Assembly (NCBI RefSeq): GCF_001695855.1 | Contig: NZ_MBSS01000023.1 | Span: forward strand, 124,001 to 188,000 | Reading direction: 5' to 3' | Length of the DNA: 64,000 nucleotides | Source: Ensifer sp. LC163 | GTDB lineage: Bacteria > Pseudomonadota > Alphaproteobacteria > Rhizobiales > Rhizobiaceae | Part shown: piece after piece, positions 1-64,000 of the stretch | How the letters are laid out: every line of letters starts with the position of its first letter | Position numbering within the stretch: position 1 is the stretch's first letter | The notes under the pieces: model-generated | Told to the model about the DNA's origin: nothing | The model's input: the letters and a program-made list of their open reading frames with translations, nothing else | The model's database searches: none | Program-made: the position numbers and the translations under genes

Positions 1-339
1 GGTGCGGAGGACACCTTTGTCGAGGATATTTTCGAGTTCGAACCGGCTAGCGCCGAATTGCTGCCATTGGTCGACAAGGTCTGGCGCTACTGCGAGGCGC
101 ACGGGATGAGCGGCAAGACAGTGACGGTCAAAGTGAAATACTCGGACTTCACCCAGGCGACGCGAAGCAGAACGCTCGGCGCACCGGTCGGCGGGATGCC
201 TGAAATATTGGAGGTGGCAGTTGCGCTGCTCAGATCGGTCCACCCATTCAAGCGCGGCGTGCGCCTGCTTGGCGTCACCCTGTCATCGCTCAACGGCAAT
301 GATGAGGAAGCCCGCTCACAACTAGAACTTTCTTTCTGA
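1..339 (+). CDS. dinB: DNA polymerase IV (DinB), C-terminal part
   Basis: The frame is open from base 1 to a TGA at 339, so the 5' part of the gene lies outside the window; 112 residues are visible. They match the little-finger domain at the C-terminus of Y-family polymerases, with the strand VTVKVKYSDFTQATRS followed near the end by GVRLLGVTLSSL. Pol IV is an error-prone translesion polymerase in the cytoplasm; the little finger holds DNA and carries the clamp-binding tail. The catalytic palm is not visible, so activity cannot be judged. Rhizobia usually have several dinB copies, and which one this is cannot be told from here. The gene converges on the small RNA that follows on the other strand. 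Confidence 0.85.
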   Translation, partial: GAEDTFVEDIFEFEPASAELLPLVDKVWRYCEAHGMSGKTVTVKVKYSDFTQATRSRTLGAPVGGMPEILEVAVALLRSVHPFKRGVRLLGVTLSSLNGNDEEARSQLELSF

Positions 340-359
340 AGATTGGTCTGTCTTGCAAC

Positions 360-516
360 GAAAAAGCCTGCCGCGGGAGGAGGTGCGGCAGGCTCTTGAA
401 CAGACTGAATGGCAACCGGGAGGAGGAGTATCGCCATTCCGACAAGCGCTCGTTGGGAGGAGGAGAAAGCGCCTGCACACTCGAAGTCCTGCGGGAGGAG
501 ATGCATCGCTTCGATG
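360..516 (-). ncRNA. alpha-r14 / NfeR1-like trans-acting small RNA
   Basis: On the minus strand the motif CTCCTCCC (an anti-Shine-Dalgarno sequence) occurs four times, at plus-strand 493-500, 455-462, 418-425 and 375-382, spaced 37-43 bases apart. Each copy sits in the loop of a hairpin: TCGAAG/CTTCGA (stem arms 481-486 and 509-514), GCGCT/AGCGC, GAATGGC/GCCATTC, and finally a 10 bp stem followed by a run of U. Repeated CUCCUCCC loops ending in an intrinsic terminator are the hallmark of the alpha-r14 family (NfeR1/Smr14C2 of Sinorhizobium) and of the related cuckoo RNAs, which bind ribosome binding sites of target mRNAs. The 3' end near 360 is set by the terminator. The 5' end is inferred from the first hairpin and may lie between about 480 and 520. 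No convincing protein is encoded here. Confidence 0.72.
361..394 (-). terminator. Intrinsic terminator of the small RNA
   Basis: On the minus strand AGCCTGCCGC and GCGGCAGGCT form a perfect 10 bp stem (arms 365-374 and 385-394) around a loop holding CTCCTCCC, followed at once by TTTTT. The poly-U tail exists only on the minus strand, so it ends the small RNA and not dinB, although the hairpin could also stabilise the dinB transcript end. Confidence 0.8.
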
Positions 517-597
517 AGTTGACCATACAAGAAACCGCCCGATTTCGTAGGTCGAAGTTCGCAGACCAGCCATGCGCTCCGCGCCGGTCGGACGGGC

Positions 598-1569
598 TCA
601 TCGGGCCTTGAAGCGCTCGAAAGCCGTCAGCCGCACCATTGGCGGATCGGCCTCGCTCCAGCGGTAGATTTCGGTTCTGAGGTAGCGAAGCTCCTCGTTC
701 AGCCCCTCTTCAGCGATCTCGATCCACCAGGATTTGGGGCGCCCGTCGCTGCCGTCGGACCAGCGGTAACCGCGGCCCTTCAGATGATCCTTCATTTCGA
801 AGGGGCTGTTTTCCGCATAGAGGCGGACGCGCGATCGCTGGCTTGCCGCATAGAGTTCGGCAAACGGTGTCTGCTGCGGCTGATCAGCGGGGCCGGCGAT
901 CACCTCAAGCAGGGCAAAGCAATCGTCGACGGCGCGATGGCCGTCATGGAAATATCCCGCCTGTCCGATGAGATAGCCGAGCTTCGTGCCCTCGAAACCG
1001 CGGTCGCTCCAGCCGATCTCCGAGACCGAGCAGGCCCAGGCCTTCTTCTCGAAGATCGGCGAGAAGGCCTCGCAAAACGGCCGGTCGAACCCGGCATTGT
1101 GGGCGATGATCAGATCGGCGCGTTCGACAATGGCCTGAAGCCGGACAAGGTCGATCGTCTCGCCGGCGACCATTTCGTCTGTGATTCCAGTAATGCGCGT
1201 GATTTCGGCAGGAATGGGTCCGCTCGGCTGCCGCAGACCACCATAGACGTCGATCACGTCGCCGATGGCCCCATGAGCGTCGAAGGTGAACGCAATGACG
1301 CCGATCTCGATGATCTCGTCCTTGCGATGGTTGAGGCCCGTGGTCTCGGTGTCGAGGATGACGCCGACGAGCGGAAACTCCGCTCGCGGCTCGGCCACGA
1401 CGGGACGCGCCTCGAGCTTCTGCAGAACGCGGTAGCGACCCGTCGCCTCCAGATGATCGACCATGGCCCCGGCGCTCATGCCGACAGCCGCGCGTTGGGA
1501 CGCGCGCTTGGAGCGTGTCCCCTTCTCGTCCGGATCGGACAAAACAAACATGTCGTATTGCAATGCCAT
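598..1569 (-). CDS. DnaQ-like 3'-5' exonuclease (DEDD family)
   Basis: A 323-residue protein with an RNase T/DnaQ exonuclease domain at about residues 60-225. The first catalytic motif is ILDTETTGL, then IIEIGVIAF, the second motif NAGFDRPF and the third HRAVDDCFALL; these hold the Asp/Glu metal ligands and the His general base. It probably trims single-stranded DNA 3' ends. It is longer than the stand-alone epsilon subunit of Pol III, and a C-terminal region of about 90 residues (YAENSPFEMKDHLKGRGYRW onward) is typical of a rhizobial 'exonuclease' paralogue, not the replicative proofreading subunit. The ATG at 1569 is chosen because GGAGAAGGG lies about seven bases upstream; an in-frame ATG at 1644 lacks such a site. 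Confidence 0.85.
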   Translation of the reverse strand: MALQYDMFVLSDPDEKGTRSKRASQRAAVGMSAGAMVDHLEATGRYRVLQKLEARPVVAEPRAEFPLVGVILDTETTGLNHRKDEIIEIGVIAFTFDAHGAIGDVIDVYGGLRQPSGPIPAEITRITGITDEMVAGETIDLVRLQAIVERADLIIAHNAGFDRPFCEAFSPIFEKKAWACSVSEIGWSDRGFEGTKLGYLIGQAGYFHDGHRAVDDCFALLEVIAGPADQPQQTPFAELYAASQRSRVRLYAENSPFEMKDHLKGRGYRWSDGSDGRPKSWWIEIAEEGLNEELRYLRTEIYRWSEADPPMVRLTAFERFKAR

Positions 1570-2011
1570 CAGCCCTTCTCCCGGAACTTTTGGTGAAAGG
1601 GAAGACCGAGCGCCCATCGCGCCATCACTTTCCCGCTCTGTCAACAGACCTATGGCGAGAGGGCCGGATTTAGCCTGGGAAAACCTGTCATCGGGCGATC
1701 ACGCCGCAGCCGATGATCGACGTGGGAGACGGTGCGGACGTGATCCTCATCTGCGATCTGGAACCGGGCCGACCGACGTTCCTACAGGGCGCTGGGCGCG
1801 CCCGATTGCCCGGGTGCGGGCGCAACTGCAGTGCGGCGCGACGGTCTGCTCTACCTGCAGCGGCTCGCTGCTACGGAAGCCGGCCTGCTCGACGACAAGG
1901 ACGCCGCCGCGCACCCCCTCCCGCCTCCGCCGACAGCGCAAGCAGGCACGACAGACTCTCGTTCTCGAAGCGTCGGACGGGCGCCATCCTTGGCGCCCGG
2001 TAGGGTCTCAA
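1570..2011. other. Gene-poor stretch between exonuclease and ridA-like gene
   Basis: No reading frame here has both a ribosome binding site and a recognisable product. Short open frames on both strands (for example 1713-2003 plus and 1747-1941 minus) are rich in Arg, Pro and Ala, as expected from random high-GC DNA. The region should hold the exonuclease promoter at its left edge and the terminator of the RidA-like gene at its right edge. Confidence 0.5.
1979..1998 (-). terminator. Hairpin downstream of the RidA-like gene
   Basis: A perfect inverted repeat, GGGCGCCA and TGGCGCCC with a four-base loop, 13 bases beyond the RidA-like stop codon on the minus strand. There is no clear U run, so it may be a weak terminator or an mRNA-stabilising stem. 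Confidence 0.5.
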
Positions 2012-2434
2012 TTAGCCGAGCGCCGCAACAGCCTCGATCTCAAACAGCATGCCATCGAGCGCCAGCCGCGGCACCGGGATCAGCGTGCATGTGGGCTTCG
2101 CACCTTGACCCAGCGCCGCTTCCAACTCTGCGCCGAAGACATGCAACCGTTCTTCGGAGTGATCGACGATCAACACCGTCAGCTTGACGATGTCGCTCGC
2201 ATCAGCGCCGGCCGCGGCAAGGGCAGTACGCAGATTGCCAAGCGCCTGTCTGACTTGTAGCCGGAAATTCGGATCGAGGATCCCGTGCTCGTTCTCTCCT
2301 CCCTGGCCGGCGATGAAGACCAGCCGCGTGCCGGCCGAAACCAGGCCAACATGGGAGTAGCCATTGGCCGATGCATCATAGAGCCCGGCAGGATTGAAGA
2401 GGCGAATAGACGATTTCGAAGGAATGGACGACAT
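2012..2434 (-). CDS. RidA/YjgF family protein, atypical active site
   Basis: A 140-residue protein of the YjgF/YER057c/UK114 fold: LVFIAGQGG near residue 36, VRQALGNLRTALAAAGA in the middle, VKLTVLIVDHSEERLHVF, and FEIEAVAAL at the C-terminus. True RidA enzymes hydrolyse reactive enamines/imines using an Arg just before the last strand (PARS...EIEA). Here the matching stretch reads AKPTCTLIPVPRLA, and counting back from EIEA places Thr where that Arg should be. It therefore probably belongs to a Rid subgroup without the standard imine deaminase activity. The ATG at 2434 is chosen because the protein fold starts there and AAAGGAAAA precedes it; the upstream extension of the frame has no family similarity. 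Confidence 0.82.
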   Translation of the reverse strand: MSSIPSKSSIRLFNPAGLYDASANGYSHVGLVSAGTRLVFIAGQGGENEHGILDPNFRLQVRQALGNLRTALAAAGADASDIVKLTVLIVDHSEERLHVFGAELEAALGQGAKPTCTLIPVPRLALDGMLFEIEAVAALG

Positions 2435-2744
2435 TGTTAGGTTTTCCTTTTGTGATGCGAAGAAACCATCGAAAGCGCCGCGTTTGACGCCGCGGGTCGA
2501 CGTGGTGGCGTGTTCGGGCTCCATACCGCTTTGACGATCCGGCAGCGGGCTTCGTGACGTGGTCAGTGAAATTGTTTCGAGCGCAAGCGGGCCGCCTGCC
2601 GGAAACGCCAAGGCGGCACAGGGCAGATAGCCTCTTGGATAGCCTGACGGCGACCTTGATTGCCATGGCGGCAATGACGTAGCTAGAGGCAGGCGGTTCG
2701 ACATATCGGTCCAACCGTCTCCGCATCACGGCAAAAGGTGCCCC
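2435..2744. other. Intergenic region between divergent genes
   Basis: About 310 bases separating the RidA-like gene (minus) from the small protein gene at 2745 (plus). It must hold both promoters. I see no repeat, hairpin or convincing additional gene. Confidence 0.45.
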
Positions 2745-2996
2745 ATGAACGAAGAAGCGAAAATCGTCCTGTCCCCGCTCTCGCAGGAATTCTCCCGCGA
2801 CGGCATCACTGTCACTGTCGAAATCTCCCGGATCGAGGACGGTAGCGAATGGGCGCTCGAAGTCATCGATACCCAGGGCATGTCGACGCGCTGGGAGGAC
2901 CTGTTCCCGACGGATGCCGCCGCTCTCGCCGAATTTCTCAGCGCGGTCGAAGAGGACGGCATGTCCGTGTTCGTGATGCCCTCGGCGCTGCACTGA
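2745..2996 (+). CDS. Small acidic protein of unknown function
   Basis: An 83-residue soluble protein with no signal peptide or membrane segment. It is acidic, with an Ile/Val-rich first half (GITVTVEISRI) that looks like two beta strands and a C-terminal helix (AALAEFLSAVEEDG). The ATG has AAAAGGTG eight bases upstream. The composition and the spaced ribosome binding site support a real gene; I do not recognise a characterised family. It stands alone on the plus strand between two minus-strand units. Confidence 0.6.
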   Translation: MNEEAKIVLSPLSQEFSRDGITVTVEISRIEDGSEWALEVIDTQGMSTRWEDLFPTDAAALAEFLSAVEEDGMSVFVMPSALH

Positions 2997-3051
2997 CAGG
3001 CTTGCGAATTCTCCAGCACCGGGCCGAACAGCACCACGTTTAATCTTGCAC

Positions 3052-4737
3052 TCACGCCAGCCGCTCGCTCAAGGCAGACGTGCGAAGGCGGGTCGTGTTC
3101 AACAGGCCGGCCGCCTGGATCAGCGGGTAAGCGGCGGCCGCTATGTGCGAATTGATCCGGTGCAGGTCGCCGATGACATCGATGAACAGGGCATTGCTTC
3201 GCAGATTGATGCCCTTTTCCATGCCCTCGCGGCCGAGATGCTCGTTGATCGCGCGCTCCTCGAGGACGCGGAAGCGATCCTTCTGGGATGCCAGACGCGC
3301 CGCCGCACCGATGTCGCGTGACGATAGGGCCGCCGGCACCAGCCGCAACGAGATTGCAACCTCCCCGCAAAGGACATCAAGGGCCTCGCGCTGGCTCGGT
3401 GCGAGCTGGATGTCCTGCTTGATCTTTGCCCGGATGCGGTCGGCCAGATTGAGCTTGATCACATCGCCGGCATGCTCGAGATTGCTGGCGAAAAGCATGA
3501 TCTCGAAGGCGCGGCGGGTATCGCCGCCCGACAGCTCACCCTGGGTCAGCCGGCCGAGATAGGCATGGACCGAGCCCAGGTAGGTACCGAGCTTGAGATC
3601 AATGGCGTTGATCTCCTTCAATGCCTCCAGTCGGTTGGAAGACAGTGCCGTCAGCGACGTCAGGAACATGCGCTCCAGGAGCTCACTCATCCGGACTGTC
3701 TCCATCGTCGCATTGGAAAGCGCGATGGCGGGCGTCGCCAACGAAACGCTGTCGAGATAGCGCGGCGACGCCAAGGGATCATCGGCGACTTGGGCATTCG
3801 GGATCAGCCGGTCGACGAGGCGCACGACGACTGGGGAGATCGGCAGGAACACGGCTGCGACCGCCAGGTTGAATGCGGCGTGCAGCCCGACCGCGACATG
3901 CAAGGGATCCATCGGCAGGCGCGCGGCGAGATCGACGATCTGTCGCGCCAATGGCAACAGTGCAATCGCTAACAGGCCGCGGCAGAACAGGTTGGCGACC
4001 GGAAGCTTGCGGGCGATGGACGGTTGATCGAGGGTCGTGCTGACGGCAGGCAGGCCGCCGCCGAAATTGACGCCGAGGATCAGGGGCACGGCACCGGCCA
4101 CCTCAAGACTGCCATTGGTCAAAAGCGAAGCGATCAACAGGATGACCGCGAGCGTCGAATGGCAGAACCAGGCGAGGGTCGCCCCGACGAGAAAACCGAG
4201 AACCGGCTCATTGGCGATCGCGGCGAGAACATCGTGAAACAGCGTTGCCTCGCGCAGGGGAGCGGTGGCCGAAACGATGACCTTCAACGCCAGCAGCATG
4301 AGGCCGAGTCCCATCATGATGCGGCCGGCGTTTCGCGGGCGAAACTCGCTCGACGCACCGAAGGTGAGATAGCCCGCAAACAGAAAGAGCGGCGCCATTG
4401 TCGTTGCCAGCGACGAGCCCGATGCAAAGAGGCCGGAGACGAGCGCCGAGCCGATATCGGCGCCGAGCAGAACCGCAAGGCCCGTCGCCGCCCCGATCGC
4501 GCCGGCGCCGGCAAGACCCGCGATGATCAGGGCCATGGCCGTGGCGCTGCCGAGAACGGCGGTGGCGGCGATGCCGCCACCGAATGCGGTCAGCCGGTTG
4601 GACAGGTGCTGCTCGACGAACCGCTGCAGCCGATCGCCCCATCCGCGCATGACGCCGGTTCGAACCATCCGCACGCCCCAGAGCAGGAGCGCCACGCCGC
4701 CGAGCAGTTCAACAATGACAAACGTTCCGGAATTCAT
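3052..4737 (-). CDS. Na+/phosphate cotransporter family protein with PhoU-like domain
   Basis: A 561-residue inner membrane protein. The N-terminal ~330 residues carry two inverted Na/Pi-cotransporter repeats (FGGGIAATAVLGSATAMALIIAG and later WFCHSTLAVILLIASLL), and the C-terminal ~200 residues are a helical PhoU-like region (SELLERMFLTSLTAL, then LEHAGDVIKLNLADRI). The family (NptA/YjbB) moves phosphate; bacterial YjbB-type members with PhoU domains have been linked to phosphate export. It is the last gene of the operon that starts with the RpiR regulator at 10251, 29 bases after a histidine phosphatase. ATG 4737 starts directly before the first membrane segment. Confidence 0.85.
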   Translation of the reverse strand: MNSGTFVIVELLGGVALLLWGVRMVRTGVMRGWGDRLQRFVEQHLSNRLTAFGGGIAATAVLGSATAMALIIAGLAGAGAIGAATGLAVLLGADIGSALVSGLFASGSSLATTMAPLFLFAGYLTFGASSEFRPRNAGRIMMGLGLMLLALKVIVSATAPLREATLFHDVLAAIANEPVLGFLVGATLAWFCHSTLAVILLIASLLTNGSLEVAGAVPLILGVNFGGGLPAVSTTLDQPSIARKLPVANLFCRGLLAIALLPLARQIVDLAARLPMDPLHVAVGLHAAFNLAVAAVFLPISPVVVRLVDRLIPNAQVADDPLASPRYLDSVSLATPAIALSNATMETVRMSELLERMFLTSLTALSSNRLEALKEINAIDLKLGTYLGSVHAYLGRLTQGELSGGDTRRAFEIMLFASNLEHAGDVIKLNLADRIRAKIKQDIQLAPSQREALDVLCGEVAISLRLVPAALSSRDIGAAARLASQKDRFRVLEERAINEHLGREGMEKGINLRSNALFIDVIGDLHRINSHIAAAAYPLIQAAGLLNTTRLRTSALSERLA

Positions 4738-4766
4738 GTCCAGCGCGGCCCTTCCACTCGGAGCGA

Positions 4767-5372
4767 TCAATCGGCGACGGAAATGTCGGGAGCGACAGAT
4801 CCGATATTGTAGCCTTCGAGCTGTGCTGCAGATCGGTCCGGCACGGGAAAGTTCAGGATGGTTGCCGTTCCGGGCGTAACCGGGACGACACGCGACGGCG
4901 GCAGGTCGAGAAACTCGTGGCAGGCCGCGCGGATCACCCCACCATGGGCCACCACCAGCAGGTCGCCGTCCGTCCGCGACATCCAGTCGCGAACCCCATC
5001 GGCGACGCGGTTGCGAAAGGCGGTCCAGGTTTCGGCATTGGCAGGCGTAAAGGTACCGGCGCGCCAAGCGGTGTAGTCCTCCGGGCGCTCGGCGATCAGT
5101 TCCGGCTTGCGCCGCCCCGTCCACTCGCCCATGTCGAGCTCGCGAAAGCGCTCATCGGACGGCGCGTCCGGATGCCCGATGAGGGCGACGGTCTGGCGCG
5201 TCCGGCCGAGGTCGGAGGCGATGATGCGGGCGGGCTGCAGCGCCTTGGCATAGGGGCGAAAACGCCGGACCTGGGCCACGCCGCGTTCGGACAGCAGCGA
5301 GTTGTCCTGACCCTGGAGGCGTTGCTCGGCGTTCCACTCGGTTTCGCCATGGCGCATGAGGATCAGCCTCAT
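4767..5372 (-). CDS. Histidine phosphatase (phosphoglycerate mutase-like)
   Basis: A 201-residue cytoplasmic enzyme of the branch-1 histidine phosphatase superfamily. The phosphorylated His is in the N-terminal MRHGETEWN (His8); the other family motifs are ASDLGRTRQTV, ELDMGEWTG and the second catalytic His in VVAHGGVIRA. The length fits a small broad-range phosphatase of the CobC/GpmB type. Its start overlaps the stop of the ABC ATPase gene (ATGA at 5369-5372), so the two are translationally coupled. Sitting between an uptake system and a phosphate transporter, it may dephosphorylate the imported compound; that substrate is inferred only from context. Confidence 0.85.
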   Translation of the reverse strand: MRLILMRHGETEWNAEQRLQGQDNSLLSERGVAQVRRFRPYAKALQPARIIASDLGRTRQTVALIGHPDAPSDERFRELDMGEWTGRRKPELIAERPEDYTAWRAGTFTPANAETWTAFRNRVADGVRDWMSRTDGDLLVVAHGGVIRAACHEFLDLPPSRVVPVTPGTATILNFPVPDRSAAQLEGYNIGSVAPDISVAD

Positions 5373-6469
5373 TGATTTATCCTTTCTCCGCTGACGGCAA
5401 AGACCGCGTCAGGTGTCCGTATGAATGACAGTGTGACGGCATCCCCAGGCATTGCGCTGAAGTAACCCTCCGCCATGCCGGTGACGCGGAGGTCGCCGAG
5501 CATGGCAGTGACCATCGTGCGTCCGGCGATCGGTGCGGCTTCGGCAAAACGCGCGATTACCGACGGCTTGCCCGGCACCGCGCCGACACAGACATCCTCG
5601 GCGCGATAGAGAAGCTGCACCTCCGCATGGCCGGGCGCGATCTCGCCCTTGACCAGTGGCGTATCGTTGAAGACGAACATGTCGGCAACCCGGTGCGTCG
5701 GCAAAAGGTTCGCCGGCGGTGTGCCGAGAAACGTGGCGACAAAGGTCGTTGCCGGGTTGCGCAGCAGATCGATCGGCTTGCCGAACTGCTCGACACGACC
5801 ATTGTTGAGCACCGCGACATGCGTCGCCATGGTCATCGCCTCCACCTGGTCGTGGGTGACATAGACAGATGTGGCGCCCGTGGCTCTGTGGATGCGCATC
5901 AGTTCGCTGCGCATCTCGATGCGCAGCTTGGCATCGAGGTTCGACAGGGGTTCGTCGAACAGGAGAATGCTCGGCTCCGGAGCGATCGTGCGGGCGATGG
6001 CCACGCGCTGTTGCTGCCCCCCGGAGATTTCCGCCGGATAACGTTCGGCAAGGGCGCCGATCCCGAGCAGGGCAAGGACCTCCTTGACGCGACGATCGCG
6101 CCTTTCACGCGGCCAGCGCGCAACCTTCAAGGGCCAGGCGATATTGCCGGCGACCGTCATATGCGGCCAAAGCGCGTAGCTCTGGAAGACGAGGCCGGCG
6201 TTGCGGCGGCCGGCATCGGCGATGACGCCGCCGGCGCCACTCGACACCGTCTGGCCGACAAAGGCGATCTCGCCTTCGCTCGGACCCTCCAGCCCCGCCA
6301 GCATGCGCAGCAAGGTCGACTTGCCGCAGCCGGAGGGACCGACGAGCACCAGGAACGAACCGGCCGGAACCGAAATGTTGACATCCTTGACCGCCGTGAA
6401 GGCGCCAAATCGTTTGACGAGGTTGCGGATCTCGATGGCGTCCGCAGCGCCGGTTGCTGGTGCGTTCAT
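5369..6469 (-). CDS. ABC transporter ATP-binding protein (FbpC/PotA-like)
   Basis: A 366-residue ATPase. It has Walker A GPSGCGKST near residue 47, the signature SGGQQQRVAIART, Walker B ILLFDEPLSNLD and the switch His in VYVTHDQVEAM. The C-terminal ~120 residues form the TOBE-type regulatory domain of the CUT1/iron/polyamine class. It energises the permease encoded just upstream: ATG 6469 overlaps the permease stop as ATGA. An alternative ATG at 6481 would add four residues but has no ribosome binding site, whereas GGAAAGAG precedes 6469. Confidence 0.9.
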   Translation of the reverse strand: MNAPATGAADAIEIRNLVKRFGAFTAVKDVNISVPAGSFLVLVGPSGCGKSTLLRMLAGLEGPSEGEIAFVGQTVSSGAGGVIADAGRRNAGLVFQSYALWPHMTVAGNIAWPLKVARWPRERRDRRVKEVLALLGIGALAERYPAEISGGQQQRVAIARTIAPEPSILLFDEPLSNLDAKLRIEMRSELMRIHRATGATSVYVTHDQVEAMTMATHVAVLNNGRVEQFGKPIDLLRNPATTFVATFLGTPPANLLPTHRVADMFVFNDTPLVKGEIAPGHAEVQLLYRAEDVCVGAVPGKPSVIARFAEAAPIAGRTMVTAMLGDLRVTGMAEGYFSAMPGDAVTLSFIRTPDAVFAVSGERINQ

Positions 6470-8214
6470 GACTCTTTCCATTTCTGGACGCGGTTCTGGA
6501 GGCCGTGGGCCAGAAACGAGGCCGCAAGGCAGACGGTGAGGATGACGAGGGTGATGGCGTTGGCGAACTGCATGAAGCCCTCGGCGGCGTAGCGATAGGC
6601 AACCATGCTGAGCACGGGCGACGTCGCCGTGAACAGGAGCACGATCAGCGAGAGATCGCGCACCATCTTGACGAAGACGAGGATTGCTCCGGCGAACAGT
6701 CCACGGATCGCAAGCGGGAAGATGATCGCAAACAACCGGCGAAGCAGGCCCGCCCCGGTCAGCCGCGCGCTTTCCTCTATGTCCGCGGAGATCTGGCCGA
6801 GAACCGATCGGCCGGACTGCACGGCAAAGGGGAGATTGTGCGCGGACGCCGCGATGACCAACAGCGCGAAGGTACCGTAGAGCGAAGGCAGCGGGCCGAT
6901 CGGCGCACCGAAGAGGGCGATGTAGGCCGCCGCAAAGGCAATGCTCGGCACCAGAAGCGGAATGAAGGCAAGCTGGCTGAGGATCGTGGCAACCAGGCTG
7001 CCGCGCCGCTGGACGATCGTGTAGGCGAGTGCCAGCCCGAGCAGCATCGTCGTCAGCGCGACGACAAGCCCGAGACGGATGGTGTTCCAGATGGCGTCGA
7101 GAAGCACCGGATTGCGGAAGATGCCCGCCTGCCCCTGGGCGATCTCGCCGCCGCCCTCACCGATCCAGAAATGCAGCGTCCAGTTCGAGAACAGGGCACC
7201 GCTTTGAGGCGCAAGGCTGGAAGCAGCAAGGACCAGAACGGGTGTCACCGTGGTTAGAAGGCCGATGGCAACGGCAATCGCGAAGAGCGGCCAGCGCCAC
7301 ACGCCAAGGGGAAAACGTTTCGTTCGTCCGCCCTTGCCCGTGACCGTGATGAAGGCCTTGCGACCCGAGACGATACGGTCGGACATCCACAGGAACAAAG
7401 CCGAGACGGCGATCAGCAACAGGGCAAGCACGAAGCCGCGCTCGTTCTGGCCGGTCTCGATCATGCCGAAGAGGCGGGTCGACAGCGTCTGCATGCGCAC
7501 CGGCAGCCCGAGAAGCGCAGGTGCTGCGAAGTTGGCAACGGCACCGGCGAAGGTGAGCGAGGCTGCGGCGATCAGCGCCGGCGTGACGACGGGCAGGATG
7601 ATGCCGAAGAAGATGCGGGGGCGCCTGGCGCCGGCCATCTGGCCCGCTTCGACGAGGTCGGCCCCAACCGAACTCAGGGCAGCGGCGATGATCGTATAGG
7701 CCAACGAATAGTAGTGGGCGATCAGCACGACCGCGGTCGGCGCCAGCCCCCAGGCAAGCCAGTCGGGAATGATGAGACCATTGGTTTCGAAGAAACCGGC
7801 AGAGCCGCCGAGCCGGGAGTTTCGAAACAATGTCCCCCAGGCAAGCGCCGCGGCGAAGCTCGGGATCATATAGGGCAATGTCGCCATCAGCCCGAGCAGG
7901 CGACGTCCCGGCACGTCCGTGAGCACCACCAGCCAGGCCAGAAAACCGCCGAGGATGAGACAGCCGCTGGCAACGCCGAAGCCGAGAACCATGGTGTTGA
8001 ACAGCGGCCGCCACCACAGATTGAAGGACAGCGGGCTGACGAGCACCGCCTGCCACGCCTCGACGCCCGATGGGGTCAGCGTCGATAGAAGGATGCGAAC
8101 AAGAGGCGCGACCACCAGAACGGCGACGATGGCAACAAGGATTGCCGGCATGATGAAGCCTGATCGGAGCAGCCGGCTGCCACCCGATGGCGCGAAGGTC
8201 GATGTGGATGTCAT
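6466..8214 (-). CDS. ABC transporter permease, fused double-domain (FbpB-like)
   Basis: A 582-residue inner membrane protein with about twelve membrane segments and two copies of the binding-protein-dependent permease domain (EAA-like loops EAGQMAGARRPRIFF and EESARLTGAGLLRR). This fused arrangement is typical of permeases for ferric iron, 2-aminoethylphosphonate and hexose phosphates (FbpB, PhnU/V, AfuB). It follows the binding-protein gene after 54 bases that hold a strong hairpin, and overlaps the ATPase gene. The sequence cannot tell iron from organophosphate; the phosphatase and phosphate transporter downstream favour a phosphorylated substrate. Confidence 0.88.
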   Translation of the reverse strand: MTSTSTFAPSGGSRLLRSGFIMPAILVAIVAVLVVAPLVRILLSTLTPSGVEAWQAVLVSPLSFNLWWRPLFNTMVLGFGVASGCLILGGFLAWLVVLTDVPGRRLLGLMATLPYMIPSFAAALAWGTLFRNSRLGGSAGFFETNGLIIPDWLAWGLAPTAVVLIAHYYSLAYTIIAAALSSVGADLVEAGQMAGARRPRIFFGIILPVVTPALIAAASLTFAGAVANFAAPALLGLPVRMQTLSTRLFGMIETGQNERGFVLALLLIAVSALFLWMSDRIVSGRKAFITVTGKGGRTKRFPLGVWRWPLFAIAVAIGLLTTVTPVLVLAASSLAPQSGALFSNWTLHFWIGEGGGEIAQGQAGIFRNPVLLDAIWNTIRLGLVVALTTMLLGLALAYTIVQRRGSLVATILSQLAFIPLLVPSIAFAAAYIALFGAPIGPLPSLYGTFALLVIAASAHNLPFAVQSGRSVLGQISADIEESARLTGAGLLRRLFAIIFPLAIRGLFAGAILVFVKMVRDLSLIVLLFTATSPVLSMVAYRYAAEGFMQFANAITLVILTVCLAASFLAHGLQNRVQKWKES

Positions 8215-8227
8215 TTGCGAACCTCGG

Positions 8228-8263
8228 TGCTTGCCGGCGCGGCCTCAGCTGCGCCGGCAAGCA
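8228..8263 (-). terminator. Intercistronic hairpin after binding-protein gene
   Basis: TGCTTGCCGGCGC pairs perfectly with GCGCCGGCAAGCA (13 bp, 10-base loop) in the gap between the binding-protein stop and the permease start. No U run follows. Such stems protect the upstream mRNA and allow more binding protein than permease to be made. Confidence 0.65.
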
Positions 8264-8268
8264 GCCCG

Positions 8269-9390
8269 TTACTGAAGCGTGATGATGAGATCGGAGATGC
8301 GCCCGCGGGCAGCGGCGGTCTTGGCCGGATCGATGGTCCAGGCCTTCAGCTCATCAAGTCTGACCGAGTCCGGATGGTGGGCGATGGTCGTGCGCGTGGC
8401 ATAGTCGCCGGGAACGTTGAAGGGTTCGAAGCCGGCGCCTCCCGTCGGCGTGTCGTCGCCGAACATGAAGTCGATCAGCAACCGGGCGGCGGCCGGATGC
8501 GGCGCCTTGTCGGCAATGGTCAGGACCGCGGGAAACAGAATGCCGTTGGCCGGCTCGACATTGTTGGCGACCTGCAACGCCCAGCCCTCCTTCTCGTTAT
8601 CGCGACGGTCCGAATAGGTGCCGAAGCCGACAGGCGGGTTCTTGGCATTGGCATCACCGACCGACTTGTTGAGCACGTCGCTGTTGGGGACGAGGATCAG
8701 ATCGTTGGCAAAGAGGTCCTTGATGAACTGCTCGCCGGCGCCCTGAAGATCGGCATCGATGGTAATATCCTTGCCGAACTGTGTCTTGTAGGCCGCGGCC
8801 ATCTCATCCGGATGCAGCGCGATCTCGGTCAGGAGGTCGAGCAATTCGCCGCGCTGGCTCGGATCGACCATCAGCACCTTGCCCTGCCACTCCGGCTGGG
8901 TCAGCTGCCACAGGTTGGTCACGGGCGAGCCGCCGGGAAAAACCTTCTCGTTGTACATCAGCACCTTGGTCGACAGGCGCTGGGTGAGCAGCGGTCCCTT
9001 GTAGCGATCTTCGATCTGCGTGGCGACGCGCGGCGGCACGTAGTTGACGATGCGCTTGGCTTCGAGAAGCTTGCTGAAGACCACCGGCGTATCGGCGATG
9101 TAGAGCACGTCGACGGCGTGCACGCCCGCCTGCTGCTCGGCCTCCAGGCGCGCGATCTGCTTTGTCGAGCTCATGTCGAGCCCGATCAGATCGACGCCCG
9201 GATAGGCCTCCTCGAAGGCTTTCTCGATCTTGGCGATGCGGCTCGACAATGAAAAGACGGTGACGCTGCCTTCCTTCTGCGCGAGCGGCAGCAGCTGTTC
9301 GGGCGTCATGCTATCCAGATCTGCCGCTATTGCTGCCGTGGGCAGCACGACGCAGGCCGCGAGTGCGGACTTCATCAGTCGCTTCAACAT
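8269..9390 (-). CDS. ABC transporter substrate-binding protein (FbpA/AfuA-like)
   Basis: A 373-residue periplasmic protein with a signal peptide (MLKRLMKSALAACVVLPTAAIAA). The mature protein has the type-2 periplasmic binding fold of the iron/organophosphate class: EGSVTVFSLSSRIAKIEKAFEEAYPGV, WQGKVLMVDPSQ and PHPAAARLLIDFMFGD. In this class FbpA binds Fe(III) through paired Tyr residues, while AfuA and PhnS relatives bind sugar phosphates or aminoethylphosphonate. I do not see the adjacent Tyr-Tyr pair of ferric-binding proteins. The start at 9390 has GGAGGAGGAAACC directly upstream; the upstream ATG at 9405 overlaps that site and is unlikely. Confidence 0.85.
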   Translation of the reverse strand: MLKRLMKSALAACVVLPTAAIAADLDSMTPEQLLPLAQKEGSVTVFSLSSRIAKIEKAFEEAYPGVDLIGLDMSSTKQIARLEAEQQAGVHAVDVLYIADTPVVFSKLLEAKRIVNYVPPRVATQIEDRYKGPLLTQRLSTKVLMYNEKVFPGGSPVTNLWQLTQPEWQGKVLMVDPSQRGELLDLLTEIALHPDEMAAAYKTQFGKDITIDADLQGAGEQFIKDLFANDLILVPNSDVLNKSVGDANAKNPPVGFGTYSDRRDNEKEGWALQVANNVEPANGILFPAVLTIADKAPHPAAARLLIDFMFGDDTPTGGAGFEPFNVPGDYATRTTIAHHPDSVRLDELKAWTIDPAKTAAARGRISDLIITLQ

Positions 9391-9414
9391 GGTTTCCTCC
9401 TCCATTTTCCCCAG

Positions 9415-10251
9415 TCAATCGAAGTCGTTGAACAGCTCCGATAGTTTCTCCAGCCTGCCGATCACCTCGCGTTCATGCCGCCCGGCGATCGTCAGAACGA
9501 TGCCGTTGACGATGGCAAACGGGATGGTCGGGGTCTGAAACTCGCTTCCCGAGCGCCCCCGCGGCGCGGCGAGCATCAGGTCAGCAACCGGCTCCATCAG
9601 CGGGCCGGCTAGGTCCGAAATCAAAATCGTCCGCGCGCCGACGCGTCGGGCATGCTGCACCAGCGGCGCGTAGCTTTGCGGCTGTTTGCGAAAGGCGAGC
9701 GCGATGACGATGTCGCTCTTGTCCATGCTGACCATGCGCTCGGCGATGTCCCGGCCGCGCCCGGTGAGTGAGATCGTCGTCATGCCGAACCGATCGAGCC
9801 GCCGCTGCAGGAAACCGGCGACGGACTGCGCATGTCCCTGGCCGAACACGAACACCCGGCGCCCCTCGAAGATCATGTCGGCAGCCAGGTCCACGTCACT
9901 TTGCGGTACCGAGCGGACGAGCGTTTCCAGCGCCGAAATCTCCGCGGCAATCAGGTCGGTCAGATAGTCGCCGTGTTCGACCTTGGCGACCGAGCGACGC
10001 ATGCGGGTCGCGGCATCCTGATCATCAAGCACTTCGCGCTGCAACTGCGCGCGCAGATCGGGAAAGCCCCGGTATCCCAGCTTCTGCGCCAGACGGGTGA
10101 CCGTCGCCTCGTGAACGCTGGCGCGCTGCGACAGCTGCGGGCCGGACAGAAAGGCGGCCTCCGCCCGGTTCTCGAGCATCGTCGCGATCAGCTTCTGATC
10201 CGCCTCGGTCAGCCTTTTCGATTGTGCCTTTATGCGATCGATGAGTGTCAT
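9415..10251 (-). CDS. RpiR/MurR family regulator with SIS domain
   Basis: A 278-residue protein. An N-terminal winged helix-turn-helix (LSQRASVHEATVTRLAQKLGYRG, residues ~40-65) is followed by a SIS sugar-phosphate isomerase-like domain (~115-250) with GRRVFVFGQGHAQSVA and DIVIALAFRKQPQSY. RpiR proteins usually repress sugar uptake or catabolic genes and sense phosphosugars through the SIS domain. It is the first gene of the operon running to 3052, with 24 bases before the binding-protein gene, so it probably controls itself and the transporter. Upstream, 10299-10346 holds a cluster of GCAAG half-sites. Confidence 0.88.
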   Translation of the reverse strand: MTLIDRIKAQSKRLTEADQKLIATMLENRAEAAFLSGPQLSQRASVHEATVTRLAQKLGYRGFPDLRAQLQREVLDDQDAATRMRRSVAKVEHGDYLTDLIAAEISALETLVRSVPQSDVDLAADMIFEGRRVFVFGQGHAQSVAGFLQRRLDRFGMTTISLTGRGRDIAERMVSMDKSDIVIALAFRKQPQSYAPLVQHARRVGARTILISDLAGPLMEPVADLMLAAPRGRSGSEFQTPTIPFAIVNGIVLTIAGRHEREVIGRLEKLSELFNDFD

Positions 10252-10557
10252 GGCGCTCTACAAGTTTCTTTGCATGACACATCGTTCAAGCAAATCAACT
10301 TGCAGTCAAGGCAAGTTTCGCAAGATTCATTGCAAGGTTCTGCAAGGCCCGATCTCACGCCCGAAAAGCAGTCGAATTTCGGAGGTTTTGCGCGATTATC
10401 CGCCGAAAAGTGCGCCCAAAATGGTACCGGACTGCCGCTTGCGACAGTGCCTGATGTAACCCAGGAAAAATCTTTGCAAAGGTCCGCAAAGGCACTGGCG
10501 CTGTCACGCCTTCAGTGAAGATGCTCCGGGTGAGGTTCTTGACGGATAGGCGTGGTC
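10252..10557. promoter_or_regulatory. Regulatory region with clustered GCAAG half-sites
   Basis: This 306-base gap lies upstream of the RpiR operon and downstream of the 10558 gene. Four GCAAG words occur in direct orientation at 10311, 10320, 10332 and 10342, and one inverted (CTTGC) at 10299-10303. Two GCAAA words ten bases apart lie further out (around 10475-10489). Spacings of 9, 12 and 10 bases put several on one face of the helix. This looks like an operator array for the RpiR protein. I see no gene in this stretch. Confidence 0.55.
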
Positions 10558-11658
10558 CTACGGCGCGTCGCCCGGCGCGCTCCCACGGAGAAGACGGATC
10601 CAGTCGTCGATGAAGGTGGACCGCTGCAACTGATCCTGGGCAGCAAGCAGCGCCGGACCGATGCGGATCGGCCGGCCGATGCCGGATTCGATCAGCTTCG
10701 GTGGTCCGTCGACATTATCAGGAAGCGGTCCCGTCCGCGAAAAGAAGAAGGCTTTCCGCCTTGCGACCTCCTGCCCCCGCTCCGAAAGCAGGTAGTCGAG
10801 AAAGCGACCCGCCAGGTCCGGTCGCTTGACGCCCTTCGGGATCAGGACGCCGCGGCTGAGGATCAGCGTATAGTCCCGTGGCAGGACAATGCGCAGCTTC
10901 GTGTTCCGCCGCGCCGCCGCATAGGCATAGGATCCGAGAATATTGTAGCCGATATAGACGTTGCCGCTGTCAATTTCGGACAGCACGGCATTGTTGCAGC
11001 AGCGCAGCACCGCCTGGACGCGGCTGAGGCTTTCGAGCAGCCGGCCATAGGTCGTAGAGGCCTGCTGCGCATCGAGGAAGGCGAGGAGATAGCCGATGCC
11101 GGACTGGCGCAGATCGTAGGTGCCGATGCGGCCACGATAGTAATCCGGCTTGAAGCGCAGCAGGTCCGTCAGCTCGCCGTGGCTATGGGGCACATCTTCC
11201 GGCGGTACGAAGTCCTTGTGATAGACCATGACCGACGGCTCGAAGGTGAAGCCGTAGACCTCTTCCCGCCAGTTCGCCCAGTCGGGCACTTCAAGCGTTT
11301 CGGCCGAACTATGGGCCACTGCGCAGCCGTCATTAGCAAGTTTGACGAGCTGGTCGACCGAGGACGACAGCAGGATGTCGCCAAAGGCCCGCCCATTGCG
11401 GCAGGCGGCATCCGCATCCCGATAAAGGTCGTTGGTCACATAGTCGGTGTAATCGACGGCAACGTCCGTTGCCAGCACCTGGAAATCCCTGACGAGCGGC
11501 TCCATCGCCTCGATGTCGGTCGCGCCATGAATGACGAGGCGGCCGCGCTCCTGGTCCACCGCCGGAAAGAAGGCCCTGACACCCTCAACGGCCATCGCCG
11601 ACGTCACGCCGGAAAGAACGATCGCGCCGGTTAGCGCAGCGAGTTTCCTGTAGGTCAT
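10558..11658 (-). CDS. Periplasmic binding-protein-like partner of the TctDE-type system
   Basis: A 366-residue exported protein with a signal peptide (MTYRKLAALTGAIVLSGVTSAMAV). The rest resembles iron/organic-acid type-2 binding proteins: LVIHGATDIEAMEPLVRDFQ, GDILLSSSVDQL, and PDLAGRFLDYLLSERGQEVARRKAFFF. No permease or ATPase adjoins it. Instead it overlaps the histidine kinase stop codon (ATGA at 11655-11658) and is the third gene after tctD and tctE. That suggests it works as an accessory sensor that presents a ligand to the kinase, not as part of a transporter. The function is inferred from position. Confidence 0.75.
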   Translation of the reverse strand: MTYRKLAALTGAIVLSGVTSAMAVEGVRAFFPAVDQERGRLVIHGATDIEAMEPLVRDFQVLATDVAVDYTDYVTNDLYRDADAACRNGRAFGDILLSSSVDQLVKLANDGCAVAHSSAETLEVPDWANWREEVYGFTFEPSVMVYHKDFVPPEDVPHSHGELTDLLRFKPDYYRGRIGTYDLRQSGIGYLLAFLDAQQASTTYGRLLESLSRVQAVLRCCNNAVLSEIDSGNVYIGYNILGSYAYAAARRNTKLRIVLPRDYTLILSRGVLIPKGVKRPDLAGRFLDYLLSERGQEVARRKAFFFSRTGPLPDNVDGPPKLIESGIGRPIRIGPALLAAQDQLQRSTFIDDWIRLLRGSAPGDAP

Positions 11659-13040
11659 CGCGCGCCCTCGACATATTCAGGCAGATCGAGAACGACCGTG
11701 AAGCCGCGCTCACCCCTTTTCTGAAATCCGATCGCGCCTTGATGCGCCGACGCAACTTCGGCGGCGATGGCAAAACCGAGGCCCATGCTGCCCTCCCCTG
11801 TCTTCGAGGTCACGAAACGTGCGGTGACGTTGCTCCATTCGCTCGGTGGAATGCCCGGACCGTCGTCCTCGACCTCGACGCGCGCGCGGCCATTGCTGCC
11901 AAGCACACGCACGGCAAGGTGCGAGACGGTTCCGTGCCGCAGCGAATTGTCGATGATGTTGGCGATCGCCTCGCGCAGGCTGACGGCATCGCCGAGCACG
12001 ACGATCGGCTGCGGCGCAGCCTCGAACGAGATGACGATATCAGGATCGACCGTAACGGGGATGGCCGCGCGGAAGGCCTTGCGTGCGACATCGGTTAGGT
12101 CCACCGGCTTGAACCGCACCGAGTCAGAGCGGTGGATGACCATGGCATGGCTCAACAATTGATTGGTCAGCCGCGCCAGTTGCCCGACCCGCTTTCGCAC
12201 CCGGCCGAGATGCCTCCTGCCGATCTCGTCCATCTCGTCTTCATCGAGCATGTCGACCTGCGCCGACAATGCGGTCAGCGGCGTGCGGATCTGATGCGCG
12301 GCATCGGCGATGAAGCGCTGCAACAGCGTCACGCGCTCGTCCAGACGCCCCATGAAATGGTTGATCGAGGCCGTGAAGGGGCGCAACTCGCGTGGCACGT
12401 CGACGTTCACCGGGGTCAGGTCCTGCGGATCGCGGGCGCGCAAGGCAGCACCGAGCGCGCTGACGGGCAGGAGCGAATACCTGATAGCAAGCACCGTGCC
12501 GGCGAGTGCCAGCAGGCTCATGATGCCGACCAGGATCATCGCGCGCGACGTCAATTCGCCGGCCAATGCCCGACGCGCCTCGGTCGTCTGCGCCAGCACC
12601 ACATAGGACCAGCCGGAGAAAGACGGATCGGAAAGCGCCCGCGCCGCCACGACGATACGCACCGGAACGTCGCGATAGCGCGCCGAGAGGAAGACGGGTG
12701 CTGCCCGGGCGGACGTCAGGTCCAGATCCGTCTGCAGATCTTCGTAGCCGGTCAAGGTCCGCATGTCCGGTCCGATCACCCGGTAGAAGATGCGGTCGCG
12801 CTCAGCAAGCCCGAGCAGTTCGAAGGCGGAGGTGGGAAGGGCAACGGCCAGGCTGCCGTTGTCGACCGTCATGTTTGCCGTGATCTGGATGGCGGCGCCG
12901 AGCAGCAGCCGATCATAGGCATCGTCCGCCGCCGCACGCGCGTAGTACCACGCTGCGACGGCAAGCAGCGTCGCACCGCCACAGAGGACCAGGGCGACCC
13001 GAACGACCAGCCGCGAAAACAGCGATGTCTCACGCCGCAT
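11655..13040 (-). CDS. TctE-type sensor histidine kinase
   Basis: A 461-residue inner membrane kinase. There are two membrane segments (~10-32 and ~168-188) bounding a periplasmic sensor domain of ~135 residues of the 2CSK_N/TctE type. A HAMP linker and the H-box DAAHQIRTPLTAL (His249) follow. The ATPase domain has the N-box NIIDNSLRHG, G1 DDGPGIP and G2 SMGLGFAIA. It should phosphorylate the response regulator encoded just upstream, with which it overlaps by 11 bases. In TctDE systems the signal is a tricarboxylate and the target the adjacent tct transporter, which here lies divergently. Confidence 0.88.
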   Translation of the reverse strand: MRRETSLFSRLVVRVALVLCGGATLLAVAAWYYARAAADDAYDRLLLGAAIQITANMTVDNGSLAVALPTSAFELLGLAERDRIFYRVIGPDMRTLTGYEDLQTDLDLTSARAAPVFLSARYRDVPVRIVVAARALSDPSFSGWSYVVLAQTTEARRALAGELTSRAMILVGIMSLLALAGTVLAIRYSLLPVSALGAALRARDPQDLTPVNVDVPRELRPFTASINHFMGRLDERVTLLQRFIADAAHQIRTPLTALSAQVDMLDEDEMDEIGRRHLGRVRKRVGQLARLTNQLLSHAMVIHRSDSVRFKPVDLTDVARKAFRAAIPVTVDPDIVISFEAAPQPIVVLGDAVSLREAIANIIDNSLRHGTVSHLAVRVLGSNGRARVEVEDDGPGIPPSEWSNVTARFVTSKTGEGSMGLGFAIAAEVASAHQGAIGFQKRGERGFTVVLDLPEYVEGAR

Positions 13041-13704
13041 CGTCAGCCACCAGTTGATAGCCGAGCCCCCGGATTGTCACGATCCGAACTCTTGAGCCTT
13101 CGATCTTCTTGCGAAGGCGGCCGATATAGAGCTCGATGGCGTTCTGGTTGGCGCCGTCCTCGAAACCAAAGAGATGATCAAGCAACTCATCCTTGCCGAA
13201 CACGCGCCCGGGCCGCGTTGCCAGCACCTCGAGCAGGGTAATCTCCCGCCGCTTCAACTGTACCTCGCGGTTGCCGACACGCACCGAGCGGCTGTTGCGG
13301 TCGAGCACGAGGTCGCCGCATTCGATGAGATTGGTCGGATCGCCGGCCCGTCGGCGCAGCAACACCCGCACCCGCGCTTCCAGCTCGCGAAAGTCGAACG
13401 GCTTGACGAGGTAGTCGTCGGCGCCGAGATCGAGCGCTCCGACGCGATCTTCGATTTCGGAGCGCGCCGTCAGCACCAGGACCGGCGTCGTCTTTCGGCC
13501 GGTACGCAGGTGCCGCAGGATCTCGAACCCGTCGAGCCCCGGCAACATCACGTCGAGGATCACGAGATCATAGTCGGTAAAATCGAGTATGTCGGCGGCG
13601 GCCTGCCCGTCCGTTTGCCAATCGACCGTGTGCCCGACCTTCTCCAGACGCCGGCTGATCGCCTCCCCGACATCCCTTGTGTCTTCCACCAGAAGGATGC
13701 GCAT
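13030..13704 (-). CDS. TctD-type response regulator (OmpR family)
   Basis: A 224-residue regulator. The receiver domain has the acidic pair in LLVEDTRD, the phosphoacceptor Asp51 in LVILDVMLPG and the Lys in LVKPFDF. The C-terminal winged helix is of the OmpR/PhoB type, ending LYIGRLRKKIEG...RGLGYQLV. ATG 13704 gives exactly the family length; the very long upstream extension of this frame is antisense to tctC. It is the first gene of the tctD-tctE-binding-protein operon, with 255 bases between it and the divergent tctC, where it most likely binds. Confidence 0.9.
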   Translation of the reverse strand: MRILLVEDTRDVGEAISRRLEKVGHTVDWQTDGQAAADILDFTDYDLVILDVMLPGLDGFEILRHLRTGRKTTPVLVLTARSEIEDRVGALDLGADDYLVKPFDFRELEARVRVLLRRRAGDPTNLIECGDLVLDRNSRSVRVGNREVQLKRREITLLEVLATRPGRVFGKDELLDHLFGFEDGANQNAIELYIGRLRKKIEGSRVRIVTIRGLGYQLVADDAA

Positions 13705-13959
13705 GACGAAGCAGTGACACGGAAAAATCCGGCGATCAACCCGGCGGATCTGGCCGAAGCCGTGACAGCATGGTGACAGGTTCGAGGCGGAAGAAAGAGA
13801 GCCTGCCCGCTGGACTGAGGAGCGGAACGGGCCTGGAGGATTGCCATTTTCGAGGGTTGTGACGGTGGGCGCGCAGTGCTGTCCGCCAACGCCGTGTGGT
13901 GCGCTTCCGGTCCCTTCTGCGGGAGGCAGGCGGATTTCATGGAGGATGGGAGAGAGACC

Positions 13960-14931
13960 ATGACCAAAAGCATGTTGAAGACAATTGCCGCGGCCGGCTG
14001 CTTCGCCGCGATCGCGTTTCCGGTGGGGGCCGAGCCGGCAAAGCCGGAATGCCTTGCCGGCGCCAAGCCGGGTGGCGGCTTCGACCTCACCTGCCGGCTG
14101 GCCGCGAATGCCCTGCTGGAAGCCAAGGTCATCGGCAAGCCGATGACTGTTACCTATATGGAGGGCGGCGTCGGTGCGGTTGCCTACAACCATGTCATCG
14201 GCAAGCGCGGCAAGGACGGTAACCTGATCACCGCGGCATCGTCGGGCTCGGCGCTGCTGCTCGCGCAAGGCAAATTCGGACAGTACGATGAAAGCGCCGT
14301 GCGCTGGCTCGGCGCGCTCGGCGCCGACTACGGCGTCCTCGTCGTCGCGGCCGACTCGCCCTACAAGAACCTTGGCGAGCTGATCGCGGCCTACAAGGCA
14401 AATCCCGCCGACTTCGCAGTCGCCGGCGGTGGTGCCGTCGGCTCGCAGGACTGGATGAAGGGTTCTCTGCTCGCCAAGGCCGCCAGCCAGGAGCCGAAGC
14501 AGATGCGTTACGTCGCGCTGGAAGGCGGCGGCGCGGTGCTGACCGCGCTCGAAGGCGGCCACGTCAAGGTCGGCGCTGGCGATGCTGCGGAAATGGCGAA
14601 GCACCACGTTGCCGGCAAGGTCCGCGTCCTCGCGGTCATGTCGCCATCGCGGCTCCCCGGCGATCTCGCCGAGGTGCCGACCGCCAAAGAGCAGGGCATC
14701 GACATCGAGTGGCCCGTCTGGCGCGGCTACTATGTCGGCAAGGATGTCTCCGACGAGGACTACAAGTGGTGGGTCGATGCCTTCACCAAGCTCGCCGCCA
14801 CGCCGGAGTTCACCAAAGAGCGCGACGCGCGCGGGCTCTATGAGTACACGCTGATCGGCGATGCCTTCGACGGTCAGGTCAAGGCCGATGTCGCCCGCTT
14901 CAAGATCCTCGCGAAGGAAGCCGGTATGTAA
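13960..14931 (+). CDS. tctC: Tripartite tricarboxylate transporter binding protein (TctC)
   Basis: A 323-residue periplasmic protein with a signal peptide ending around VGAEPA. The Bug/TctC fold shows CLAGAKPGGGFDLTCRLAANAL near the mature N-terminus, VTYMEGGVGAVAYNHVIG, and GGAVGSQDWMKGSLL. It captures tricarboxylates or related carboxylates for TctAB. The ATG at 13960 is preceded by GGGAGAGAG; an earlier ATG at 13939 would extend the signal peptide without a better site. A hairpin directly follows the gene. Co-location with a TctDE system supports a role in citrate-type uptake, though TctC relatives bind many acids. Confidence 0.87.
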   Translation: MTKSMLKTIAAAGCFAAIAFPVGAEPAKPECLAGAKPGGGFDLTCRLAANALLEAKVIGKPMTVTYMEGGVGAVAYNHVIGKRGKDGNLITAASSGSALLLAQGKFGQYDESAVRWLGALGADYGVLVVAADSPYKNLGELIAAYKANPADFAVAGGGAVGSQDWMKGSLLAKAASQEPKQMRYVALEGGGAVLTALEGGHVKVGAGDAAEMAKHHVAGKVRVLAVMSPSRLPGDLAEVPTAKEQGIDIEWPVWRGYYVGKDVSDEDYKWWVDAFTKLAATPEFTKERDARGLYEYTLIGDAFDGQVKADVARFKILAKEAGM

Positions 14932-14941
14932 CCGAAGGACC

Positions 14942-14965
14942 TGGGGCGGTGCCTTCGCCGCCCCA
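14942..14965 (+). terminator. Intercistronic hairpin after tctC
   Basis: TGGGGCGG pairs with CCGCCCCA (8 bp, 8-base loop), ten bases after the tctC stop and ~100 before tctB. There is no U tract, so it probably stabilises the tctC message or partly attenuates transcription into tctB and tctA. Confidence 0.6.
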
Positions 14966-15065
14966 TATTCCCGCGCGGTATCGGCACAACAGGTTCGGTC
15001 GCGTTGCGATCGCACGACGAGAACACGCGCCTATCCAAGCCACAGAGAAATATTGGAGTGTCACC

Positions 15066-15524
15066 ATGTCTGACGGCATGTCTTCATCCGCATGGGCGGG
15101 CCGAATCGGCGGCGTCTGCCTGCTGTTGCTCGCCCTTGCCTATGGTATCGGCGGCAGCCAGATCGAGTACGCCTTCGCCTCCGACCCGCTCGGTCCGCGG
15201 GTCATGCCGGTACTGCTGGCGGTCCTTCTGGCGGTGTTGTGCCTCGTCTACCTCATCCGCCCCGGCGTTTCCGAACGGTTCCCGCGAGGCCGGCTTCTTG
15301 CCCGTGTCCTGGCGGTGCCGACCCTGCTGGTCGGATCGGTCCTGCTGCTCGAGCCCGCCGGTTTTGCCATCTCTATCTTCGTTCTGGCAGCGGGCGTCGG
15401 TTGGATCTTCGGCGCGCCTTTCCGCCTGGCGATTGCGGGCGCTTTCGGCCAGGCCCTGCTGTGGTGGTTCGTCTTTTCCTATCTTCTCGACGTCTATCTG
15501 CCCGTCGGTCATCTGTTCGGCTGA
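15066..15524 (+). CDS. tctB: Tripartite tricarboxylate transporter small subunit (TctB)
   Basis: A 152-residue protein with four predicted membrane segments (GGVCLLLLALAYGIGG, then VMPVLLAVLLAVLCLVYLI, and two near the C-terminus). This is the size and topology of the small TctB subunit, and its place between tctC and tctA confirms the call. The family is poorly conserved in sequence, so the call rests mainly on topology and order. GGAGTG lies upstream of the ATG. Confidence 0.82.
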   Translation: MSDGMSSSAWAGRIGGVCLLLLALAYGIGGSQIEYAFASDPLGPRVMPVLLAVLLAVLCLVYLIRPGVSERFPRGRLLARVLAVPTLLVGSVLLLEPAGFAISIFVLAAGVGWIFGAPFRLAIAGAFGQALLWWFVFSYLLDVYLPVGHLFG

Positions 15525-15548
15525 GCCCCCGGCGAAGGAGACATTCCC

Positions 15549-17072
15549 ATGAATTTCGATTATCTCTGGCAGGGCTTTTCCGTCGCCCTCACCATGCAGA
15601 ACCTGCTGATCGGTCTCGCCGGTTGCTTCATCGGCACCCTCGTCGGTGCCCTGCCAGCCATCGGCCCGATCAACGGCATCGCGCTTTTGATGCCGATCGC
15701 CTATACGATGGGCCTGCCGGCGGAAAGCACGATGATCCTGCTCGCCGCCGTCTATTGCGGCGCCGAGTATGGCGGGCGCATTTCATCCATTCTTCTCAAC
15801 GTGCCCGGTGATGCCGGCGCCGTCATGACGGCGCTCGACGGCTATCCCATGGCAAAACAGGGCCGCGCCGGCGAAGCGCTGATGCTGTCCGGGCTTTCGT
15901 CCTTCGTCGGCGGCATGCTGGGCGCACTCGGCCTGGCGCTGTTCGCACCGTTGCTGGCCGGGCTTGCGATCGGCTTCGGCCCGGCGGAATACTTCGTGCT
16001 GATGGTGTTTGCCTTCGCGACGCTCGGCTCGATGGTCGGCAGCCAGCCGGTGAAGACGTTGATCGGCTGCGCGCTCGGTCTGATGCTGGCGACCGTCGGC
16101 CTCGACGCCACCTCCGGCGCCTACCGCTTTACCTTCAACGAGCCCGAGCTTGGAGACGGCATCGACTTCGTGGTGCTGGTCATCGGCTTGTTCTCGGTGT
16201 CCGAGGCGCTGCTGATGCTGGAGCACCAGGCAGGCGGCGTCACCGTCATACGCAAGCTTGGCCGCATGACCGCCCGGCTCGACGACATCCGAAAATCCGT
16301 CGGCGCGACCCTGCGCGGCTCGGCGATCGGCTTCGTCGTCGGCGTTCTGCCGGGCACCGGCGCTTCGGTATCGAGCGCCGTATCCTACACCACGGAAAAG
16401 CGCATCTCCGACACAGAAGGCACCTTCGGCAAGGGCGATGTGCGCGGCCTTGCAGCGCCGGAAGCGGCCAACAACGCAACCGCTTGCGGCGCCTTCGTGC
16501 CGATGCTGACGCTTGGCGTGCCGGGCTCGGGCACCACCGCTGTCATGCTCGGCGCCCTGATGCTCTACAACATTCAGCCCGGCCCGATGCTGATCACCGA
16601 GCGACCGGAGGTCGTCGGCGGCCTCGTCGCCTCGCTGTTCATCGGCAACATCCTGCTGCTGCTCCTGAACCTGCCGCTCGTCAACATCTTCGCCCGGGTG
16701 CTGACGGTGCCGAACTGGCTGCTCGTTCCCGGCATTCTGGTGCTGTCGATCGTCGGCGTCTATTCCACCCACGCCTCGGTCTTCTCGATCCTCTTGATGC
16801 TGGCGATCGGCATGGCCGGGTGGCTGTTGCGGAAAGCCGGCTTCGACATGGCGCCGATCATCCTCGGCTTCGTGCTGGGCCATGTCATGGAAGTAAACCT
16901 GCGCAACGCGCTCGCCATCAGCGGCGGCGATATTTCCATCCTGTTCCAGAGCAAGATCTCGATCATTCTCTGGATTCTCGCGATCGCGATGGCCGTGCTG
17001 CCGCTTGTCGCGGGACGGCGCTCGAAATCCAGAGCGCTTGCAAAGGCTGTTAGCCCAGAAACATCAGCCTAG
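15549..17072 (+). CDS. tctA: Tripartite tricarboxylate transporter large permease (TctA)
   Basis: A 507-residue inner membrane protein with about twelve membrane segments and the family's hallmark sequences: GLAGCFIGTLVGALPAIGP near the N-terminus, YCGAEYGGRISSILLN, VGVLPGTGASVSS and ATACGAFVPMLTLGVPGSG. It is the transport channel, driven by the ion gradient, that accepts substrate from TctC. The ATG follows GAAGGAGACATTCCC, 24 bases after tctB. Confidence 0.93.
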   Translation: MNFDYLWQGFSVALTMQNLLIGLAGCFIGTLVGALPAIGPINGIALLMPIAYTMGLPAESTMILLAAVYCGAEYGGRISSILLNVPGDAGAVMTALDGYPMAKQGRAGEALMLSGLSSFVGGMLGALGLALFAPLLAGLAIGFGPAEYFVLMVFAFATLGSMVGSQPVKTLIGCALGLMLATVGLDATSGAYRFTFNEPELGDGIDFVVLVIGLFSVSEALLMLEHQAGGVTVIRKLGRMTARLDDIRKSVGATLRGSAIGFVVGVLPGTGASVSSAVSYTTEKRISDTEGTFGKGDVRGLAAPEAANNATACGAFVPMLTLGVPGSGTTAVMLGALMLYNIQPGPMLITERPEVVGGLVASLFIGNILLLLLNLPLVNIFARVLTVPNWLLVPGILVLSIVGVYSTHASVFSILLMLAIGMAGWLLRKAGFDMAPIILGFVLGHVMEVNLRNALAISGGDISILFQSKISIILWILAIAMAVLPLVAGRRSKSRALAKAVSPETSA

Positions 17073-17083
17073 ACTGCGTGTCA

Positions 17084-17121
17084 CCTGCTGGCCGTCTCTA
17101 CATGCGACGGCGGCCAGCAGG
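17084..17121. terminator. Bidirectional hairpin between tctA and RpiR gene
   Basis: CCTGCTGGCCG and CGGCCAGCAGG form an 11 bp perfect stem 12 bases after the tctA stop, in the space between two converging genes. The sequence after it on the plus strand ends in GGGCTTTTGG. It probably ends the tctCBA message. Confidence 0.6.
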
Positions 17122-17200
17122 AATGGGCTTTTGGAAACGAGACCCCGGATGTTCCGTTGCCGGCGCCGGGCGAGAGCAACGCCGACGCCCCTCGCACCGC

Positions 17201-18055
17201 TCAAGCCTCGAAATCGCCGAACACGTCCTGCAGCCGCGTCAGCATGCCGACACGTTCGCTGACCTCGTCGCCGAGAACGACGATGACGTTGCTGAGCATC
17301 AGGTCCATGACGGCAATCGTCGTGGCCGCGCCGTCCCACAAGGGCCCATGTGAACCCGGGACGACAAGGCAGATATCGGACACTTCCGCTGCCCAGGGGC
17401 AATATTCGTCGGTGTAGAGGATGACCTTGACGCCGGCCCGGCGTGCCTCCATCGCGAGCGGCTTCGCCTTGGCCGCGAAGCGCCGCACGTCGTGCAGGAA
17501 GAGCACGCGGCCCTCTACCGAACCATCGAGCAGCTCCGAATAGGTGCCGTTCACGCCGTCGACGAACTGGACCCGCGGCCGGGTGTAGGACAGCTGGCTG
17601 GCAAAATACTGGGCGATGCCGCGCACGTTCTGATAGGCGGCGACATAGACCTCGCTGGCGCCGATCAGCGCATCGATCGCCTGCTGCCATTCCGGCGAGG
17701 TGGTCAGCTCGTAGACCATGCCGAGATTGTTGATCTGTTCCTGGATCAGCCCGGCGAGCAGCTTGCCCTCGCGAATATCCTCGCGCAGCCTATCGACGGG
17801 TCCCTTCACCTGCCAGGCCGGGTTGGAATTGCCGCGTCGCAGCTCGTGCTTCAGCTGGTCGAGCCCATCGAAGCCCATGCGCCTGAGGTAACGCCCGATG
17901 GTCATCGGCGACAGCTCGAGACGGCTCGCGATCGACTTCGCCGTTTCGAACGGGATCTCGGCCAGATTGCGCTCGATGTAATGGGCAATCAGCCTGTCGG
18001 ATTTCGACCGCCTGAGTTCCTCGCTCTGCACGAGCTTCAGGATTCGTTGTGCCAC
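17201..18055 (-). CDS. RpiR family regulator with SIS domain
   Basis: A 284-residue regulator. The N-terminal helix-turn-helix is SIASRLELSPMTIGRYLRRMGF and the SIS domain spans ~120-250 (ASEVYVAAYQNVRGIAQYFA; RVLFLHDVRRFA). The GTG at 18055 is chosen because GGGGAGGGGAC lies just upstream; reading the frame further back uses a TTG inside the neighbouring RIME-like repeat, which is not credible. It lies downstream of the Pot-type binding-protein gene on the same strand and probably controls the divergent pot/peptidase cluster. Its SIS domain lacks an obvious phosphosugar signature, so the effector may be a different ligand. Confidence 0.85.
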   Translation of the reverse strand: MAQRILKLVQSEELRRSKSDRLIAHYIERNLAEIPFETAKSIASRLELSPMTIGRYLRRMGFDGLDQLKHELRRGNSNPAWQVKGPVDRLREDIREGKLLAGLIQEQINNLGMVYELTTSPEWQQAIDALIGASEVYVAAYQNVRGIAQYFASQLSYTRPRVQFVDGVNGTYSELLDGSVEGRVLFLHDVRRFAAKAKPLAMEARRAGVKVILYTDEYCPWAAEVSDICLVVPGSHGPLWDGAATTIAVMDLMLSNVIVVLGDEVSERVGMLTRLQDVFGDFEA

Positions 18056-18084
18056 GTCCCCTCCCCGGAGGTACTCCCGCCCGC

Positions 18085-18189
18085 TTACAGCGCCGCGCGT
18101 CAAACATGACGCGCAAAGGACGCTGTAATGCTTCTAACTTGCTGCATAATTTTATCCGTTAATCGGATCCGATTTCCGGAATTATGCAG
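18085..18189 (+). repeat. RIME-like intergenic palindromic element, copy 1
   Basis: A composite of two palindromes. The first runs from TTACAGCG to CGCTGTAA and encloses the smaller inverted repeat GCGCGTCA...TGACGCGC. The second runs from CTGCATAAT to ATTATGCAG around ATCGGATCCGAT. Copies occur at 23452, 44363, 48699 and 61502. Size and two-palindrome design match the Rhizobium intergenic mosaic elements (RIME). Confidence 0.8.
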
Positions 18190-18221
18190 TGGGCGGGCGG
18201 AATTGCCGATCTTTGCCGCCT

Positions 18222-19301
18222 TTACTGCGCCGTCTTCACCTTGGTCCAGACGCGATCGAGCTGGCGCACGCCGGAGCCCAGGTCCTCGAAGATCTGGAGC
18301 CGTTGCATCGTTTCGGGCGTCGGGTTGATCTCCTTGCTATTCTTGATCTGGTCGGGGGTCAATTGCCGCGCCGGCACGTTGGCGGTGCCGTTGGTCTGCT
18401 GGGAGACGTTGAGCGCCGCCACTTCGGGGCGGGTGTAAAACTGCAGAAACTTGATGGCGTTGTCCTTGTTCGGCGCCGTCTTCAAGACGCAGATATCCTC
18501 CTGATACATGGTCGCCCCCTCCTCGGGGATCACGTAGCCGAGGTCCTTCTGGTTGGCGAAGACGTCGACCATCGCGCCGACGAAGAAATGCCCGGCGGCC
18601 ACGTCGCCGGACTGCACCATGGGCCGGGTATCGTAGGTGAAGGCCGCGACGTCAGGTTTCATCGCGATGATCGTATCGGCCGCCTGCTGCAGCTCTGCCG
18701 GGTCTGTGGAGTTGACCTTGTGTCCGTTGAGGATTAGCCCGACTGCCAGAACCTCGCGCATGTCGTCGAGGAGGGTGAACTTCAGGCCCTTTTCCTTGAC
18801 GGTCGCGATCAGGTCCTTCCAGCCGACGACGTCCTTGCCCAGGACCCTGCGGTTGTAGACGATGCCAACGGTTCCGAAGGCGTAGGGCAGGCAATATTCG
18901 CCCTTGGGATCGCTCTTTGCCCGCAGGAACGCCGGGTCGATGTTCTTGAAGCCCTCATAGGCATTGATATCGGTCTTCTCCAGCAAGTCGAGCTTGGACA
19001 TGATGTCCTGCATGTGCACCGACGGGAAGACGACATCGTAGCCGGTCGCACCGCCCTGGATCTTCGCCAGCATCTCCTCGTTGGAAGAGTAGGTTGAAAG
19101 ATTGACCTTGATCTGGGTCTCTTCCTCGAATTTCTTCAGGACCGCCGGATTGATGTATTCGCCCCAGTTGTAGATGTTGAGCTCGGCCGCATGGCCGAGA
19201 CCCGTCGTGGCGATCAAGGCGGACAGCGAGAATGCAGCGGCCCGTGCGGAGCCGAAGAGTTTGGCCCTGGTCGCCCGGATGACGCGGCTTGCTTTTGTCA
19301 T
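18222..19301 (-). CDS. Polyamine-type ABC substrate-binding protein (PotD-like)
   Basis: A 359-residue periplasmic protein. It has an N-terminal signal peptide with twin-arginine-like Arg residues (RVIRATRAKLFGSARAAAF), then the family start ELNIYNWGEYINPAVLKKFEEET, followed by GYDVVFPSVHMQDIM, LPYAFGTVGIVYN and a C-terminal EINPTPETMQRL. Members bind spermidine, putrescine or related amines and peptides. It is divergent from the ATPase and two permeases, so this unit encodes one complete ABC importer. GGAGA precedes the ATG. The true ligand is uncertain because the last gene of the cluster is an aminopeptidase. Confidence 0.87.
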   Translation of the reverse strand: MTKASRVIRATRAKLFGSARAAAFSLSALIATTGLGHAAELNIYNWGEYINPAVLKKFEEETQIKVNLSTYSSNEEMLAKIQGGATGYDVVFPSVHMQDIMSKLDLLEKTDINAYEGFKNIDPAFLRAKSDPKGEYCLPYAFGTVGIVYNRRVLGKDVVGWKDLIATVKEKGLKFTLLDDMREVLAVGLILNGHKVNSTDPAELQQAADTIIAMKPDVAAFTYDTRPMVQSGDVAAGHFFVGAMVDVFANQKDLGYVIPEEGATMYQEDICVLKTAPNKDNAIKFLQFYTRPEVAALNVSQQTNGTANVPARQLTPDQIKNSKEINPTPETMQRLQIFEDLGSGVRQLDRVWTKVKTAQ

Positions 19302-19389
19302 AGATAGTCTCCTCTAGTGGTTCATGGGGCTTGCGACCCCAGGGTCGGACCGTTCCCTGGTCCTTGCCCGGCTCCGGCTTCTGCGGCCG

Positions 19390-19450
19390 TTGACACCGAT
19401 GAGCAAATGGTATCCATATATCCAAAACGCACAAGCGTTATTTAAATAAC
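19390..19450 (+). promoter_or_regulatory. Promoter and 14 bp palindromic operator for the pot-like operon
   Basis: TTGACA at 19390-19395 is followed by -10-like TCCATA (17-base spacer, 19413-19418) or CATATA (19415-19420). Downstream at 19437-19450 lies the perfect palindrome GTTATTTAAATAAC, 17 bases before the ATPase start codon. It would sit across the early transcript, a natural repressor site, probably for the RpiR protein of this cluster. Confidence 0.5.
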
Positions 19451-19467
19451 ATTTTGGGGAATGACAG

Positions 19468-20559
19468 ATGCAGGATTCCATTGTCCGGCTGGAGGGGGCG
19501 AGCAAGGCCTTCGCCACTCCGGAGGGCGGGAACGTGACCGCGCTCGATGCCATCGATCTTCAGGTGCGGCGCAACGAGTTCCTGACGCTTCTCGGGCCAT
19601 CCGGTTGCGGCAAGACCACGCTGTTGCAGGCGATCAGCGGCTTCGTCGAGCTCGACGGCGGCCGCATCCTGATCGACGGGGAGGACATGACCGACAGGCC
19701 ACCCTACCGCCGACCCGTCAACACCGTGTTCCAGAACTACGCGCTCTTTCCGCACATGACCGTCGGCGAAAACACCGCCTACGCGCTGGAGGTCGCCGGC
19801 GTCGCCAAGGCAAAACGGCGCGAACAGGTGGCAGCGGCACTGAAGATGGTCGGCCTTGCGGACATGGAGGGTCGGCGTCCACGCCAGCTCTCCGGCGGCC
19901 AGCAGCAACGCGTCGCGCTTGCCCGTGCCATCATCGCGCGCCCGAAACTGCTTTTGCTCGACGAGCCGCTTTCGGCCCTCGACAAGAACCTGCGCCAGGC
20001 CATGCAGATCGAGCTGAAGACGCTGCAGCACGAACTCGGCATCTCCTTCATCTTCGTGACGCACGACCAGCAGGAGGCGCTGACCATGTCGGACCGTGTG
20101 GCCGTTCTCTCCGGCGGGCGCATCCAGCAGCTCGACACGCCACGGGCGATCTACGACCGCCCGGTCAACAGCTTCGTCGCAACCTTCATCGGTGCGAGCA
20201 ATCTCTTCGACGGCCGGATCGATGGCGAGCGGTTGATGACCAGCGACGGCACGCAGATCCGCCATCGTCGATCCCCATCAGCGGCATCGGGTGCAGCGAC
20301 AGCACTGATCCGGCCCGAGCAATTCTTTCTCGCGGATGGAGATGAACGGTTTCCCACCCTCGACGTCGACCTCGAGGCGATCGTCTTCGTCGGCTCGACC
20401 TTCGAATTGTTCGGCCGCACACAGGCAGGCAGAAAGATCGTCGCCGAGATCCCGGCCGGCCGGCGCAGCCTGATCGGCGACATCGAGCGGACGCGCCGCG
20501 CCAGGCTCGCCTACGATCCGGCGGCCGTTCACCTGATCCAGCCCTGCGCGGAGGCGTGA
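19468..20559 (+). CDS. ABC transporter ATP-binding protein (PotA-like)
   Basis: A 363-residue ATPase: Walker A GPSGCGKTT (~residue 43), signature LSGGQQQRVALARAI, Walker B LLLLDEPLSALD, switch FVTHDQQEAL and a C-terminal TOBE domain with IRPEQFFLADG. It drives the polyamine-type importer. GGGGA precedes the ATG at a good distance. It is one base from the next gene, so potA-, potB- and potC-like genes and the peptidase form one operon. Confidence 0.9.
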   Translation: MQDSIVRLEGASKAFATPEGGNVTALDAIDLQVRRNEFLTLLGPSGCGKTTLLQAISGFVELDGGRILIDGEDMTDRPPYRRPVNTVFQNYALFPHMTVGENTAYALEVAGVAKAKRREQVAAALKMVGLADMEGRRPRQLSGGQQQRVALARAIIARPKLLLLDEPLSALDKNLRQAMQIELKTLQHELGISFIFVTHDQQEALTMSDRVAVLSGGRIQQLDTPRAIYDRPVNSFVATFIGASNLFDGRIDGERLMTSDGTQIRHRRSPSAASGAATALIRPEQFFLADGDERFPTLDVDLEAIVFVGSTFELFGRTQAGRKIVAEIPAGRRSLIGDIERTRRARLAYDPAAVHLIQPCAEA

Positions 20560-20560
20560 C

Positions 20561-21460
20561 ATGTCGATCGCCAGTCGCCGTCGTGCCCAGCTCACCGTCC
20601 TGCTCGGCCCAGTTTCCCTGTTCCTTGCCGTCTTCTTCCTCGGTCCGCTCGCCATCATGATGGTCACGAGCTTTCTGGCGCCGGGTCTTTACGGCGGCGT
20701 CGAGTGGACCTTCTACCCCCACAACTTCGGCCGCATCCTCGGCTTTGCCGATCCGATGTTCGAGGATTTCGATCCCGTCTATATCGCCATCTTCATCCGC
20801 TCGGTAAAAATCGCCGCACTGACCGTCATTGCCGCGCTGCTGGTTTGCTATCCCGCAGCCTTCTGCATCGCCCGCCTGTCGGAGCGGTGGAAAAACTTCT
20901 GCCTGTTCCTCATCACCCTTCCCTTCTTCACCAGCCTGATCGTTCGCCTCTTCGTCTGGGTGCTGATCCTGCGCCAGACCGGGCTCGTCAACGAGATGCT
21001 GCTGTCGAGCGGACTGATCGCCCGACCGCTCGACCTGATCTATACGGATGGCGCCATCATTCTCGGCATGGTCTATGTTTTCATTCCGTTCATGTTCATG
21101 CCGGTCTATGCCAGCGTCGAGAAGCTGGACTGGACTCTGGTGCGCGCCTCGCTTGATCTGGGCGCCGGACCGATCCGCACATTCTGGCGCGTCATCCTGC
21201 CACTAACGGCGCCCGGCATCGTCGGAGGCGCGATCATCGTCTTCATCCCGGCGCTCGGCAACTTCGTCGTTCCTGCCATTCTCGGCGGCGCCAAGGTGAT
21301 GATGCTCGGCAATCTCATCGAGCAGCAGTTCCTGGCTGCCCGCAACTGGCCGTTCGGCTCGGCGCTGGCGATGATGGTCATGAGCGTGATGCTGGTGCTG
21401 TTGCTCGTCCATGTGCTTGCATCGGGCCGCCGCGGCACCGACGCTGCGCTCAATCGCTGA
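20561..21460 (+). CDS. ABC transporter permease (PotB-like)
   Basis: A 299-residue inner membrane protein with six predicted membrane segments. The EAA-like loop RASLDLGAGPIRTFWRVILPLTAPGI contacts the ATPase. Sequence and place fit the first permease of polyamine-type importers. It starts one base after the ATPase stop, with GGAGG inside the end of that gene. Confidence 0.88.
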   Translation: MSIASRRRAQLTVLLGPVSLFLAVFFLGPLAIMMVTSFLAPGLYGGVEWTFYPHNFGRILGFADPMFEDFDPVYIAIFIRSVKIAALTVIAALLVCYPAAFCIARLSERWKNFCLFLITLPFFTSLIVRLFVWVLILRQTGLVNEMLLSSGLIARPLDLIYTDGAIILGMVYVFIPFMFMPVYASVEKLDWTLVRASLDLGAGPIRTFWRVILPLTAPGIVGGAIIVFIPALGNFVVPAILGGAKVMMLGNLIEQQFLAARNWPFGSALAMMVMSVMLVLLLVHVLASGRRGTDAALNR

Positions 21461-21468
21461 GGCTACCC

Positions 21469-22299
21469 ATGAAGATCGCTCAATCCCTCTTCCGCGGCAG
21501 CCTCCTGGCCTACACCGCCATCTTCTTCGCCTTCATCTACATTCCGCTGGTGCTGATCGCCGTCTATTCGTTCAACGCCAACCCGGTCAACATGATGACC
21601 TGGACCGGCTTCACCACCGAATGGTACGCTCAGGTCCTCGGCTTCAAGACGACGATTTCCGAAAACGCGCTCTACATCGAATCGACCGGCCAACTTATTC
21701 AGGCGGTGTGGAACAGCCTCGTCATCGCCACCTCCACGACACTGATCGCCACACTCTTCGGCACGGCGATCGCGATCGGCCTCCATCGCTTCAATTTTCT
21801 CGGCCAGCGCTTCTACCGGGTGATCATGTTCATGCCGATGCTGATGCCTGACATCGTGCTCGGCATCGCGCTGCTGATCTTCTTCGTCAATTCGGGGATC
21901 AACCTCGGCCTGACGACGATCGTCATCGGGCAATGCACCTTCCTGATTTCCTACGTCTTCATCGTCGTCTCGGCGCGGCTGGCCGGCATGGACAGGACAC
22001 TCGAGAACGCCTCGGCCGACCTTGGCGCCGACGAATGGACGACGTTTCGGCGCGTGGTGCTGCCGCAGCTTCTGCCCGGCATCGTCGGCGGCGCCCTGCT
22101 CGCCTTCATCATCTCGATGGATGATCTGGTGATCACCTACTTCATCGCCGGCGTCGACGTGACGACGCTGCCGATGTTCATCTTCGCCATGCTTCGGCGC
22201 GGCATCAAACCGGAGATCAATGCGATCGCCGTGATGATGCTGACCTTCTCCTTCGTCGTCGCCTCCCTTGGCCTCTACCTCCGCTCCCGGCAGAAATGA
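21469..22299 (+). CDS. ABC transporter permease (PotC-like)
   Basis: A 276-residue inner membrane protein with six membrane segments and the EAA-like loop NASADLGADEWTTFRRVVLPQLLPGI. It forms the second half of the importer channel. The stop codon overlaps the start of the peptidase gene (ATGA at 22296-22299), so uptake and peptidase synthesis are translationally coupled. Confidence 0.88.
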   Translation: MKIAQSLFRGSLLAYTAIFFAFIYIPLVLIAVYSFNANPVNMMTWTGFTTEWYAQVLGFKTTISENALYIESTGQLIQAVWNSLVIATSTTLIATLFGTAIAIGLHRFNFLGQRFYRVIMFMPMLMPDIVLGIALLIFFVNSGINLGLTTIVIGQCTFLISYVFIVVSARLAGMDRTLENASADLGADEWTTFRRVVLPQLLPGIVGGALLAFIISMDDLVITYFIAGVDVTTLPMFIFAMLRRGIKPEINAIAVMMLTFSFVVASLGLYLRSRQK

Positions 22300-23426
22300 T
22301 CATGGACAACAAACGCATACCCGCCCCTCAAACCCGCGCCCGAGACCTCGGCCTGCCATTTACGGGCCGCACCGGCCCCTTCAACGCCATCACCGACGTC
22401 GCGGGGATAGCCGTTGGCTTCCATACGGTCTCGGAGGACACGCCGCGCCCGGGCCGCAAACGCCCGGTCAGAACGGGGGTCACGGCCATCCTGCCGCATG
22501 CGGGCTCGCCCGTGCCCGTTCCGGTCTATGCGGGCGTGCACCGTTTCAACGGCAACGGCGAGATGACCGGCACCCACTGGATCGAGGATGGCGGTTCCTT
22601 CCTCGGGCCGGTGATGATCACCAATACCCATGCGGTCGGGATGACCCACCACGCCACGATCAAGTGGATGCTGGAGCGCTACGCCTCCACCTATGACAGC
22701 GACGATTTTCTCTGGATCATGCCGGTGGTCGCCGAAACCTATGATGGTGTGTTGAACGACATCAACGGCCAGCCGATCGGCGAGGCGGAGGTCCGGGCAG
22801 CGCTCGACACCGCTGTCGGCGGGCCTGTCCAGGAGGGCAATTGCGGCGGCGGCACCGGCATGATCGCCTATGGCTTCAAGGGCGGCACGGGCACCGCCTC
22901 GCGGGTCGTCGCGTTCGGCGGGAGGGACTATACGATCGGCACGCTCGTTCAGGCAAACCACGGCCAGCGCGACTGGCTGACGATTTGCGGTGTGCCGGTC
23001 GGCGAACACATGCGCGATGGCACGCCGCAGAGCCAGATGCAGGAGCGTGGCTCGATCATCGTCGTGATCGCCACCGATCTGCCGATGGCCCCGCATCAAC
23101 TCAAGCGCCTCGCCCGCCGGGCGGCGATCGGCATCGGCCGCAACGGCACGCCCGGCGGCAACAATTCCGGCGACATCTTCCTGGCGTTTTCGACTGCCAA
23201 CCCGCAGCCGATGGCACATCGCGCCCCGCCTCGCCTCGCGCTTGAGGTCGTCAATGACGAAATGCTCGACCCGGTCTATCTGGCAGCGGTCGACAGCGTC
23301 GAAGAGGCGGTGGTCAATGCCATGCTTGCGGCCGAAGATTCCGGCGGCACCGCCCATGACCGGTTCAGGATCGACGCCATCAAGCACGGGCCGCTTCTCG
23401 AGGTCATGCGGAAGTACGGGCGTTGA
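22296..23426 (+). CDS. P1 family peptidase (DmpA/BapA-like aminopeptidase)
   Basis: A 376-residue N-terminal-nucleophile enzyme. Family marks are the N-terminal ARDLGLPFTGRTGPFNAITDV, TGVTAILPH, EGNCGGGTGMIAYGFKGGTG and the self-cleavage site GGNNSGD, where cleavage before Ser291 would create the active beta subunit. Relatives release N-terminal L- or D-amino acids or cleave beta-peptides. No signal peptide is present, so it acts in the cytoplasm on imported substrate. It overlaps the potC-like gene, which argues that the transporter brings in small peptides or amides of an amine. An ATG at 22302 is a possible alternative start. Confidence 0.87.
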   Translation: MIMDNKRIPAPQTRARDLGLPFTGRTGPFNAITDVAGIAVGFHTVSEDTPRPGRKRPVRTGVTAILPHAGSPVPVPVYAGVHRFNGNGEMTGTHWIEDGGSFLGPVMITNTHAVGMTHHATIKWMLERYASTYDSDDFLWIMPVVAETYDGVLNDINGQPIGEAEVRAALDTAVGGPVQEGNCGGGTGMIAYGFKGGTGTASRVVAFGGRDYTIGTLVQANHGQRDWLTICGVPVGEHMRDGTPQSQMQERGSIIVVIATDLPMAPHQLKRLARRAAIGIGRNGTPGGNNSGDIFLAFSTANPQPMAHRAPPRLALEVVNDEMLDPVYLAAVDSVEEAVVNAMLAAEDSGGTAHDRFRIDAIKHGPLLEVMRKYGR

Positions 23427-23451
23427 CGCTATTCCGGCTTTTCCCACTCGC

Positions 23452-23525
23452 TACCGCATAATTCCTTAAATCGGATCCGATTTAAGGAATTATGTAGCAA
23501 GTTTAAAGCGTTACAGCGTCCTTGC
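23452..23525 (-). repeat. RIME-like element, copy 2 (truncated)
   Basis: The CTGCATAAT-type palindrome is nearly complete (ACCGCATAATTCC...GGAATTATGTAG) and is followed by TTACAGCGTCCTTGCG, after which similarity to the other copies stops. The second palindrome is thus cut short. It lies between the two converging units and may act as their transcription end. Confidence 0.7.
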
Positions 23526-23608
23526 GGTCCGTAGCGATGTGATCTGCCGATTTGGAACGTGGCTTGTCTTCCTGGGCAGCTGAGCAACGCAAGGGCAGAT
23601 TGGGCGTC

Positions 23609-26008
23609 CTATCCCACCTGCCTGAACGTCCGGCGGCTGCGGCTCAACGCGATCGACTCGGCCGCATCGAGGATGGAGTCGGTATCGATACCGAAATGCG
23701 CGTAGAGGTCGGCGATCGTACCCGTCTGCCCGAAATGCTCGACGCCGAGCGATACGGTCCGGTGGCCATGCACCGATCCGAACCAGCCGAGCGCGGCGGG
23801 ATGACCATCCGTCACCGTAATGATCTCGCACGTATCGGACAGCGGCGCCAGCAGCGCCTCGATGTGGCTTTCCGCACCGTGATGGCCGTTACGGCGGGCA
23901 CGCTGGGCCGCGGTCCAGCCGGCGTTGAGCCGGTCGGCCGACGTCACCGCCAGCACCGCGACATCGCGATGACGTTCCGCAAGCCGCCCGGCCGCCATCA
24001 GCACTTCGGGGGCGACGCAACCTTGATAGGCCAGCACCAGCTGAGTGTTCGGTCGCGGCTCGCGCAGCCAATAGGCGCCGTCGATCACCCCCTGGCGGAA
24101 GGCCGCATCCTCGCGGCGCTGCATCTGTTCCAGCGGACGGGTCGTCAACCGGAGATAGACGGAACCGCCCGTCGTATCGCGCAGCCATGTCCGTTCGTCA
24201 TGCACGGCGTCGCCGTTACGCTGCATATAGTCGAAGGACCAGTCCATGATCACCGAGAGCTCGTCGAGATAGGCGGGCTCGAAGCTGGCAAGCCCGTCCT
24301 GGCTCATGCCGATCAGTTGCGATCCGATCGACTGGTGGGCGCCGCCCTCAGGCGCCAACGTGACGCCCGACGGGGTGCCGACAATCATGAACCGCGCATC
24401 CTGGTAGCAGGCATAATTCAGGGCATCGAGTCCGCGCGCCACGAACGGATCGTAGACCGTGCCGATCGGTAGCAGGCGCTCGCCGAACACCGAATGGGAA
24501 AGACCGGCCGCACCTAAGAGCAGGAAGAGGTTCATCTCGGCAATGCCGAGCTCGATATGCTGTCCACCGGGACCGAAGGCCCATTTCTGCGCCGAGGGAA
24601 CCTTCTCGTCGCGGAACGTGTCGGCCTGCATTTCTCGGGCGAAAAGGCCGCGCCTGTTGACCCAGGGCCCGAGATTCGTTGAGACGGTCACGTCTGGCGC
24701 CATCGTCACGATGCGCGCGGCAAGCGCGTCGTCGCGCTGTGCCAGGGCATCAAGGATCTTGCCGAAACCCGCCTGGGTGGAAAGCTCGCGATCATCAAGG
24801 AGAACCGGCCCGGCAGATGCTACCGGTTCCGACTTGAACCGCCGGGTGCCCTTGGCAAAGAACGGCACGCTTTTCAGAAAGGTCTTCGCTGCCTCGGCGT
24901 CGGCAACCGCCGCAAACTCCTCCCATTCCTCGCCGGCGCTGACCCCAATCTTCTGCTGGAAATCCTGCATCTGTGCCTTCGTCATCAGGCCGGCATGGTT
25001 ATCCTTGTGGCCGGCCAGCGGCGTTCCCCAGCCCTTGATCGTATAGGCGAGAAAGACCGTCGGGCGGTCATGGTCGATGCTTGCAAAGGTCTCGGCAAGC
25101 GTCTGGATGCAATGGCCGCCGAGATTGCTCATCAGCTCGGACAGCTCGTCGTCGCTGCGCGAAGCGAGCAGCTTGCTGACATTGCCCTGGTCGCCGATCT
25201 CGTCCTGCAGCCGCTTGCGCCAGGCACTGCCGCCCTGGAAGGTCAAGGCCGAATAGAGCTGGTTGGGGCAGCGATCGATCCAGGCCCGCAGGGTTTCGCC
25301 GCCGGGTTCCTTGAATGCAGCTTCCTGCAAGGCGCCATATTTGACGACCTTCACGTCCCAGCCGAAAGCCGTGAAGATCGCTTCGATCCGTTGCCACAGG
25401 CCTTCGCGAACGACACCGTCGAGGCTCTGGCGGTTGTAGTCGATCACCCACCAGGTATTGCGCAGGTCATGCTTCCAACCCTCCTGCAGGCACTCATAGA
25501 TATTGCCCTCGTCGAGCTCCGCATCGCCGACGAGCGCGATCATGCGGCCGTCGCTGCGCTTTCGTGCCCAAGGCTTCGACGCGATGTAGTCCTGAATGAT
25601 CGAGGCGAAGGCGGTGATGCCGACACCCAGACCAACGGAGCCGGTCGAAAAATCCACGTCGTCGATATCCTTGGTGCGGCTCGGGTAGGATTGCGCGCCG
25701 CCGAAACCGCGGAAATTCTCAAGCTTCTCGCGCGTCTGGTTGCCCATCAGGTACTGGATGGCATGGAAGACTGGTGCCGCATGTGGCTTGACCGCCACGC
25801 GATCCTCCGGCCGAAGGATGTGGAAGTACAGCGCCGTCATGATCGAAACGATCGATGCGCAGGACGCCTGATGTCCGCCGACTTTCACCTCGCCTTTTTC
25901 CCTGACGTGGTTGGCGTTGTGGATCATCCAGCATGCATGCCAGAGAACCTGCCGCTCCAGATCCTTCAGGCATTTCAGCGTGGCGGTCGGCAAAATCGGA
26001 TTTTCCAT
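23609..26008 (-). CDS. 2-oxoacid dehydrogenase E1, homodimeric type (MdeB/AceE-like)
   Basis: A 799-residue thiamine diphosphate enzyme of the transketolase/AceE class. The ThDP-binding motif is GDAELDEGN...WWVIDYNRQSLDG (residues ~165-205), with an N-terminal GGHQASCASIVSIMTALYF substrate channel region and a pyrimidine-binding domain around QHIELGIAEMNLFLLLGAAG. AceE of E. coli is ~887 residues; this is somewhat shorter. No E2 or E3 gene is near, so it must borrow them or act alone. With a divergent Lrp-family gene it matches the Pseudomonas mdeB-mdeR layout, where MdeB oxidises 2-oxobutyrate from methionine. The methionine lyase gene mdeA is absent here. GGGAGGAG precedes the ATG. Confidence 0.85.
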   Translation of the reverse strand: MENPILPTATLKCLKDLERQVLWHACWMIHNANHVREKGEVKVGGHQASCASIVSIMTALYFHILRPEDRVAVKPHAAPVFHAIQYLMGNQTREKLENFRGFGGAQSYPSRTKDIDDVDFSTGSVGLGVGITAFASIIQDYIASKPWARKRSDGRMIALVGDAELDEGNIYECLQEGWKHDLRNTWWVIDYNRQSLDGVVREGLWQRIEAIFTAFGWDVKVVKYGALQEAAFKEPGGETLRAWIDRCPNQLYSALTFQGGSAWRKRLQDEIGDQGNVSKLLASRSDDELSELMSNLGGHCIQTLAETFASIDHDRPTVFLAYTIKGWGTPLAGHKDNHAGLMTKAQMQDFQQKIGVSAGEEWEEFAAVADAEAAKTFLKSVPFFAKGTRRFKSEPVASAGPVLLDDRELSTQAGFGKILDALAQRDDALAARIVTMAPDVTVSTNLGPWVNRRGLFAREMQADTFRDEKVPSAQKWAFGPGGQHIELGIAEMNLFLLLGAAGLSHSVFGERLLPIGTVYDPFVARGLDALNYACYQDARFMIVGTPSGVTLAPEGGAHQSIGSQLIGMSQDGLASFEPAYLDELSVIMDWSFDYMQRNGDAVHDERTWLRDTTGGSVYLRLTTRPLEQMQRREDAAFRQGVIDGAYWLREPRPNTQLVLAYQGCVAPEVLMAAGRLAERHRDVAVLAVTSADRLNAGWTAAQRARRNGHHGAESHIEALLAPLSDTCEIITVTDGHPAALGWFGSVHGHRTVSLGVEHFGQTGTIADLYAHFGIDTDSILDAAESIALSRSRRTFRQVG

Positions 26009-26131
26009 GTCGGCTCCTCCCAGAACCCGGAAACGCTACACCCGACCGCGCGAAATATCCGATCTATCTTTGTTGGAAATTTTGCCGATACCGGCAATAC
26101 TGACCGATGAAACGCCATTTTGGGAAATTTC

Positions 26132-26623
26132 ATGCCGAAGAAAACGCCGAGCTTTGACGCCGCGACCATCCGCATTCTCGATCTTCTGCAGCAGAACGCC
26201 GAGATCAGCACGGCCGAGCTTGCCGATGCAACCGGGCTTTCGGCCTCTCCCTGCTGGCGGCGGGTCAACGAACTCAAGGAGAGCGGCGTCATCAAGGGCT
26301 CGGTCGCACTCGTCGACGCATTCGCCCTTGGCCTCGCGGTCAACGTGTTCGTGCACGTGTCGCTCAAGCAGCAGGACCGCGCCTCGCTCGATGTTTTCAG
26401 CGCCGCCATCAAGACCAAGCCCGAAATCGTCGAATGTTACCTGATGACGGGCGAGTCGGACTACATGCTGCGCGTCGTCGTCGAGGATCTGATGAAATAC
26501 CAGGCGCTCGTCGTCGACTTCCTGACGACGATCCCCGGCGTCTCCAGCATCCGCTCGAGCTTCGCGCTCAGCCAGATCAAATATACGACCGCGCTGCCGA
26601 CCGAGCATCTGCGCAACGGCTGA
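26132..26623 (+). CDS. Lrp/AsnC family transcriptional regulator
   Basis: A 163-residue regulator. The N-terminal helix-turn-helix is ISTAELADATGLSASPCWRRVNELKESGVI, and the C-terminal RAM ligand-binding domain contains VECYLMTGESDYMLRVVVEDLMKYQ. Such proteins sense amino acids. It is divergent from the E1 gene with 123 bases between, so it very probably controls it. The ATG at 26132 is used; a TTG at 26120 would add four residues. The repeated GGAAATTT words in the gap (around 26080 and 26123) could be its binding sites. Confidence 0.88.
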   Translation: MPKKTPSFDAATIRILDLLQQNAEISTAELADATGLSASPCWRRVNELKESGVIKGSVALVDAFALGLAVNVFVHVSLKQQDRASLDVFSAAIKTKPEIVECYLMTGESDYMLRVVVEDLMKYQALVVDFLTTIPGVSSIRSSFALSQIKYTTALPTEHLRNG

Positions 26624-26635
26624 ACGCGATGAGCC

Positions 26636-26664
26636 GAGCTACTTCTTAGCTCTTGAGGTAGCTC
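26636..26664. terminator. Hairpin between converging Lrp and TetR genes
   Basis: GAGCTACTTC and GAGGTAGCTC form a 10 bp stem (one G-T pair) with a nine-base loop. It starts 13 bases after the Lrp stop and overlaps the end of the TetR gene, so it can serve both transcripts. No strong U run is present. Confidence 0.5.
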
Positions 26665-27284
26665 AACACGGCATCGGCGATCAGCCCCTTGTGCCGCTGC
26701 ATCGTCTCCGGCTCGCAAAGGTCGCGACGGAAGATGGTGCCGAAGGTGTAGCGGTTGGAGACGCGGAAGAAGCAGAACGCGCTGATCAGCATATGCACGT
26801 CGATCGGATCGGCCGTGCGGTGGAACACGCCCTCGGCGACGCCGCGTTCCAGAATGCCGGCGATGGTTTCGATGATCGAGACGTTGAGATCGCGGATCGC
26901 CTCCGAGCGCATCATGTGGGCGGCGTGATGGATGTTTTCGATGCTGACCAGGCGCACGAATTCCGGGTTGGCCTGATCGTGGTCGAAGGTGGTTGAGATC
27001 AGGGTGCGCAGCGCAGCCTCGGGCGCAAGGCTCGACAATTGCAGATCGGCCTCCAGCGTGCGGATCTTGCGGTAGGACCGTTCGAGCACCGAGAGATAGA
27101 GCCCCTCCTTGCTCTCGAAATAATAGTAGATCATCCGCTTGGAGGTTCGGGTCTTTTCGGCGATCGCGTCGACGCGGGCGCCGGCGAGACCATGGGTCGC
27201 GAACTCGTCCGTCGCGACGATGAGGATGTCCTCCTTCGTGCGCTGTGGATCGTTCTTGCGTCCGTTCTCTGCTCGCGCCGCCAT
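26646..27284 (-). CDS. TetR family regulator of the adjacent TRAP/quinate operon
   Basis: A 212-residue repressor. The helix-turn-helix lies at residues ~15-60 (TKEDILIVATDEFATHGLAGARVDAIAEKTRTSKRMIYYYFESKE) and the rest is a helical ligand domain of the TetR_C type. ATG 27284 follows GGAGGAAG; the frame extends further upstream but without similarity. It is divergent from the TRAP transporter operon (280 bases apart) and is probably released by an aromatic-ring precursor such as quinate, shikimate or dehydroshikimate. That ligand is inferred from the enzymes downstream. Confidence 0.86.
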   Translation of the reverse strand: MAARAENGRKNDPQRTKEDILIVATDEFATHGLAGARVDAIAEKTRTSKRMIYYYFESKEGLYLSVLERSYRKIRTLEADLQLSSLAPEAALRTLISTTFDHDQANPEFVRLVSIENIHHAAHMMRSEAIRDLNVSIIETIAGILERGVAEGVFHRTADPIDVHMLISAFCFFRVSNRYTFGTIFRRDLCEPETMQRHKGLIADAVLSYLKS

Positions 27285-27414
27285 GCCCCGTCGCTTCCTC
27301 CACCCTTGATTCTCAAAGCGAAACGGCCGCGACCGTCCCGCTTTGGCCGCGGCTCCACTCCGCATGCTGTCCAAAGTCTTATTGAGGTTGCCCACTTCTT
27401 TCAAGAGATGCCGC

Positions 27415-27443
27415 TTGACATTCGAACTAGTTAGTACATTTTG
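27415..27443 (+). promoter_or_regulatory. Candidate promoter and operator of the TRAP operon
   Basis: CTTGACA (-35, TTGACA at 27415-27420) is followed after 17 bases by ATTTTG (27438-27443). The spacer contains the palindrome AACTAGTT (27425-27432) within GAACTAGTTAGTAC, placed where a TetR repressor would block RNA polymerase. Confidence 0.5.
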
Positions 27444-27563
27444 AAACGGCATCCCGGTCGCTTGGAGGAGAGGTCGGCATGCCAGCCTTGCGCAATTGGG
27501 TGTCCTGATCGATGACGGACATCACAGGCCGCAAGACGCGGTTGATCGCCTGGGAGGAGCGAA

Positions 27564-28127
27564 ATGGTCCGGATAATCGAATTCTGCTTCCTGATGCTGA
27601 AGGTTGCCATCGCGCTTCTGCTTGCGGGCATGGTCCTGCTCGTCTTCGGCAATGTCGTGCTGCGCTATGCCTTCAATACCGGCATCACCTATTCCGAAGA
27701 GCTGTCGCGCATCTTCTTCATCTGGCTGACCTTCCTCGGCGCCGTCATCGCGATGCGGGAACACTCCCATCTCGGCGTCGACTCGCTGCTGCGCCGCTTG
27801 CCGCCGCTCGGCGCGAAGGTCGCCATTCTCTGCGGACAGGCGCTGATGCTGGGCGCAACATGGCTGATGATAAGTGGCAGCTGGACGCAGACGCTGATCA
27901 ATTTGCATGTGGCAGCGCCGGCGACCGGCATTTCCATGGGGTTCTTCTACGGCGCCGGCCTCGCCTTCGGCATTCCCGCCTTCCTGATCATCCTCTGGGA
28001 CGCGTTTTGCGTGCTGACCGGCCGCATCGATGTGGCGACGGCCGAATTCGTGCGCGACAGCGAGGATCAAGCCGTCCTTGATGACCACCCGGCGCCTTCG
28101 CTCGCCCACCCAATCGCAAAGCCCTGA
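27564..28127 (+). CDS. TRAP transporter small permease (DctQ-like)
   Basis: A 187-residue inner membrane protein with four membrane segments and the family motif NVVLRYAFNTGITYSEELSRIFFIWLTFLGA. It joins the large permease and is essential for TRAP function. The C-terminal ~30 residues are a polar tail. GGGAGGAGC precedes the ATG. It is the first gene of a five-gene operon reaching 33323. Confidence 0.88.
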   Translation: MVRIIEFCFLMLKVAIALLLAGMVLLVFGNVVLRYAFNTGITYSEELSRIFFIWLTFLGAVIAMREHSHLGVDSLLRRLPPLGAKVAILCGQALMLGATWLMISGSWTQTLINLHVAAPATGISMGFFYGAGLAFGIPAFLIILWDAFCVLTGRIDVATAEFVRDSEDQAVLDDHPAPSLAHPIAKP

Positions 28128-28137
28128 GGAGACGACG

Positions 28138-29418
28138 ATGACCGTTACGATTTTCCTCGGCGCCCTGCTTGGTCCGATGGCCCTTGGCGTGCCGATCGCC
28201 TTTGCCCTGATCATCAGCGGCGTCGCGCTGATGATGTATCTCGGCCTCTACGACGCCCAGATCGTCGCCCAGAACGTGCTGAACGGCGCCGACAGCTTCC
28301 CGCTGATGGCTGTCCCCTTCTTCATGCTCGCCGGCGAAGTGATGAACACCGGCGGCCTGTCGCGGCGCATCGTCGACCTGGCGATGGCGATGGTCGGCCA
28401 TATCCGCGGCGGGCTCGGTTTTGTGGCCATCTTTGCCGCCTGCATCATGGCGAGCCTTTCCGGCTCGGCCGTTGCCGATGCGGCGGCGCTCGGTGCCCTT
28501 CTGCTGCCGATGATGCTGAAATCCGGCCACGACCCGGCCCGCGCAGGCGGGCTGCTCGCCTCCGCCTCGATCATCGGTCCGATCATTCCGCCGTCGATCG
28601 GCTTCATCCTTTACGGTGTCGTCGGTGGCGTCTCGATCACCAAGCTTTTTCTTGCCGGCATTTTCCCCGGCCTGATGATTGCCGCTGCCCTCTGCGTGAC
28701 CTGGATGATCGTGTCGCGGAAGGAACAACACCAGCTGCCGCCGCGCCAGAGCGGTGCCGTCAGGATGAAGACGTTCATCGACAGCCTTTGGGCGCTCTTC
28801 CTGCCTGTTATCATCATCGTCGGCTTGAAGTTCGGCGTGTTCACGCCGACGGAAGCCGGCGTCGTTGCAGCCGTCTACTCGCTGTTCGTGTCGATGGTGA
28901 TCTATCGCGAGCTGCCGCCGGCCAAGCTGTTCCACGTCTTCGTGGCCGCGGCGAAGATAACGTCCATCGTGATGTTCCTTGTCGCCTGCGCCGCCGTGTC
29001 GGCCTGGCTGATCACGGTGGCCGATGTGCCCGGCGACCTCGCCGCCCTCGTCGAGCCGCTGATGGACAACCAGACGCTGTTGCTGCTGGCGATCATGGCC
29101 CTCGTCGTCGTCGTCGGCACCGCCATGGATATGACGCCGACCATTCTGATCATGACCCCTGTGCTGATGCCGATCATCAAGCAGGCGGGCATCGACCCGG
29201 TCTATTTCGGCGTTCTGTTCATCATCAACAACTCGATCGGCCTGATCACGCCGCCGGTCGGCACGGTGCTCAACGTCATCTGCGGCGTTTCGAAGCTGAC
29301 GATGGAAGACCTCATGAAGGGCGTCATGCCGTTCCTGATTGCCGAACTGATCGTCCTGTTCCTGCTCGTGCTGTTCCCGCAGCTGGTGACCGTGCCGGTC
29401 TCCTGGTTCGGGCGATAG
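28138..29418 (+). CDS. TRAP transporter large permease (DctM-like)
   Basis: A 426-residue inner membrane protein, exactly the usual DctM length, with about twelve membrane segments. Family marks are FPLMAVPFFMLAGEVMNTGGL, ASLSGSAVADAAALG, IIGPIIPPSIGFILYG and NSIGLITPPVGTVLN. It uses the ion gradient to import a carboxylate handed over by DctP. GAGGAGACG lies upstream of the ATG, ten bases after dctQ. Confidence 0.93.
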   Translation: MTVTIFLGALLGPMALGVPIAFALIISGVALMMYLGLYDAQIVAQNVLNGADSFPLMAVPFFMLAGEVMNTGGLSRRIVDLAMAMVGHIRGGLGFVAIFAACIMASLSGSAVADAAALGALLLPMMLKSGHDPARAGGLLASASIIGPIIPPSIGFILYGVVGGVSITKLFLAGIFPGLMIAAALCVTWMIVSRKEQHQLPPRQSGAVRMKTFIDSLWALFLPVIIIVGLKFGVFTPTEAGVVAAVYSLFVSMVIYRELPPAKLFHVFVAAAKITSIVMFLVACAAVSAWLITVADVPGDLAALVEPLMDNQTLLLLAIMALVVVVGTAMDMTPTILIMTPVLMPIIKQAGIDPVYFGVLFIINNSIGLITPPVGTVLNVICGVSKLTMEDLMKGVMPFLIAELIVLFLLVLFPQLVTVPVSWFGR

Positions 29419-29484
29419 GCGCCGGCAACATCTGTAACGTTCAACCGGCCGGAGGGAGAACCCGGCCAAACCTGGGAGGGAAAT

Positions 29485-30501
29485 ATGTTCAACAAACTGA
29501 TGAAAATGGCGCTCGGACTTGCCGTGCCGGTGGCGCTGATGGCGGCAAGCCCGGCGCTCGCCGAGATCCGCGAACAGCAGCTCAAGTTCGCCGCCGCCAA
29601 CAACAAGGGCCATCCGCAGGTGATGGGCATGGAGAAGTTCGCCGAACTCGTGAAGGAAAAGAGCGGCGGGAAGATCGAGGTCAAGCTGTTTCCGGGCGGC
29701 GTACTCGGTGGCGACGTGCAGACCGTATCGGCGCTGCAGGGCGGGGTGATCGAAATGACGGTCTTGAACGCCGGAATCCTGGCAAGCAACGTCAAGCAGT
29801 TCGGCGCCGTCGACCTGCCCTTCCTTTTCAACAACGGCGAAGAGGCCGACAAGGTAATGGACGGCCCGTTCGGCACCAGCCTTGCCAACCTGTTGCCCGA
29901 CACCGGGCTCGTTGGGCTCGGCTATTGGGAGCTGGGTTTCCGCAATCTCACCAACAATCGCCACCCGGTCACAAAGCTCGAGGACATCAAGGGCCTGAAG
30001 ATCCGCACGATCCAGTCGCCGATCCCGATCGAGCTTTTCAACAATCTCGGCGCCAATGCCGTGCCGCTGCCCTACACCGAACTTTATACCGCGCTTGAAA
30101 CCGGCACGGTCGACGGCCAGGAAAACCCGGCCGCCAACATTCTCAACGCCAAATTCTATGAAGTGCAGAAGTACATGACGGTGACCCGTCACCAGTACAA
30201 TCCGCAGATCGTGCTCATCAGCAAGAAATTCTGGGACGGCCTCAACGACGAAGAGAAGGCGGTGCTGCAGGCATCTGCCACCGAGGCCCGCGACTATCAG
30301 CGCCAGGCCTCGCGCGAGTTCGACGCCAAGGCGATCGCCGACATCAAGGCAACCGGCATGGAAGTCAACGAACTGTCGCCGGAGGAAACCCAGAAGCTGC
30401 GCGATGCCGTCAAGCCGATGATCGAGAAGTTCAGCGCCGAAATTGGTGCCGATACCGTCGCAGCGCTGTTCAAAGAGCTTCAGATGCTTCGTGGCCAGTA
30501 A
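29485..30501 (+). CDS. TRAP transporter substrate-binding protein (DctP-like)
   Basis: A 338-residue periplasmic protein with a signal peptide (MFNKLMKMALGLAVPVALMAASPALA). The DctP fold shows LKFAAANNKGHPQVMGMEKFAELV, a conserved Arg-containing strand LKIRTIQSPIPIELFNNLGA, and GTVDGQENPAANI. The Arg normally forms a salt bridge with the substrate carboxylate, which fits quinate or shikimate. A hairpin follows the gene. GGGAGGG precedes the ATG. Confidence 0.9.
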   Translation: MFNKLMKMALGLAVPVALMAASPALAEIREQQLKFAAANNKGHPQVMGMEKFAELVKEKSGGKIEVKLFPGGVLGGDVQTVSALQGGVIEMTVLNAGILASNVKQFGAVDLPFLFNNGEEADKVMDGPFGTSLANLLPDTGLVGLGYWELGFRNLTNNRHPVTKLEDIKGLKIRTIQSPIPIELFNNLGANAVPLPYTELYTALETGTVDGQENPAANILNAKFYEVQKYMTVTRHQYNPQIVLISKKFWDGLNDEEKAVLQASATEARDYQRQASREFDAKAIADIKATGMEVNELSPEETQKLRDAVKPMIEKFSAEIGADTVAALFKELQMLRGQ

Positions 30502-30508
30502 GCCTGCC

Positions 30509-30534
30509 GCCGGCCCGCGCTCAAGCGGGTCGGC
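30509..30534 (+). terminator. Intercistronic hairpin after dctP-like gene
   Basis: GCCGGCCCGC pairs with GCGGGTCGGC (10 bp, one G-T pair, six-base loop), eight bases after the dctP stop. There is no U run. It probably raises the stability of the binding-protein message relative to the catabolic genes that follow. Confidence 0.55.
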
Positions 30535-30561
30535 AACCACCCGACTGATGAAAGCGTCGAG

Positions 30562-31422
30562 ATGACCGAGACCCTTCTCAAACCGCTGAAAGCCGGATTG
30601 ATCGGCGCCGGCATTCAAGCCTCGCTCACACCGGCCATGCACATGCGCGAAGGTGCGGCACAGGGCCTGACCTATGACTACGAGTTGATCGACCTGAGCC
30701 AGCGCGGCGCCAGCCCCGACGACCTGCCGCGGTTGCTGCGGGAGGCCGAATTACGGGGCCTTTGCGGGTTGAACATCACGCATCCATGCAAGCAACTGGT
30801 CATCCCGTTCCTCGACGAGCTGTCGGACGAAGCCCGAGATCTCGGCGCCGTGAACACGGTGGTGCTTAAGGCTGGTCGCCGCATCGGCCACAACACCGAC
30901 TGGTGGGGATTTGCCGAAAGCTTTCGCCGCGGCCTGCCCGATGTGGCGCTGTCGAACGCGGTGCAGCTCGGCGCCGGCGGCGCCGGCGTTGCCACGGCCT
31001 ATGCGGCCCTATCCTTAGGACTGGCATCGCTCACGGTTTTCGACCGGGAAGTGGAGCGCTCTGAGGCACTGGCGTCCAGTATGTCGGCGCTGTTTCCACA
31101 GGCGAACATTGCTGGCGGCACCGACCTTGCATCATCGATGAGAACAGCGGACGGCCTCATCCACGCAACGCCGACCGGCATGGCGAAATATCCCGGAATG
31201 CCGCTTCCTGCAGCGTTGCTCGAACCACGCCACTGGGTGGCCGAAGTCGTCTATTTCCCGCTGGAAACCGAACTGCTGGCCGAAGCCAGACGGCGCGGCT
31301 GCAGCACGCTCGACGGCGGCGGGATGGCGGTGTTTCAGGCCGTCGGCGCATTTCGCCTGTTTACCGGCCGAGAGCCAGATGCGGCGCGCATGCTCCGCCA
31401 CTTCAAGGCCCTGACCGCCTGA
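30562..31422 (+). CDS. Shikimate/quinate dehydrogenase, NAD-type (AroE/YdiB family)
   Basis: A 286-residue enzyme. The substrate domain has SLTPAMHMREGAAQG and the catalytic Lys in NITHPCKQLVIPF; the pair residue Asp is in HNTDWWGF. The nucleotide domain is GAGGAGVATAYAALSLG followed by VFDREVER, with Asp where NADPH-dependent biosynthetic AroE enzymes carry NRT. That predicts NAD use and a catabolic direction: shikimate or quinate to the 3-dehydro compound. It lies between a carboxylate importer and a dehydroshikimate dehydratase, which supports this role over aromatic biosynthesis. Confidence 0.86.
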   Translation: MTETLLKPLKAGLIGAGIQASLTPAMHMREGAAQGLTYDYELIDLSQRGASPDDLPRLLREAELRGLCGLNITHPCKQLVIPFLDELSDEARDLGAVNTVVLKAGRRIGHNTDWWGFAESFRRGLPDVALSNAVQLGAGGAGVATAYAALSLGLASLTVFDREVERSEALASSMSALFPQANIAGGTDLASSMRTADGLIHATPTGMAKYPGMPLPAALLEPRHWVAEVVYFPLETELLAEARRRGCSTLDGGGMAVFQAVGAFRLFTGREPDAARMLRHFKALTA

Positions 31423-31439
31423 CAACGGAGGAAACCCGG

Positions 31440-33323
31440 ATGAAGACCTCGATCGCGACCGTCTCCTTGAGCGGCGACCTGCGCAGCAAGCTGGAGGCCA
31501 TAGCGAAGGCCGGTTTTGATGGCGTGGAAATCTTTGAGAACGATTTTCTCGTTTTCGACGAAAGCCCGCGCCAGGTCGGGCAGATGGTGCGCGACCACGG
31601 TCTGGAGATTTCTCTCTTCCAGCCGTTTCGCGATTTCGAGGGCATGCCCGAACCACTCAGAAGCCGGACCTTCGATCGGGCGGAGCGTAAGTTCGACCTG
31701 ATGCAGGAGATGGGAACCGACCTGGTGCTCGTGTGTTCGAACGTCTCTCCCGCCGCAATCGGCGGTCTCGACCGGGCAGCCGCTGATTTTCGCGAGCTTG
31801 GCGAACGGGCGGCCAGACGGGCCTTGCGCGTCGGATACGAAGCGCTCGCCTGGGGACGTCACATCAACGATCACCGCGACGCCTGGGAAGTGGTGCGCCG
31901 GGCCGACCATCCCAATGTCGGCCTCATTCTCGATAGCTTTCACACGCTCGCGCGCAAGATCGACGTCAACTCCATCCGCTCCATACCGAAGGAGAAGATC
32001 TTCATCATCCAACTGGCGGACGCGCCGCTGATCGACATGGATCTGCTCTATTGGAGTCGGCATTTCCGCAACATGCCTGGCGAAGGCGACCTGCCCGTCC
32101 TCGAGTTCATGCGGGCCGTGGCGGCCACCGGCTATGACGACTATCTGTCGCTCGAAATCTTCAACGACCAGTTTCGCGGCGGCTCAGCGACGGCGATCTC
32201 CATCGACGGCCAGCGCTCGCTGCTCTATCTGGGCGACCAGGTGCGGCGGGCCGAGCCGGACATTGCCCTGCCCGTTCCCGAAATGCCCGCTCGGGCCGGC
32301 GTCGAAGGCATTGCCTTCATCGAATTCACCATCGACGAAAGCGAGGCACCTCAACTCGAGGCGCTGATCCAGACGCTCGGCTTCCGCAGGGCCGCGCGCC
32401 ACAAGACGAAAAGCGTCGTCGTGTTCCAACAGGGTGATATCAGGCTGGTGATCAACACGGAAAACCGCGGCTTTGCCAACTCATCCTACCTCGTGCACGG
32501 CACCTCGGCCTATGCGATGGGCCTTCTGGTCGACGATGCACGGGCCGCGCACCGGCGGGCGCTTGCACTTGGCGCCGAGACGTTCGCCCAGCCAGTAGAC
32601 GAGGGCGAGATCGAGATGCCGGCCGTTCACGGCGTCGGCGGCGGCATCGTCTATTTCCTCGATCGCAACAGCGACCTCGGGACCATATGGAATGTCGAGT
32701 TCGACCCTGTGGACGACCCGGCGACGTCCGCCGGACTGTCATCGATCGACCACATCGCCCAGACGATGCAATACGACGAACTCCTGACCTGGCTGCTGTT
32801 CTACACCTCGCTGCTGGAGGCCCATAAGACCCCGCTGGTCGACATCATCGACCCCTCCGGCATCGTACGCAGCCAGGTGGTGGAAAACACCGCCGGATCC
32901 CTGCGCATCACGATGAACGGCGCCGAGAACCGCAACACGCTTGCCGGACGCTTCATCGCCGAGACCTTCGGCTCCGGCATCCAGCATCTGGCCTTCAAGA
33001 CGGACGACATCTTCAGGACTGCAGACGCACTTGCGGCGGGCGGCTTTGTCTCGCTGGCGATCTCACCCAATTATTACGACGATCTGGAAGCTCGCTTCGG
33101 CCTCGATCCGCATTTCACCGAACGGCTGAAGGCGCACAACATCCTTTACGACAAGGACGAACACGGCGAGTATTTTCAGCTCTACAGTCCGACCTTCTCT
33201 GGTGGATTCTTTTTCGAGATCGTCGAGCGCCGCGGATATCGCGGCTATGGCGCGGCGAACGCGATCTTCCGGATCGCCGCGCTTCGCAAGTCTCTGGAAC
33301 CGGCCGGCATGCCCCGCGCGTGA
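31440..33323 (+). CDS. quiC: 3-dehydroshikimate dehydratase fused to HPPD-like domain (QuiC-like)
   Basis: A 627-residue fusion. Residues 1-~270 are a TIM-barrel sugar-phosphate isomerase-like domain (AGFDGVEIFENDF, LILDSFHTLA, YLSLEIFND carry metal ligands) that dehydrates 3-dehydroshikimate to protocatechuate. Residues ~285-620 form a vicinal-oxygen-chelate domain of the 4-hydroxyphenylpyruvate dioxygenase type, with its own metal site in SSIDHIAQTM, GIQHLAFKTDD and FFFEIVERRGYRGYG. The same fusion is known as QuiC1 in Pseudomonas putida, where the second domain has no settled role. GGAGGAAACC precedes the ATG. Confidence 0.87.
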   Translation: MKTSIATVSLSGDLRSKLEAIAKAGFDGVEIFENDFLVFDESPRQVGQMVRDHGLEISLFQPFRDFEGMPEPLRSRTFDRAERKFDLMQEMGTDLVLVCSNVSPAAIGGLDRAAADFRELGERAARRALRVGYEALAWGRHINDHRDAWEVVRRADHPNVGLILDSFHTLARKIDVNSIRSIPKEKIFIIQLADAPLIDMDLLYWSRHFRNMPGEGDLPVLEFMRAVAATGYDDYLSLEIFNDQFRGGSATAISIDGQRSLLYLGDQVRRAEPDIALPVPEMPARAGVEGIAFIEFTIDESEAPQLEALIQTLGFRRAARHKTKSVVVFQQGDIRLVINTENRGFANSSYLVHGTSAYAMGLLVDDARAAHRRALALGAETFAQPVDEGEIEMPAVHGVGGGIVYFLDRNSDLGTIWNVEFDPVDDPATSAGLSSIDHIAQTMQYDELLTWLLFYTSLLEAHKTPLVDIIDPSGIVRSQVVENTAGSLRITMNGAENRNTLAGRFIAETFGSGIQHLAFKTDDIFRTADALAAGGFVSLAISPNYYDDLEARFGLDPHFTERLKAHNILYDKDEHGEYFQLYSPTFSGGFFFEIVERRGYRGYGAANAIFRIAALRKSLEPAGMPRA

Positions 33324-33355
33324 GCATCAGCGGCACGCCTGTCGGACAGCCACGA

Positions 33356-34171
33356 TCAAAAGCAGGCATTGACCTCGGAATAGGGCGCGGCGAATTCAAA
33401 GAGCGGTTCGGATCGACCATCGGCGAGGAAGTTGGCTGCCAATGCCGATGCATGCTCCCAAAGCGTTTGAGAGATCCATGAGCCGACGCTAACCCGACGG
33501 ACGCCGAGCGTGGCGAGGTCGCTCGCTGGCGGCAGGCCGGGCCAGGCTATGACATTCAGCAACAGCTCGGTGCCTGCTGCAATCTGCGCAATGTCGTCTC
33601 GGTTGGTCACGCCGAGCACGAACAAGCCGTTGGCTCCTGCCTCCTGATATTGTCTTGCGCGTGTCAGGACCTCGTTCACGCGTAAGTTTTCAGGGACAAG
33701 GTTCCGCGCATAAACGTCAGTGCGCGCGTTGACATAGAGCCCGACACCGAGCCGCTCCGCGGTTTGCCGGATCTGCTCGATCTTCCGGCAGAGGACGTGC
33801 GGCGAGGCGGCGCCATCCTGAATATTGAACCCGACCGCGCCGGCCTCGACAAACCGCGCCGCCGTTTCGGCAATGCTGTCGCATTCTTCGATGTAACCGC
33901 CTTCGATATCGACGCTCAACGGCACCGTGACGACCCGGGCGATCGCAGCGATCGTTGCGAGATGGCGATCCAGCGGAAGAGCATCACCATCGCGGTAGCC
34001 GAGCGACCATGCGACACCGGCGCTTGTCGTTGCAATCGCGCGCGCGCCGAGCCGCTCGATCAGTAGGGCGCTGCCGGCATCCCAGGCGTTTGGCAACCGC
34101 AACGGTTCCGGCTGACGATGAAGAGCATTGAAAACTTCGGCTTTGCTGTTGCTGGACAAGATGGCCTCCAT
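33356..34171 (-). CDS. Isocitrate lyase/PEP mutase family protein
   Basis: A 271-residue TIM-barrel enzyme. Family features are LPNAWDAGSALLIERLGARAIATTSAGVAWSLGY near the N-terminus, the metal-binding region PLSVDIEGGY, GFNIQDG and NARTDVYAR. It lacks the KKCGH catalytic loop of isocitrate and methylisocitrate lyases, so it belongs to the carboxyPEP/PEP mutase-like subgroup; the substrate is unknown. ATG 34171 is chosen over an upstream TTG at 34192 that has no ribosome binding site. It is divergent from a LysR gene only 79 bases away, its likely regulator. Confidence 0.82.
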   Translation of the reverse strand: MEAILSSNSKAEVFNALHRQPEPLRLPNAWDAGSALLIERLGARAIATTSAGVAWSLGYRDGDALPLDRHLATIAAIARVVTVPLSVDIEGGYIEECDSIAETAARFVEAGAVGFNIQDGAASPHVLCRKIEQIRQTAERLGVGLYVNARTDVYARNLVPENLRVNEVLTRARQYQEAGANGLFVLGVTNRDDIAQIAAGTELLLNVIAWPGLPPASDLATLGVRRVSVGSWISQTLWEHASALAANFLADGRSEPLFEFAAPYSEVNACF

Positions 34172-34250
34172 TGGAAAGCCTATCTCTCGCAATTGCGATC
34201 GCTGAAGATAATAGCTAAAAATTTCCAGAAATCATTCCTGGAGAGACGCA

Positions 34251-35183
34251 ATGGAGGAGCCCGCTCTTCACCTGGTGCAGGCCTTCGTTGCCGTGGTCAA
34301 ACACCACAGCTTCGCCAAGGCGGCGCAGGAACTCCAAATGACACCCTCGTCCGTGAGCCGGCTGGTCAAGACACTGGAAAGACAGGTTGGTGTCCTGTTG
34401 ATCAACCGGACGACGAGGGCAATGTCACTGACGGATGCGGGACAACGCTACTTCAGCGATAGCGCGGCGGCGCTGGAGCAATTGCGTCAAGCACACCGGC
34501 GGGCGCGCGATGAACAGGACCTGCCGAGCGGCACCCTCAAGCTCAGCGTATCGGTGTCGTTCGGCCGCGATCACGTCGTGCCGCATCTGGCCGCCTTCCT
34601 GGCCGCATATCCTCGCCTTCAACTCGACCTGCTGATGACGGATCGATATGTCGATATCGTCGCCGAGGGTGTGGCGGTGGCGATCCGCATCGGAACCCTC
34701 CCGGACTCGACGTTGATTGCGCGCAAGCTCCTGAGCAACCGAAGAATCCTGGTGGCGGCGCCACGTTATCTGGAGAAGCGTGGTGTGCCGGCCGGTATCG
34801 AGGCGCTTAAACAACATGAGTGCGTCGTATCGACGGCCAACCATGACGGCGAGCTTTGGCGGTTGTTTGGACCGGAAGGCGAGCACACGTTCCGTCCCCA
34901 GGGCAGGATGCGCGCGGACAACGGGGACGCCGTCCATCAACTGGCGATCGACGGTCAGGGCATAGCGTTTCACTCCGCCGTGACGATGGCCGAGTCCATG
35001 CGCCTGGGCAAACTCGTCCAGATCCTGCCGCAGTGGACCGGGCGAGAAACGGGCGTCTATTGTGTTTTCCCTTCGCGCCACATCGGTCCCGCGGCCAAGG
35101 CATTCGTCGATTTCCTGGTGACGCGGTGGAGCGGGGAAACAAGGGCGACCCTGGTCGGCCATTTGGCCGCAGAGGCGCGCTAG
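34251..35183 (+). CDS. LysR family regulator (CrgA-like group)
   Basis: A 310-residue regulator. The helix-turn-helix is at residues ~15-60 (FAKAAQELQMTPSSVSRLVKTLERQVGVLLINRTTRAMSLTDAG) and the co-inducer domain has the group motif VDIVAEGVAVAIRIGTLPDSTLIARKL. Ribosome binding site GGAGAGA precedes the ATG. Its divergent partner is the PEP mutase-like gene. It also lies upstream of the RND efflux genes on the same strand, so a second role there is possible but the 220-base gap holds its own promoter-like site. Confidence 0.88.
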   Translation: MEEPALHLVQAFVAVVKHHSFAKAAQELQMTPSSVSRLVKTLERQVGVLLINRTTRAMSLTDAGQRYFSDSAAALEQLRQAHRRARDEQDLPSGTLKLSVSVSFGRDHVVPHLAAFLAAYPRLQLDLLMTDRYVDIVAEGVAVAIRIGTLPDSTLIARKLLSNRRILVAAPRYLEKRGVPAGIEALKQHECVVSTANHDGELWRLFGPEGEHTFRPQGRMRADNGDAVHQLAIDGQGIAFHSAVTMAESMRLGKLVQILPQWTGRETGVYCVFPSRHIGPAAKAFVDFLVTRWSGETRATLVGHLAAEAR

Positions 35184-35283
35184 CTTGCAGGCGCCACCCG
35201 TACCAACCTGAGATCATGCGGGCATGTTCGATCCACGCGCACTGAGGACAGCCGGTCATGGCATACTCGCCTGCAGACGCCGC

Positions 35284-35327
35284 TTGACGGTTTCGCAAGA
35301 CAGAACAGAGATTTGGTCTTTAAAGAC
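35284..35327 (+). promoter_or_regulatory. Candidate promoter and palindromic operator of the RND efflux genes
   Basis: CTTGACG (-35 at 35284-35289) is followed after 17 bases by AGAGAT (35307-35312), then by the perfect 12 bp palindrome GTCTTTAAAGAC at 35316-35327, which would cover the transcription start. The fitting repressor is not evident nearby. Confidence 0.42.
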
Positions 35328-35403
35328 AGAGAGTTCGTGACTAATGTGCGGTTGAGCAGACGACGCGGGACTGAACCTGGCCTTGCTGCTGAAAGGATGT
35401 TGC

Positions 35404-36510
35404 ATGACCGTGCCGAAAGTCGCCTTCTCTGCCTTTTCCTTCCTTCTTGCCGTCGCGCTCAGCGTCTCGGCTGCTTACGCACAGCAGGTACCGGCGGTGG
35501 TCGTGGCGCCTGCCAGGGTCGTGGACCTGCGCGAGAGCGTCGACCTGACGGGTCGGGTCGTCGCAACCCAGAAAGTCGATATCCGTGCACGCGTCGCCGG
35601 CTTCCTGGAGGCGGTCAATTTTAAGGAAGGGCAGAAGGTAACGTCCGGGACCGTGCTCTATCAGGTCGAGGATGGCGCCTATCGGGCGGCCGTACAGGAA
35701 ATAGAAGGTTCGATCCAGGCGGCCGAGGCGCAACGGGACCTCGCAGTGCTCGAAAGAGACCGCGCCAAGCAGCTGATCGCAACCAACACGATCTCGCAAG
35801 CCAAGGTCGATACCGCAAACGCCGAAGTCAAGAAGGCGGAGGCTGAGCTCGTACGGCTCAAGGGTAGCAAGCAGAGCGCCGACCTCAACCTCTCCTACAC
35901 GAAAATTACCGCGCCTTTCGACGGCGTGCTCGGCCTGACCACGGCAGATGTCGGCGCGCTGGTCGGCCCGGACACCGGCCCGCTCGTTACCTTGACGAGG
36001 CTCGATCCGATCTATGTCGAATTTCCGGTCTCCACCTCGCTGCTTCTGACCTATCGGGAGCGCGTGCAGAAGGGGATGACGCCCGGCGGCGCCAATGTCG
36101 GGCTGACCTTGCCCAACGGCACGGAGTACCCCCTGAAAGGCACCATCGATTTCATCGCCAGCAACGTCGCGCAGGGAACCGACACCGTGACGGTGCGCGC
36201 GCAGTTCGACAACCCGAACGCGCTGCTGCTCGACGGCACGCTCGTGCGCGTCATCCTCGAACAATCCGAAAAGCAGGACGTTCTGGCTGTACCGCAGCAG
36301 GCGGTCCAGCGCGACCAGCAGGGTGCCTTCGTTATGGTGGTCGATGCCGCCTCGAAGGTCGAGCTGCGCCGCATCGACGTTGCCCGCTCCGCTCGCGGCC
36401 TCTCGGTGGTTACCGAGGGGCTTAAGGAGGGCGAAAACGTCATCACCGAAGGTGTCGGCAAGGTCAGGCCCGGCATCACCGTGGACGCAGCACCGGCGAC
36501 GGGTGGCTGA
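35404..36510 (+). CDS. RND efflux periplasmic adaptor protein
   Basis: A 368-residue membrane-fusion protein with a signal peptide ([18 protein letters not shown]). The order is typical: a half barrel-sandwich ([26 protein letters not shown]), a coiled-coil hairpin (~95-165, rich in Glu/Lys/Ala), [22 protein letters not shown], and a beta-barrel/membrane-proximal domain. It links the inner membrane pump to an outer membrane channel. ATG 35404 has GAAAGGATG upstream; the frame can be read from a TTG at 35383. It lies two bases before the RND gene. No outer membrane factor follows, so a shared TolC-type channel must serve it. Confidence 0.9.
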
Positions 36511-36512
36511 GC

Positions 36513-39500
36513 ATGATCTCCGAAATCTTCATCGATCGCCCGCGCTTTGCCGCAGTCATCTCGATCGTTCTCACGCTGGCCGGCCTGATCGCGCTCACCC
36601 GGCTGCCGATCGCGCAGTTCCCCGACATCGTGCCGCCACAGGTGAGCGTCACCGCAAGCTACCCCGGCGCCGGCGCCGAGGTGGTCGAAACGACCGTCGC
36701 CCAACCGATCGAAAGCAAGATCGTCGGCGTCGACGACATGCTCTACATGAAATCGACGAGCGGCGCCGACGGCTCCTATACGCTGACCGTCACGTTCGCT
36801 GTCGGCACCGACCCCGATATCGCCACCGTGAATGTGCAGAACCGCGTGTCGCTTGCCGAGGCCGGCCTACCGTCCGAGGTGAAGCAGACCGGCGTCAGCG
36901 TGCGCAAGAAATCGTCGGCCCTGATGCAGGTGATCACCATCTACGGCAAGGAAGACGCCAGTTTCGATTCGCTGTTTCTTTCGAACTACGCGACGATCAA
37001 CCTGCTGGACACGGTCAAGCGCGTGCCGGGCGTCGGCGACGCCTCGCTGTTCGGCGCACAAGACTACGCCATGCGCGTCGTGCTCGACATCGACCGCCTG
37101 ACCAATCTCGGCCTGACGCCGACCGATGTGATCAACGCGCTCAAGGCGCAGAACGTCCAGGCGGCCATCGGCCGGATCGGCGCGCAGCCGATGACAGACG
37201 ACCCGCTGTTCCAGCTCAATCTCCAGACCCAGGGACGCCTCACCGATCCCTCGCAGTTCGAGAATGTGGTCTTGAGGGCCGAGCCGGACGGCTCCTTCGT
37301 GCGCATTCGCGACATCGCGAAGGTCGAGCTGGGCGCGTCGAGCTCCGACTCCAGCGCCCGCTTCAACGGCAAGCCGGTTGCGATGATCGGCACCTATCAG
37401 GCGCCGGGGGCCAATGCGCTTGCCGCCGCCGAGGGCGTCAATCAGGCGCTGGAACGGCTTTCCCGGTCGTTTCCCGAGGGCCTGACCTACTCCGTCTCCT
37501 ACGACACGACCCAGTTCGTCGAGGCGAGCGTCGAGAATGTCGAGCACACGCTGCTCGAAGCCTTTGTGCTCGTCATCATCGTCGTCTTCCTGTTCCTCGG
37601 CAATGTCAGGGCAACTTTGATCCCTCTGATCGCCGTGCCCGTCGCACTGATCGGCACCTTCGCGATCATCCTCGCCATGGGTTTTTCGCTGAACACGATA
37701 TCGCTGCTGGCGATGGTTCTGGCGATCGGCATCGTCGTCGACGATGCGATCGTCGTGGTCGAGAACATCGAACGGGTGATGGAGGAAAACCCCGGCATGC
37801 AGGCGCCAGAGGCGGCGCGGCTTGCCATGGGCGAGATCACCGGGGCGATCGTCGCCATCACGCTGGTCCTGCTGTCGGTGTTCGTTCCCGTCGCGTTCAT
37901 TCCGGGATTGAGCGGCCAACTGTTCCAGCAATTCGCCGTGGCGGTATCCGTGTCGATGGTGATCTCCGCGATCAATGCGCTGACCTTGAGCCCGGCACTC
38001 TGCTCCATCCTGCTGAAACCGCATCACGGACCGAAACGCGGCATCCTCGGCTGGATCTCGCGGCGGATCGACAACGGGCGCGATGGCTATGTGCATGTCG
38101 CCGGGCATATCGCCCGGCGGGCGATCCTCGGCATCCTGCTTCTGGCCGTCGCGATCGGCGCCAGCGGCTGGCTCTTCCGCATCGTGCCGACCGGCTTCCT
38201 GCCGAGCGAAGACCAGGGTGCTTACTTCACCGAAGTACGACTGCCTGAAGGCGCGTCCTACAACCGGACGGACGCGGTCGTGCGCGAAGTTGAAACGATG
38301 CTCGGCGGGATCGACGGCGTTGCCAATGTCATTACGGTCACCGGTTACAGCTTCCTCGATGGCCTGTCCAAATCGAACAGCGCCTTTGCCATCGTCACGA
38401 TGAAGCCGTTCGCCGAGCGCACCAGCACGGCCAGCTCCGTCGATGCGGCGATCGCCACGACCATGGCCAAGGGTGCAGCCATCCGCGGTGCGCAGATCTT
38501 CGCCTTCAACCTGCCGCCGATCATGGGCCTCGGCACGGGTTCGGGCTTCGAATACCAGCTGCTCGACCTGCAAGGCCGATCGCCAGCGGATCTGGCGGCA
38601 ACCGCCGGCGGCCTGATCGTGGCTGCCAATCAGAACCCGCTGCTCGGCCCCACTTTCACCACCTATTCGGCAAGCGCACCGCAGCTCTACCTCGATCTCG
38701 ATCGAGATCGCCTGCAGGCGCTCGGCGTGTCGGTGAGCGACCTCTTTACCACCCTCCAGGGCACCCTCGGATCCTACTACGTCAACGACTTCAACCTCTT
38801 CGGACGCAGCTGGAAGGTCAATCTGCAGGCGGCCGAAGCCGACCGCAGCTCGGTCGACGACATCTCACGCCTGCACGTGCGCAACGCGTCGGGCGGCATG
38901 GTGCCTGTCGCTTCCGTCGCCCGCGTCGAGTATGTGATCGGGCCGCAATCGATCGTGCGGTACAACAATTACCGTTCCATCACCCTCAATGGCCAACCCG
39001 CGACCGGCGTGTCGTCCGGCGAGGCGCTTGCCGCGATGGAGGCGCTGTCGGCAACCACCCTGCCGCCCGGCTATAGCTACGAGTGGACGGGAACTGCGTT
39101 GCAGGAACTTCAAGCGGCAGGACAGACGACGGCCATTCTCGCGCTGGCGGTGCTGTTTGCCTATCTGTTCCTGGTCGCGCTCTACGAAAGTTGGACGATC
39201 CCGGTCCCCGTATTGCTGTCGGTGGCGGTCGGCGTCGCCGGCGCCCTTGTCTCGGTTCTCGTGGCGGGCCTGTCGTTCGACATTTACGCCCAGATCGGCC
39301 TCGTCGTCCTCATCGCGCTCGCGTCCAAGAATGCGATCCTGATCGTCGAATTCGCCAAGTTCCATCGTGAGAAGGGTGCAGGTATCGTCGAAGCGGCGGT
39401 CGAAGGCGCGCGCGCCCGCTTCCGCGCGGTGATGATGACGAGCTTCGCCTTCATCGTCGGCCTCGTCCCCCTGGTGACAGCGCAAGGGGCCGGCATGCTG

Positions 39501-39728
39501 AGCCGGCGCGCCGTCGGTACGGGGGTCGCGGGCGGCATGCTTGCAGCCTCGCTGATCGGGATCTTCATCATCCCGGCCCTCTATGTCGTGTTTCAATGGT
39601 TGCGCGAACGTGGCCATAAGCTTGCCGGCCTTTCATCTGCGGGCGGAGTGCACGCGCCAGCGACAACAGGCGATACCGAGAACAGCGAAGAGGTGCGCCC
39701 GGCCGCAGTCGAGCAAAGCGTCCCCTAG
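36513..39728 (+). CDS. RND efflux pump permease (HAE1 family)
   Basis: A 1071-residue inner membrane proton-driven pump with twelve membrane segments and two large periplasmic loops. The N-terminus [27 protein letters not shown] is typical, and the proton-relay Asp pair is in [21 protein letters not shown] of the fourth segment. The C-terminal half has [23 protein letters not shown]. Length and motifs fit the AcrB/MexB-type multidrug class and not the heavy-metal class. The C-terminal ~30 residues are a polar tail. Confidence 0.94.
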
Positions 39729-39820
39729 GGTCATTCACCAACACGCTGAGATAAAGCATTGCATGCACGGGGCCGCCGATGAAACGGCGGCCTTCGATCC
39801 GATAGACACCGTCCAACGGC

Positions 39821-39850
39821 TTGACAGACCTCGCGAAACAGGGACAAAAT
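39821..39850 (+). promoter_or_regulatory. Candidate promoter of the chromate resistance operon
   Basis: CTTGACA (-35 at 39821-39826) with ACAAAA at 39844-39849 after 17 bases (or CAAAAT after 18). It lies about 80 bases before the ChrB-domain gene. ChrB-type proteins are themselves chromate sensors in other bacteria, so regulation may be self-contained. Confidence 0.45.
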
Positions 39851-39930
39851 CGGGCATGGGGTCGCGATCACCCCACGAGGCGACAGCCGAAGCATCGCGT
39901 CCATGCAACCGCTCAGACGGAGGACGCGTT

Positions 39931-40752
39931 ATGCCGTCACTTCTGGAAATTTCACCGGAAAAACTTGCCCGCCTTATCGGCACTCCCAAATGCCCTGCGC
40001 TTATCGATGTCAGGATCGACGAGGATTTCGATGCCGATCCGCGCCTGATCCCCGGATCACTGCAGCGTGACTACCGTTTCGTGCAGGACTGGGGCAAAGA
40101 CTTCGCTGAGCGGTCCGCAGTCATCATCTGCCAGCGCGGCAAGAAGCTGAGCCATGGCGTCGCCGCCTGGCTTCGACACGCCGGAATTCCGGCCGACGTC
40201 CTGGAAGGCGGATTTGAGGCATGGGCGGAAGCCGGTTATCCGGCTGTGCCCGCGTCCACGGTGCCAAACCGCCAGACGAGCGGACACACGCTCTGGGTCA
40301 CGCGCGCTCGCCCGAAAATCGACCGTATTGCCTGTCCTTGGCTCATTCGGCGCTTCGTCGATCCAAATGCCGTTTTCCTGTTTGTCGCACCGGCCGAAGT
40401 CGAAGCGGTGGCAGAGCGTTTCGACGCCACGCCTTTTGACATCGACGCCCCGATCCGTTGGAGCCATCGGGGCGACCGCTGCACCTTCGACGTGATGGTG
40501 GAGGCGTTCGGGCTGGAAACGGAACCGATGCTGCGGCTGGCAACCATCGTACGAGGCGCAGACACAGCGCGCCTCGACCTTGCCCCCGAGGCTGCCGGCC
40601 TGCTTGCGGTTTCGCTCGGGCTCTCGCGCATGTATGCAGACGATCATGAGCAACTGGAGGCAGGTATGCTGCTCTATGACGCCTTCTACCGCTGGTGCCG
40701 CGACGCCACCAGCGAAACGCACAACTGGCCCTCGCCGAAGAAGGGCGCATGA
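39931..40752 (+). CDS. Rhodanese-ChrB chromate resistance protein
   Basis: A 273-residue protein in two parts. Residues ~8-115 are a rhodanese domain (CPALIDVRIDEDF; active-site Cys67 in ICQRGKKLSHGVAAWLRH; DVLEGGFEAWAEAGYP). Residues ~130-270 are the ChrB C-terminal domain (HTLWVTRARPKIDRIACPWLIRRFVDPNAVFLFV; LGLSRMYADDHEQLEAGMLLYDAFYRWC). ChrB activates or is needed for chromate-induced chrA expression. The rhodanese may link sulphur metabolism or sulphite/thiosulphate to chromate detoxification. GGAGG precedes ATG 39931, and chrA starts one base after the stop. Confidence 0.87.
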   Translation: MPSLLEISPEKLARLIGTPKCPALIDVRIDEDFDADPRLIPGSLQRDYRFVQDWGKDFAERSAVIICQRGKKLSHGVAAWLRHAGIPADVLEGGFEAWAEAGYPAVPASTVPNRQTSGHTLWVTRARPKIDRIACPWLIRRFVDPNAVFLFVAPAEVEAVAERFDATPFDIDAPIRWSHRGDRCTFDVMVEAFGLETEPMLRLATIVRGADTARLDLAPEAAGLLAVSLGLSRMYADDHEQLEAGMLLYDAFYRWCRDATSETHNWPSPKKGA

Positions 40753-40753
40753 A

Positions 40754-42160
40754 ATGACCGATGTTGTTCACACCGCCGACGCCGGCACGGCGTCGGCGCC
40801 CCATGGCCATGGCATCTCGTTTGCGGAAGCTTTCTGGGTCTGGGTGCGGATCGCTGCCTTGAGCTTCGGCGGCCCCGCGGGCCAGATCGCGGTGATGCAT
40901 CGCATCCTCGTCGACGAGAAACGCTGGATCGGCGAACACCGTTTCCTGCACGCGCTCAATTACTGCATGTTGTTGCCCGGTCCCGAGGCACAGCAGCTCG
41001 CAATCTACATCGGCTGGCTGCTGCATCGCACTGCCGGCGGCCTCGTCGCCGGCATTTTGTTCGTGCTTCCGGGTTTCCTCGCCATCCTGGGGTTGAGCTA
41101 CGTCTACGCCGCCTTTGGCAATGTCAGCCTGATCGAGGGGCTATTCTTCGGGTTGAAGGCGGCCGTGCTTGCGGTCGTCGTCCAGGCGGTATTCCGCATT
41201 GGCAGCCGGGCGCTGAAAAACAGGCTGATGATCGGCATCGCGGCCGCAGCCTTTGTCGCAATCTTCTTCTTCCGCGTGCCCTTTCCGCTGATCATCCTGA
41301 CGGCCGGGATCGTCGGCTACATCGGCGGACGCCTGGGCTCGCCGCTCTTTCGGATCGGCGGCGGCCATGGCAAGGCAACCGGACCGGTGCTCAAGGACGA
41401 GGATTCGGCGCTCGGCGAACAGACGCCGGCGCATGCCCGCCCCAATCTCTCCTGGTCGCTCAGGGTGTCCGCGGTGTTTCTCGCCCTGTGGCTCGTGCCG
41501 CTGGCGCTTCTGTTTACGCTCCTCGGGCCGAACGACGTGTTCACCGAGATCGGATCGTTCTTCAGCAAGATGGCGGTCGTCACCTTCGGGGGTGCCTATG
41601 CCGTGCTCGCCTATGTCGCGCAGGAAGCCGTGCAACATTACGGCTGGCTCAAACCGGGCGAAATGCTCGACGGTCTCGGCATGGCGGAAACGACCCCCGG
41701 CCCGCTGATCATGGTCGTCCAGTTTGTCGGCTTCATGGGCGCTTATCGCGATCCCGGAACGCTTGCCCCGATGACGGCTGCAACGCTGGGCGCGCTGTTG
41801 ACGACGTGGGTGACCTTCGTGCCCTGTTTTCTCTGGATCTTCCTCGGCGCGCCCTTCATCGAGAAACTGAGGGGCAATATCGCCCTGACCGGCGCGATGT
41901 CGGCCATCACTGCCGCCGTCGTCGGCGTCATCCTCAACCTTGCGGTCTGGTTCGGCCTTCATACGCTGTTTGCGCAGGTCGTCCCGTGGAGCATCGGCGG
42001 CCTTACGCTCGATGTGCCGGTCTTGAGTTCGCTGGTATTGCCGTCACTGTTGCTGACGCTTGCGGCGGCGCTGGCGATCTTCCGCTTCAACGCCTCGGTG
42101 ATTGCAACGCTGCTCGCGTCAGCCTTGGTCGGCATGGCGTGGACGCTGATCGGCGCATGA
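40754..42160 (+). CDS. chrA: Chromate efflux transporter ChrA
   Basis: A 468-residue inner membrane protein of the long-chain CHR family with two homologous halves. Both keep the hallmark FGG motif: LSFGGPAGQIAVMHRILVDEKRWI in the first half and VTFGGAYAVLAYVAQEAVQHYGWL in the second, each followed by a Pro-Gly loop (LLPGPEAQQLAIYIGW; TTPGPLIMVVQFVGF). It exports chromate using the proton gradient. The hydrophilic linker lies around residues 205-235. It is translated together with the rhodanese-ChrB gene. Confidence 0.93.
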   Translation: MTDVVHTADAGTASAPHGHGISFAEAFWVWVRIAALSFGGPAGQIAVMHRILVDEKRWIGEHRFLHALNYCMLLPGPEAQQLAIYIGWLLHRTAGGLVAGILFVLPGFLAILGLSYVYAAFGNVSLIEGLFFGLKAAVLAVVVQAVFRIGSRALKNRLMIGIAAAAFVAIFFFRVPFPLIILTAGIVGYIGGRLGSPLFRIGGGHGKATGPVLKDEDSALGEQTPAHARPNLSWSLRVSAVFLALWLVPLALLFTLLGPNDVFTEIGSFFSKMAVVTFGGAYAVLAYVAQEAVQHYGWLKPGEMLDGLGMAETTPGPLIMVVQFVGFMGAYRDPGTLAPMTAATLGALLTTWVTFVPCFLWIFLGAPFIEKLRGNIALTGAMSAITAAVVGVILNLAVWFGLHTLFAQVVPWSIGGLTLDVPVLSSLVLPSLLLTLAAALAIFRFNASVIATLLASALVGMAWTLIGA

Positions 42161-42195
42161 GGAAGTAGCGTCGTGCGGGGGCCGTGACGCAGTCT

Positions 42196-42549
42196 TTAGG
42201 CTGCAGCGCTCTCCGTCGACGGCATGTTGGCGTCCCCCCAGGTCTTGAGAGCAAGGATGACCGGCTCCAGCGTACGGCCGCGTTCCGAGAAATCATAATC
42301 GACCCGGGGCGGGACCTGGGCAAAAACCGTGCGCGTGATCAGGCCGTCGGCCTCGAGCTCGCGCAACTGGTTCGTCAGCATGCGCTGGGTAACGTTCGGC
42401 AGCTTCCGGCGGATTTCATTGAAGCGCATGGTGCCGGCCATCAAGTGGTAGAGAACGACGCCCTTCCACTTGCCGTCGATCAGGCTGAGTGTCGCCTCGA
42501 CGGCACATCCCGGGCTGCAGTCGAAACGATCGTGGCGCGTACGTCCCAT
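42196..42549 (-). CDS. HxlR family transcriptional regulator
   Basis: A 117-residue winged-helix regulator. The start has two Cys residues (DCSPGCAVEATLSLIDGKWKGVVLYHL), then MRFNEIRRKLPNVTQRMLTNQLRELEADGLITR as the DNA-binding part. N-terminal Cys residues in HxlR proteins such as QorR and HypR act as redox or quinone sensors. It is divergent from an alcohol/quinone oxidoreductase-type gene, the same pairing as qorR-qor2 of Corynebacterium, so it probably represses that gene until oxidised. Confidence 0.88.
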   Translation of the reverse strand: MGRTRHDRFDCSPGCAVEATLSLIDGKWKGVVLYHLMAGTMRFNEIRRKLPNVTQRMLTNQLRELEADGLITRTVFAQVPPRVDYDFSERGRTLEPVILALKTWGDANMPSTESAAA

Positions 42550-42568
42550 CCAATGGTATCCTTTTCGA

Positions 42569-42614
42569 CACTATGGGCTTTATATGTGCGTTCTTGCGAT
42601 GTAGCAGCATAGTG
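42569..42614. promoter_or_regulatory. Inverted repeat between HxlR and oxidoreductase genes
   Basis: CACTATG (42569-42575) and CATAGTG (42608-42614) are perfect inverted copies flanking the middle of the 100-base divergent promoter region. Their placement suggests two half-operators or a looped site for the HxlR dimer. Confidence 0.4.
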
Positions 42615-42649
42615 CGCATCTTGGTTGTGTTCAACCGATGGAGCTATCA

Positions 42650-43663
42650 ATGCGAGCCGTAGCCTACCAAGTCCCCCAGCCGATCGAAGCCGAAACGTCG
42701 CTGGTCGATATCGACCTGCCGCGCCCGGAGCCCAAGGGCCGGGACATCCTCGTCGAAGTCAAAGCGGTCTCGGTCAATCCGGTCGACACGAAGATCCGTC
42801 GCGGTGCAAAGCCCGAAGCCGGGCAGTGGAAGGTGCTCGGCTGGGATGCCGCCGGCGTCGTCAGCGCCGTCGGACCGGACGCGTCCTTCTTCAAGCCAGG
42901 CGACGAGGTCTTCTATGCCGGCGCCATCAACCGCTCCGGCACCAATGCCGAATTTCATCTGGTCGACGAACGTATCGTCGGCAGAAAGCCCAGATCGGTG
43001 GACTTTGCCGCCGCTGCCGCCCTGCCGCTGACATCGATCACCGCTTGGGAAATGCTGTTCGACCGCCTCGAAGTCACCCGTCCGGTCGCAGGTGCTGCCA
43101 ATGCGATCGTCATCATCGGCGGCGCCGGCGGCGTCGGCTCGATCGCCATCCAGATCGCGCGGGCGCTCACCGATCTCACCGTCATCGCCACCGCGTCGCG
43201 CCCTGAAACGGTCGAATGGGTGAAGTCGCTCGGCGCCCACCACGTCGTCGACCATCTGCAGCCGCTTGCAGCGCAGATCGAAGCCCTCGGGACAGGTCAG
43301 CCCGGTTTCGTGTTCTCGACAACCAACACGGACGACCATCTCGACCAGATCGTCGAACTGATCGCACCCCAGGGACGCTTCGGGCTGATCGATGACCCGA
43401 AGCAGCTTGATGCGCTTCCGCTCAAGCGAAAAAGCATCTCGCTGCATTGGGAGCTGATGTTCACGCGCTCGCTGTTTGCAACCGCAGACATCGAGAAACA
43501 GAACGCGCTGTTGAACAGCGTGTCGGAGTTGGTCGATGCCGGCAGGATCCAGTCCACGCTCAACGAGAATTTCGGAACGATCAATGCGGCCAATCTCAGG
43601 CGCGCGCACGCACTGATCGAGTCCGGCAAGGCCAAGGGCAAGATCGTGCTCGCCGGCTTCTAG
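42650..43663 (+). CDS. Zinc-type alcohol dehydrogenase-like / quinone oxidoreductase
   Basis: A 337-residue medium-chain dehydrogenase/reductase. It has the GroES-like domain (VKAVSVNPVDTKIRRG; VLGWDAAGVVSAVG; FKPGDEVFYAGA), then a Rossmann domain with VIIGGAGGVGSIAIQIAR. The catalytic zinc ligands of true alcohol dehydrogenases are absent, so it is of the NADPH:quinone reductase-like group. ATG 42650 has GGAG eight bases upstream; another ATG at 42638 lacks a site. Its divergent HxlR partner suggests induction by electrophiles or quinones. Confidence 0.85.
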   Translation: MRAVAYQVPQPIEAETSLVDIDLPRPEPKGRDILVEVKAVSVNPVDTKIRRGAKPEAGQWKVLGWDAAGVVSAVGPDASFFKPGDEVFYAGAINRSGTNAEFHLVDERIVGRKPRSVDFAAAAALPLTSITAWEMLFDRLEVTRPVAGAANAIVIIGGAGGVGSIAIQIARALTDLTVIATASRPETVEWVKSLGAHHVVDHLQPLAAQIEALGTGQPGFVFSTTNTDDHLDQIVELIAPQGRFGLIDDPKQLDALPLKRKSISLHWELMFTRSLFATADIEKQNALLNSVSELVDAGRIQSTLNENFGTINAANLRRAHALIESGKAKGKIVLAGF

Positions 43664-44000
43664 GCAAACGGGACGCATTGCGTGACGGGCTGCTTGCCCG
43701 CCCTCTGCAACTGGTGTTCCTCAACCAGATTTCACGCTGATCGAAATCGAAGCCTCAGCCTTCCAGAAGCGCCTTGCCAAGCCCGTGGCAAGGCGTTTCT
43801 GCATTCGGCAGCGAGCCGATTGATCCTGAGCACCACCGGCAACCGACCCAGCGCAATTGCCCGCCGGCAAGAGACCGGATTGCGCGCTGCTGCCTGTCAC
43901 GCATCAGTCACGCGCCAAGGGAGCTGCGACGTGTTAATACAACCATACCCGAAGCGGCGCGGGTGTTTGTCGTCAATCGCCGCATGGTTTGAGAGAGATC
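43664..44000. other. Intergenic region with one strong hairpin
   Basis: Apart from the hairpin at 43765-43800, this 337-base stretch shows only short frames with no ribosome binding site or recognisable product. The promoter of the DUF6894-like gene should be near 43930-43985. Confidence 0.45.
43765..43800 (+). terminator. Hairpin downstream of the oxidoreductase gene
   Basis: AGAAGCGCCTTGCCA and TGGCAAGGCGTTTCT form a 15 bp stem with one G-T pair and a six-base loop, about 100 bases after the oxidoreductase stop. The right arm contains TTTCT, giving a short U tract within the stem. It is the likely 3' end of that transcript. Confidence 0.6.
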
Positions 44001-44285
44001 ATGCAACGCTATCTTTTTCACATCCACCTGGCAGGCGATACCAGCCGCGACAAAGTCGGCACGCTGCTTGCCGACGATAGCCAGGCGGTCGAACACGGAC
44101 GCCAGGTTGCGGACGAGATCGCCGAAGAGGATGAATACCGGGGCGTCATCGTCGCAGTCGAGAATGCCGAGGGCCGCCTGCTGGCACGTTTGACGGCCTC
44201 TAGAGCCATGCCTCCCTGGTTGATCGCGAGATCAAAGTTCGAGCATGCCTGGGCGGGACTGAGCATCGACTTCAGCAAACTATAG
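44001..44285 (+). CDS. DUF6894-like small protein
   Basis: A 94-residue soluble protein that begins QRYLFHIHLAGDTSRDKVGTLL, the pattern (xRYxFHx...D..GxxL) of the DUF6894 family common in Rhizobiales. A helix follows (AVEHGRQVADEIAEEDEY) and a strand GVIVAVENAEGRLLARL. The function is unknown. ATG 44001 has GAGAGA upstream; a TTG at 43989 could add four residues. The gene stands alone. Confidence 0.72.
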   Translation: MQRYLFHIHLAGDTSRDKVGTLLADDSQAVEHGRQVADEIAEEDEYRGVIVAVENAEGRLLARLTASRAMPPWLIARSKFEHAWAGLSIDFSKL

Positions 44286-44362
44286 TCCGAAGAATTTTTC
44301 CGGGCCGCACTGGGCTTCCGATGCCAGACAAACTTGCCGGCAAGGTGGAAGAGGCATCGCTA

Positions 44363-44466
44363 CTGCATAATTCCTTAAATCGGAATCGATCTAAGGATAA
44401 ATTATGCAGCAAGTTTAAAGTGTTACAGCGTCCTTAGCGCGTCATGTTTGACGCGCGGCGCTGTAA
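44363..44466 (-). repeat. RIME-like element, copy 3
   Basis: Same two palindromes as at 18085 but in the opposite orientation: CTGCATAATTCC...AATTATGCAG first, then TTACAGCG...CGCTGTAA around GCGCGTCA/TGACGCGC. The centre of the first palindrome has changed (TCGGAATCGATC). It lies 23 bases beyond the stop of the TonB receptor gene. Confidence 0.8.
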
Positions 44467-44488
44467 TGCCTCTTCCGTCAATATCATC

Positions 44489-46810
44489 TCAGAATGTCGC
44501 CTTGGCGCTCAGGATGAAGGAGCGGCCGGGCTCGTAGAGCGGCGTAACGGTGCCGAATTCCTGGCCATAGGTGGCACGCGCGGAATAGGTCTCGTCGAAC
44601 ACGTTCCTGATCTCCGCGCGCAACGTCAGATTGCTGTGGCTCGGCGGTTGATACTCGACGAAGGTGTTGAACACCTTGTAGTCTTCCAGGGTTGGGCTTC
44701 CGACTGGGACATCATCATTGTCGAGCGCAATCTCGACATCGCCGCCGACGGTGACGCCCCAATCGATGAAGCTGTGCGCCGCCAAAAGCGTGATGAACTG
44801 GCCGGCGGGGGCCGCGAGATAGATCCCGGTGTCGGAATCGGCCGGCTTGCCGTCGATCGACACATCGATATTGGCATACTTGACCTTGAAGTATCCGTCG
44901 CCCCAGTCATAGCCAGCGCCGACCTCGAAGCCCTTCGAGCGCACGTCATGGTTCTCGATCGCCTTTGCGACCGCGTATTTGGCGGTGCGCGCGTCGTCGA
45001 TATCGGTGCGGAAGAGGCTGCCTTCCAGGGTGAAACCGTCATGCTTGGCGACAAGGCCGAAGGCGTAGTTGTCGGCCGTGCTCGGTTCCGGCCCGTCCCC
45101 GTAATTCCACCGCGGGTTCATGATGAAGTTTTCGGCAAGCGGAACGCCGGCCCAGACATGGGAATAACCTGCCTTGGCCGTCAGCAGGTCCTCGATGAGA
45201 TCATATTCGCCCGAGACGTTGCCGCTGAAGCCGGCGTTGTCCCACTTCTCATTTCTGGTGCCGGTGAACCATTGCTGGTCGCCGCGCACACCGAGGGAAA
45301 GTCGGGTTCGTTCCCACGGCTCCAGCCGCGCCTGCGCATAGATGCCGACATTGCGGGCGCGCTCGGTCGAAGCGTCGAAAGGATCTTCGAGCTCGGCCTT
45401 GTCGTTGTAGAAATCGACACCGGCGGTGATGCTGCCGAGATCGAAGCTGAACTTGTTTTCGAACTTGCCGTTGAAGCTGCCGGTTTCGCCGGCACCGGGA
45501 TAGGGGACGGATACCGTGCTTGGCGGCACTGGTCGGGGGAAGATCGGGATCTCAAGCCGCGTCGAGCTATAGGCCAGCACGACGGTTGGATCCCACCAGC
45601 CCTCAGGCGTGCTGTCGGTATAGGAGAAGACCGTGTTCTGCCGGTCGAGCGTGTAGTCGCGCACGCGCGGTTCCCACGGCGGGCGGCCGCTGATAAAGCC
45701 GGTATTGGCGCGGAACGGGCGCGGGGCGTCGTCATAGACGCGCTCGTGGCTGATCTCGAAACGATCGCCGCTCTCGAATTCGTAAGCGGCCTTGCCGAGC
45801 CCGCTCAAGAGATCCGTGCGCGTCCCTTCGACGATGCTGCCGTTTCCGGACTTGAACTCGTCGCCCTTGGCGAAATTGAAATAGCCGAGGAATTCGAGCC
45901 CTTCCTGCATGCCGTAGGCGGAGATCCCGGTCTGGAAGGTCTTGCCGTTGAAATTGTAGTTGGAACTGATGAAGCCGCCATATCCGTCGCCGTCGAGCAG
46001 ATCGCGCGCATCCTTCGTCTCGTAGGCAATGGCGCCGCCGAGCGCGCCCGGCCCCGCATCCGCCGGCGCGATGCCTGCATCGACGCGCACAGCCTTCAAG
46101 AGACTTGGATCGATGAGGTTGGTCGCGTTGTGATGGAAGACCTTGTTGTTCTGGCGGCCGCCGTCCATGGTGACGGCGAGATTGTTTTCCTCGATGCCGT
46201 GGACATAGACTTTCTGCGACATCGGCAGCGAACTGCCAACCTCGATACCCGGCTCGCCGCGGAAGACGTCGGCAATGTTGGCCGGATTGCGCTGCTCGAG
46301 ATCTTTCTGGCTGATAACGATTTCGCCGACCCCGGTGGCGTCCCCGAACACCGAGATCGGATCAAGCGCCGTGGACCCATCCGCCGGCATCACGGCCGCG
46401 CCACCACCGGCCGCCCCGGTGCCGATCACCGCCGTCCTTCCACCGGAGATACGATACTCGATGCCTGTGCCCGAAAGCAGCCGCGCCAAAGCCTCCTCCG
46501 GCGCATAGGAACCGACGACGGCCTTGGACATGACCCCACGCGAAACCGAAGCGGCAAGCGTCACCTGCAGGCCCGATTGCCGGCCGAAGGCATTGAGCGC
46601 ATCGGCAAGCGGTTGGGCGGGCAGGTTGAAGCTGCGCGTCGCACTCGCGTGAGACGGTGCATCCTGCGCAAGTGCCGGGCTGGGCCAGTTCAGCAACGAG
46701 GCCAGGCAAATTGCCATTGCCGTCGTTGCCATTAGCCGCCCCATGGGACGCCCGCCGTCGTCGCCCCACGTCAAACGACGGGATCCCTTGCGGCCTTGCG
46801 ATATGTACAT
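44489..46810 (-). CDS. TonB-dependent receptor with STN signalling domain
   Basis: A 773-residue outer membrane receptor. After a long signal peptide (to about ALAQDA), residues ~58-110 are a secretin/TonB N-terminal domain (FNLPAQPLADALNAFGRQSGLQVTLAASVSRG) used in surface signalling to FecR. The plug follows (IVISQKDLEQRNPANIADVFRGEPGIEV; VYVHGIEENNLAVTMDGGRQNN), then a 22-strand barrel ending in SFILSAKATF with a terminal Phe. The plug resembles heme/hemoglobin-type receptors, but the FRAP and NPNL heme boxes are not evident, so the ligand (heme or siderophore) is open. AGGAGATGAG precedes ATG 46810. It is the last gene of fecI-fecR-receptor. Confidence 0.88.
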   Translation of the reverse strand: MYISQGRKGSRRLTWGDDGGRPMGRLMATTAMAICLASLLNWPSPALAQDAPSHASATRSFNLPAQPLADALNAFGRQSGLQVTLAASVSRGVMSKAVVGSYAPEEALARLLSGTGIEYRISGGRTAVIGTGAAGGGAAVMPADGSTALDPISVFGDATGVGEIVISQKDLEQRNPANIADVFRGEPGIEVGSSLPMSQKVYVHGIEENNLAVTMDGGRQNNKVFHHNATNLIDPSLLKAVRVDAGIAPADAGPGALGGAIAYETKDARDLLDGDGYGGFISSNYNFNGKTFQTGISAYGMQEGLEFLGYFNFAKGDEFKSGNGSIVEGTRTDLLSGLGKAAYEFESGDRFEISHERVYDDAPRPFRANTGFISGRPPWEPRVRDYTLDRQNTVFSYTDSTPEGWWDPTVVLAYSSTRLEIPIFPRPVPPSTVSVPYPGAGETGSFNGKFENKFSFDLGSITAGVDFYNDKAELEDPFDASTERARNVGIYAQARLEPWERTRLSLGVRGDQQWFTGTRNEKWDNAGFSGNVSGEYDLIEDLLTAKAGYSHVWAGVPLAENFIMNPRWNYGDGPEPSTADNYAFGLVAKHDGFTLEGSLFRTDIDDARTAKYAVAKAIENHDVRSKGFEVGAGYDWGDGYFKVKYANIDVSIDGKPADSDTGIYLAAPAGQFITLLAAHSFIDWGVTVGGDVEIALDNDDVPVGSPTLEDYKVFNTFVEYQPPSHSNLTLRAEIRNVFDETYSARATYGQEFGTVTPLYEPGRSFILSAKATF

Positions 46811-46916
46811 CGTATTCTCATCTCCTTGAACTGCGCTCCGTTGCCGAGCGCTTTCCAACAAAGACGAGGACCTCAGGTCTTTTTCTCAAATAATTTGAAT
46901 TTTCGTGTCAGGATTT

Positions 46917-47900
46917 TCAGTATTGCGTCAGGATGCGACCATAGGTCGAAAAGGTGCGGACGCGGCCGCCAAAGGGCTCGACCAGTGCCTTCAAGGCACT
47001 GTCCGGATCGTGAAGATCGTAGAGGCCCGTCACCTTGAGACCGGCGAGCTTTCGGTCCGGCACGGCGATCCACGCCGAGTGGTAACGTTGAAGCTGCTCG
47101 GCAACCGCGCTGACGGAGGCGTCCTTGACGAATATCCGCCCGCTGCGCCAGGCAGCGATCTGATCTGGCTGGATGGTGTCGCGCGTAATCGCGCCGTCGC
47201 TCCTGTTCACGACAGCCATCTCGCCCGGAAGCAGCCTGAAGTCTTGCTTTTGCCTGGCCTCGTCGAGCGAGAGCTGAACGACGCCTCTTTCCAGCTCGAC
47301 GGTCGTCTCTTCTCCCGCAAGCCGAACGTCGAAAGCGGTACCGACGACCAGGACCTTGACGCCTCCCGCCTCCACCGTAAACGGACGCGCCGGATTGTGC
47401 GCGACATCGAAAAACGCTTCGCCGGAAAGCAGGGTGACATGGCGTCCGGCGGCGGACATTTCGGTCTTGATGGCACTGTCGCCGCCAAGTTCGATGACGG
47501 TCCCGTCTTCCAGCGCCACTCTGGCATTCTGGCCGGTGGCAGTGATGTGATCCGCCTGAAGGCGGATCAGCAGGGACGGGCCGGCAAGGACGAGAAACAG
47601 GGTCGCAGCAATGGCCGCGACGGCGCCCATCGCCGGGCGACGCCAGCGGCCCCTGGTGATCGGAATGACATTGGCGCGCGGCGCGCCTGCCCACAGATGT
47701 TCATAGGCCGGAGCCGCTTCGCCCATCAGCTGCCACGTCCGCAGCGCATACTGCCAAGCCCGTTGGTGATCGCCTGACTGATGCAACCACCGCTGGAAAT
47801 CGGCGGTCAGGTCGGGACAATTGGGCTCAGCCTTCAGCCGCAGAAACCAGTTCATGGCTTCTTCCAGGGTAGCGGCCGCGATTTCCTGATCTTGGGTCAA
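46917..47900 (-). CDS. FecR family anti-sigma/signal transducer
   Basis: A 327-residue inner membrane protein. A cytoplasmic N-terminal region (EEAMNWFLRLKAEPNCPDLTADFQRWL) binds the sigma factor, a membrane segment follows at ~90-110 (AMGAVAAIAATLFLVLAGPSLL), then the periplasmic FecR domain (ITATGQNARVALEDGTVIELGG; GEAFFDVAHNPARPFTVEAGG) and a C-terminal STN-like region. It passes the signal from the TonB receptor to the sigma factor. The start at 47900 is a TTG with AGGAAG upstream; the first ATG (47855) would remove part of the sigma-binding region. Confidence 0.87.
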   Translation of the reverse strand: MTQDQEIAAATLEEAMNWFLRLKAEPNCPDLTADFQRWLHQSGDHQRAWQYALRTWQLMGEAAPAYEHLWAGAPRANVIPITRGRWRRPAMGAVAAIAATLFLVLAGPSLLIRLQADHITATGQNARVALEDGTVIELGGDSAIKTEMSAAGRHVTLLSGEAFFDVAHNPARPFTVEAGGVKVLVVGTAFDVRLAGEETTVELERGVVQLSLDEARQKQDFRLLPGEMAVVNRSDGAITRDTIQPDQIAAWRSGRIFVKDASVSAVAEQLQRYHSAWIAVPDRKLAGLKVTGLYDLHDPDSALKALVEPFGGRVRTFSTYGRILTQY

Positions 47901-48006
47901 TTACTTCCTACGCCGGTCTCGGCCCCTTCTGAGACACTCTTATCCGAACAATCCCTCTTTTGACAAAGACGAATGACGCGAATTTTTTTCTCAAGGGGTG
48001 ACCACT

Positions 48007-48528
48007 TTAAGTCGCGTTGACCAGAAGCGCAGTGGCAATCTTCATCATTGCTGAGCTGACATAGCGATGAGCACTGGCAGTCGATATGCCCAGATGCGCT
48101 GCCACTTCTTCAAGCGTGTAGCCGCCGAAGCGATGCATCTCGACGGCAACCCGCGCCTCGACAGGCAATTCGGAGAGTATCTGAGAAATCCTACGAACAT
48201 CGTCGCACAGCAATGTCGATTGTTCCGGTGTCGGCACATCGGCCGGGACGGACCAGAACGGGGCATCATCCTGGTGATCGATCGCCGAGACCTTCCGACG
48301 CCGCAGCACGTCGAGCGAGAGGTTCCTGACCGTGCGGTAGAGATAGGCGAGGAGCTGGCCCTTCGAAACGGATCGGGCGCTGGAGGGCAGGAACCGAACA
48401 AACGCATCCTGGACGATATCTTCGGCAGCATCGCGGGAACCGAGCAGGCGGACCGCGTAGGCGATGAGCGCCGGACGGTGGGCAAGAAAGATATCGACAC
48501 GCGTTTCGGATTGGGTCTCGGTCGTCAT
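48007..48528 (-). CDS. FecI family ECF RNA polymerase sigma factor
   Basis: A 173-residue sigma-70 family protein of the iron-responsive FecI group. Region 2 is LIAYAVRLLGSRDAAEDIVQDAFVRF and region 4 is YTLEEVAAHLGISTASAHRYVSSAM. ATG 48528 gives the expected size; the frame continues upstream into a RIME-like repeat without similarity. It should direct RNA polymerase to the receptor gene when the FecR-receptor pair senses ligand. The gene order fecI-fecR-receptor is classical, with about 107 bases each between the three genes. Confidence 0.88.
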   Translation of the reverse strand: MTTETQSETRVDIFLAHRPALIAYAVRLLGSRDAAEDIVQDAFVRFLPSSARSVSKGQLLAYLYRTVRNLSLDVLRRRKVSAIDHQDDAPFWSVPADVPTPEQSTLLCDDVRRISQILSELPVEARVAVEMHRFGGYTLEEVAAHLGISTASAHRYVSSAMMKIATALLVNAT

Positions 48529-48585
48529 GGGATCCTGGCCGGGAGCGGGTTCGTCCGCGGTTATCGCTTTGCGCGAACGGGGCGT

Positions 48586-48614
48586 AAAATTGAAAACATG
48601 TGTGTAATAGTCAA
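48586..48614 (-). promoter_or_regulatory. Candidate promoter of the fecI-like gene
   Basis: On the minus strand CTTGACT (TTGACT at 48609-48614) is followed after 17 bases by AATTTT (48586-48591), in an unusually AT-rich patch. It is about 58 bases before the start codon. I do not see a clean Fur, Irr or RirA box, though TGA and TCA words are present. Confidence 0.5.
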
Positions 48615-48698
48615 GTTTAAAATTCCGCCTGGCGCCAACTTTTCCCGCGGAAGAAGGAGAGTGTGTCGCAATCGCCGCCACGGTGGACGCTGCCGCGC

Positions 48699-48807
48699 TT
48701 ACAGCGCCGCGCGTCAAGTATGACGCGCAAAGGACGCTGTAACGCTTTAAACTTGCTGCATAATCTTATCCTTAAATCGGATCCGATTTAAGGATAAGAT
48801 TATGCAG
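48699..48807 (+). repeat. RIME-like element, copy 4 (best preserved)
   Basis: Both palindromes are intact: TTACAGCG...CGCTGTAA enclosing GCGCGTCA/TGACGCGC, then CTGCATAATCTTATCC... mirrored as GGATAAGATTATGCAG around AAATCGGATCCGATTT. Same orientation as the copies at 18085 and 61502. Confidence 0.82.
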
Positions 48808-49093
48808 CAGGCGCGCGAGACAGCGCGAACGGTGTGAAACCGACCAGATTACCAAATGCAAAGCGGCGGTCACGATCGCCGATGGCCACAATCAAGGTCC
48901 TGCGCCGGTGGCGTTTGTGGCAATCCTGAAGGGTCAGAATCTCGTCCCCAGCAGCTTGGCATTGAGGGACGCGCGGTCGCCACGCCTTGCGAAACGCGCT
49001 TTCGGCCGGAAACAGCAGGCCGCGATCCCGGCATGATCGCAGCACGAGATGTGACGATTGGTCCAGGCCGGGACTACACCGACGTGGTCGGTA

Positions 49094-49447
49094 TTAGCTG
49101 CCAGCCCCCATAACCTTCCGCATGGTCCCGTCGGGGACGGCAGTATCGGAAGCGCCACTGAACGCGAGAACCTTCTTCGCCGCGTCTTCCGCGAGCGCCT
49201 CCCAGCTGTTTCTGATGGTTGTTGCCATCTGGATCCAGGATCGGTCGACGCCGTTCTCCTCAAGCGCCACGATCAGTACATCCATCCGCTCGACACACTC
49301 GTCGATGTTCACGTGCAGCCGGGATACCTGGTCGAGCGTGATACCGGGATGACCCAGCAGCCTTGGTATGGTTGCAGCCGCCTTTTTGACGAGCTCGTCT
49401 TCTTCGATCAACGATCGCTGCCACGCCTCACACATACGCGCCCCCAT
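49094..49447 (-). CDS. Small helical protein of unknown function
   Basis: A 117-residue soluble protein, mostly helical, with no signal peptide or membrane segment. It starts GARMCEAWQRSLIEEDELVKKAAATI and has the central stretch VSRLHVNIDECVERMDVLIVALEENGVDRSW. The composition is balanced, unlike random high-GC frames. ATG 49447 has GGAG at a suitable distance; a GTG at 49453 overlaps that site. I do not recognise the family. Confidence 0.6.
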   Translation of the reverse strand: MGARMCEAWQRSLIEEDELVKKAAATIPRLLGHPGITLDQVSRLHVNIDECVERMDVLIVALEENGVDRSWIQMATTIRNSWEALAEDAAKKVLAFSGASDTAVPDGTMRKVMGAGS

Positions 49448-49662
49448 ACTCACACTCCGAACGACAGGATCGGCGCAGGCCCGATAGGGGTCAACTCACC
49501 CAAACGGGCATGAAAGCGGCAATACATCCGTCATACGGTGGAACCTTAGTCCCTCTGGACAGGTTGCGCGCTGCGAAAGATCGGGTACAGGTCCAGGCGA
49601 CGAAAGCGGCACACACTCCGCCGACGGGTCTTTGAACATGGCGCCACGCCGATTGCCATGGC

Positions 49663-50630
49663 TCAAACGACGGTGATCTGATTGCGACCGTTGCGTTTGG
49701 ATTGATAAAGGCCCTCGTCGGCCCGCCGCAAAATATCGCCGATCGCCGCGTCCGACCGGGAAATTTCCGTCAGGCCACCCTGATCGTGGAGAGAAGCTCC
49801 AGCTTGTTCTGCAGTTCCAACGAGACCTGCTGACGCAGCCTGTCTGCGATCAGCTCGCCCTCGCCGCATGTCGTCGCCGGCATCAGCACAACGAACTCGT
49901 CGCCGCCGAGGCGTGCAAGGACGTCGTCCGGCCGCAGCGCCCGCCGGCAGACGGCTGAAATCGTCGCCAGCAGATCGTCGCCAACGGAGTGCCCAAGTTC
50001 GTCATTGACTGCCTTGAAGTTGTCGACATCGAACATCAGCAGGCATGTCGGCCGGCAAGTACGCGAGGCCAGATCAAACTCGATCGCAAGCACGTCAAGC
50101 AGCTTTCGGCGATTGTAAACTCCGGTCAGGGGATCGGTTTCGCTTTGCAGGCGCAGCTGATGCTCCACTGCATTCTTTTCGGTGATGTTGCTGGCAACCC
50201 AGACCACGGCGTCCTCGCCGTCGACGGGGAAATCGAGTGCCTGCACCCGTCCTTCAAACCAGATCGGATGATCGGGGCCGGCAGCTTCCAGGCCCTTAAC
50301 ATCGCATCCTGCAAGACTGTATTCGACGATGTGCAACGCCTGGGACGCAAGCGCCTTTTCGATTTCCAGGGCAAACCACAGCGCCTTGTCATAGGCAAGA
50401 ACATCAAAAACGCTTTGTCCGACAAGACTGCTGCCGTCATGATAGTAGCGGTGGTCGGCCCCTCCAAACAGGGCCGCATAGCGGCCGCTGCGTGTCAGTA
50501 TAAACGCCGGGTCGGGCAAGGCGGCAAGAATGAGAGTGAGCTGATCGCGGGAGAACCGCACCTCGTTCTTCACAGGTGCATCCTCAGCGGCGTGACTGGT
50601 CGATACGCTCATGACGATGGCATCCAGCAT
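49663..50630 (-). pseudogene. Diguanylate cyclase (PAS-GGDEF) broken by a -1 frameshift
   Basis: From ATG 50630 (AAGGAGATA just upstream) the frame encodes a PAS-like domain (~30-140) and a GGDEF domain with LARLGGDEFVVLM and an RPDD inhibitory site five residues before it, i.e. a c-di-GMP synthase. It stops at 49770 right after LLSTIRVA. The missing end of the domain, LTEISRSDAAIGDILRRADEGLYQSKRNGRNQITVV, continues in another frame to 49663. Restoring one base near 49773-49779, for example GTGGCCTG to GTGGGCCTG, would read STIRVGLTEIS and rejoin the two. As it stands the C-terminal ~45 residues, needed for the fold, are lost. A sequencing error is the main alternative. Confidence 0.8.
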
Positions 50631-50881
50631 TATCTCCTTCCCTTGTCTCCTCTGCCAGAAACGGAAGAGCAGGCGGCGCAGACTTGGCTCGGAGCGATGC
50701 TGTCGCAAAAAACCTTCGAAATATTCAATTTTCCTAAGCCACATCCATCCGCGTGCGTGGGGATCCTCAAGGGCGCATCCGGAGGTGGCGAGGAACGCAA
50801 GCCATAAGCGATAATGCCGCATTCGACAGCCGGTAGCCTCATGGTCTATGCACCAGGCTCCGATGACGCCGGAGGCGCATG

Positions 50882-51817
50882 ATGCAAACAGACGAACTGC
50901 AACTGAAACCCGTGCGCCCGTTGCCGCCGCTCAATGCGTTACGCGCCTTCGACGCGCTGGCCAGGTGCGGCAGCCTGCGTGCGGCCGCGATCGAGCTCGG
51001 CGTCGTGCCCGGTGCCGTGCGCCAGCAGCTTGCAAGCCTTGAGGAGCATTTCGGCTTTCCCCTGCTCGATCGCCAAGGTGGACGCGTGACGCTCAATCCG
51101 GCAGGTCGGCGGTTGGCCGATGCCGTCGGTGTCGCCTTCGCCATCGTGTCGCGCGCGGCGGATGAGATATCGTCGAGCGGCAGCACGGTCCGGCTGCGAC
51201 TTGGCGCGCCGATGCCGATGGCGTCGACCTGGCTCATGCCGCGCTTGCTGGCGTTGCAGCGCGGCGTCGCTGGGCTTGAGGTCGACATCGTTCCGGTTGC
51301 CGTCAACCAGTCGCTGACCGATATGCCCGAGATCGATGCCCTGATCGTCGGCGGCGAATACCGACCGCTGCCCGACATCGCTGCAGCCGCTTTCATGGAC
51401 GATCGGTTCGGCCCGGTGCTTGCGGCCGGGCAACCGTGCCCCGGCAATACGCCCGATCTCGCGGAAATGACCGCGCTGGTCGCCCGCAACGTGCCCTACC
51501 TGTGGGACGACTGGTTTCGCGAAAGCGGCAGTGCCCCGGTCCGCTTCCGCAAGCGGATCGAGGTGGACGACCTCACGCTCGCGCTTAGTGCCGCCCGCAG
51601 CGGGCTCGGTGTCACCATCGCTCCTGCGGCATCGATCGAGGCGGAACTTCGCGCCGGTGCGCTCGAAGCGCCCTTTGGTTTTGTCAGCCGGCCGACCGGC
51701 TATCGGCTCTGCTGCCGCATTGCAGACAGGGATCGCAAGCCGATCGCCGCCCTTCGCGCCTGGCTGCTCGCAGAGGGGCGACGCCTGGAAGGAAAACTGC
51801 CCTCCGCCGCAGTTTAA
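50882..51817 (+). CDS. LysR family regulator (GcvA-like)
   Basis: A 311-residue regulator. It begins with PLPPLNALRAFDALARCGSLRAAAIELGVVPGAVRQQLASLEEHFGFPLLDRQGGRVTLN, the pattern of the GcvA/AmpR group, and has a co-inducer domain to residue ~300. There are two ATG codons in a row (50879, 50882); the second is better spaced from GGAGG. It precedes the adenosylhomocysteinase-like and Gfo/Idh genes on the same strand (72 bases) and probably controls them. Confidence 0.87.
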   Translation: MQTDELQLKPVRPLPPLNALRAFDALARCGSLRAAAIELGVVPGAVRQQLASLEEHFGFPLLDRQGGRVTLNPAGRRLADAVGVAFAIVSRAADEISSSGSTVRLRLGAPMPMASTWLMPRLLALQRGVAGLEVDIVPVAVNQSLTDMPEIDALIVGGEYRPLPDIAAAAFMDDRFGPVLAAGQPCPGNTPDLAEMTALVARNVPYLWDDWFRESGSAPVRFRKRIEVDDLTLALSAARSGLGVTIAPAASIEAELRAGALEAPFGFVSRPTGYRLCCRIADRDRKPIAALRAWLLAEGRRLEGKLPSAAV

Positions 51818-51889
51818 TGTCTCTGTCACGGCGCATGTTGCCCGGACTATCCTTGCCGGCACCATCGACAGACAGCCAGGACCATCACC

Positions 51890-53053
51890 ATGAACACCTC
51901 CAGCCACCCGTCCCGCATCGAGTGGGTCGGGCAAAGCTGCGCGCTTCTGCGCGCCACCGCCGCCGAGTTTCAGACAACCCGCCCGTTCAAGGGCTTGACG
52001 ATCGGCACGGCGATCCATCTGGAGCCGAAGACGGTTGCCCTGTTGATGACGCTCAGAGCCGGTGGAGCCGAACTCGTGGTGACCGGCAATCTGAACAGCA
52101 CCCAGCCGGCGACTGTCGACTATCTGAAAAGCCAGGGCATCGCTGTGATCGGTGGACAGACGACTGATGCGAAGGCGCATTCGGGCTTCATCGATGCGCT
52201 GCTCGATCACCAACCCGACCTGCTGCTCGACAATGGCGGCGACCTTTTCGCCCGTGTCGCCGAACGGCCCTATCGGAAACTGCTCGGCGGCACGGAGGAA
52301 ACCACTTCCGGCCGGACACGGCTGGAGCCGATGCGCGGTGCCATCGGCCTACCGGTGCTGGTGATCAACGACAGCCCCATCAAGCAGTTTGCAGAAAACC
52401 GTCATGCGGTCGGCCAGAGCCTGTTCGAAAGCTACATGCGCTTCACCAATCGCTCGACCAATGGCAAGCGCGTAACCGTTTTCGGCTATGGCGCCTGCGG
52501 CAAGGGCACCGCCGCCTGCTTCCGCAATGCCTACAGCGCCGTCAGCGTTGTCGACGTCGATCCGGTCGCCGCACTCGAGGCCCATCTCGACGGCTTCTCG
52601 ACGCCCAGACGCGATGACGCCATACACTCGGCCGACGTGATCATCACGGTCACGGGCTCCGCCAATATTCTGAGGACGTCCGATCTCCCCGCTTTCAAGG
52701 ACGGCGTGGTCCTTCTCAACGGCGGGCACTTCCCGCGCGAGATCGACGTTGCCGGCATGCGTGCCGACAACGTGGTGGTGGCAGCAGAAACCTACGTCGA
52801 CGAGGGCATCGAGACGCTCGTCCTTGCCGATGGACGCCGCATCCATATTCTCGGTGCCGGCCACATGGCCAATCTTGCCGGGCCAAGGGCACTTGGCAAT
52901 TCGGTCGAATCCATGGATCTCGGCTTTGCGCTTCAGGCCCGCTGCCTGGAGCGGGTGGCGAGCCGCACGCTCGACGCCTCGATGTGCGTCGTGCCGGTGC
53001 CGAAGGATATCAACGCCCTTGTGGCATCCGCCTATCTCGAACTGCACCGCTGA
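51890..53053 (+). CDS. Adenosylhomocysteinase-like protein, divergent
   Basis: A 387-residue relative of S-adenosylhomocysteine hydrolase (usually ~430-470). Recognisable parts are IGTAIHLEPKTVALLMTLRAGGAE with the conserved His, NLNSTQP, LLLDNGGDL, GGTEETTSGRTRL, the NAD fold VFGYGACGKGTAACFRNA, and NGGHFPREIDV. Several catalytic residues differ: STQD is STQP, the NDSVTKSKFDN region reads NDSPIKQFAENR, and the adenosine-binding GHPS region reads LGNSVESM. The C-terminal tetramer tail is absent. It may act on another nucleoside or thioether. It is 12 bases from a Gfo/Idh/MocA gene in one operon. Confidence 0.82.
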   Translation: MNTSSHPSRIEWVGQSCALLRATAAEFQTTRPFKGLTIGTAIHLEPKTVALLMTLRAGGAELVVTGNLNSTQPATVDYLKSQGIAVIGGQTTDAKAHSGFIDALLDHQPDLLLDNGGDLFARVAERPYRKLLGGTEETTSGRTRLEPMRGAIGLPVLVINDSPIKQFAENRHAVGQSLFESYMRFTNRSTNGKRVTVFGYGACGKGTAACFRNAYSAVSVVDVDPVAALEAHLDGFSTPRRDDAIHSADVIITVTGSANILRTSDLPAFKDGVVLLNGGHFPREIDVAGMRADNVVVAAETYVDEGIETLVLADGRRIHILGAGHMANLAGPRALGNSVESMDLGFALQARCLERVASRTLDASMCVVPVPKDINALVASAYLELHR

Positions 53054-53065
53054 GGGAACTGATAT

Positions 53066-54094
53066 ATGCTGCGCTGGGGAATTCTTGGAACGAGCTTCAT
53101 CTCCGACACGATGGCCGAGGCCATCTCTGCGAGCGACGGTTCCCGCATCGAGGCCGTGGCCGGGCGCGACCTCCAACGGCTTTCCGATTTTTCCGCCCGG
53201 CACGGTATTGCAAAGCACTATTCCGGTTACGACGCGTTGCTCGACGATCCGGCCATCGATGTCGTCTATGTCGGTCTGCCCAACAACATGCATCACGAGG
53301 CGGTGCTGCGTGCCGCGAACAAGGGCAAGGCCGTTCTGTCGGAGAAATCGCTGACCACGACGATGGCCGAAGCGGACACCCTGGCGCAGGCCGTGCGCGC
53401 CAACGGCACCTTCTTTCTCGAGGGCCTGATGTATCTCTGCCATCCGGTGATGGCCAAGGCTGGCGAAATCCTCCAGTCCGACCGGCTTGGGGCGATCCGG
53501 TCGGTATCCGGTCTCTACGCCGCCGATATCTGGAAATTCGTCAACCCGATGGGCAAGGGCACGATCTTCAATCTCGGTTGCTATCCCGCTTCGCTGCTGC
53601 ATTACGTGATCCAGACGGCCTGCGGACAGGATGTCTTTTCCAGACGAGCAATCACCGCCTTCGGAAACGTCTCGCCGCATGACGGCAATATCTGCGACGC
53701 GAGCCTGTCGGTTCGTTTCGACAATGGCGTTCTCGCCACGCTGCAGTCGACCGACAGCTTCGGCATGTCCTTCGCGTTTTCAATCCACGGGGAGCGCGGC
53801 ACCTTACGGTTCCTTAGCAATCCGTGGCTGCCGGTGGCGGGCGAAAATCGCTTGGAACTCTGCGAATACGGCCACGCCCCCGAGGAAATTGTCGTGTCGT
53901 CCGACCATGACGCGTTCGGGCATCAGGTGCGACTGGTGGAGAACGGCCTGAAGGCAGGGTTGAAGGAAGCCCGGCGCCCCGCGCCGCGGCTGGCCGATTC
54001 GCTTGAGATCATGTCGCTGCTGTCCGACTGGGACGAGCAGGCGAGAATGTCGTCCGTCAGGAGCAGCGTTGCCCTCCTCTCCCCAAAAAGCTGA
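53066..54094 (+). CDS. Gfo/Idh/MocA family oxidoreductase
   Basis: A 342-residue NAD(P)-dependent dehydrogenase. The Rossmann fold is at the N-terminus (LRWGILGTSFISDTMAEAISASDGSRIEAVAGRD), followed by YVGLPNNMHHEAVLRAANKGKAVLSEKSLTTTMAEA, which contains the family EKP-like motif as EKS. The C-terminal domain binds the sugar or cyclitol. GAGGGA precedes the ATG. It is co-transcribed with the adenosylhomocysteinase-like gene. Both enzyme types oxidise a sugar hydroxyl using bound NAD, which may be the link between them. Confidence 0.87.
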   Translation: MLRWGILGTSFISDTMAEAISASDGSRIEAVAGRDLQRLSDFSARHGIAKHYSGYDALLDDPAIDVVYVGLPNNMHHEAVLRAANKGKAVLSEKSLTTTMAEADTLAQAVRANGTFFLEGLMYLCHPVMAKAGEILQSDRLGAIRSVSGLYAADIWKFVNPMGKGTIFNLGCYPASLLHYVIQTACGQDVFSRRAITAFGNVSPHDGNICDASLSVRFDNGVLATLQSTDSFGMSFAFSIHGERGTLRFLSNPWLPVAGENRLELCEYGHAPEEIVVSSDHDAFGHQVRLVENGLKAGLKEARRPAPRLADSLEIMSLLSDWDEQARMSSVRSSVALLSPKS

Positions 54095-54260
54095 GCCGCT
54101 CCCGCCCCGTCGCAACCTAATTTCGGCCGCCTGGGCACAAAAGCAGGCGACGCCACCAAAAATGAATGCGAGCGGACCTTGCGCACCGCTTCAAACGTTA
54201 TGGTTTGCGCGTAACAATTCCGAACCGCGCGAGGGGCGCGCGGCTTCTTTTGGGGGACTT

Positions 54261-54623
54261 GTGAGAAGATTGTTGCTCGCTGCGGCGCTGTTTCTGGCCG
54301 CAGCCGCGGCCGGAAACGCCCAGACCGTAAACGCCGGCAAGTACACCGTCGAAGGCACGAACCTGGATGGCTCCAGCTATTCCGGTACGGCGGAAATCAC
54401 GCTTGCCAGCGAGACCACCTGCGTCATCGAATGGGACACGGCAGGCGTAAAATCAACCGGCGTCTGCATGCTCAATGGCAACGCCTTCGCCGCCGCCTAC
54501 GTCCTGGGAGATGTCCTCGGGCTCATCGTCTATAAGGTCAACGGCGACGGTTCGCTGGACGGCACCTGGACGATCACCGGCAAGGACGGAAGCGGCACCG
54601 AAACGCTGGCCGAAGCGAAGTAA
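54261..54623 (+). CDS. Small secreted protein of unknown function
   Basis: A 120-residue protein that begins at a GTG with GGGGGA upstream and has a clear signal peptide (RRLLLAAALFLAAAAAGNAQ). The mature ~100 residues are rich in Gly, Thr and Ser, with a repeated beta pattern (GKYTVEGTNLDGSSYSGTAEITLASETTCVIEW; GSLDGTWTITGKDGSGTETL), suggesting a small beta barrel. Two Cys residues could form a disulphide. It resembles rhizobial hypothetical exported proteins but I know no function. A strong terminator follows. Confidence 0.7.
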   Translation: MRRLLLAAALFLAAAAAGNAQTVNAGKYTVEGTNLDGSSYSGTAEITLASETTCVIEWDTAGVKSTGVCMLNGNAFAAAYVLGDVLGLIVYKVNGDGSLDGTWTITGKDGSGTETLAEAK

Positions 54624-54682
54624 CCTTCGCCACGGCGTGCCCCGCAACAGGCGGGCAAGGTCGAAACCATCGATGATCAAGC

Positions 54683-54722
54683 AAAACGAATGCGGCAGGC
54701 TGGAGCGCGCCGCATTCGTTTT
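54683..54722. terminator. Bidirectional intrinsic terminator
   Basis: AAAACGAATGCGGC and GCCGCATTCGTTTT form a perfect 14 bp stem with a 12-base loop, between the converging secreted-protein gene and LysR gene. It has T runs at the right end on the plus strand and, by symmetry, on the minus strand. This is the clearest terminator of the window. Confidence 0.8.
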
Positions 54723-54775
54723 GACGAACAGTGCTGCCGGCGAATGTAAGTCGGCCAACGCTTGCGGCGCGATCG

Positions 54776-55723
54776 TCAGGCGGGCTCTCGGCGGTCCGTC
54801 CGCCATATCCTATCGATGACTTCGAAAGCGAGCGCGACGTTGGGATCGGTGCGTCGGGGCCGAAGACAGACGAAGCCGAGCGTGGTTTCGAGTTTGACCC
54901 GGTCGGCAATGACGAGGCCGTTTGCCTGTTGTTCGCTAAGCGCAATCGATTCCCGGCAGAGACTGAGACCAAGGCCGGTGCGAACCATGGCCAGCATCGA
55001 CGTTTCTTGATCGACGAGGGCAACGACGTTCTGCCTGAGGTTCAGATCACCGAGCTTCCTGGCAAGCAGCCGATGATGAACGGACGCCGGCGGCGTTCCG
55101 ATCCAGGGCAGTGCCGCAAGCTCGCTCCAGTCCCGCCCGGCGACGATGCCGGCAAAGGCCGGCGGTGCGACGACGCGATAGGTCAACCTCGACAGCGGCT
55201 TGACGAAGAACTGCGCCTCGGACTCCTGAACCTGGATATCCGTGCTTGTGCCGAAATCATCGAGGTCGCCGAGAAAGAACCCGACATCGAGTTCGTTGCG
55301 CTTCAGACCGATCGCGACTTCACCACTCATTCCCTGGCGTAGGGTGGTTTCAATACCCGGCCCGCTTTCGACCAGGGCCTGGAGAAAGGCGCCGAGCCGG
55401 GTGAACTCCGGGTCGATGATCGTGCCGATCCGCAGCTTGCCGCGAAGCTGCGCCGTCAGATGCATCGCCGTCTGCCGGAACTCGGTCACGGACGCCAGCA
55501 CCTGCTCGCCCTTGGCCGCCAGCAGCGCGCCGTCGCGGGTCAGTTCGAGCCCGCTGGCGGTTCGATGAAACAGCCTGAGGCCGAGTTCCTGGGACAGGCG
55601 CTTCACCTGCAGGCTGACGGCAGGCTGGGTCAGATGCAAGAGTTCGGACGCCCGCGTGACGTTACCTTCCCGCGCCACCGTGACGAAGGCCCGCAGCAAT
55701 CGCAGATCCAGATGATCGGCCAT
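54776..55723 (-). CDS. LysR family regulator of the GMC oxidoreductase
   Basis: A 315-residue regulator with DLRLLRAFVTVAREGNVTRASELLHLTQPAVSLQVKRLSQELGLRLFHR as the helix-turn-helix and a co-inducer domain to ~300. It is divergent from the GMC oxidoreductase gene, about 120-190 bases away depending on that gene's start, so it most likely senses the alcohol substrate or its product. The TTATAA-rich gap contains the shared promoters. Confidence 0.88.
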   Translation of the reverse strand: MADHLDLRLLRAFVTVAREGNVTRASELLHLTQPAVSLQVKRLSQELGLRLFHRTASGLELTRDGALLAAKGEQVLASVTEFRQTAMHLTAQLRGKLRIGTIIDPEFTRLGAFLQALVESGPGIETTLRQGMSGEVAIGLKRNELDVGFFLGDLDDFGTSTDIQVQESEAQFFVKPLSRLTYRVVAPPAFAGIVAGRDWSELAALPWIGTPPASVHHRLLARKLGDLNLRQNVVALVDQETSMLAMVRTGLGLSLCRESIALSEQQANGLVIADRVKLETTLGFVCLRPRRTDPNVALAFEVIDRIWRTDRREPA

Positions 55724-55913
55724 ATAAAGCTTCCTTATAATGCTCGGTGCTATTTATCATTGGATTTCACCTTCCGGTAGCCGTTTACTGATCCTCGGAG
55801 GATCGCAATGCCGCGATCATCGATGGAAATTATAAAGGCGGATGATTTCGGCCATCGAGCAGCATACGCTGCGGCTCACTCGTCCGCTTGCGCCGTATTG
55901 GGAAATGCTTGCG

Positions 55914-57596
55914 ATGAAGTCCGACACCTCGACTGCTGACGCTGCCGTTTTCGACTATGTGGTCGTCGGCGCCGGCTCGGCGGGCTGCCTGCTTGCCAAC
56001 CGGCTCAGCCACGACCCCGGCAAACGGGTCCTCTTGATCGAAGCGGGGCGGCGCGACAACTATCCCTGGATCCATATCCCCGTCGGCTATCTCTATTGCA
56101 TCGGCAATCCGCGCACCGACTGGCTCTACCAGACCGAGCCGGAAGCGGGATTGAACGGACGATCGCTGCGCTATCCGCGCGGCAAGACGCTTGGCGGCTG
56201 CTCCTCGATCAACGGCATGATCTACATGCGCGGACAATCGCGCGACTATGAGAGCTGGGCAGCCCAGACCAACGACCGCGAATGGTCTTGGGAGAATTCG
56301 CTTCAGGATTTCAAGGCGCATGAGGATCACTACCGGCTCGACGCTGGCGCCGATCCCATAACCGGCGACAACAGCCGGTTTTCCGATATGCATGGCCGCG
56401 GCGGCGAGTGGCGCATCGAAAAACAGCGGCTGAAATGGGATATCCTGGAATCCTTCGCCGAGGCCGCCGTGCAGGCAGGCATCCCGCGATCGGCCGACTT
56501 CAACAGCGGCGACAATGAGGGCGTCGGCTATTTCGAGGTCAATCAGAAGTCAGGCTGGCGATTGAACACCTCCAAGGCCTTTCTGCGGCCGGTGCGCCAT
56601 CGCCGCAATCTGGTCGTCTGGACGGAAGCAGAGGTTGACAAGCTGCTGATCGAAACCACAGCCGATGGGCGCAAGCGCTGTACCGGCGTCTCGCTTTATC
56701 GCGGTCGCGACAAGGCGACCGTGCGGGCGACGGCCGAGGTTGTTCTTTCCGCCGGAGCCATTGGCTCGCCGCAGATCCTGCAGCTCTCAGGCATCGGACC
56801 GGCCGCGCTGTCGCGGGCCATGGGCATTTCCGTCGAACACGATGCCCCCGGGGTCGGCGAAAACCTGCAGGACCACTTGCAGATCCGCGCCGTCTTCAAG
56901 GTGAGGAATGCCAGAACGCTGAACACACTGGCGAGCAATCTCGCCGGCAAGGCCCGGATCGGGCTCGAATACGTGCTGAAGCGCAGCGGACCGATGAGCA
57001 TGTCGCCGTCGCAGCTTGGCGCCTTCACCCGCTCCGACCCCGAGCGCGCCCATGCCAACCTGGAATATCACGTGCAACCGCTCAGCCTCGACGCCTTCGG
57101 CGAGCCCCTGCACAGCTTTCCGGCTTTCACCGCCAGCGTCTGCAATCTCAACCCGACGAGCCGCGGCCACGTGCGGATCCGGTCGCGCCATCGCGGCGAC
57201 GCGCCGGCAATCGCTCCGAACTATCTGAGCACGGACGAGGACCGCAAGATCGCCGCCGACAGCATCCGGCAGATCCGGTCGATCGTCAGCCAGCCGGCGC
57301 TGGCACGACACGAGCCGGTCGAATGGAAGCCCGGCATCGAGTTCCAGAGCGATGGCGAGCTGGCGAAACTTGCCGGCGATATCGCCAACACCATCTTTCA
57401 CCCCGTCGGCACCGCCCGGATGGGCGACAAGGACGACGACATGGCCGTTGTCGACAGCCGCCTTCGGGTTCGGGGGATCGAGGGACTGCGCGTGGTCGAT
57501 GCCAGCGTGATGCCGACCATTACCAGCGGCAACACCAGTGCGCCGACGATGATGATTGCGGAGAAGGCCGCACGCTGGATCATCGGCGACGCGTAG
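55914..57596 (+). CDS. GMC family oxidoreductase (choline/alcohol dehydrogenase type)
   Basis: A ~560-residue FAD enzyme. The dinucleotide motif is DYVVVGAGSAGCLLANRLS; the GMC signatures are YPRGKTLGGCSSINGMIYMRG and VVLSAGAIGSPQILQLSGIGP; the catalytic end has HPVGTARMG and DASVMPTITSGNTSAPTMMIAEKAA. The family oxidises primary alcohols such as choline, polyethylene glycol or aliphatic alcohols; the substrate is unknown. ATG 55914 puts the FAD motif ~14 residues from the start as in most relatives. The frame opens earlier, at ATG 55842, which would add 24 residues of atypical sequence. Neither start has an ideal ribosome binding site. Confidence 0.88.
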   Translation: MKSDTSTADAAVFDYVVVGAGSAGCLLANRLSHDPGKRVLLIEAGRRDNYPWIHIPVGYLYCIGNPRTDWLYQTEPEAGLNGRSLRYPRGKTLGGCSSINGMIYMRGQSRDYESWAAQTNDREWSWENSLQDFKAHEDHYRLDAGADPITGDNSRFSDMHGRGGEWRIEKQRLKWDILESFAEAAVQAGIPRSADFNSGDNEGVGYFEVNQKSGWRLNTSKAFLRPVRHRRNLVVWTEAEVDKLLIETTADGRKRCTGVSLYRGRDKATVRATAEVVLSAGAIGSPQILQLSGIGPAALSRAMGISVEHDAPGVGENLQDHLQIRAVFKVRNARTLNTLASNLAGKARIGLEYVLKRSGPMSMSPSQLGAFTRSDPERAHANLEYHVQPLSLDAFGEPLHSFPAFTASVCNLNPTSRGHVRIRSRHRGDAPAIAPNYLSTDEDRKIAADSIRQIRSIVSQPALARHEPVEWKPGIEFQSDGELAKLAGDIANTIFHPVGTARMGDKDDDMAVVDSRLRVRGIEGLRVVDASVMPTITSGNTSAPTMMIAEKAARWIIGDA

Positions 57597-57685
57597 AAGC
57601 GGGCGTAGTCAGAGCGCCGTTGCAACGACGCCTGCACGGATCGAACGGCGCACCTCTCCCGATCGGGCAAGATGCGCCGCAGTTT

Positions 57686-58549
57686 CTATTGGAACATGCC
57701 CTTCGGCGTCTCGCCCTTGAAGAAGGGCACGACCAAGGCTTCGAGCAGATCCGGCTGGTTGATGACGGCCGTGTGCGATGTTGCCGGCAGGATGGCGAGC
57801 CGCGAGGCCGGCAACGGCTTGCCCATGTCCCCCATGCCGCCGCCGCCGAGCAGCCGGAACATCGCCACGGAATGTTCCAGTGTCGCGACATCGGCATCGC
57901 CGGCGATGATCAGCACCGGGGTCTTCAATGCCTTCACGTCCTTTTCCCAGGCCATCGGTTCCTTCTCGAGCACAATCAGCTTGGCGACAAGCGCCGGGAA
58001 GCCGTCCGGATTGGCGGCAAGCTTGCGGTAGTCCTCGGCAAACGGCATGCCGACGAACATCTCCACCGTCATCTGCGGGATGAATGCCTTGAACTCCGGT
58101 TGCCAGCCTTCTGCATCGTAGCCGACCGAGGCCGCCGCCAGCTTGTTGACCTTGTCCGGATGGCGGATAGCGAGTTGCAGCCCGGCGGCCGCGCCCATGG
58201 AGTAGCCGAACACATCAGCCTTCTTGACGCCGACGGCATCCATGAACGCCGCCACGTCGTCTGCCAGGTTTGGGTAGGTAATCGGCCGATCGATGTCGGT
58301 CGTGCGTCCATGCCCCTGGAACTCGATCGCATAGACCTTGTTGGTCTCGGCGAGCTTGGGAATGATCGCGCCCATGGACGGAATGTTCATGTAGGCGCCG
58401 TGCAGGACGATCAGCGGCTCGCCCTCGCCGGACACTTCGTAGTACATCTTCATGCCATTGACCTCGACCCGCTCGCCAACCGGCTGGCTGTCGGCAAAAG
58501 CCGGCCCGGCAATGAGCAGGGCTGCGGCGATAAGGGCAGTGCGGAACAT
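57686..58549 (-). CDS. Exported alpha/beta hydrolase
   Basis: A 287-residue protein with a signal peptide (MFRTALIAAALLIAGPAFADS). The alpha/beta hydrolase fold has the oxyanion loop LIVLHGAYMNIPSMG, nucleophile Ser117 in VFGYSMGAAAG, the acid near VLIIAGDADVATLEHS and the His in LPATSHTAVI. It probably hydrolyses an ester or amide in the periplasm; esterases and lactonases of this type are common. It converges on the GMC gene. Confidence 0.85.
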   Translation of the reverse strand: MFRTALIAAALLIAGPAFADSQPVGERVEVNGMKMYYEVSGEGEPLIVLHGAYMNIPSMGAIIPKLAETNKVYAIEFQGHGRTTDIDRPITYPNLADDVAAFMDAVGVKKADVFGYSMGAAAGLQLAIRHPDKVNKLAAASVGYDAEGWQPEFKAFIPQMTVEMFVGMPFAEDYRKLAANPDGFPALVAKLIVLEKEPMAWEKDVKALKTPVLIIAGDADVATLEHSVAMFRLLGGGGMGDMGKPLPASRLAILPATSHTAVINQPDLLEALVVPFFKGETPKGMFQ

Positions 58550-58726
58550 ATCTCTTTCCTCGCGGTTTCATGCGTTTTTGCCAACGCTGACAATAAGACG
58601 AGCGAACTCCTCGCGAGCCGACATGGCCCTGCAAATATTTTGATCGCGATCGCACGGGAGCCACAAACGGTCCTTTGGCGGGAGCGGATTGGGTTAAGGA
58701 AGCATAGTTCGACGGCATGGAAAAGA

Positions 58727-58751
58727 CCTCGCCGTCCCTGGGACAGCGAGG
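58727..58751 (-). terminator. Intrinsic terminator of the DJ-1-like gene
   Basis: On the minus strand CCTCGCTGT and ACGGCGAGG (with one G-T pair) form a stem around CCCAGGG, followed by TCTTTTCC. It lies 31 bases after the stop of the gene at 58782. Confidence 0.7.
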
Positions 58752-58781
58752 CCACCTTTCCGGTCGTGAAGCTGATCGGCG

Positions 58782-59633
58782 CTACTTCAGCCGCTCGACG
58801 AGCATTTCGCCGACCTGCAAGGCAGAGGCGGGATTCTGCCCGGTGATCAACTCCCGGTCGACCACCACATTTGCCTGCCAGGGCGCCGCATTGCTCTCAT
58901 ATTTTCCACCCGCCGCCTCAAGCGCCGTCTGCGGATAGAACTTCATCGCGCCGCCATCGAGCAGGCCCTTGGCGAGTTCCTCTTCCTGGTTGCTGATGAC
59001 GGTCATGCGGTAGCCCGAATAAATCCATTTCGGACGATCGGGGTGCTGCGAGGCTTCGAGCTGGTCGGTGAACGTCTTTGCCTCCGCCAGTGTCGAAAGC
59101 AGTGCGATCGGGCCGTGGCAAACCAGAGCGGTGACCTTGCCGTTGCCGTGGAAGTGGGCGAGCAACTGCCCAAGCTGCCTGTCGTGCAGCAGATCCTGCA
59201 TCGGCGCATGGCCGCCAGGGATGTAAACGGCATTGAAGGCCGCATAGCCGATCTGCGCAACCCGGGCGAGGCCGATCACCGGCGACTTTTCCGGCGAGGT
59301 GATGGCGAGTTCGTCGAGCAGATCCTGGTAGACTTTCATCTGATCGGCACTGCCGCCGAAATAGGCCGGGTCCACGGATGTCCTGTCGACCGTCGGCACT
59401 TGCCCTCCAGGCGTAGCGAAGGTGATCTCGTGGCCGGCCTCGAGCAGGAGCTTCACCGGCTGCATCAACTCATTGAGATAGAAACCGGTCTCGAACACCT
59501 TGCCGTCCCTGAGGTCGAGATGATCGGAACCGGAAAGCACGACTAGCACCTTGGCGGCATTCGCATCGGCGGCGGCAAGGGTGAGCGCTAGCGCGGCGGC
59601 AAGGCCGCGCAGCCATTTCGTCAAGTTGGCCAT
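58782..59633 (-). CDS. Exported DJ-1/PfpI family protein
   Basis: A 283-residue protein with a signal peptide (KWLRGLAAALALTLAAADANA), which is unusual for this mainly cytoplasmic family. The DJ-1/PfpI domain has VLVVLSGSDHLDL, the acidic residue in ETGFYLNELMQPV, AVYIPGGHAP and the nucleophile Cys172 in ALVCHGPIALL. It is of the Hsp31/glutamine amidotransferase-like class with glyoxalase or chaperone relatives. ATG 59633 is used; a TTG at 59648 could extend it. It is divergent from a LysR gene 118 bases away. Confidence 0.83.
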   Translation of the reverse strand: MANLTKWLRGLAAALALTLAAADANAAKVLVVLSGSDHLDLRDGKVFETGFYLNELMQPVKLLLEAGHEITFATPGGQVPTVDRTSVDPAYFGGSADQMKVYQDLLDELAITSPEKSPVIGLARVAQIGYAAFNAVYIPGGHAPMQDLLHDRQLGQLLAHFHGNGKVTALVCHGPIALLSTLAEAKTFTDQLEASQHPDRPKWIYSGYRMTVISNQEEELAKGLLDGGAMKFYPQTALEAAGGKYESNAAPWQANVVVDRELITGQNPASALQVGEMLVERLK

Positions 59634-59751
59634 GATTTTCACTTTCAAAGATTGCAGAAGCGTCAGTTCGCTGGTCTCGCAGGACTTTATTACCCCCCTC
59701 AGAGGCGATAAACGCTCTCAACTTCAATTCATTTGTTCTCAGGAGACAAGG

Positions 59752-60657
59752 ATGGCTCGTCGTTTCGATTATCTTGCCGATGTCGAAGTATTCGTGGCGG
59801 TGGCCGAGCACGGATCGTTGACGGCCGGCGCCATCGCCCTTGGAACGACACCCTCCGTCGTCAGCCGCGCCATATCGAGGCTCGAAGCGCGGCTCGGCAG
59901 CCAGCTCCTGCGCCGCACCACAAGGCGGATCGGGCTGACCCACGACGGACAGCATTTTCTGGATCAGGCACGCTCCGCCTTCTCGACCATCGACGACGCC
60001 GAGCGCGCGATCCAAGGCGGTAGCGGCCAGGTCGCCGGCCGCGTCCGCCTCAGCGTACCGACGACATACGGGCACTTCCGGCTGCCGCCTCAACTCTGCC
60101 GGTTCCGAGCCCTTCATCCCAAGGTCGAAGTCGAGCTCAATATCACCAACCGCAACGTCGATCTGGTTGCCGAAGGCTTCGATCTCGCCATCCGCATGGG
60201 TTCGTTGCCGGACAGCGGCCTTATTGCCCGCAAGATCGAGGACGGGGCGATGTGCCTTGTCGCCGCGCCCGACTATATCGCCCGTCGCGGGACCCCACAG
60301 AGCATCGCCGATCTCGATCGTCACGACTGCGTGCCCTTCGTCATGCCGAGCACCGGCAGGTTCGCGCCCTGGATGTTCCGCGACAATGGTCAGGATCTCG
60401 ACTGGGTACCCACTTCCGGCGGGCTGCGGGTGAGCGACGACGTTCTCGGCGTCATGTCGATGGCCGAGCACGGTGCGGGCATCTGCCAGACCTACGATTT
60501 TGTCGTCGAGCGTGCTGTCCAGCAGGGGAGGCTGGTCGAACTCCTGCCCCAGATGAACGGGCGAACGAGGTCGATCTCGATTGTCTATGCCCCCAACCGC
60601 CGGCTTTCCGCCGCGTCCCGCGCGCTGATCGACGTCTTGAGTGAACGGCGGGGTTGA
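59752..60657 (+). CDS. LysR family regulator (CrgA-like group)
   Basis: A 301-residue regulator: helix-turn-helix LTAGAIALGTTPSVVSRAISRLEARLGSQLLRRTTRRIGLTHDG and the co-inducer motif VDLVAEGFDLAIRMGSLPDSGLIARKI. AGGAGACAAGG precedes ATG 59752. It is divergent from the DJ-1-like gene, its likely target, and closely resembles the LysR at 34251 in its group motifs. Confidence 0.88.
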   Translation: MARRFDYLADVEVFVAVAEHGSLTAGAIALGTTPSVVSRAISRLEARLGSQLLRRTTRRIGLTHDGQHFLDQARSAFSTIDDAERAIQGGSGQVAGRVRLSVPTTYGHFRLPPQLCRFRALHPKVEVELNITNRNVDLVAEGFDLAIRMGSLPDSGLIARKIEDGAMCLVAAPDYIARRGTPQSIADLDRHDCVPFVMPSTGRFAPWMFRDNGQDLDWVPTSGGLRVSDDVLGVMSMAEHGAGICQTYDFVVERAVQQGRLVELLPQMNGRTRSISIVYAPNRRLSAASRALIDVLSERRG

Positions 60658-60809
60658 TCGGGAGAATGTTCGGCCGCGTGGCGCGGCCCGACGCAATCTA
60701 TCCGACTGCATCCCCTAAACACACGCAAAGTCACAAAACTGTCACAAACAAAAGGCCGGATCGCCCGCGTTCAGTTCCGATTTGCCAGAACATGCGAGGA
60801 CGAGACGCC

Positions 60810-61487
60810 ATGAATGCCAAGGCACAGACGCATTCGCCGCCGGTCCGAGCCGGAAGGTGGCATCGATCGGAGGCCAGCTCGATCATCGCCGTCATGCTCG
60901 TTTCCGTCGGCATTCTCGCGTCGCTCGTGGTTGCCGACAGGGTCTTCGGCATTGACTACTATGATCTCGTTCGCGACCCGAACGCCATTGCGCACAACCC
61001 TGGCTACTTTGGCCTGGTCTCGAATATCGGGATAATCCTGTGGATCTTCGGCGCGGCTGCAGCACTTCAGGCTTTTGCGGCGACAGGCGCCGAAGGAGCC
61101 ACACCTCTGCGGCGGACACTCCTTGCCGGCGGGCTCTTTGCGGCCCTGATGGGTATCGACGATTTCCTCATGCTGCATGAGGCGGTCGCGACCACGGGCA
61201 TCCCGGAGGAAATCGTCCTCGTGCCGCACATGCTGGTGCTTTTTACCCTGTGCTACTGCGCCTATGCCGTTCGGGCAGCAACGCCGCGATTGCTGCTCGT
61301 CGGCTCGGTCCTGTCGATGGGACTGTCCTTCGCCGCCGACATCGCCCCGATCCATGTCGGCGGGGCGACCTTTGTCGAAGAGGCCTTCAAGCTCGTCGGC
61401 ATTCTGTTCCTGACCGCCTATCTCGTCGCCATCAGCCACAAGGCGCTGCGACAAGGCGGGGCGTCGCGACGCCCTGCCATCGGATAG
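60810..61487 (+). CDS. Membrane protein of unknown function, six to seven segments
   Basis: A 225-residue inner membrane protein with about six to seven membrane segments (IAVMLVSVGILASLVVAD; NIGIILWIFGAAAALQAFA; TLLAGGLFAALMGIDDFLMLHE; VPHMLVLFTLCYCAYAV; LLVGSVLSMGLSFAADIAPI; LVGILFLTAYLVAI). The stretch GIDDFLMLHEAVA and a second acidic site FVEEAFKLVG could bind metal or protons. I do not recognise a characterised family. ATG 60810 follows GAGGACGAGACGCC. It stands alone on the plus strand. Confidence 0.7.
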   Translation: MNAKAQTHSPPVRAGRWHRSEASSIIAVMLVSVGILASLVVADRVFGIDYYDLVRDPNAIAHNPGYFGLVSNIGIILWIFGAAAALQAFAATGAEGATPLRRTLLAGGLFAALMGIDDFLMLHEAVATTGIPEEIVLVPHMLVLFTLCYCAYAVRAATPRLLLVGSVLSMGLSFAADIAPIHVGGATFVEEAFKLVGILFLTAYLVAISHKALRQGGASRRPAIG

Positions 61488-61501
61488 GTGCCAGCATGGG
61501 C

Positions 61502-61604
61502 TACAGCGCCGCGCGTCTATTTAGACGGGCAAAGGTCGCTGTAACACTTTGAGTTGCGGCATAATTTCGTCCTTCAATCGATCCCGATTTAAGGGATTGT
61601 GCAG
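61502..61604 (+). repeat. RIME-like element, copy 5 (degenerate)
   Basis: TACAGCGCCGCGCGTC...CGCTGTAA and GGCATAATTTCG...GATTGTGCAG are recognisable, with several changes in each arm, so this copy is older than the one at 48699. It lies between converging genes, ten bases from the peptidase stop. Confidence 0.72.
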
Positions 61605-61614
61605 TAAGCTGCGT

Positions 61615-63684
61615 TCATTTCGTCCCGCCGCTCAACGCCTGCTCCAGAAAGACATATTTCATCGCCGTCTGGGCTGCCTGTATCCGGCGGTCGCCGCGCC
61701 CGCCATGACCGCCTTCCGTTTCCTCGAAGAACAGCGCGTTCGAATGGCCGGCGGCCTGCAGCCGTGCGGCCATCTTGCGCGCATGGCCGGGATGGACCCG
61801 GTCGTCGGCGGTCGACGTCGTCAACAGTACCGGCGGATAACCGGCGTCATCAGCGACGTGTTGGTAGGGCGAATAGGCCGCCAGCCAGCCCGCTTCCTCG
61901 GGCTTCGACGGATCGCCATATTCCGCCATCCAGGACGCACCCGGCGGTAATTCGGTATAACGAAGCATGTCAAGCAACGGCACTTCGATGATCACCGCGC
62001 CGAAAAGCTCGGGCCGCTGGGTCAGGGAGACACCGGTGAGCAGGCCGCCGTTCGACCCACCTTGAATGCCGAGCATGGCAGGGGTCGATATCCCGCGCCG
62101 CACCAGGTCTTCGGCAACGGCGGCAAAGTCATCGAACGCGTTCTGCCGCTTGTCCCTGAGCGCCGCCTGGTGCCATCGCGGGCCGAACTCGCCACCGCCG
62201 CGGATGTTGGCCTGGACATAGGCGTAGCCCTTTTCGAGCCAGAGCTTGCCGCGCACGCCGGCATAGGCAGGCAGAAGCGGGACTTCGAAGCCGCCGTAGC
62301 CATAGAGCAATGCCGGCATCGGCTCTTGCTGGTCGCGACGCCTCACGACAAAATAGGGAATGAGGGTGCCATCCCTCGAGCGTGCCTCGAACTGTTCCGA
62401 TATCAGTTCAGCCGCATCGAACCGCGCGGGCTGCGCCTTGACCGTCGCCAGCGTCTCGCCGTCATCGTCAGACCAGATGATCGAACTCGGCGTCAGGAAA
62501 TCGGTGAAGGAGAACGAGACGCTGGAGCCGAACTGATTGATGTGGCTGATGCCGACATTACCGTTTTCGGGCAGGGCCACGGGAGTGAGCGACCATCCGC
62601 GTTCGCCACGCTCTGCAAAGACCACACGGCCACGGACATTGTCCATAAGGCTGATGAACAGACGGTCGCGCGTGTTGGCGACATGCGCGATCGAAACGCG
62701 CTCCGCGGGTGGCAGCACCGTTTCGATGGAGCCGATGTCACCCGTTTCGAGCCAGCGCTTGAAATCGAAGGCGTAGAGCCCGTCCGGCAGGCATGTCACG
62801 CCACCCGGCGCGGACCAGGCGCCGCGCACGCCGAAGACGATCTGGCCGTTCTGAATGGCAATGTCGACGACATCGTCCGGCAGCGGCAGCCGCCGGTTTT
62901 CGCCTGAAGCCAGCCTTACGAAATGATGGCCGGAATAAAAATCGATCGTTCTCGTCAGCAGCAGATATTGCACGTCGCCGTCGAACTCGAGCGAACCGCT
63001 GGCGGCCAGATCCTCGACCTGCGCTTCGAAGATCGGTGTCGCCTCGCTCAGGCTCGTGCCCCGCTTCCACAGCTTCACGACGCGAGGATAGCCGGACTGC
63101 GTCCGTTCTTGCTCCTCGAAGGCAGCGGCAACGATGACCGTATCGATGTCGAGCCAGCTGAAGTTCGATTTCGAAACGGGCGCCCGAAATCCGTCTTCGA
63201 CAAAGGCCCCGGTTTCGATGTCGAACTCGCGCATCTCGCTGGCGTCGCCGCCATCGGGCGACAGGCTCATGAGGCAGCGGTCGAACTCCGGATAAAGACG
63301 GCGCGCGCCACTGAACACCCATTTGACGCCTTCCTCATGCGAAAGCGCGTCGAAGTCGATGATCGTCTGCCAGTCCGGCTTGTCGCTCTTGTAGGAGGCA
63401 ACAGTGGTGCGACGCCAGAGGCCGAGCGCGTTGGTCTTGTCCTGCCAGAAGTTGTAGACATGACCGCGCAGTTCATACCCGACGGCGATGTTGTCCTCCG
63501 CGGTCATCAGTTCCAGCGCCGTTTCGAACAGCGACCGATAGGAAGGATCACCCTGCAGCCTCTCCTTCGTCAGCGCGTTCTGGCGATGCACCCAGTCGAG
63601 CGCGGGCTGCGACGTCCTGTCCTCCAGCCAGAGGAACGGATCTTCGGCAATCGTCGAAAGATTTGGCGAAACGGACTTGGTCAT
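61615..63684 (-). CDS. Prolyl oligopeptidase family serine peptidase (S9A)
   Basis: A 689-residue enzyme. An N-terminal seven-bladed beta-propeller (~70-410) covers the C-terminal alpha/beta hydrolase. The triad is Ser544 in IQGGSNGGLLTGV, Asp at ~627-628 in TSTADDRVHPGHA and His660 in ETEGGHGGRGD. The N-terminus EDPFLWLED is typical of the family. It lacks a signal peptide and cleaves short Pro-containing peptides in the cytoplasm. Length and motifs fit the prolyl oligopeptidase group found in many Rhizobiaceae. No neighbour suggests a specific substrate. Confidence 0.9.
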   Translation of the reverse strand: MTKSVSPNLSTIAEDPFLWLEDRTSQPALDWVHRQNALTKERLQGDPSYRSLFETALELMTAEDNIAVGYELRGHVYNFWQDKTNALGLWRRTTVASYKSDKPDWQTIIDFDALSHEEGVKWVFSGARRLYPEFDRCLMSLSPDGGDASEMREFDIETGAFVEDGFRAPVSKSNFSWLDIDTVIVAAAFEEQERTQSGYPRVVKLWKRGTSLSEATPIFEAQVEDLAASGSLEFDGDVQYLLLTRTIDFYSGHHFVRLASGENRRLPLPDDVVDIAIQNGQIVFGVRGAWSAPGGVTCLPDGLYAFDFKRWLETGDIGSIETVLPPAERVSIAHVANTRDRLFISLMDNVRGRVVFAERGERGWSLTPVALPENGNVGISHINQFGSSVSFSFTDFLTPSSIIWSDDDGETLATVKAQPARFDAAELISEQFEARSRDGTLIPYFVVRRRDQQEPMPALLYGYGGFEVPLLPAYAGVRGKLWLEKGYAYVQANIRGGGEFGPRWHQAALRDKRQNAFDDFAAVAEDLVRRGISTPAMLGIQGGSNGGLLTGVSLTQRPELFGAVIIEVPLLDMLRYTELPPGASWMAEYGDPSKPEEAGWLAAYSPYQHVADDAGYPPVLLTTSTADDRVHPGHARKMAARLQAAGHSNALFFEETEGGHGGRGDRRIQAAQTAMKYVFLEQALSGGTK

Positions 63685-63837
63685 GAAATCTCCAGCGGCA
63701 AAATCATCGTGGGCATCGGGAGGTATGGCAGCGGTATATGTTGTCTCGTCACCTGGCTTTGCAATGCCAAAGGTCGATTAACGGCGTGCTCAGGTTGGGC
63801 CGGCACGGTCTGCCGATAGGCCGCCCGCAAACCTCCG

Positions 63838-64000
63838 TCACCCCAACGGCGTCGCGTCGTCCTCGGGCGGCTCGTCCGTTCGCCGATCGGCGAGCTGCGC
63901 CAGGCAAACCTCACGGACGCAGGCGCGCAGCCAGCGATGCGCCGGATCGGCATCGAGCCGCGGGTGCCAGAGCATCGAAACCGTAACCTCAGGCACCGAG
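63838..64000 (-). CDS. LysR family regulator, C-terminal end
   Basis: The last 54 residues of a protein whose start lies beyond the window. It reads VPEVTVSMLWHPRLDADPAHRWLRACVREVC and ends in an acidic tail before TGA at 63838. The LWHPRLDADPAHRWLR sequence is the typical end of the LysR co-inducer domain in one rhizobial subgroup. It lies upstream of the peptidase gene on the same strand, with 153 bases between. Confidence 0.6.
   Translation of the reverse strand, partial: SVPEVTVSMLWHPRLDADPAHRWLRACVREVCLAQLADRRTDEPPEDDATPLG

Follow-up and report, generated by a model that had tools for sequence, protein, structure and literature searches.

A run of regularly spaced anti-Shine-Dalgarno (anti-SD) motifs in Ensifer sp. 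LC163 raises the question of whether the locus encodes a small RNA and, if so, of what kind. The locus lies near the start of the window, by which we mean the whole stretch of 64,000 nucleotides that was analysed. Between 360 and 516 there are exactly four copies of CTCCTCCC on the minus strand, with start-to-start steps of 38, 37 and 43 bases. The whole window holds 8 copies, against 2.5 expected, and at least 8 were seen in 1 of 100 shuffles; half of the 8 are the four at this locus. The minimum-energy fold of 516-355 (-58.3 kcal/mol, z -2.85, equalled by 0 of 200 shuffles) consists of four successive hairpins with one motif in each loop. In the ensemble, the mean unpaired probabilities of the motifs, from 5' to 3', were 0.95, 1.00, 0.95 and 1.00, compared with 0.45 for the whole RNA. 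CCUCCUCCC is complete in three of the loops, and the 5' loop reads UCUCCUCCC. A U run follows the last hairpin, and together the two look like an intrinsic terminator. An earlier note on this DNA had described four minus-strand motifs at 37-43 base spacing, each in a loop, and a terminator with a U run; both the count and the fold agree with that description.

Table. Positions of the locus, its neighbours and candidate target sites in the window. Counts for the -10 box and CTACGA come from an alignment of 27 four-motif loci (23 from the genus and 4 from other genera).
Feature	Position	Strand	Basis or remark
Four-hairpin ar14-type sRNA (~159 nt), SmelA099 homologue	358-516	-	RF02344 match, pSymA 1328334-1328175 alignment, model R1
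Hairpin 1 (5'-most; beyond the Rfam model)	481-514	-	anti-SD motif CTCCTCCC at 493-500; fold and covariation
Hairpin 2	442-476	-	anti-SD motif CTCCTCCC at 455-462; fold and covariation
Hairpin 3	407-439	-	anti-SD motif CTCCTCCC at 418-425; fold and covariation
Hairpin 4, also putative intrinsic terminator with U run (36 nt)	362-397	-	anti-SD motif CTCCTCCC at 375-382; fold and covariation
Presumed -10 box TATGGT	522-527	-	TATAGT/TATATT in 20/23 aligned genus loci
CTACGA (-35 position; 17-base distance to the -10 box)	545-550	-	23/23 aligned genus loci, 0/4 loci of other genera
GGCG-N6-GCAT, in place of the NfeR1 LsrB box	572-585	-	starts 69 bases before 516
Y-family DNA polymerase gene, 3' end, convergent neighbour	1-339	+	IMS_C domain, Pfam PF11799, 2.4e-25
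Exonuclease-domain gene, upstream of the sRNA; conserved synteny anchor	598-1644	-	Pfam PF00929, 1e-16
GGGAGGAG site upstream of a dctQ-type TRAP transporter gene (27564-28124), candidate target	27552-27566	+	predicted pairing energies of the four loops, -17.4 to -21.7 kcal/mol
GGGAGGAG site upstream of a transketolase-like gene (26008-23612), candidate target	26006-26021	-	predicted pairing energies of the four loops, -16.9 to -22.9 kcal/mol

The same note had likened the architecture to that of the alpha-r14 (NfeR1) RNAs, and the covariance model of the Rfam family ar14 (RF02344) bears this out. It matches 482-359 with 95.7 bits, well over its cut-off of 58.8, across model positions 1-123 of 123. 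When all Rfam families were run at their curated cut-offs, two matches were obtained in the window, and ar14 is one of them. The features of ar14 are present: the anti-SD motifs are unpaired in loops, the letters of the stems are variable, and the U run comes after the last hairpin. RF02344 takes in three hairpins from 482 and leaves the fourth, 5'-most motif outside the model. The idea of an extended member with four motifs was thus right, with a 5' hairpin added to the three of ar14. The window RNA also fits the class RFMSmelA099, which is defined by four hairpins in succession whose loops are CCUCCUCCC-like. According to Reinkensmeier et al. (2011, PMC3927594), CCUCCUCCC motifs sit in three hairpin loops in RFMSmelA075 and in four in RFMSmelA099, and the authors propose that both belong to one family in which the number of modules differs. 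Because the four-loop form is already in print, the window locus would be no new extension; its RNA is very probably a further member of the published family, a clear four-hairpin ar14 sRNA.

Several other identities were considered and rejected. CcsR1 (RF02791) scored 24.9 bits, under its cut-off of 65.3, ar7 (RF02342) scored 26 bits, under its cut-off of 60, and a match to mraW was weak and under its cut-off; the Rfam matches at the locus include none named cuckoo. NfeR1 proper, the product of the SmelC397 gene, was set aside because the window RNA has four motifs and not three. Elsewhere in the window, a chrB-a cis-regulatory RNA (RF03078) was found at 39853-39933 on the plus strand (79.2 bits, cut-off 43.9).

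A BLAST search of plasmid records aligned the locus with the minus strand of Sinorhizobium meliloti 1021 pSymA at 1328174-1328393 (78.6% identity, 89% of the query). SmelA099/smrA6 (SMa6570) is tabulated as a 160-nt RNA on the minus strand of pSymA at 1328175-1328334 (PMC2873474, Table 4; PMC7143759, Table 1). It was found by deep sequencing (PMC2873474), and according to Table 1 of PMC7143759 it is expressed in the nodule zones ZII, IZ and ZIII. By alignment, the ends of the SmelA099 transcript map onto window positions 516 and 358. The window transcript would end at about these two positions, in agreement with the limits of 360-516 first suggested for it. In all likelihood, judging from these comparisons, the locus encodes a trans-acting sRNA of ~159 nt, which is the Ensifer counterpart of SmelA099 and represents the ar14 (NfeR1-type) family in its four-hairpin form.

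We searched for this form with R1, a covariance model of the four-hairpin RNA, run on 199 genomes from the family with the stricter filters of Infernal. R1 scores the window RNA at 165 bits, the window sequence itself being part of the model. Matches of at least 111 bits were obtained in 26 of the 199 genomes and in 14 of 109 genera, where the cut is the gap at which match length drops from 167 to 119 nt, some of the positive genomes supplied model sequences, and the count of 26 may be too low since matches below 111 bits include some of ~150-170 nt that may be four-hairpin RNAs. At E <=0.001, with three-hairpin copies included, 179 genomes have some match and 20 have none. Among 80 named loci that surround relatives of the exonuclease gene, a loose count finds a motif cluster in 44. 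In 43 of these the arrangement is that of the window, with the cluster ~100-550 bases downstream and on the strand of the gene; the other cluster, at L076, is on the opposite side. The best named match of the exonuclease protein is in Ensifer adhaerens SD006 (97% identical). Four-motif copies were also noticed on a Rhizobium leguminosarum plasmid (L148:2056-2228) and an Agrobacterium pAt plasmid (L149:2056-2226); both plasmids are typed conjugative, and a pRiA4b ORF-3 family gene lies ~700 bases upstream of each copy.

The LC163 genome holds five ar14 copies above the cut-off and two weak ones. Three of the five have three motifs, L001 and L002 in tandem and L003 on its own; the other two, L004 and the window copy, have four. 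The weak candidates, L006 (41.2 bits) and L007 (38.9 bits), were rejected as ar14, being below the cut-off, without CTCCTCC in the match and not among the matches at curated Rfam cut-offs. These sub-threshold ar14-like stretches (L006:1501-1611 and L007:1501-1620) possibly belong to other sRNA families, and an ar35 sRNA (RF02346, 65.9 bits) lies at L007:869-1006 on the minus strand, ~500 bases from the weak ar14-like match.

The window copy (L008) and a copy on contig C19 (L030) are 95% alike in the RNA and 93% in the promoter, and just 53% alike in the flanks. We made the same comparison in seven genomes with two four-motif copies each, A beside the exonuclease gene and B elsewhere, leaving out further copies such as those of G014. 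Within a genome, A and B are 90-100% identical in the RNA and 80-97% in the promoter, with flanks 35-53% alike; across genomes, the A copies share 79-97% of their flanks, 74-96% of their promoters and 87-97% of their RNAs. Five pairs are highly alike (L030/L008, L012/L032, L014/L035, L009/L029 and L010/L031), with RNAs at 95-100% and flanks at 35-53%. In G003 the A and B RNAs are identical, and the flanks of its B site resemble those of G004 (79%) and G015 (87%). The A and B RNAs of G004 and G015 themselves differ by ~8-10%, and in the A/B comparison these two genomes did not have the conversion-like pattern. Taken together, the percentages would fit gene conversion, or a cassette copied repeatedly, in some of the genomes. 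We tentatively entertain, with rather more doubt than belief, a wider reading in which the Ensifer four-hairpin RNA is a self-contained cassette from promoter box to terminator, copied or gene-converted within the genome, with near-identical paralogues in unrelated surroundings. If so, the RNA would be a dosage-controlled, multi-copy and multivalent Shine-Dalgarno blocker whose number of loops is tuned by hairpin gain and loss.

Copying of this kind could also mean that the window copy is a silent or redundant duplicate, conserved but without useful expression, whose sequence is maintained through copying from an active paralogue. The five copies above the cut-off and the likeness of the window and C19 copies in RNA and promoter, with such different flanks, speak for this, as does the finding that one of six S. 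meliloti NfeR1-type copies was clearly seen on Northern blots under the conditions tested there (PMC7143759). By analogy with those copies, the window copy might be weakly expressed. On the other side, deep sequencing detected SmelA099, with expression listed for three nodule zones; all 15 same-genus genomes searched retain at least one four-motif copy together with the promoter-like stretch; and 43 of the 80 named loci preserve the location downstream of the exonuclease gene. We consider a silent cassette unlikely and prefer to see the window RNA as a probably transcribed counterpart of SmelA099.

The candidate targets of such an RNA are genes preceded by a complementary Shine-Dalgarno site. 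GGGAGGAG stands 3-10 bases before an ATG at 54 sites in the genome, compared with 9 for the reversed pattern. An ORF of at least 100 aa opens at 36 of these sites, and 33 of the 36 have a Pfam match; the 18 sites with shorter ORFs and the 3 without a Pfam match were dropped. Transport components account for 17 of the 33 annotated ORFs and, in a small control, for 2 of 18 (one-sided Fisher p 0.004). The 17 are 9 periplasmic solute-binding proteins, 2 ABC permeases, 2 ABC ATPases, a xanthine/uracil-type permease, an MFS carrier, a FadL-type outer membrane protein and a TRAP DctQ subunit, and both transport ORFs among the controls are ABC ATPases. The control consisted of the Shine-Dalgarno sites CAGGAGAA and AAGGAGAA, with 143 sites (40 and 103); loci for 30 of each yielded 23 ORFs of at least 100 aa, of which 18 had a Pfam match. 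Some ORFs are fragments, truncated where a locus ends, and others may be false frames. The AAGGAGAA set was inflated by a dispersed repeat, whose copies gave no ORF of 100 aa and so dropped out.

This repeat, centred on AAGGAGAAAATTATG, has 39 exact copies in the genome (for example G000:C1:65407-65421) and none in the window. Among 14 copies compared, similarity extends over most of 105 bases, and the palindrome TTAAATCGGAATCGATTTAAGG is present in most. The Rfam family BASRCI27 weakly matches one copy, below its cut-off.

The transport-gene bias of perfect GGGAGGAG sites fits a role in the control of nutrient uptake, and most of the predicted targets of NfeR1 likewise code for transport proteins (PMC7143759). 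Binding-protein genes may, on the other hand, just prefer strong Shine-Dalgarno sites. The GGGAGGAG list would be common to every ar14 paralogue, perhaps also to AbcR-type RNAs, and is not specific to the window copy. NfeR1 silences ntrB through anti-SD pairing and a block of translation, and a match of 8 bases is enough (PMC10746234). In the ntrB start region of the LC163 genome, with a start codon of our choosing, the best duplex reached -15.6 kcal/mol, and 210 of 300 shuffles were as good or better. Duplex energy thus does not support ntrB, the best-documented target of NfeR1, as one that the window RNA shares.

A broader action can also be imagined, in which the loops mimic the anti-SD tail of 16S rRNA and hold any strong Shine-Dalgarno sequence, damping translation with no specific set of mRNAs. 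We take the CUCCUCCC loop to resemble the 3' end of 16S rRNA, and count this in favour of such a damper together with the 54 perfect 8-base sites before ATGs. The sufficiency of 8 bases in the published ntrB case (PMC10746234) points the same way. The perfect GGGAGGAG sites are, however, enriched for transport genes relative to other Shine-Dalgarno sites, if with a small control, and NfeR1 has defined targets (PMC7143759, PMC10746234). A general damper therefore seems to us quite improbable, and we favour an sRNA that acts in trans on a set of mRNAs. In the mechanism we propose, transcription from the promoter-like stretch, given its position, would take in all four hairpins, up to the terminator. 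By analogy with the NfeR1 work, each CUCCUCCC loop would pair in trans with Shine-Dalgarno sites of the GGGAGGAG type, and this pairing would block translation and lower mRNA or protein levels, mostly in nutrient transport. The four loops would act redundantly, as the anti-SD motifs of NfeR1 are functionally redundant (PMC7143759). Compared with three loops, four could hold more mRNAs per RNA or raise the chance of a hit, and a single RNA might block several mRNAs at once. The benefit of a fourth identical loop is now directly testable, since the extra hairpin is conserved, covaries and is part of a sequenced S. meliloti transcript.

Alternatively, the locus could encode an ordinary three-hairpin ar14 RNA beginning at ~482, with CTCCTCCC at 493-500 as mere promoter or leader DNA. 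The Rfam model starts at 482, and hairpin 1 is the least covarying of hairpins 1-3 and the weakest of the four, with an interior loop between stems of 6 and 3 bp. Folded alone, the first 39 nt of the sRNA reach -9.3 kcal/mol; a 34-nt piece without the 3' arm of hairpin 1 adopts another fold. However, SmelA099, 160 nt long by sequencing, contains the fourth hairpin by alignment, and motif 1 is invariant in 64 aligned sequences, with changes on both sides in 5 of 9 stem pairs. Because the genus-conserved presumed -10 box and the mapped 5' end of SmelA099 both lie upstream of the fourth motif, we do not prefer the three-hairpin RNA and regard it as very improbable. With the four-hairpin RNA that we favour, the Rfam annotation sets the 5' end ~34 nt too far downstream and omits one of the four binding loops.

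The promoter-like region has a spacing resembling that of NfeR1. The NfeR1 promoter has an LsrB box, TGCA-N6-GCAT, at -72 to -60 (PMC10746234). The corresponding box in the window is two positions off the published one, so that LsrB control of the window sRNA is a suggestion; the exact box is found in L015, L036, L053 and L061. In the window and 15 of 17 further loci, the LsrB-type box begins 69-70 bases before the C/T of a (C/T)ATCGA signature near the start. The exceptions are L020, with 77 bases, and L002, with no match; three-motif copies among these loci are just L002, L053, L061 and L065, and the L001 and L003 types were left out. In L053, L061 and L065 the signature directly precedes the first of the three hairpins. 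In these copies the distance from promoter to start has thus been kept, and the extra hairpin lies between the start and the other three.

Conservation was assessed in 64 distinct four-motif sequences from same-genus genomes, other genera, named records (mostly Rhizobium) and S. meliloti. They remain from 67 four-motif runs after removal of L041, L047 and L051, which are three-hairpin RNAs beside an additional motif. The steps between motifs are all 34-46 bases. All 64 sequences have identical motifs 1 and 4, and motifs 2 and 3 are almost as constant; the end of the third loop in L017 is CCU in place of CCC. The consensus structure has 38 pairs, with 98.2% of cells paired and changes on both sides in 23 of the 38. 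The covariation score was 0.322, compared with 0.183 in shuffles, and 0 of 500 shuffles reached any of five measures; since the structure was derived from the same alignment and the shuffles keep relatedness, these counts are supportive and do not amount to a probability. When partners were slid by 1-3 columns, pairing fell to 35-47% and the covariation score to at most 0.084.

The four hairpins differ in how they vary. Covariation is strong in hairpins 2 and 3, with both-sided changes in 7 of 8 and 8 of 9 pairs, respectively. It is far lower in hairpin 1 (helices 1 and 2), where 97-99% of cells are paired and the both-sided changes come to just 10 cells. Hairpin 4 has 12 consensus pairs and 99.5% of cells paired, and 7 of its pairs never vary. 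Fixed or nearly fixed loops combined with the freely changing stems of hairpins 2 and 3 are the mark of an RNA acting via its loops. A small mRNA or dual-function RNA, with a peptide from the ATG before motif 1, was rejected as barely credible: the ATG is present in 60 of the 64 sequences, but the frames that it opens run from 9 to 199 aa and are shifted by non-triplet steps in spacing, pairing and loops are conserved and not codons, and the conserved protein frame that the earlier note had held to speak against an sRNA is absent.

The window RNA can be compared with several known systems. It shares its loop motif with CcsR1 (RF02791), the conserved CCUCCUCCC motif stress-induced RNA, whose model has two hairpins. 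It would also fit the cuckoo RNA family, which Reinkensmeier and Giegerich are said to have defined in 2015 by 2 to 4 neighbouring hairpins whose loops carry CCUCCUCCC. SmelA075 (RFMSmelA075), by its description, has the same loop motif in three modules, one hairpin fewer than in the window (PMC3927594, PMC2873474). NfeR1/SmelC397 (ar14, RF02344), going by the Rfam model and the descriptions of NfeR1, has anti-SD loops, a terminator and a promoter box at about the same distance as in the window; it has three hairpins, and the window RNA has one more at its 5' end. SmelA099 differs from the window RNA in sequence (78.6% identity over 89% of the query). Like the window RNA, it has four consecutive hairpins with CCUCCUCCC-type loops, a length of 160 nt compared with ~159 nt, homologous ends, and the same region of -10, CTACGA and GCAT boxes.
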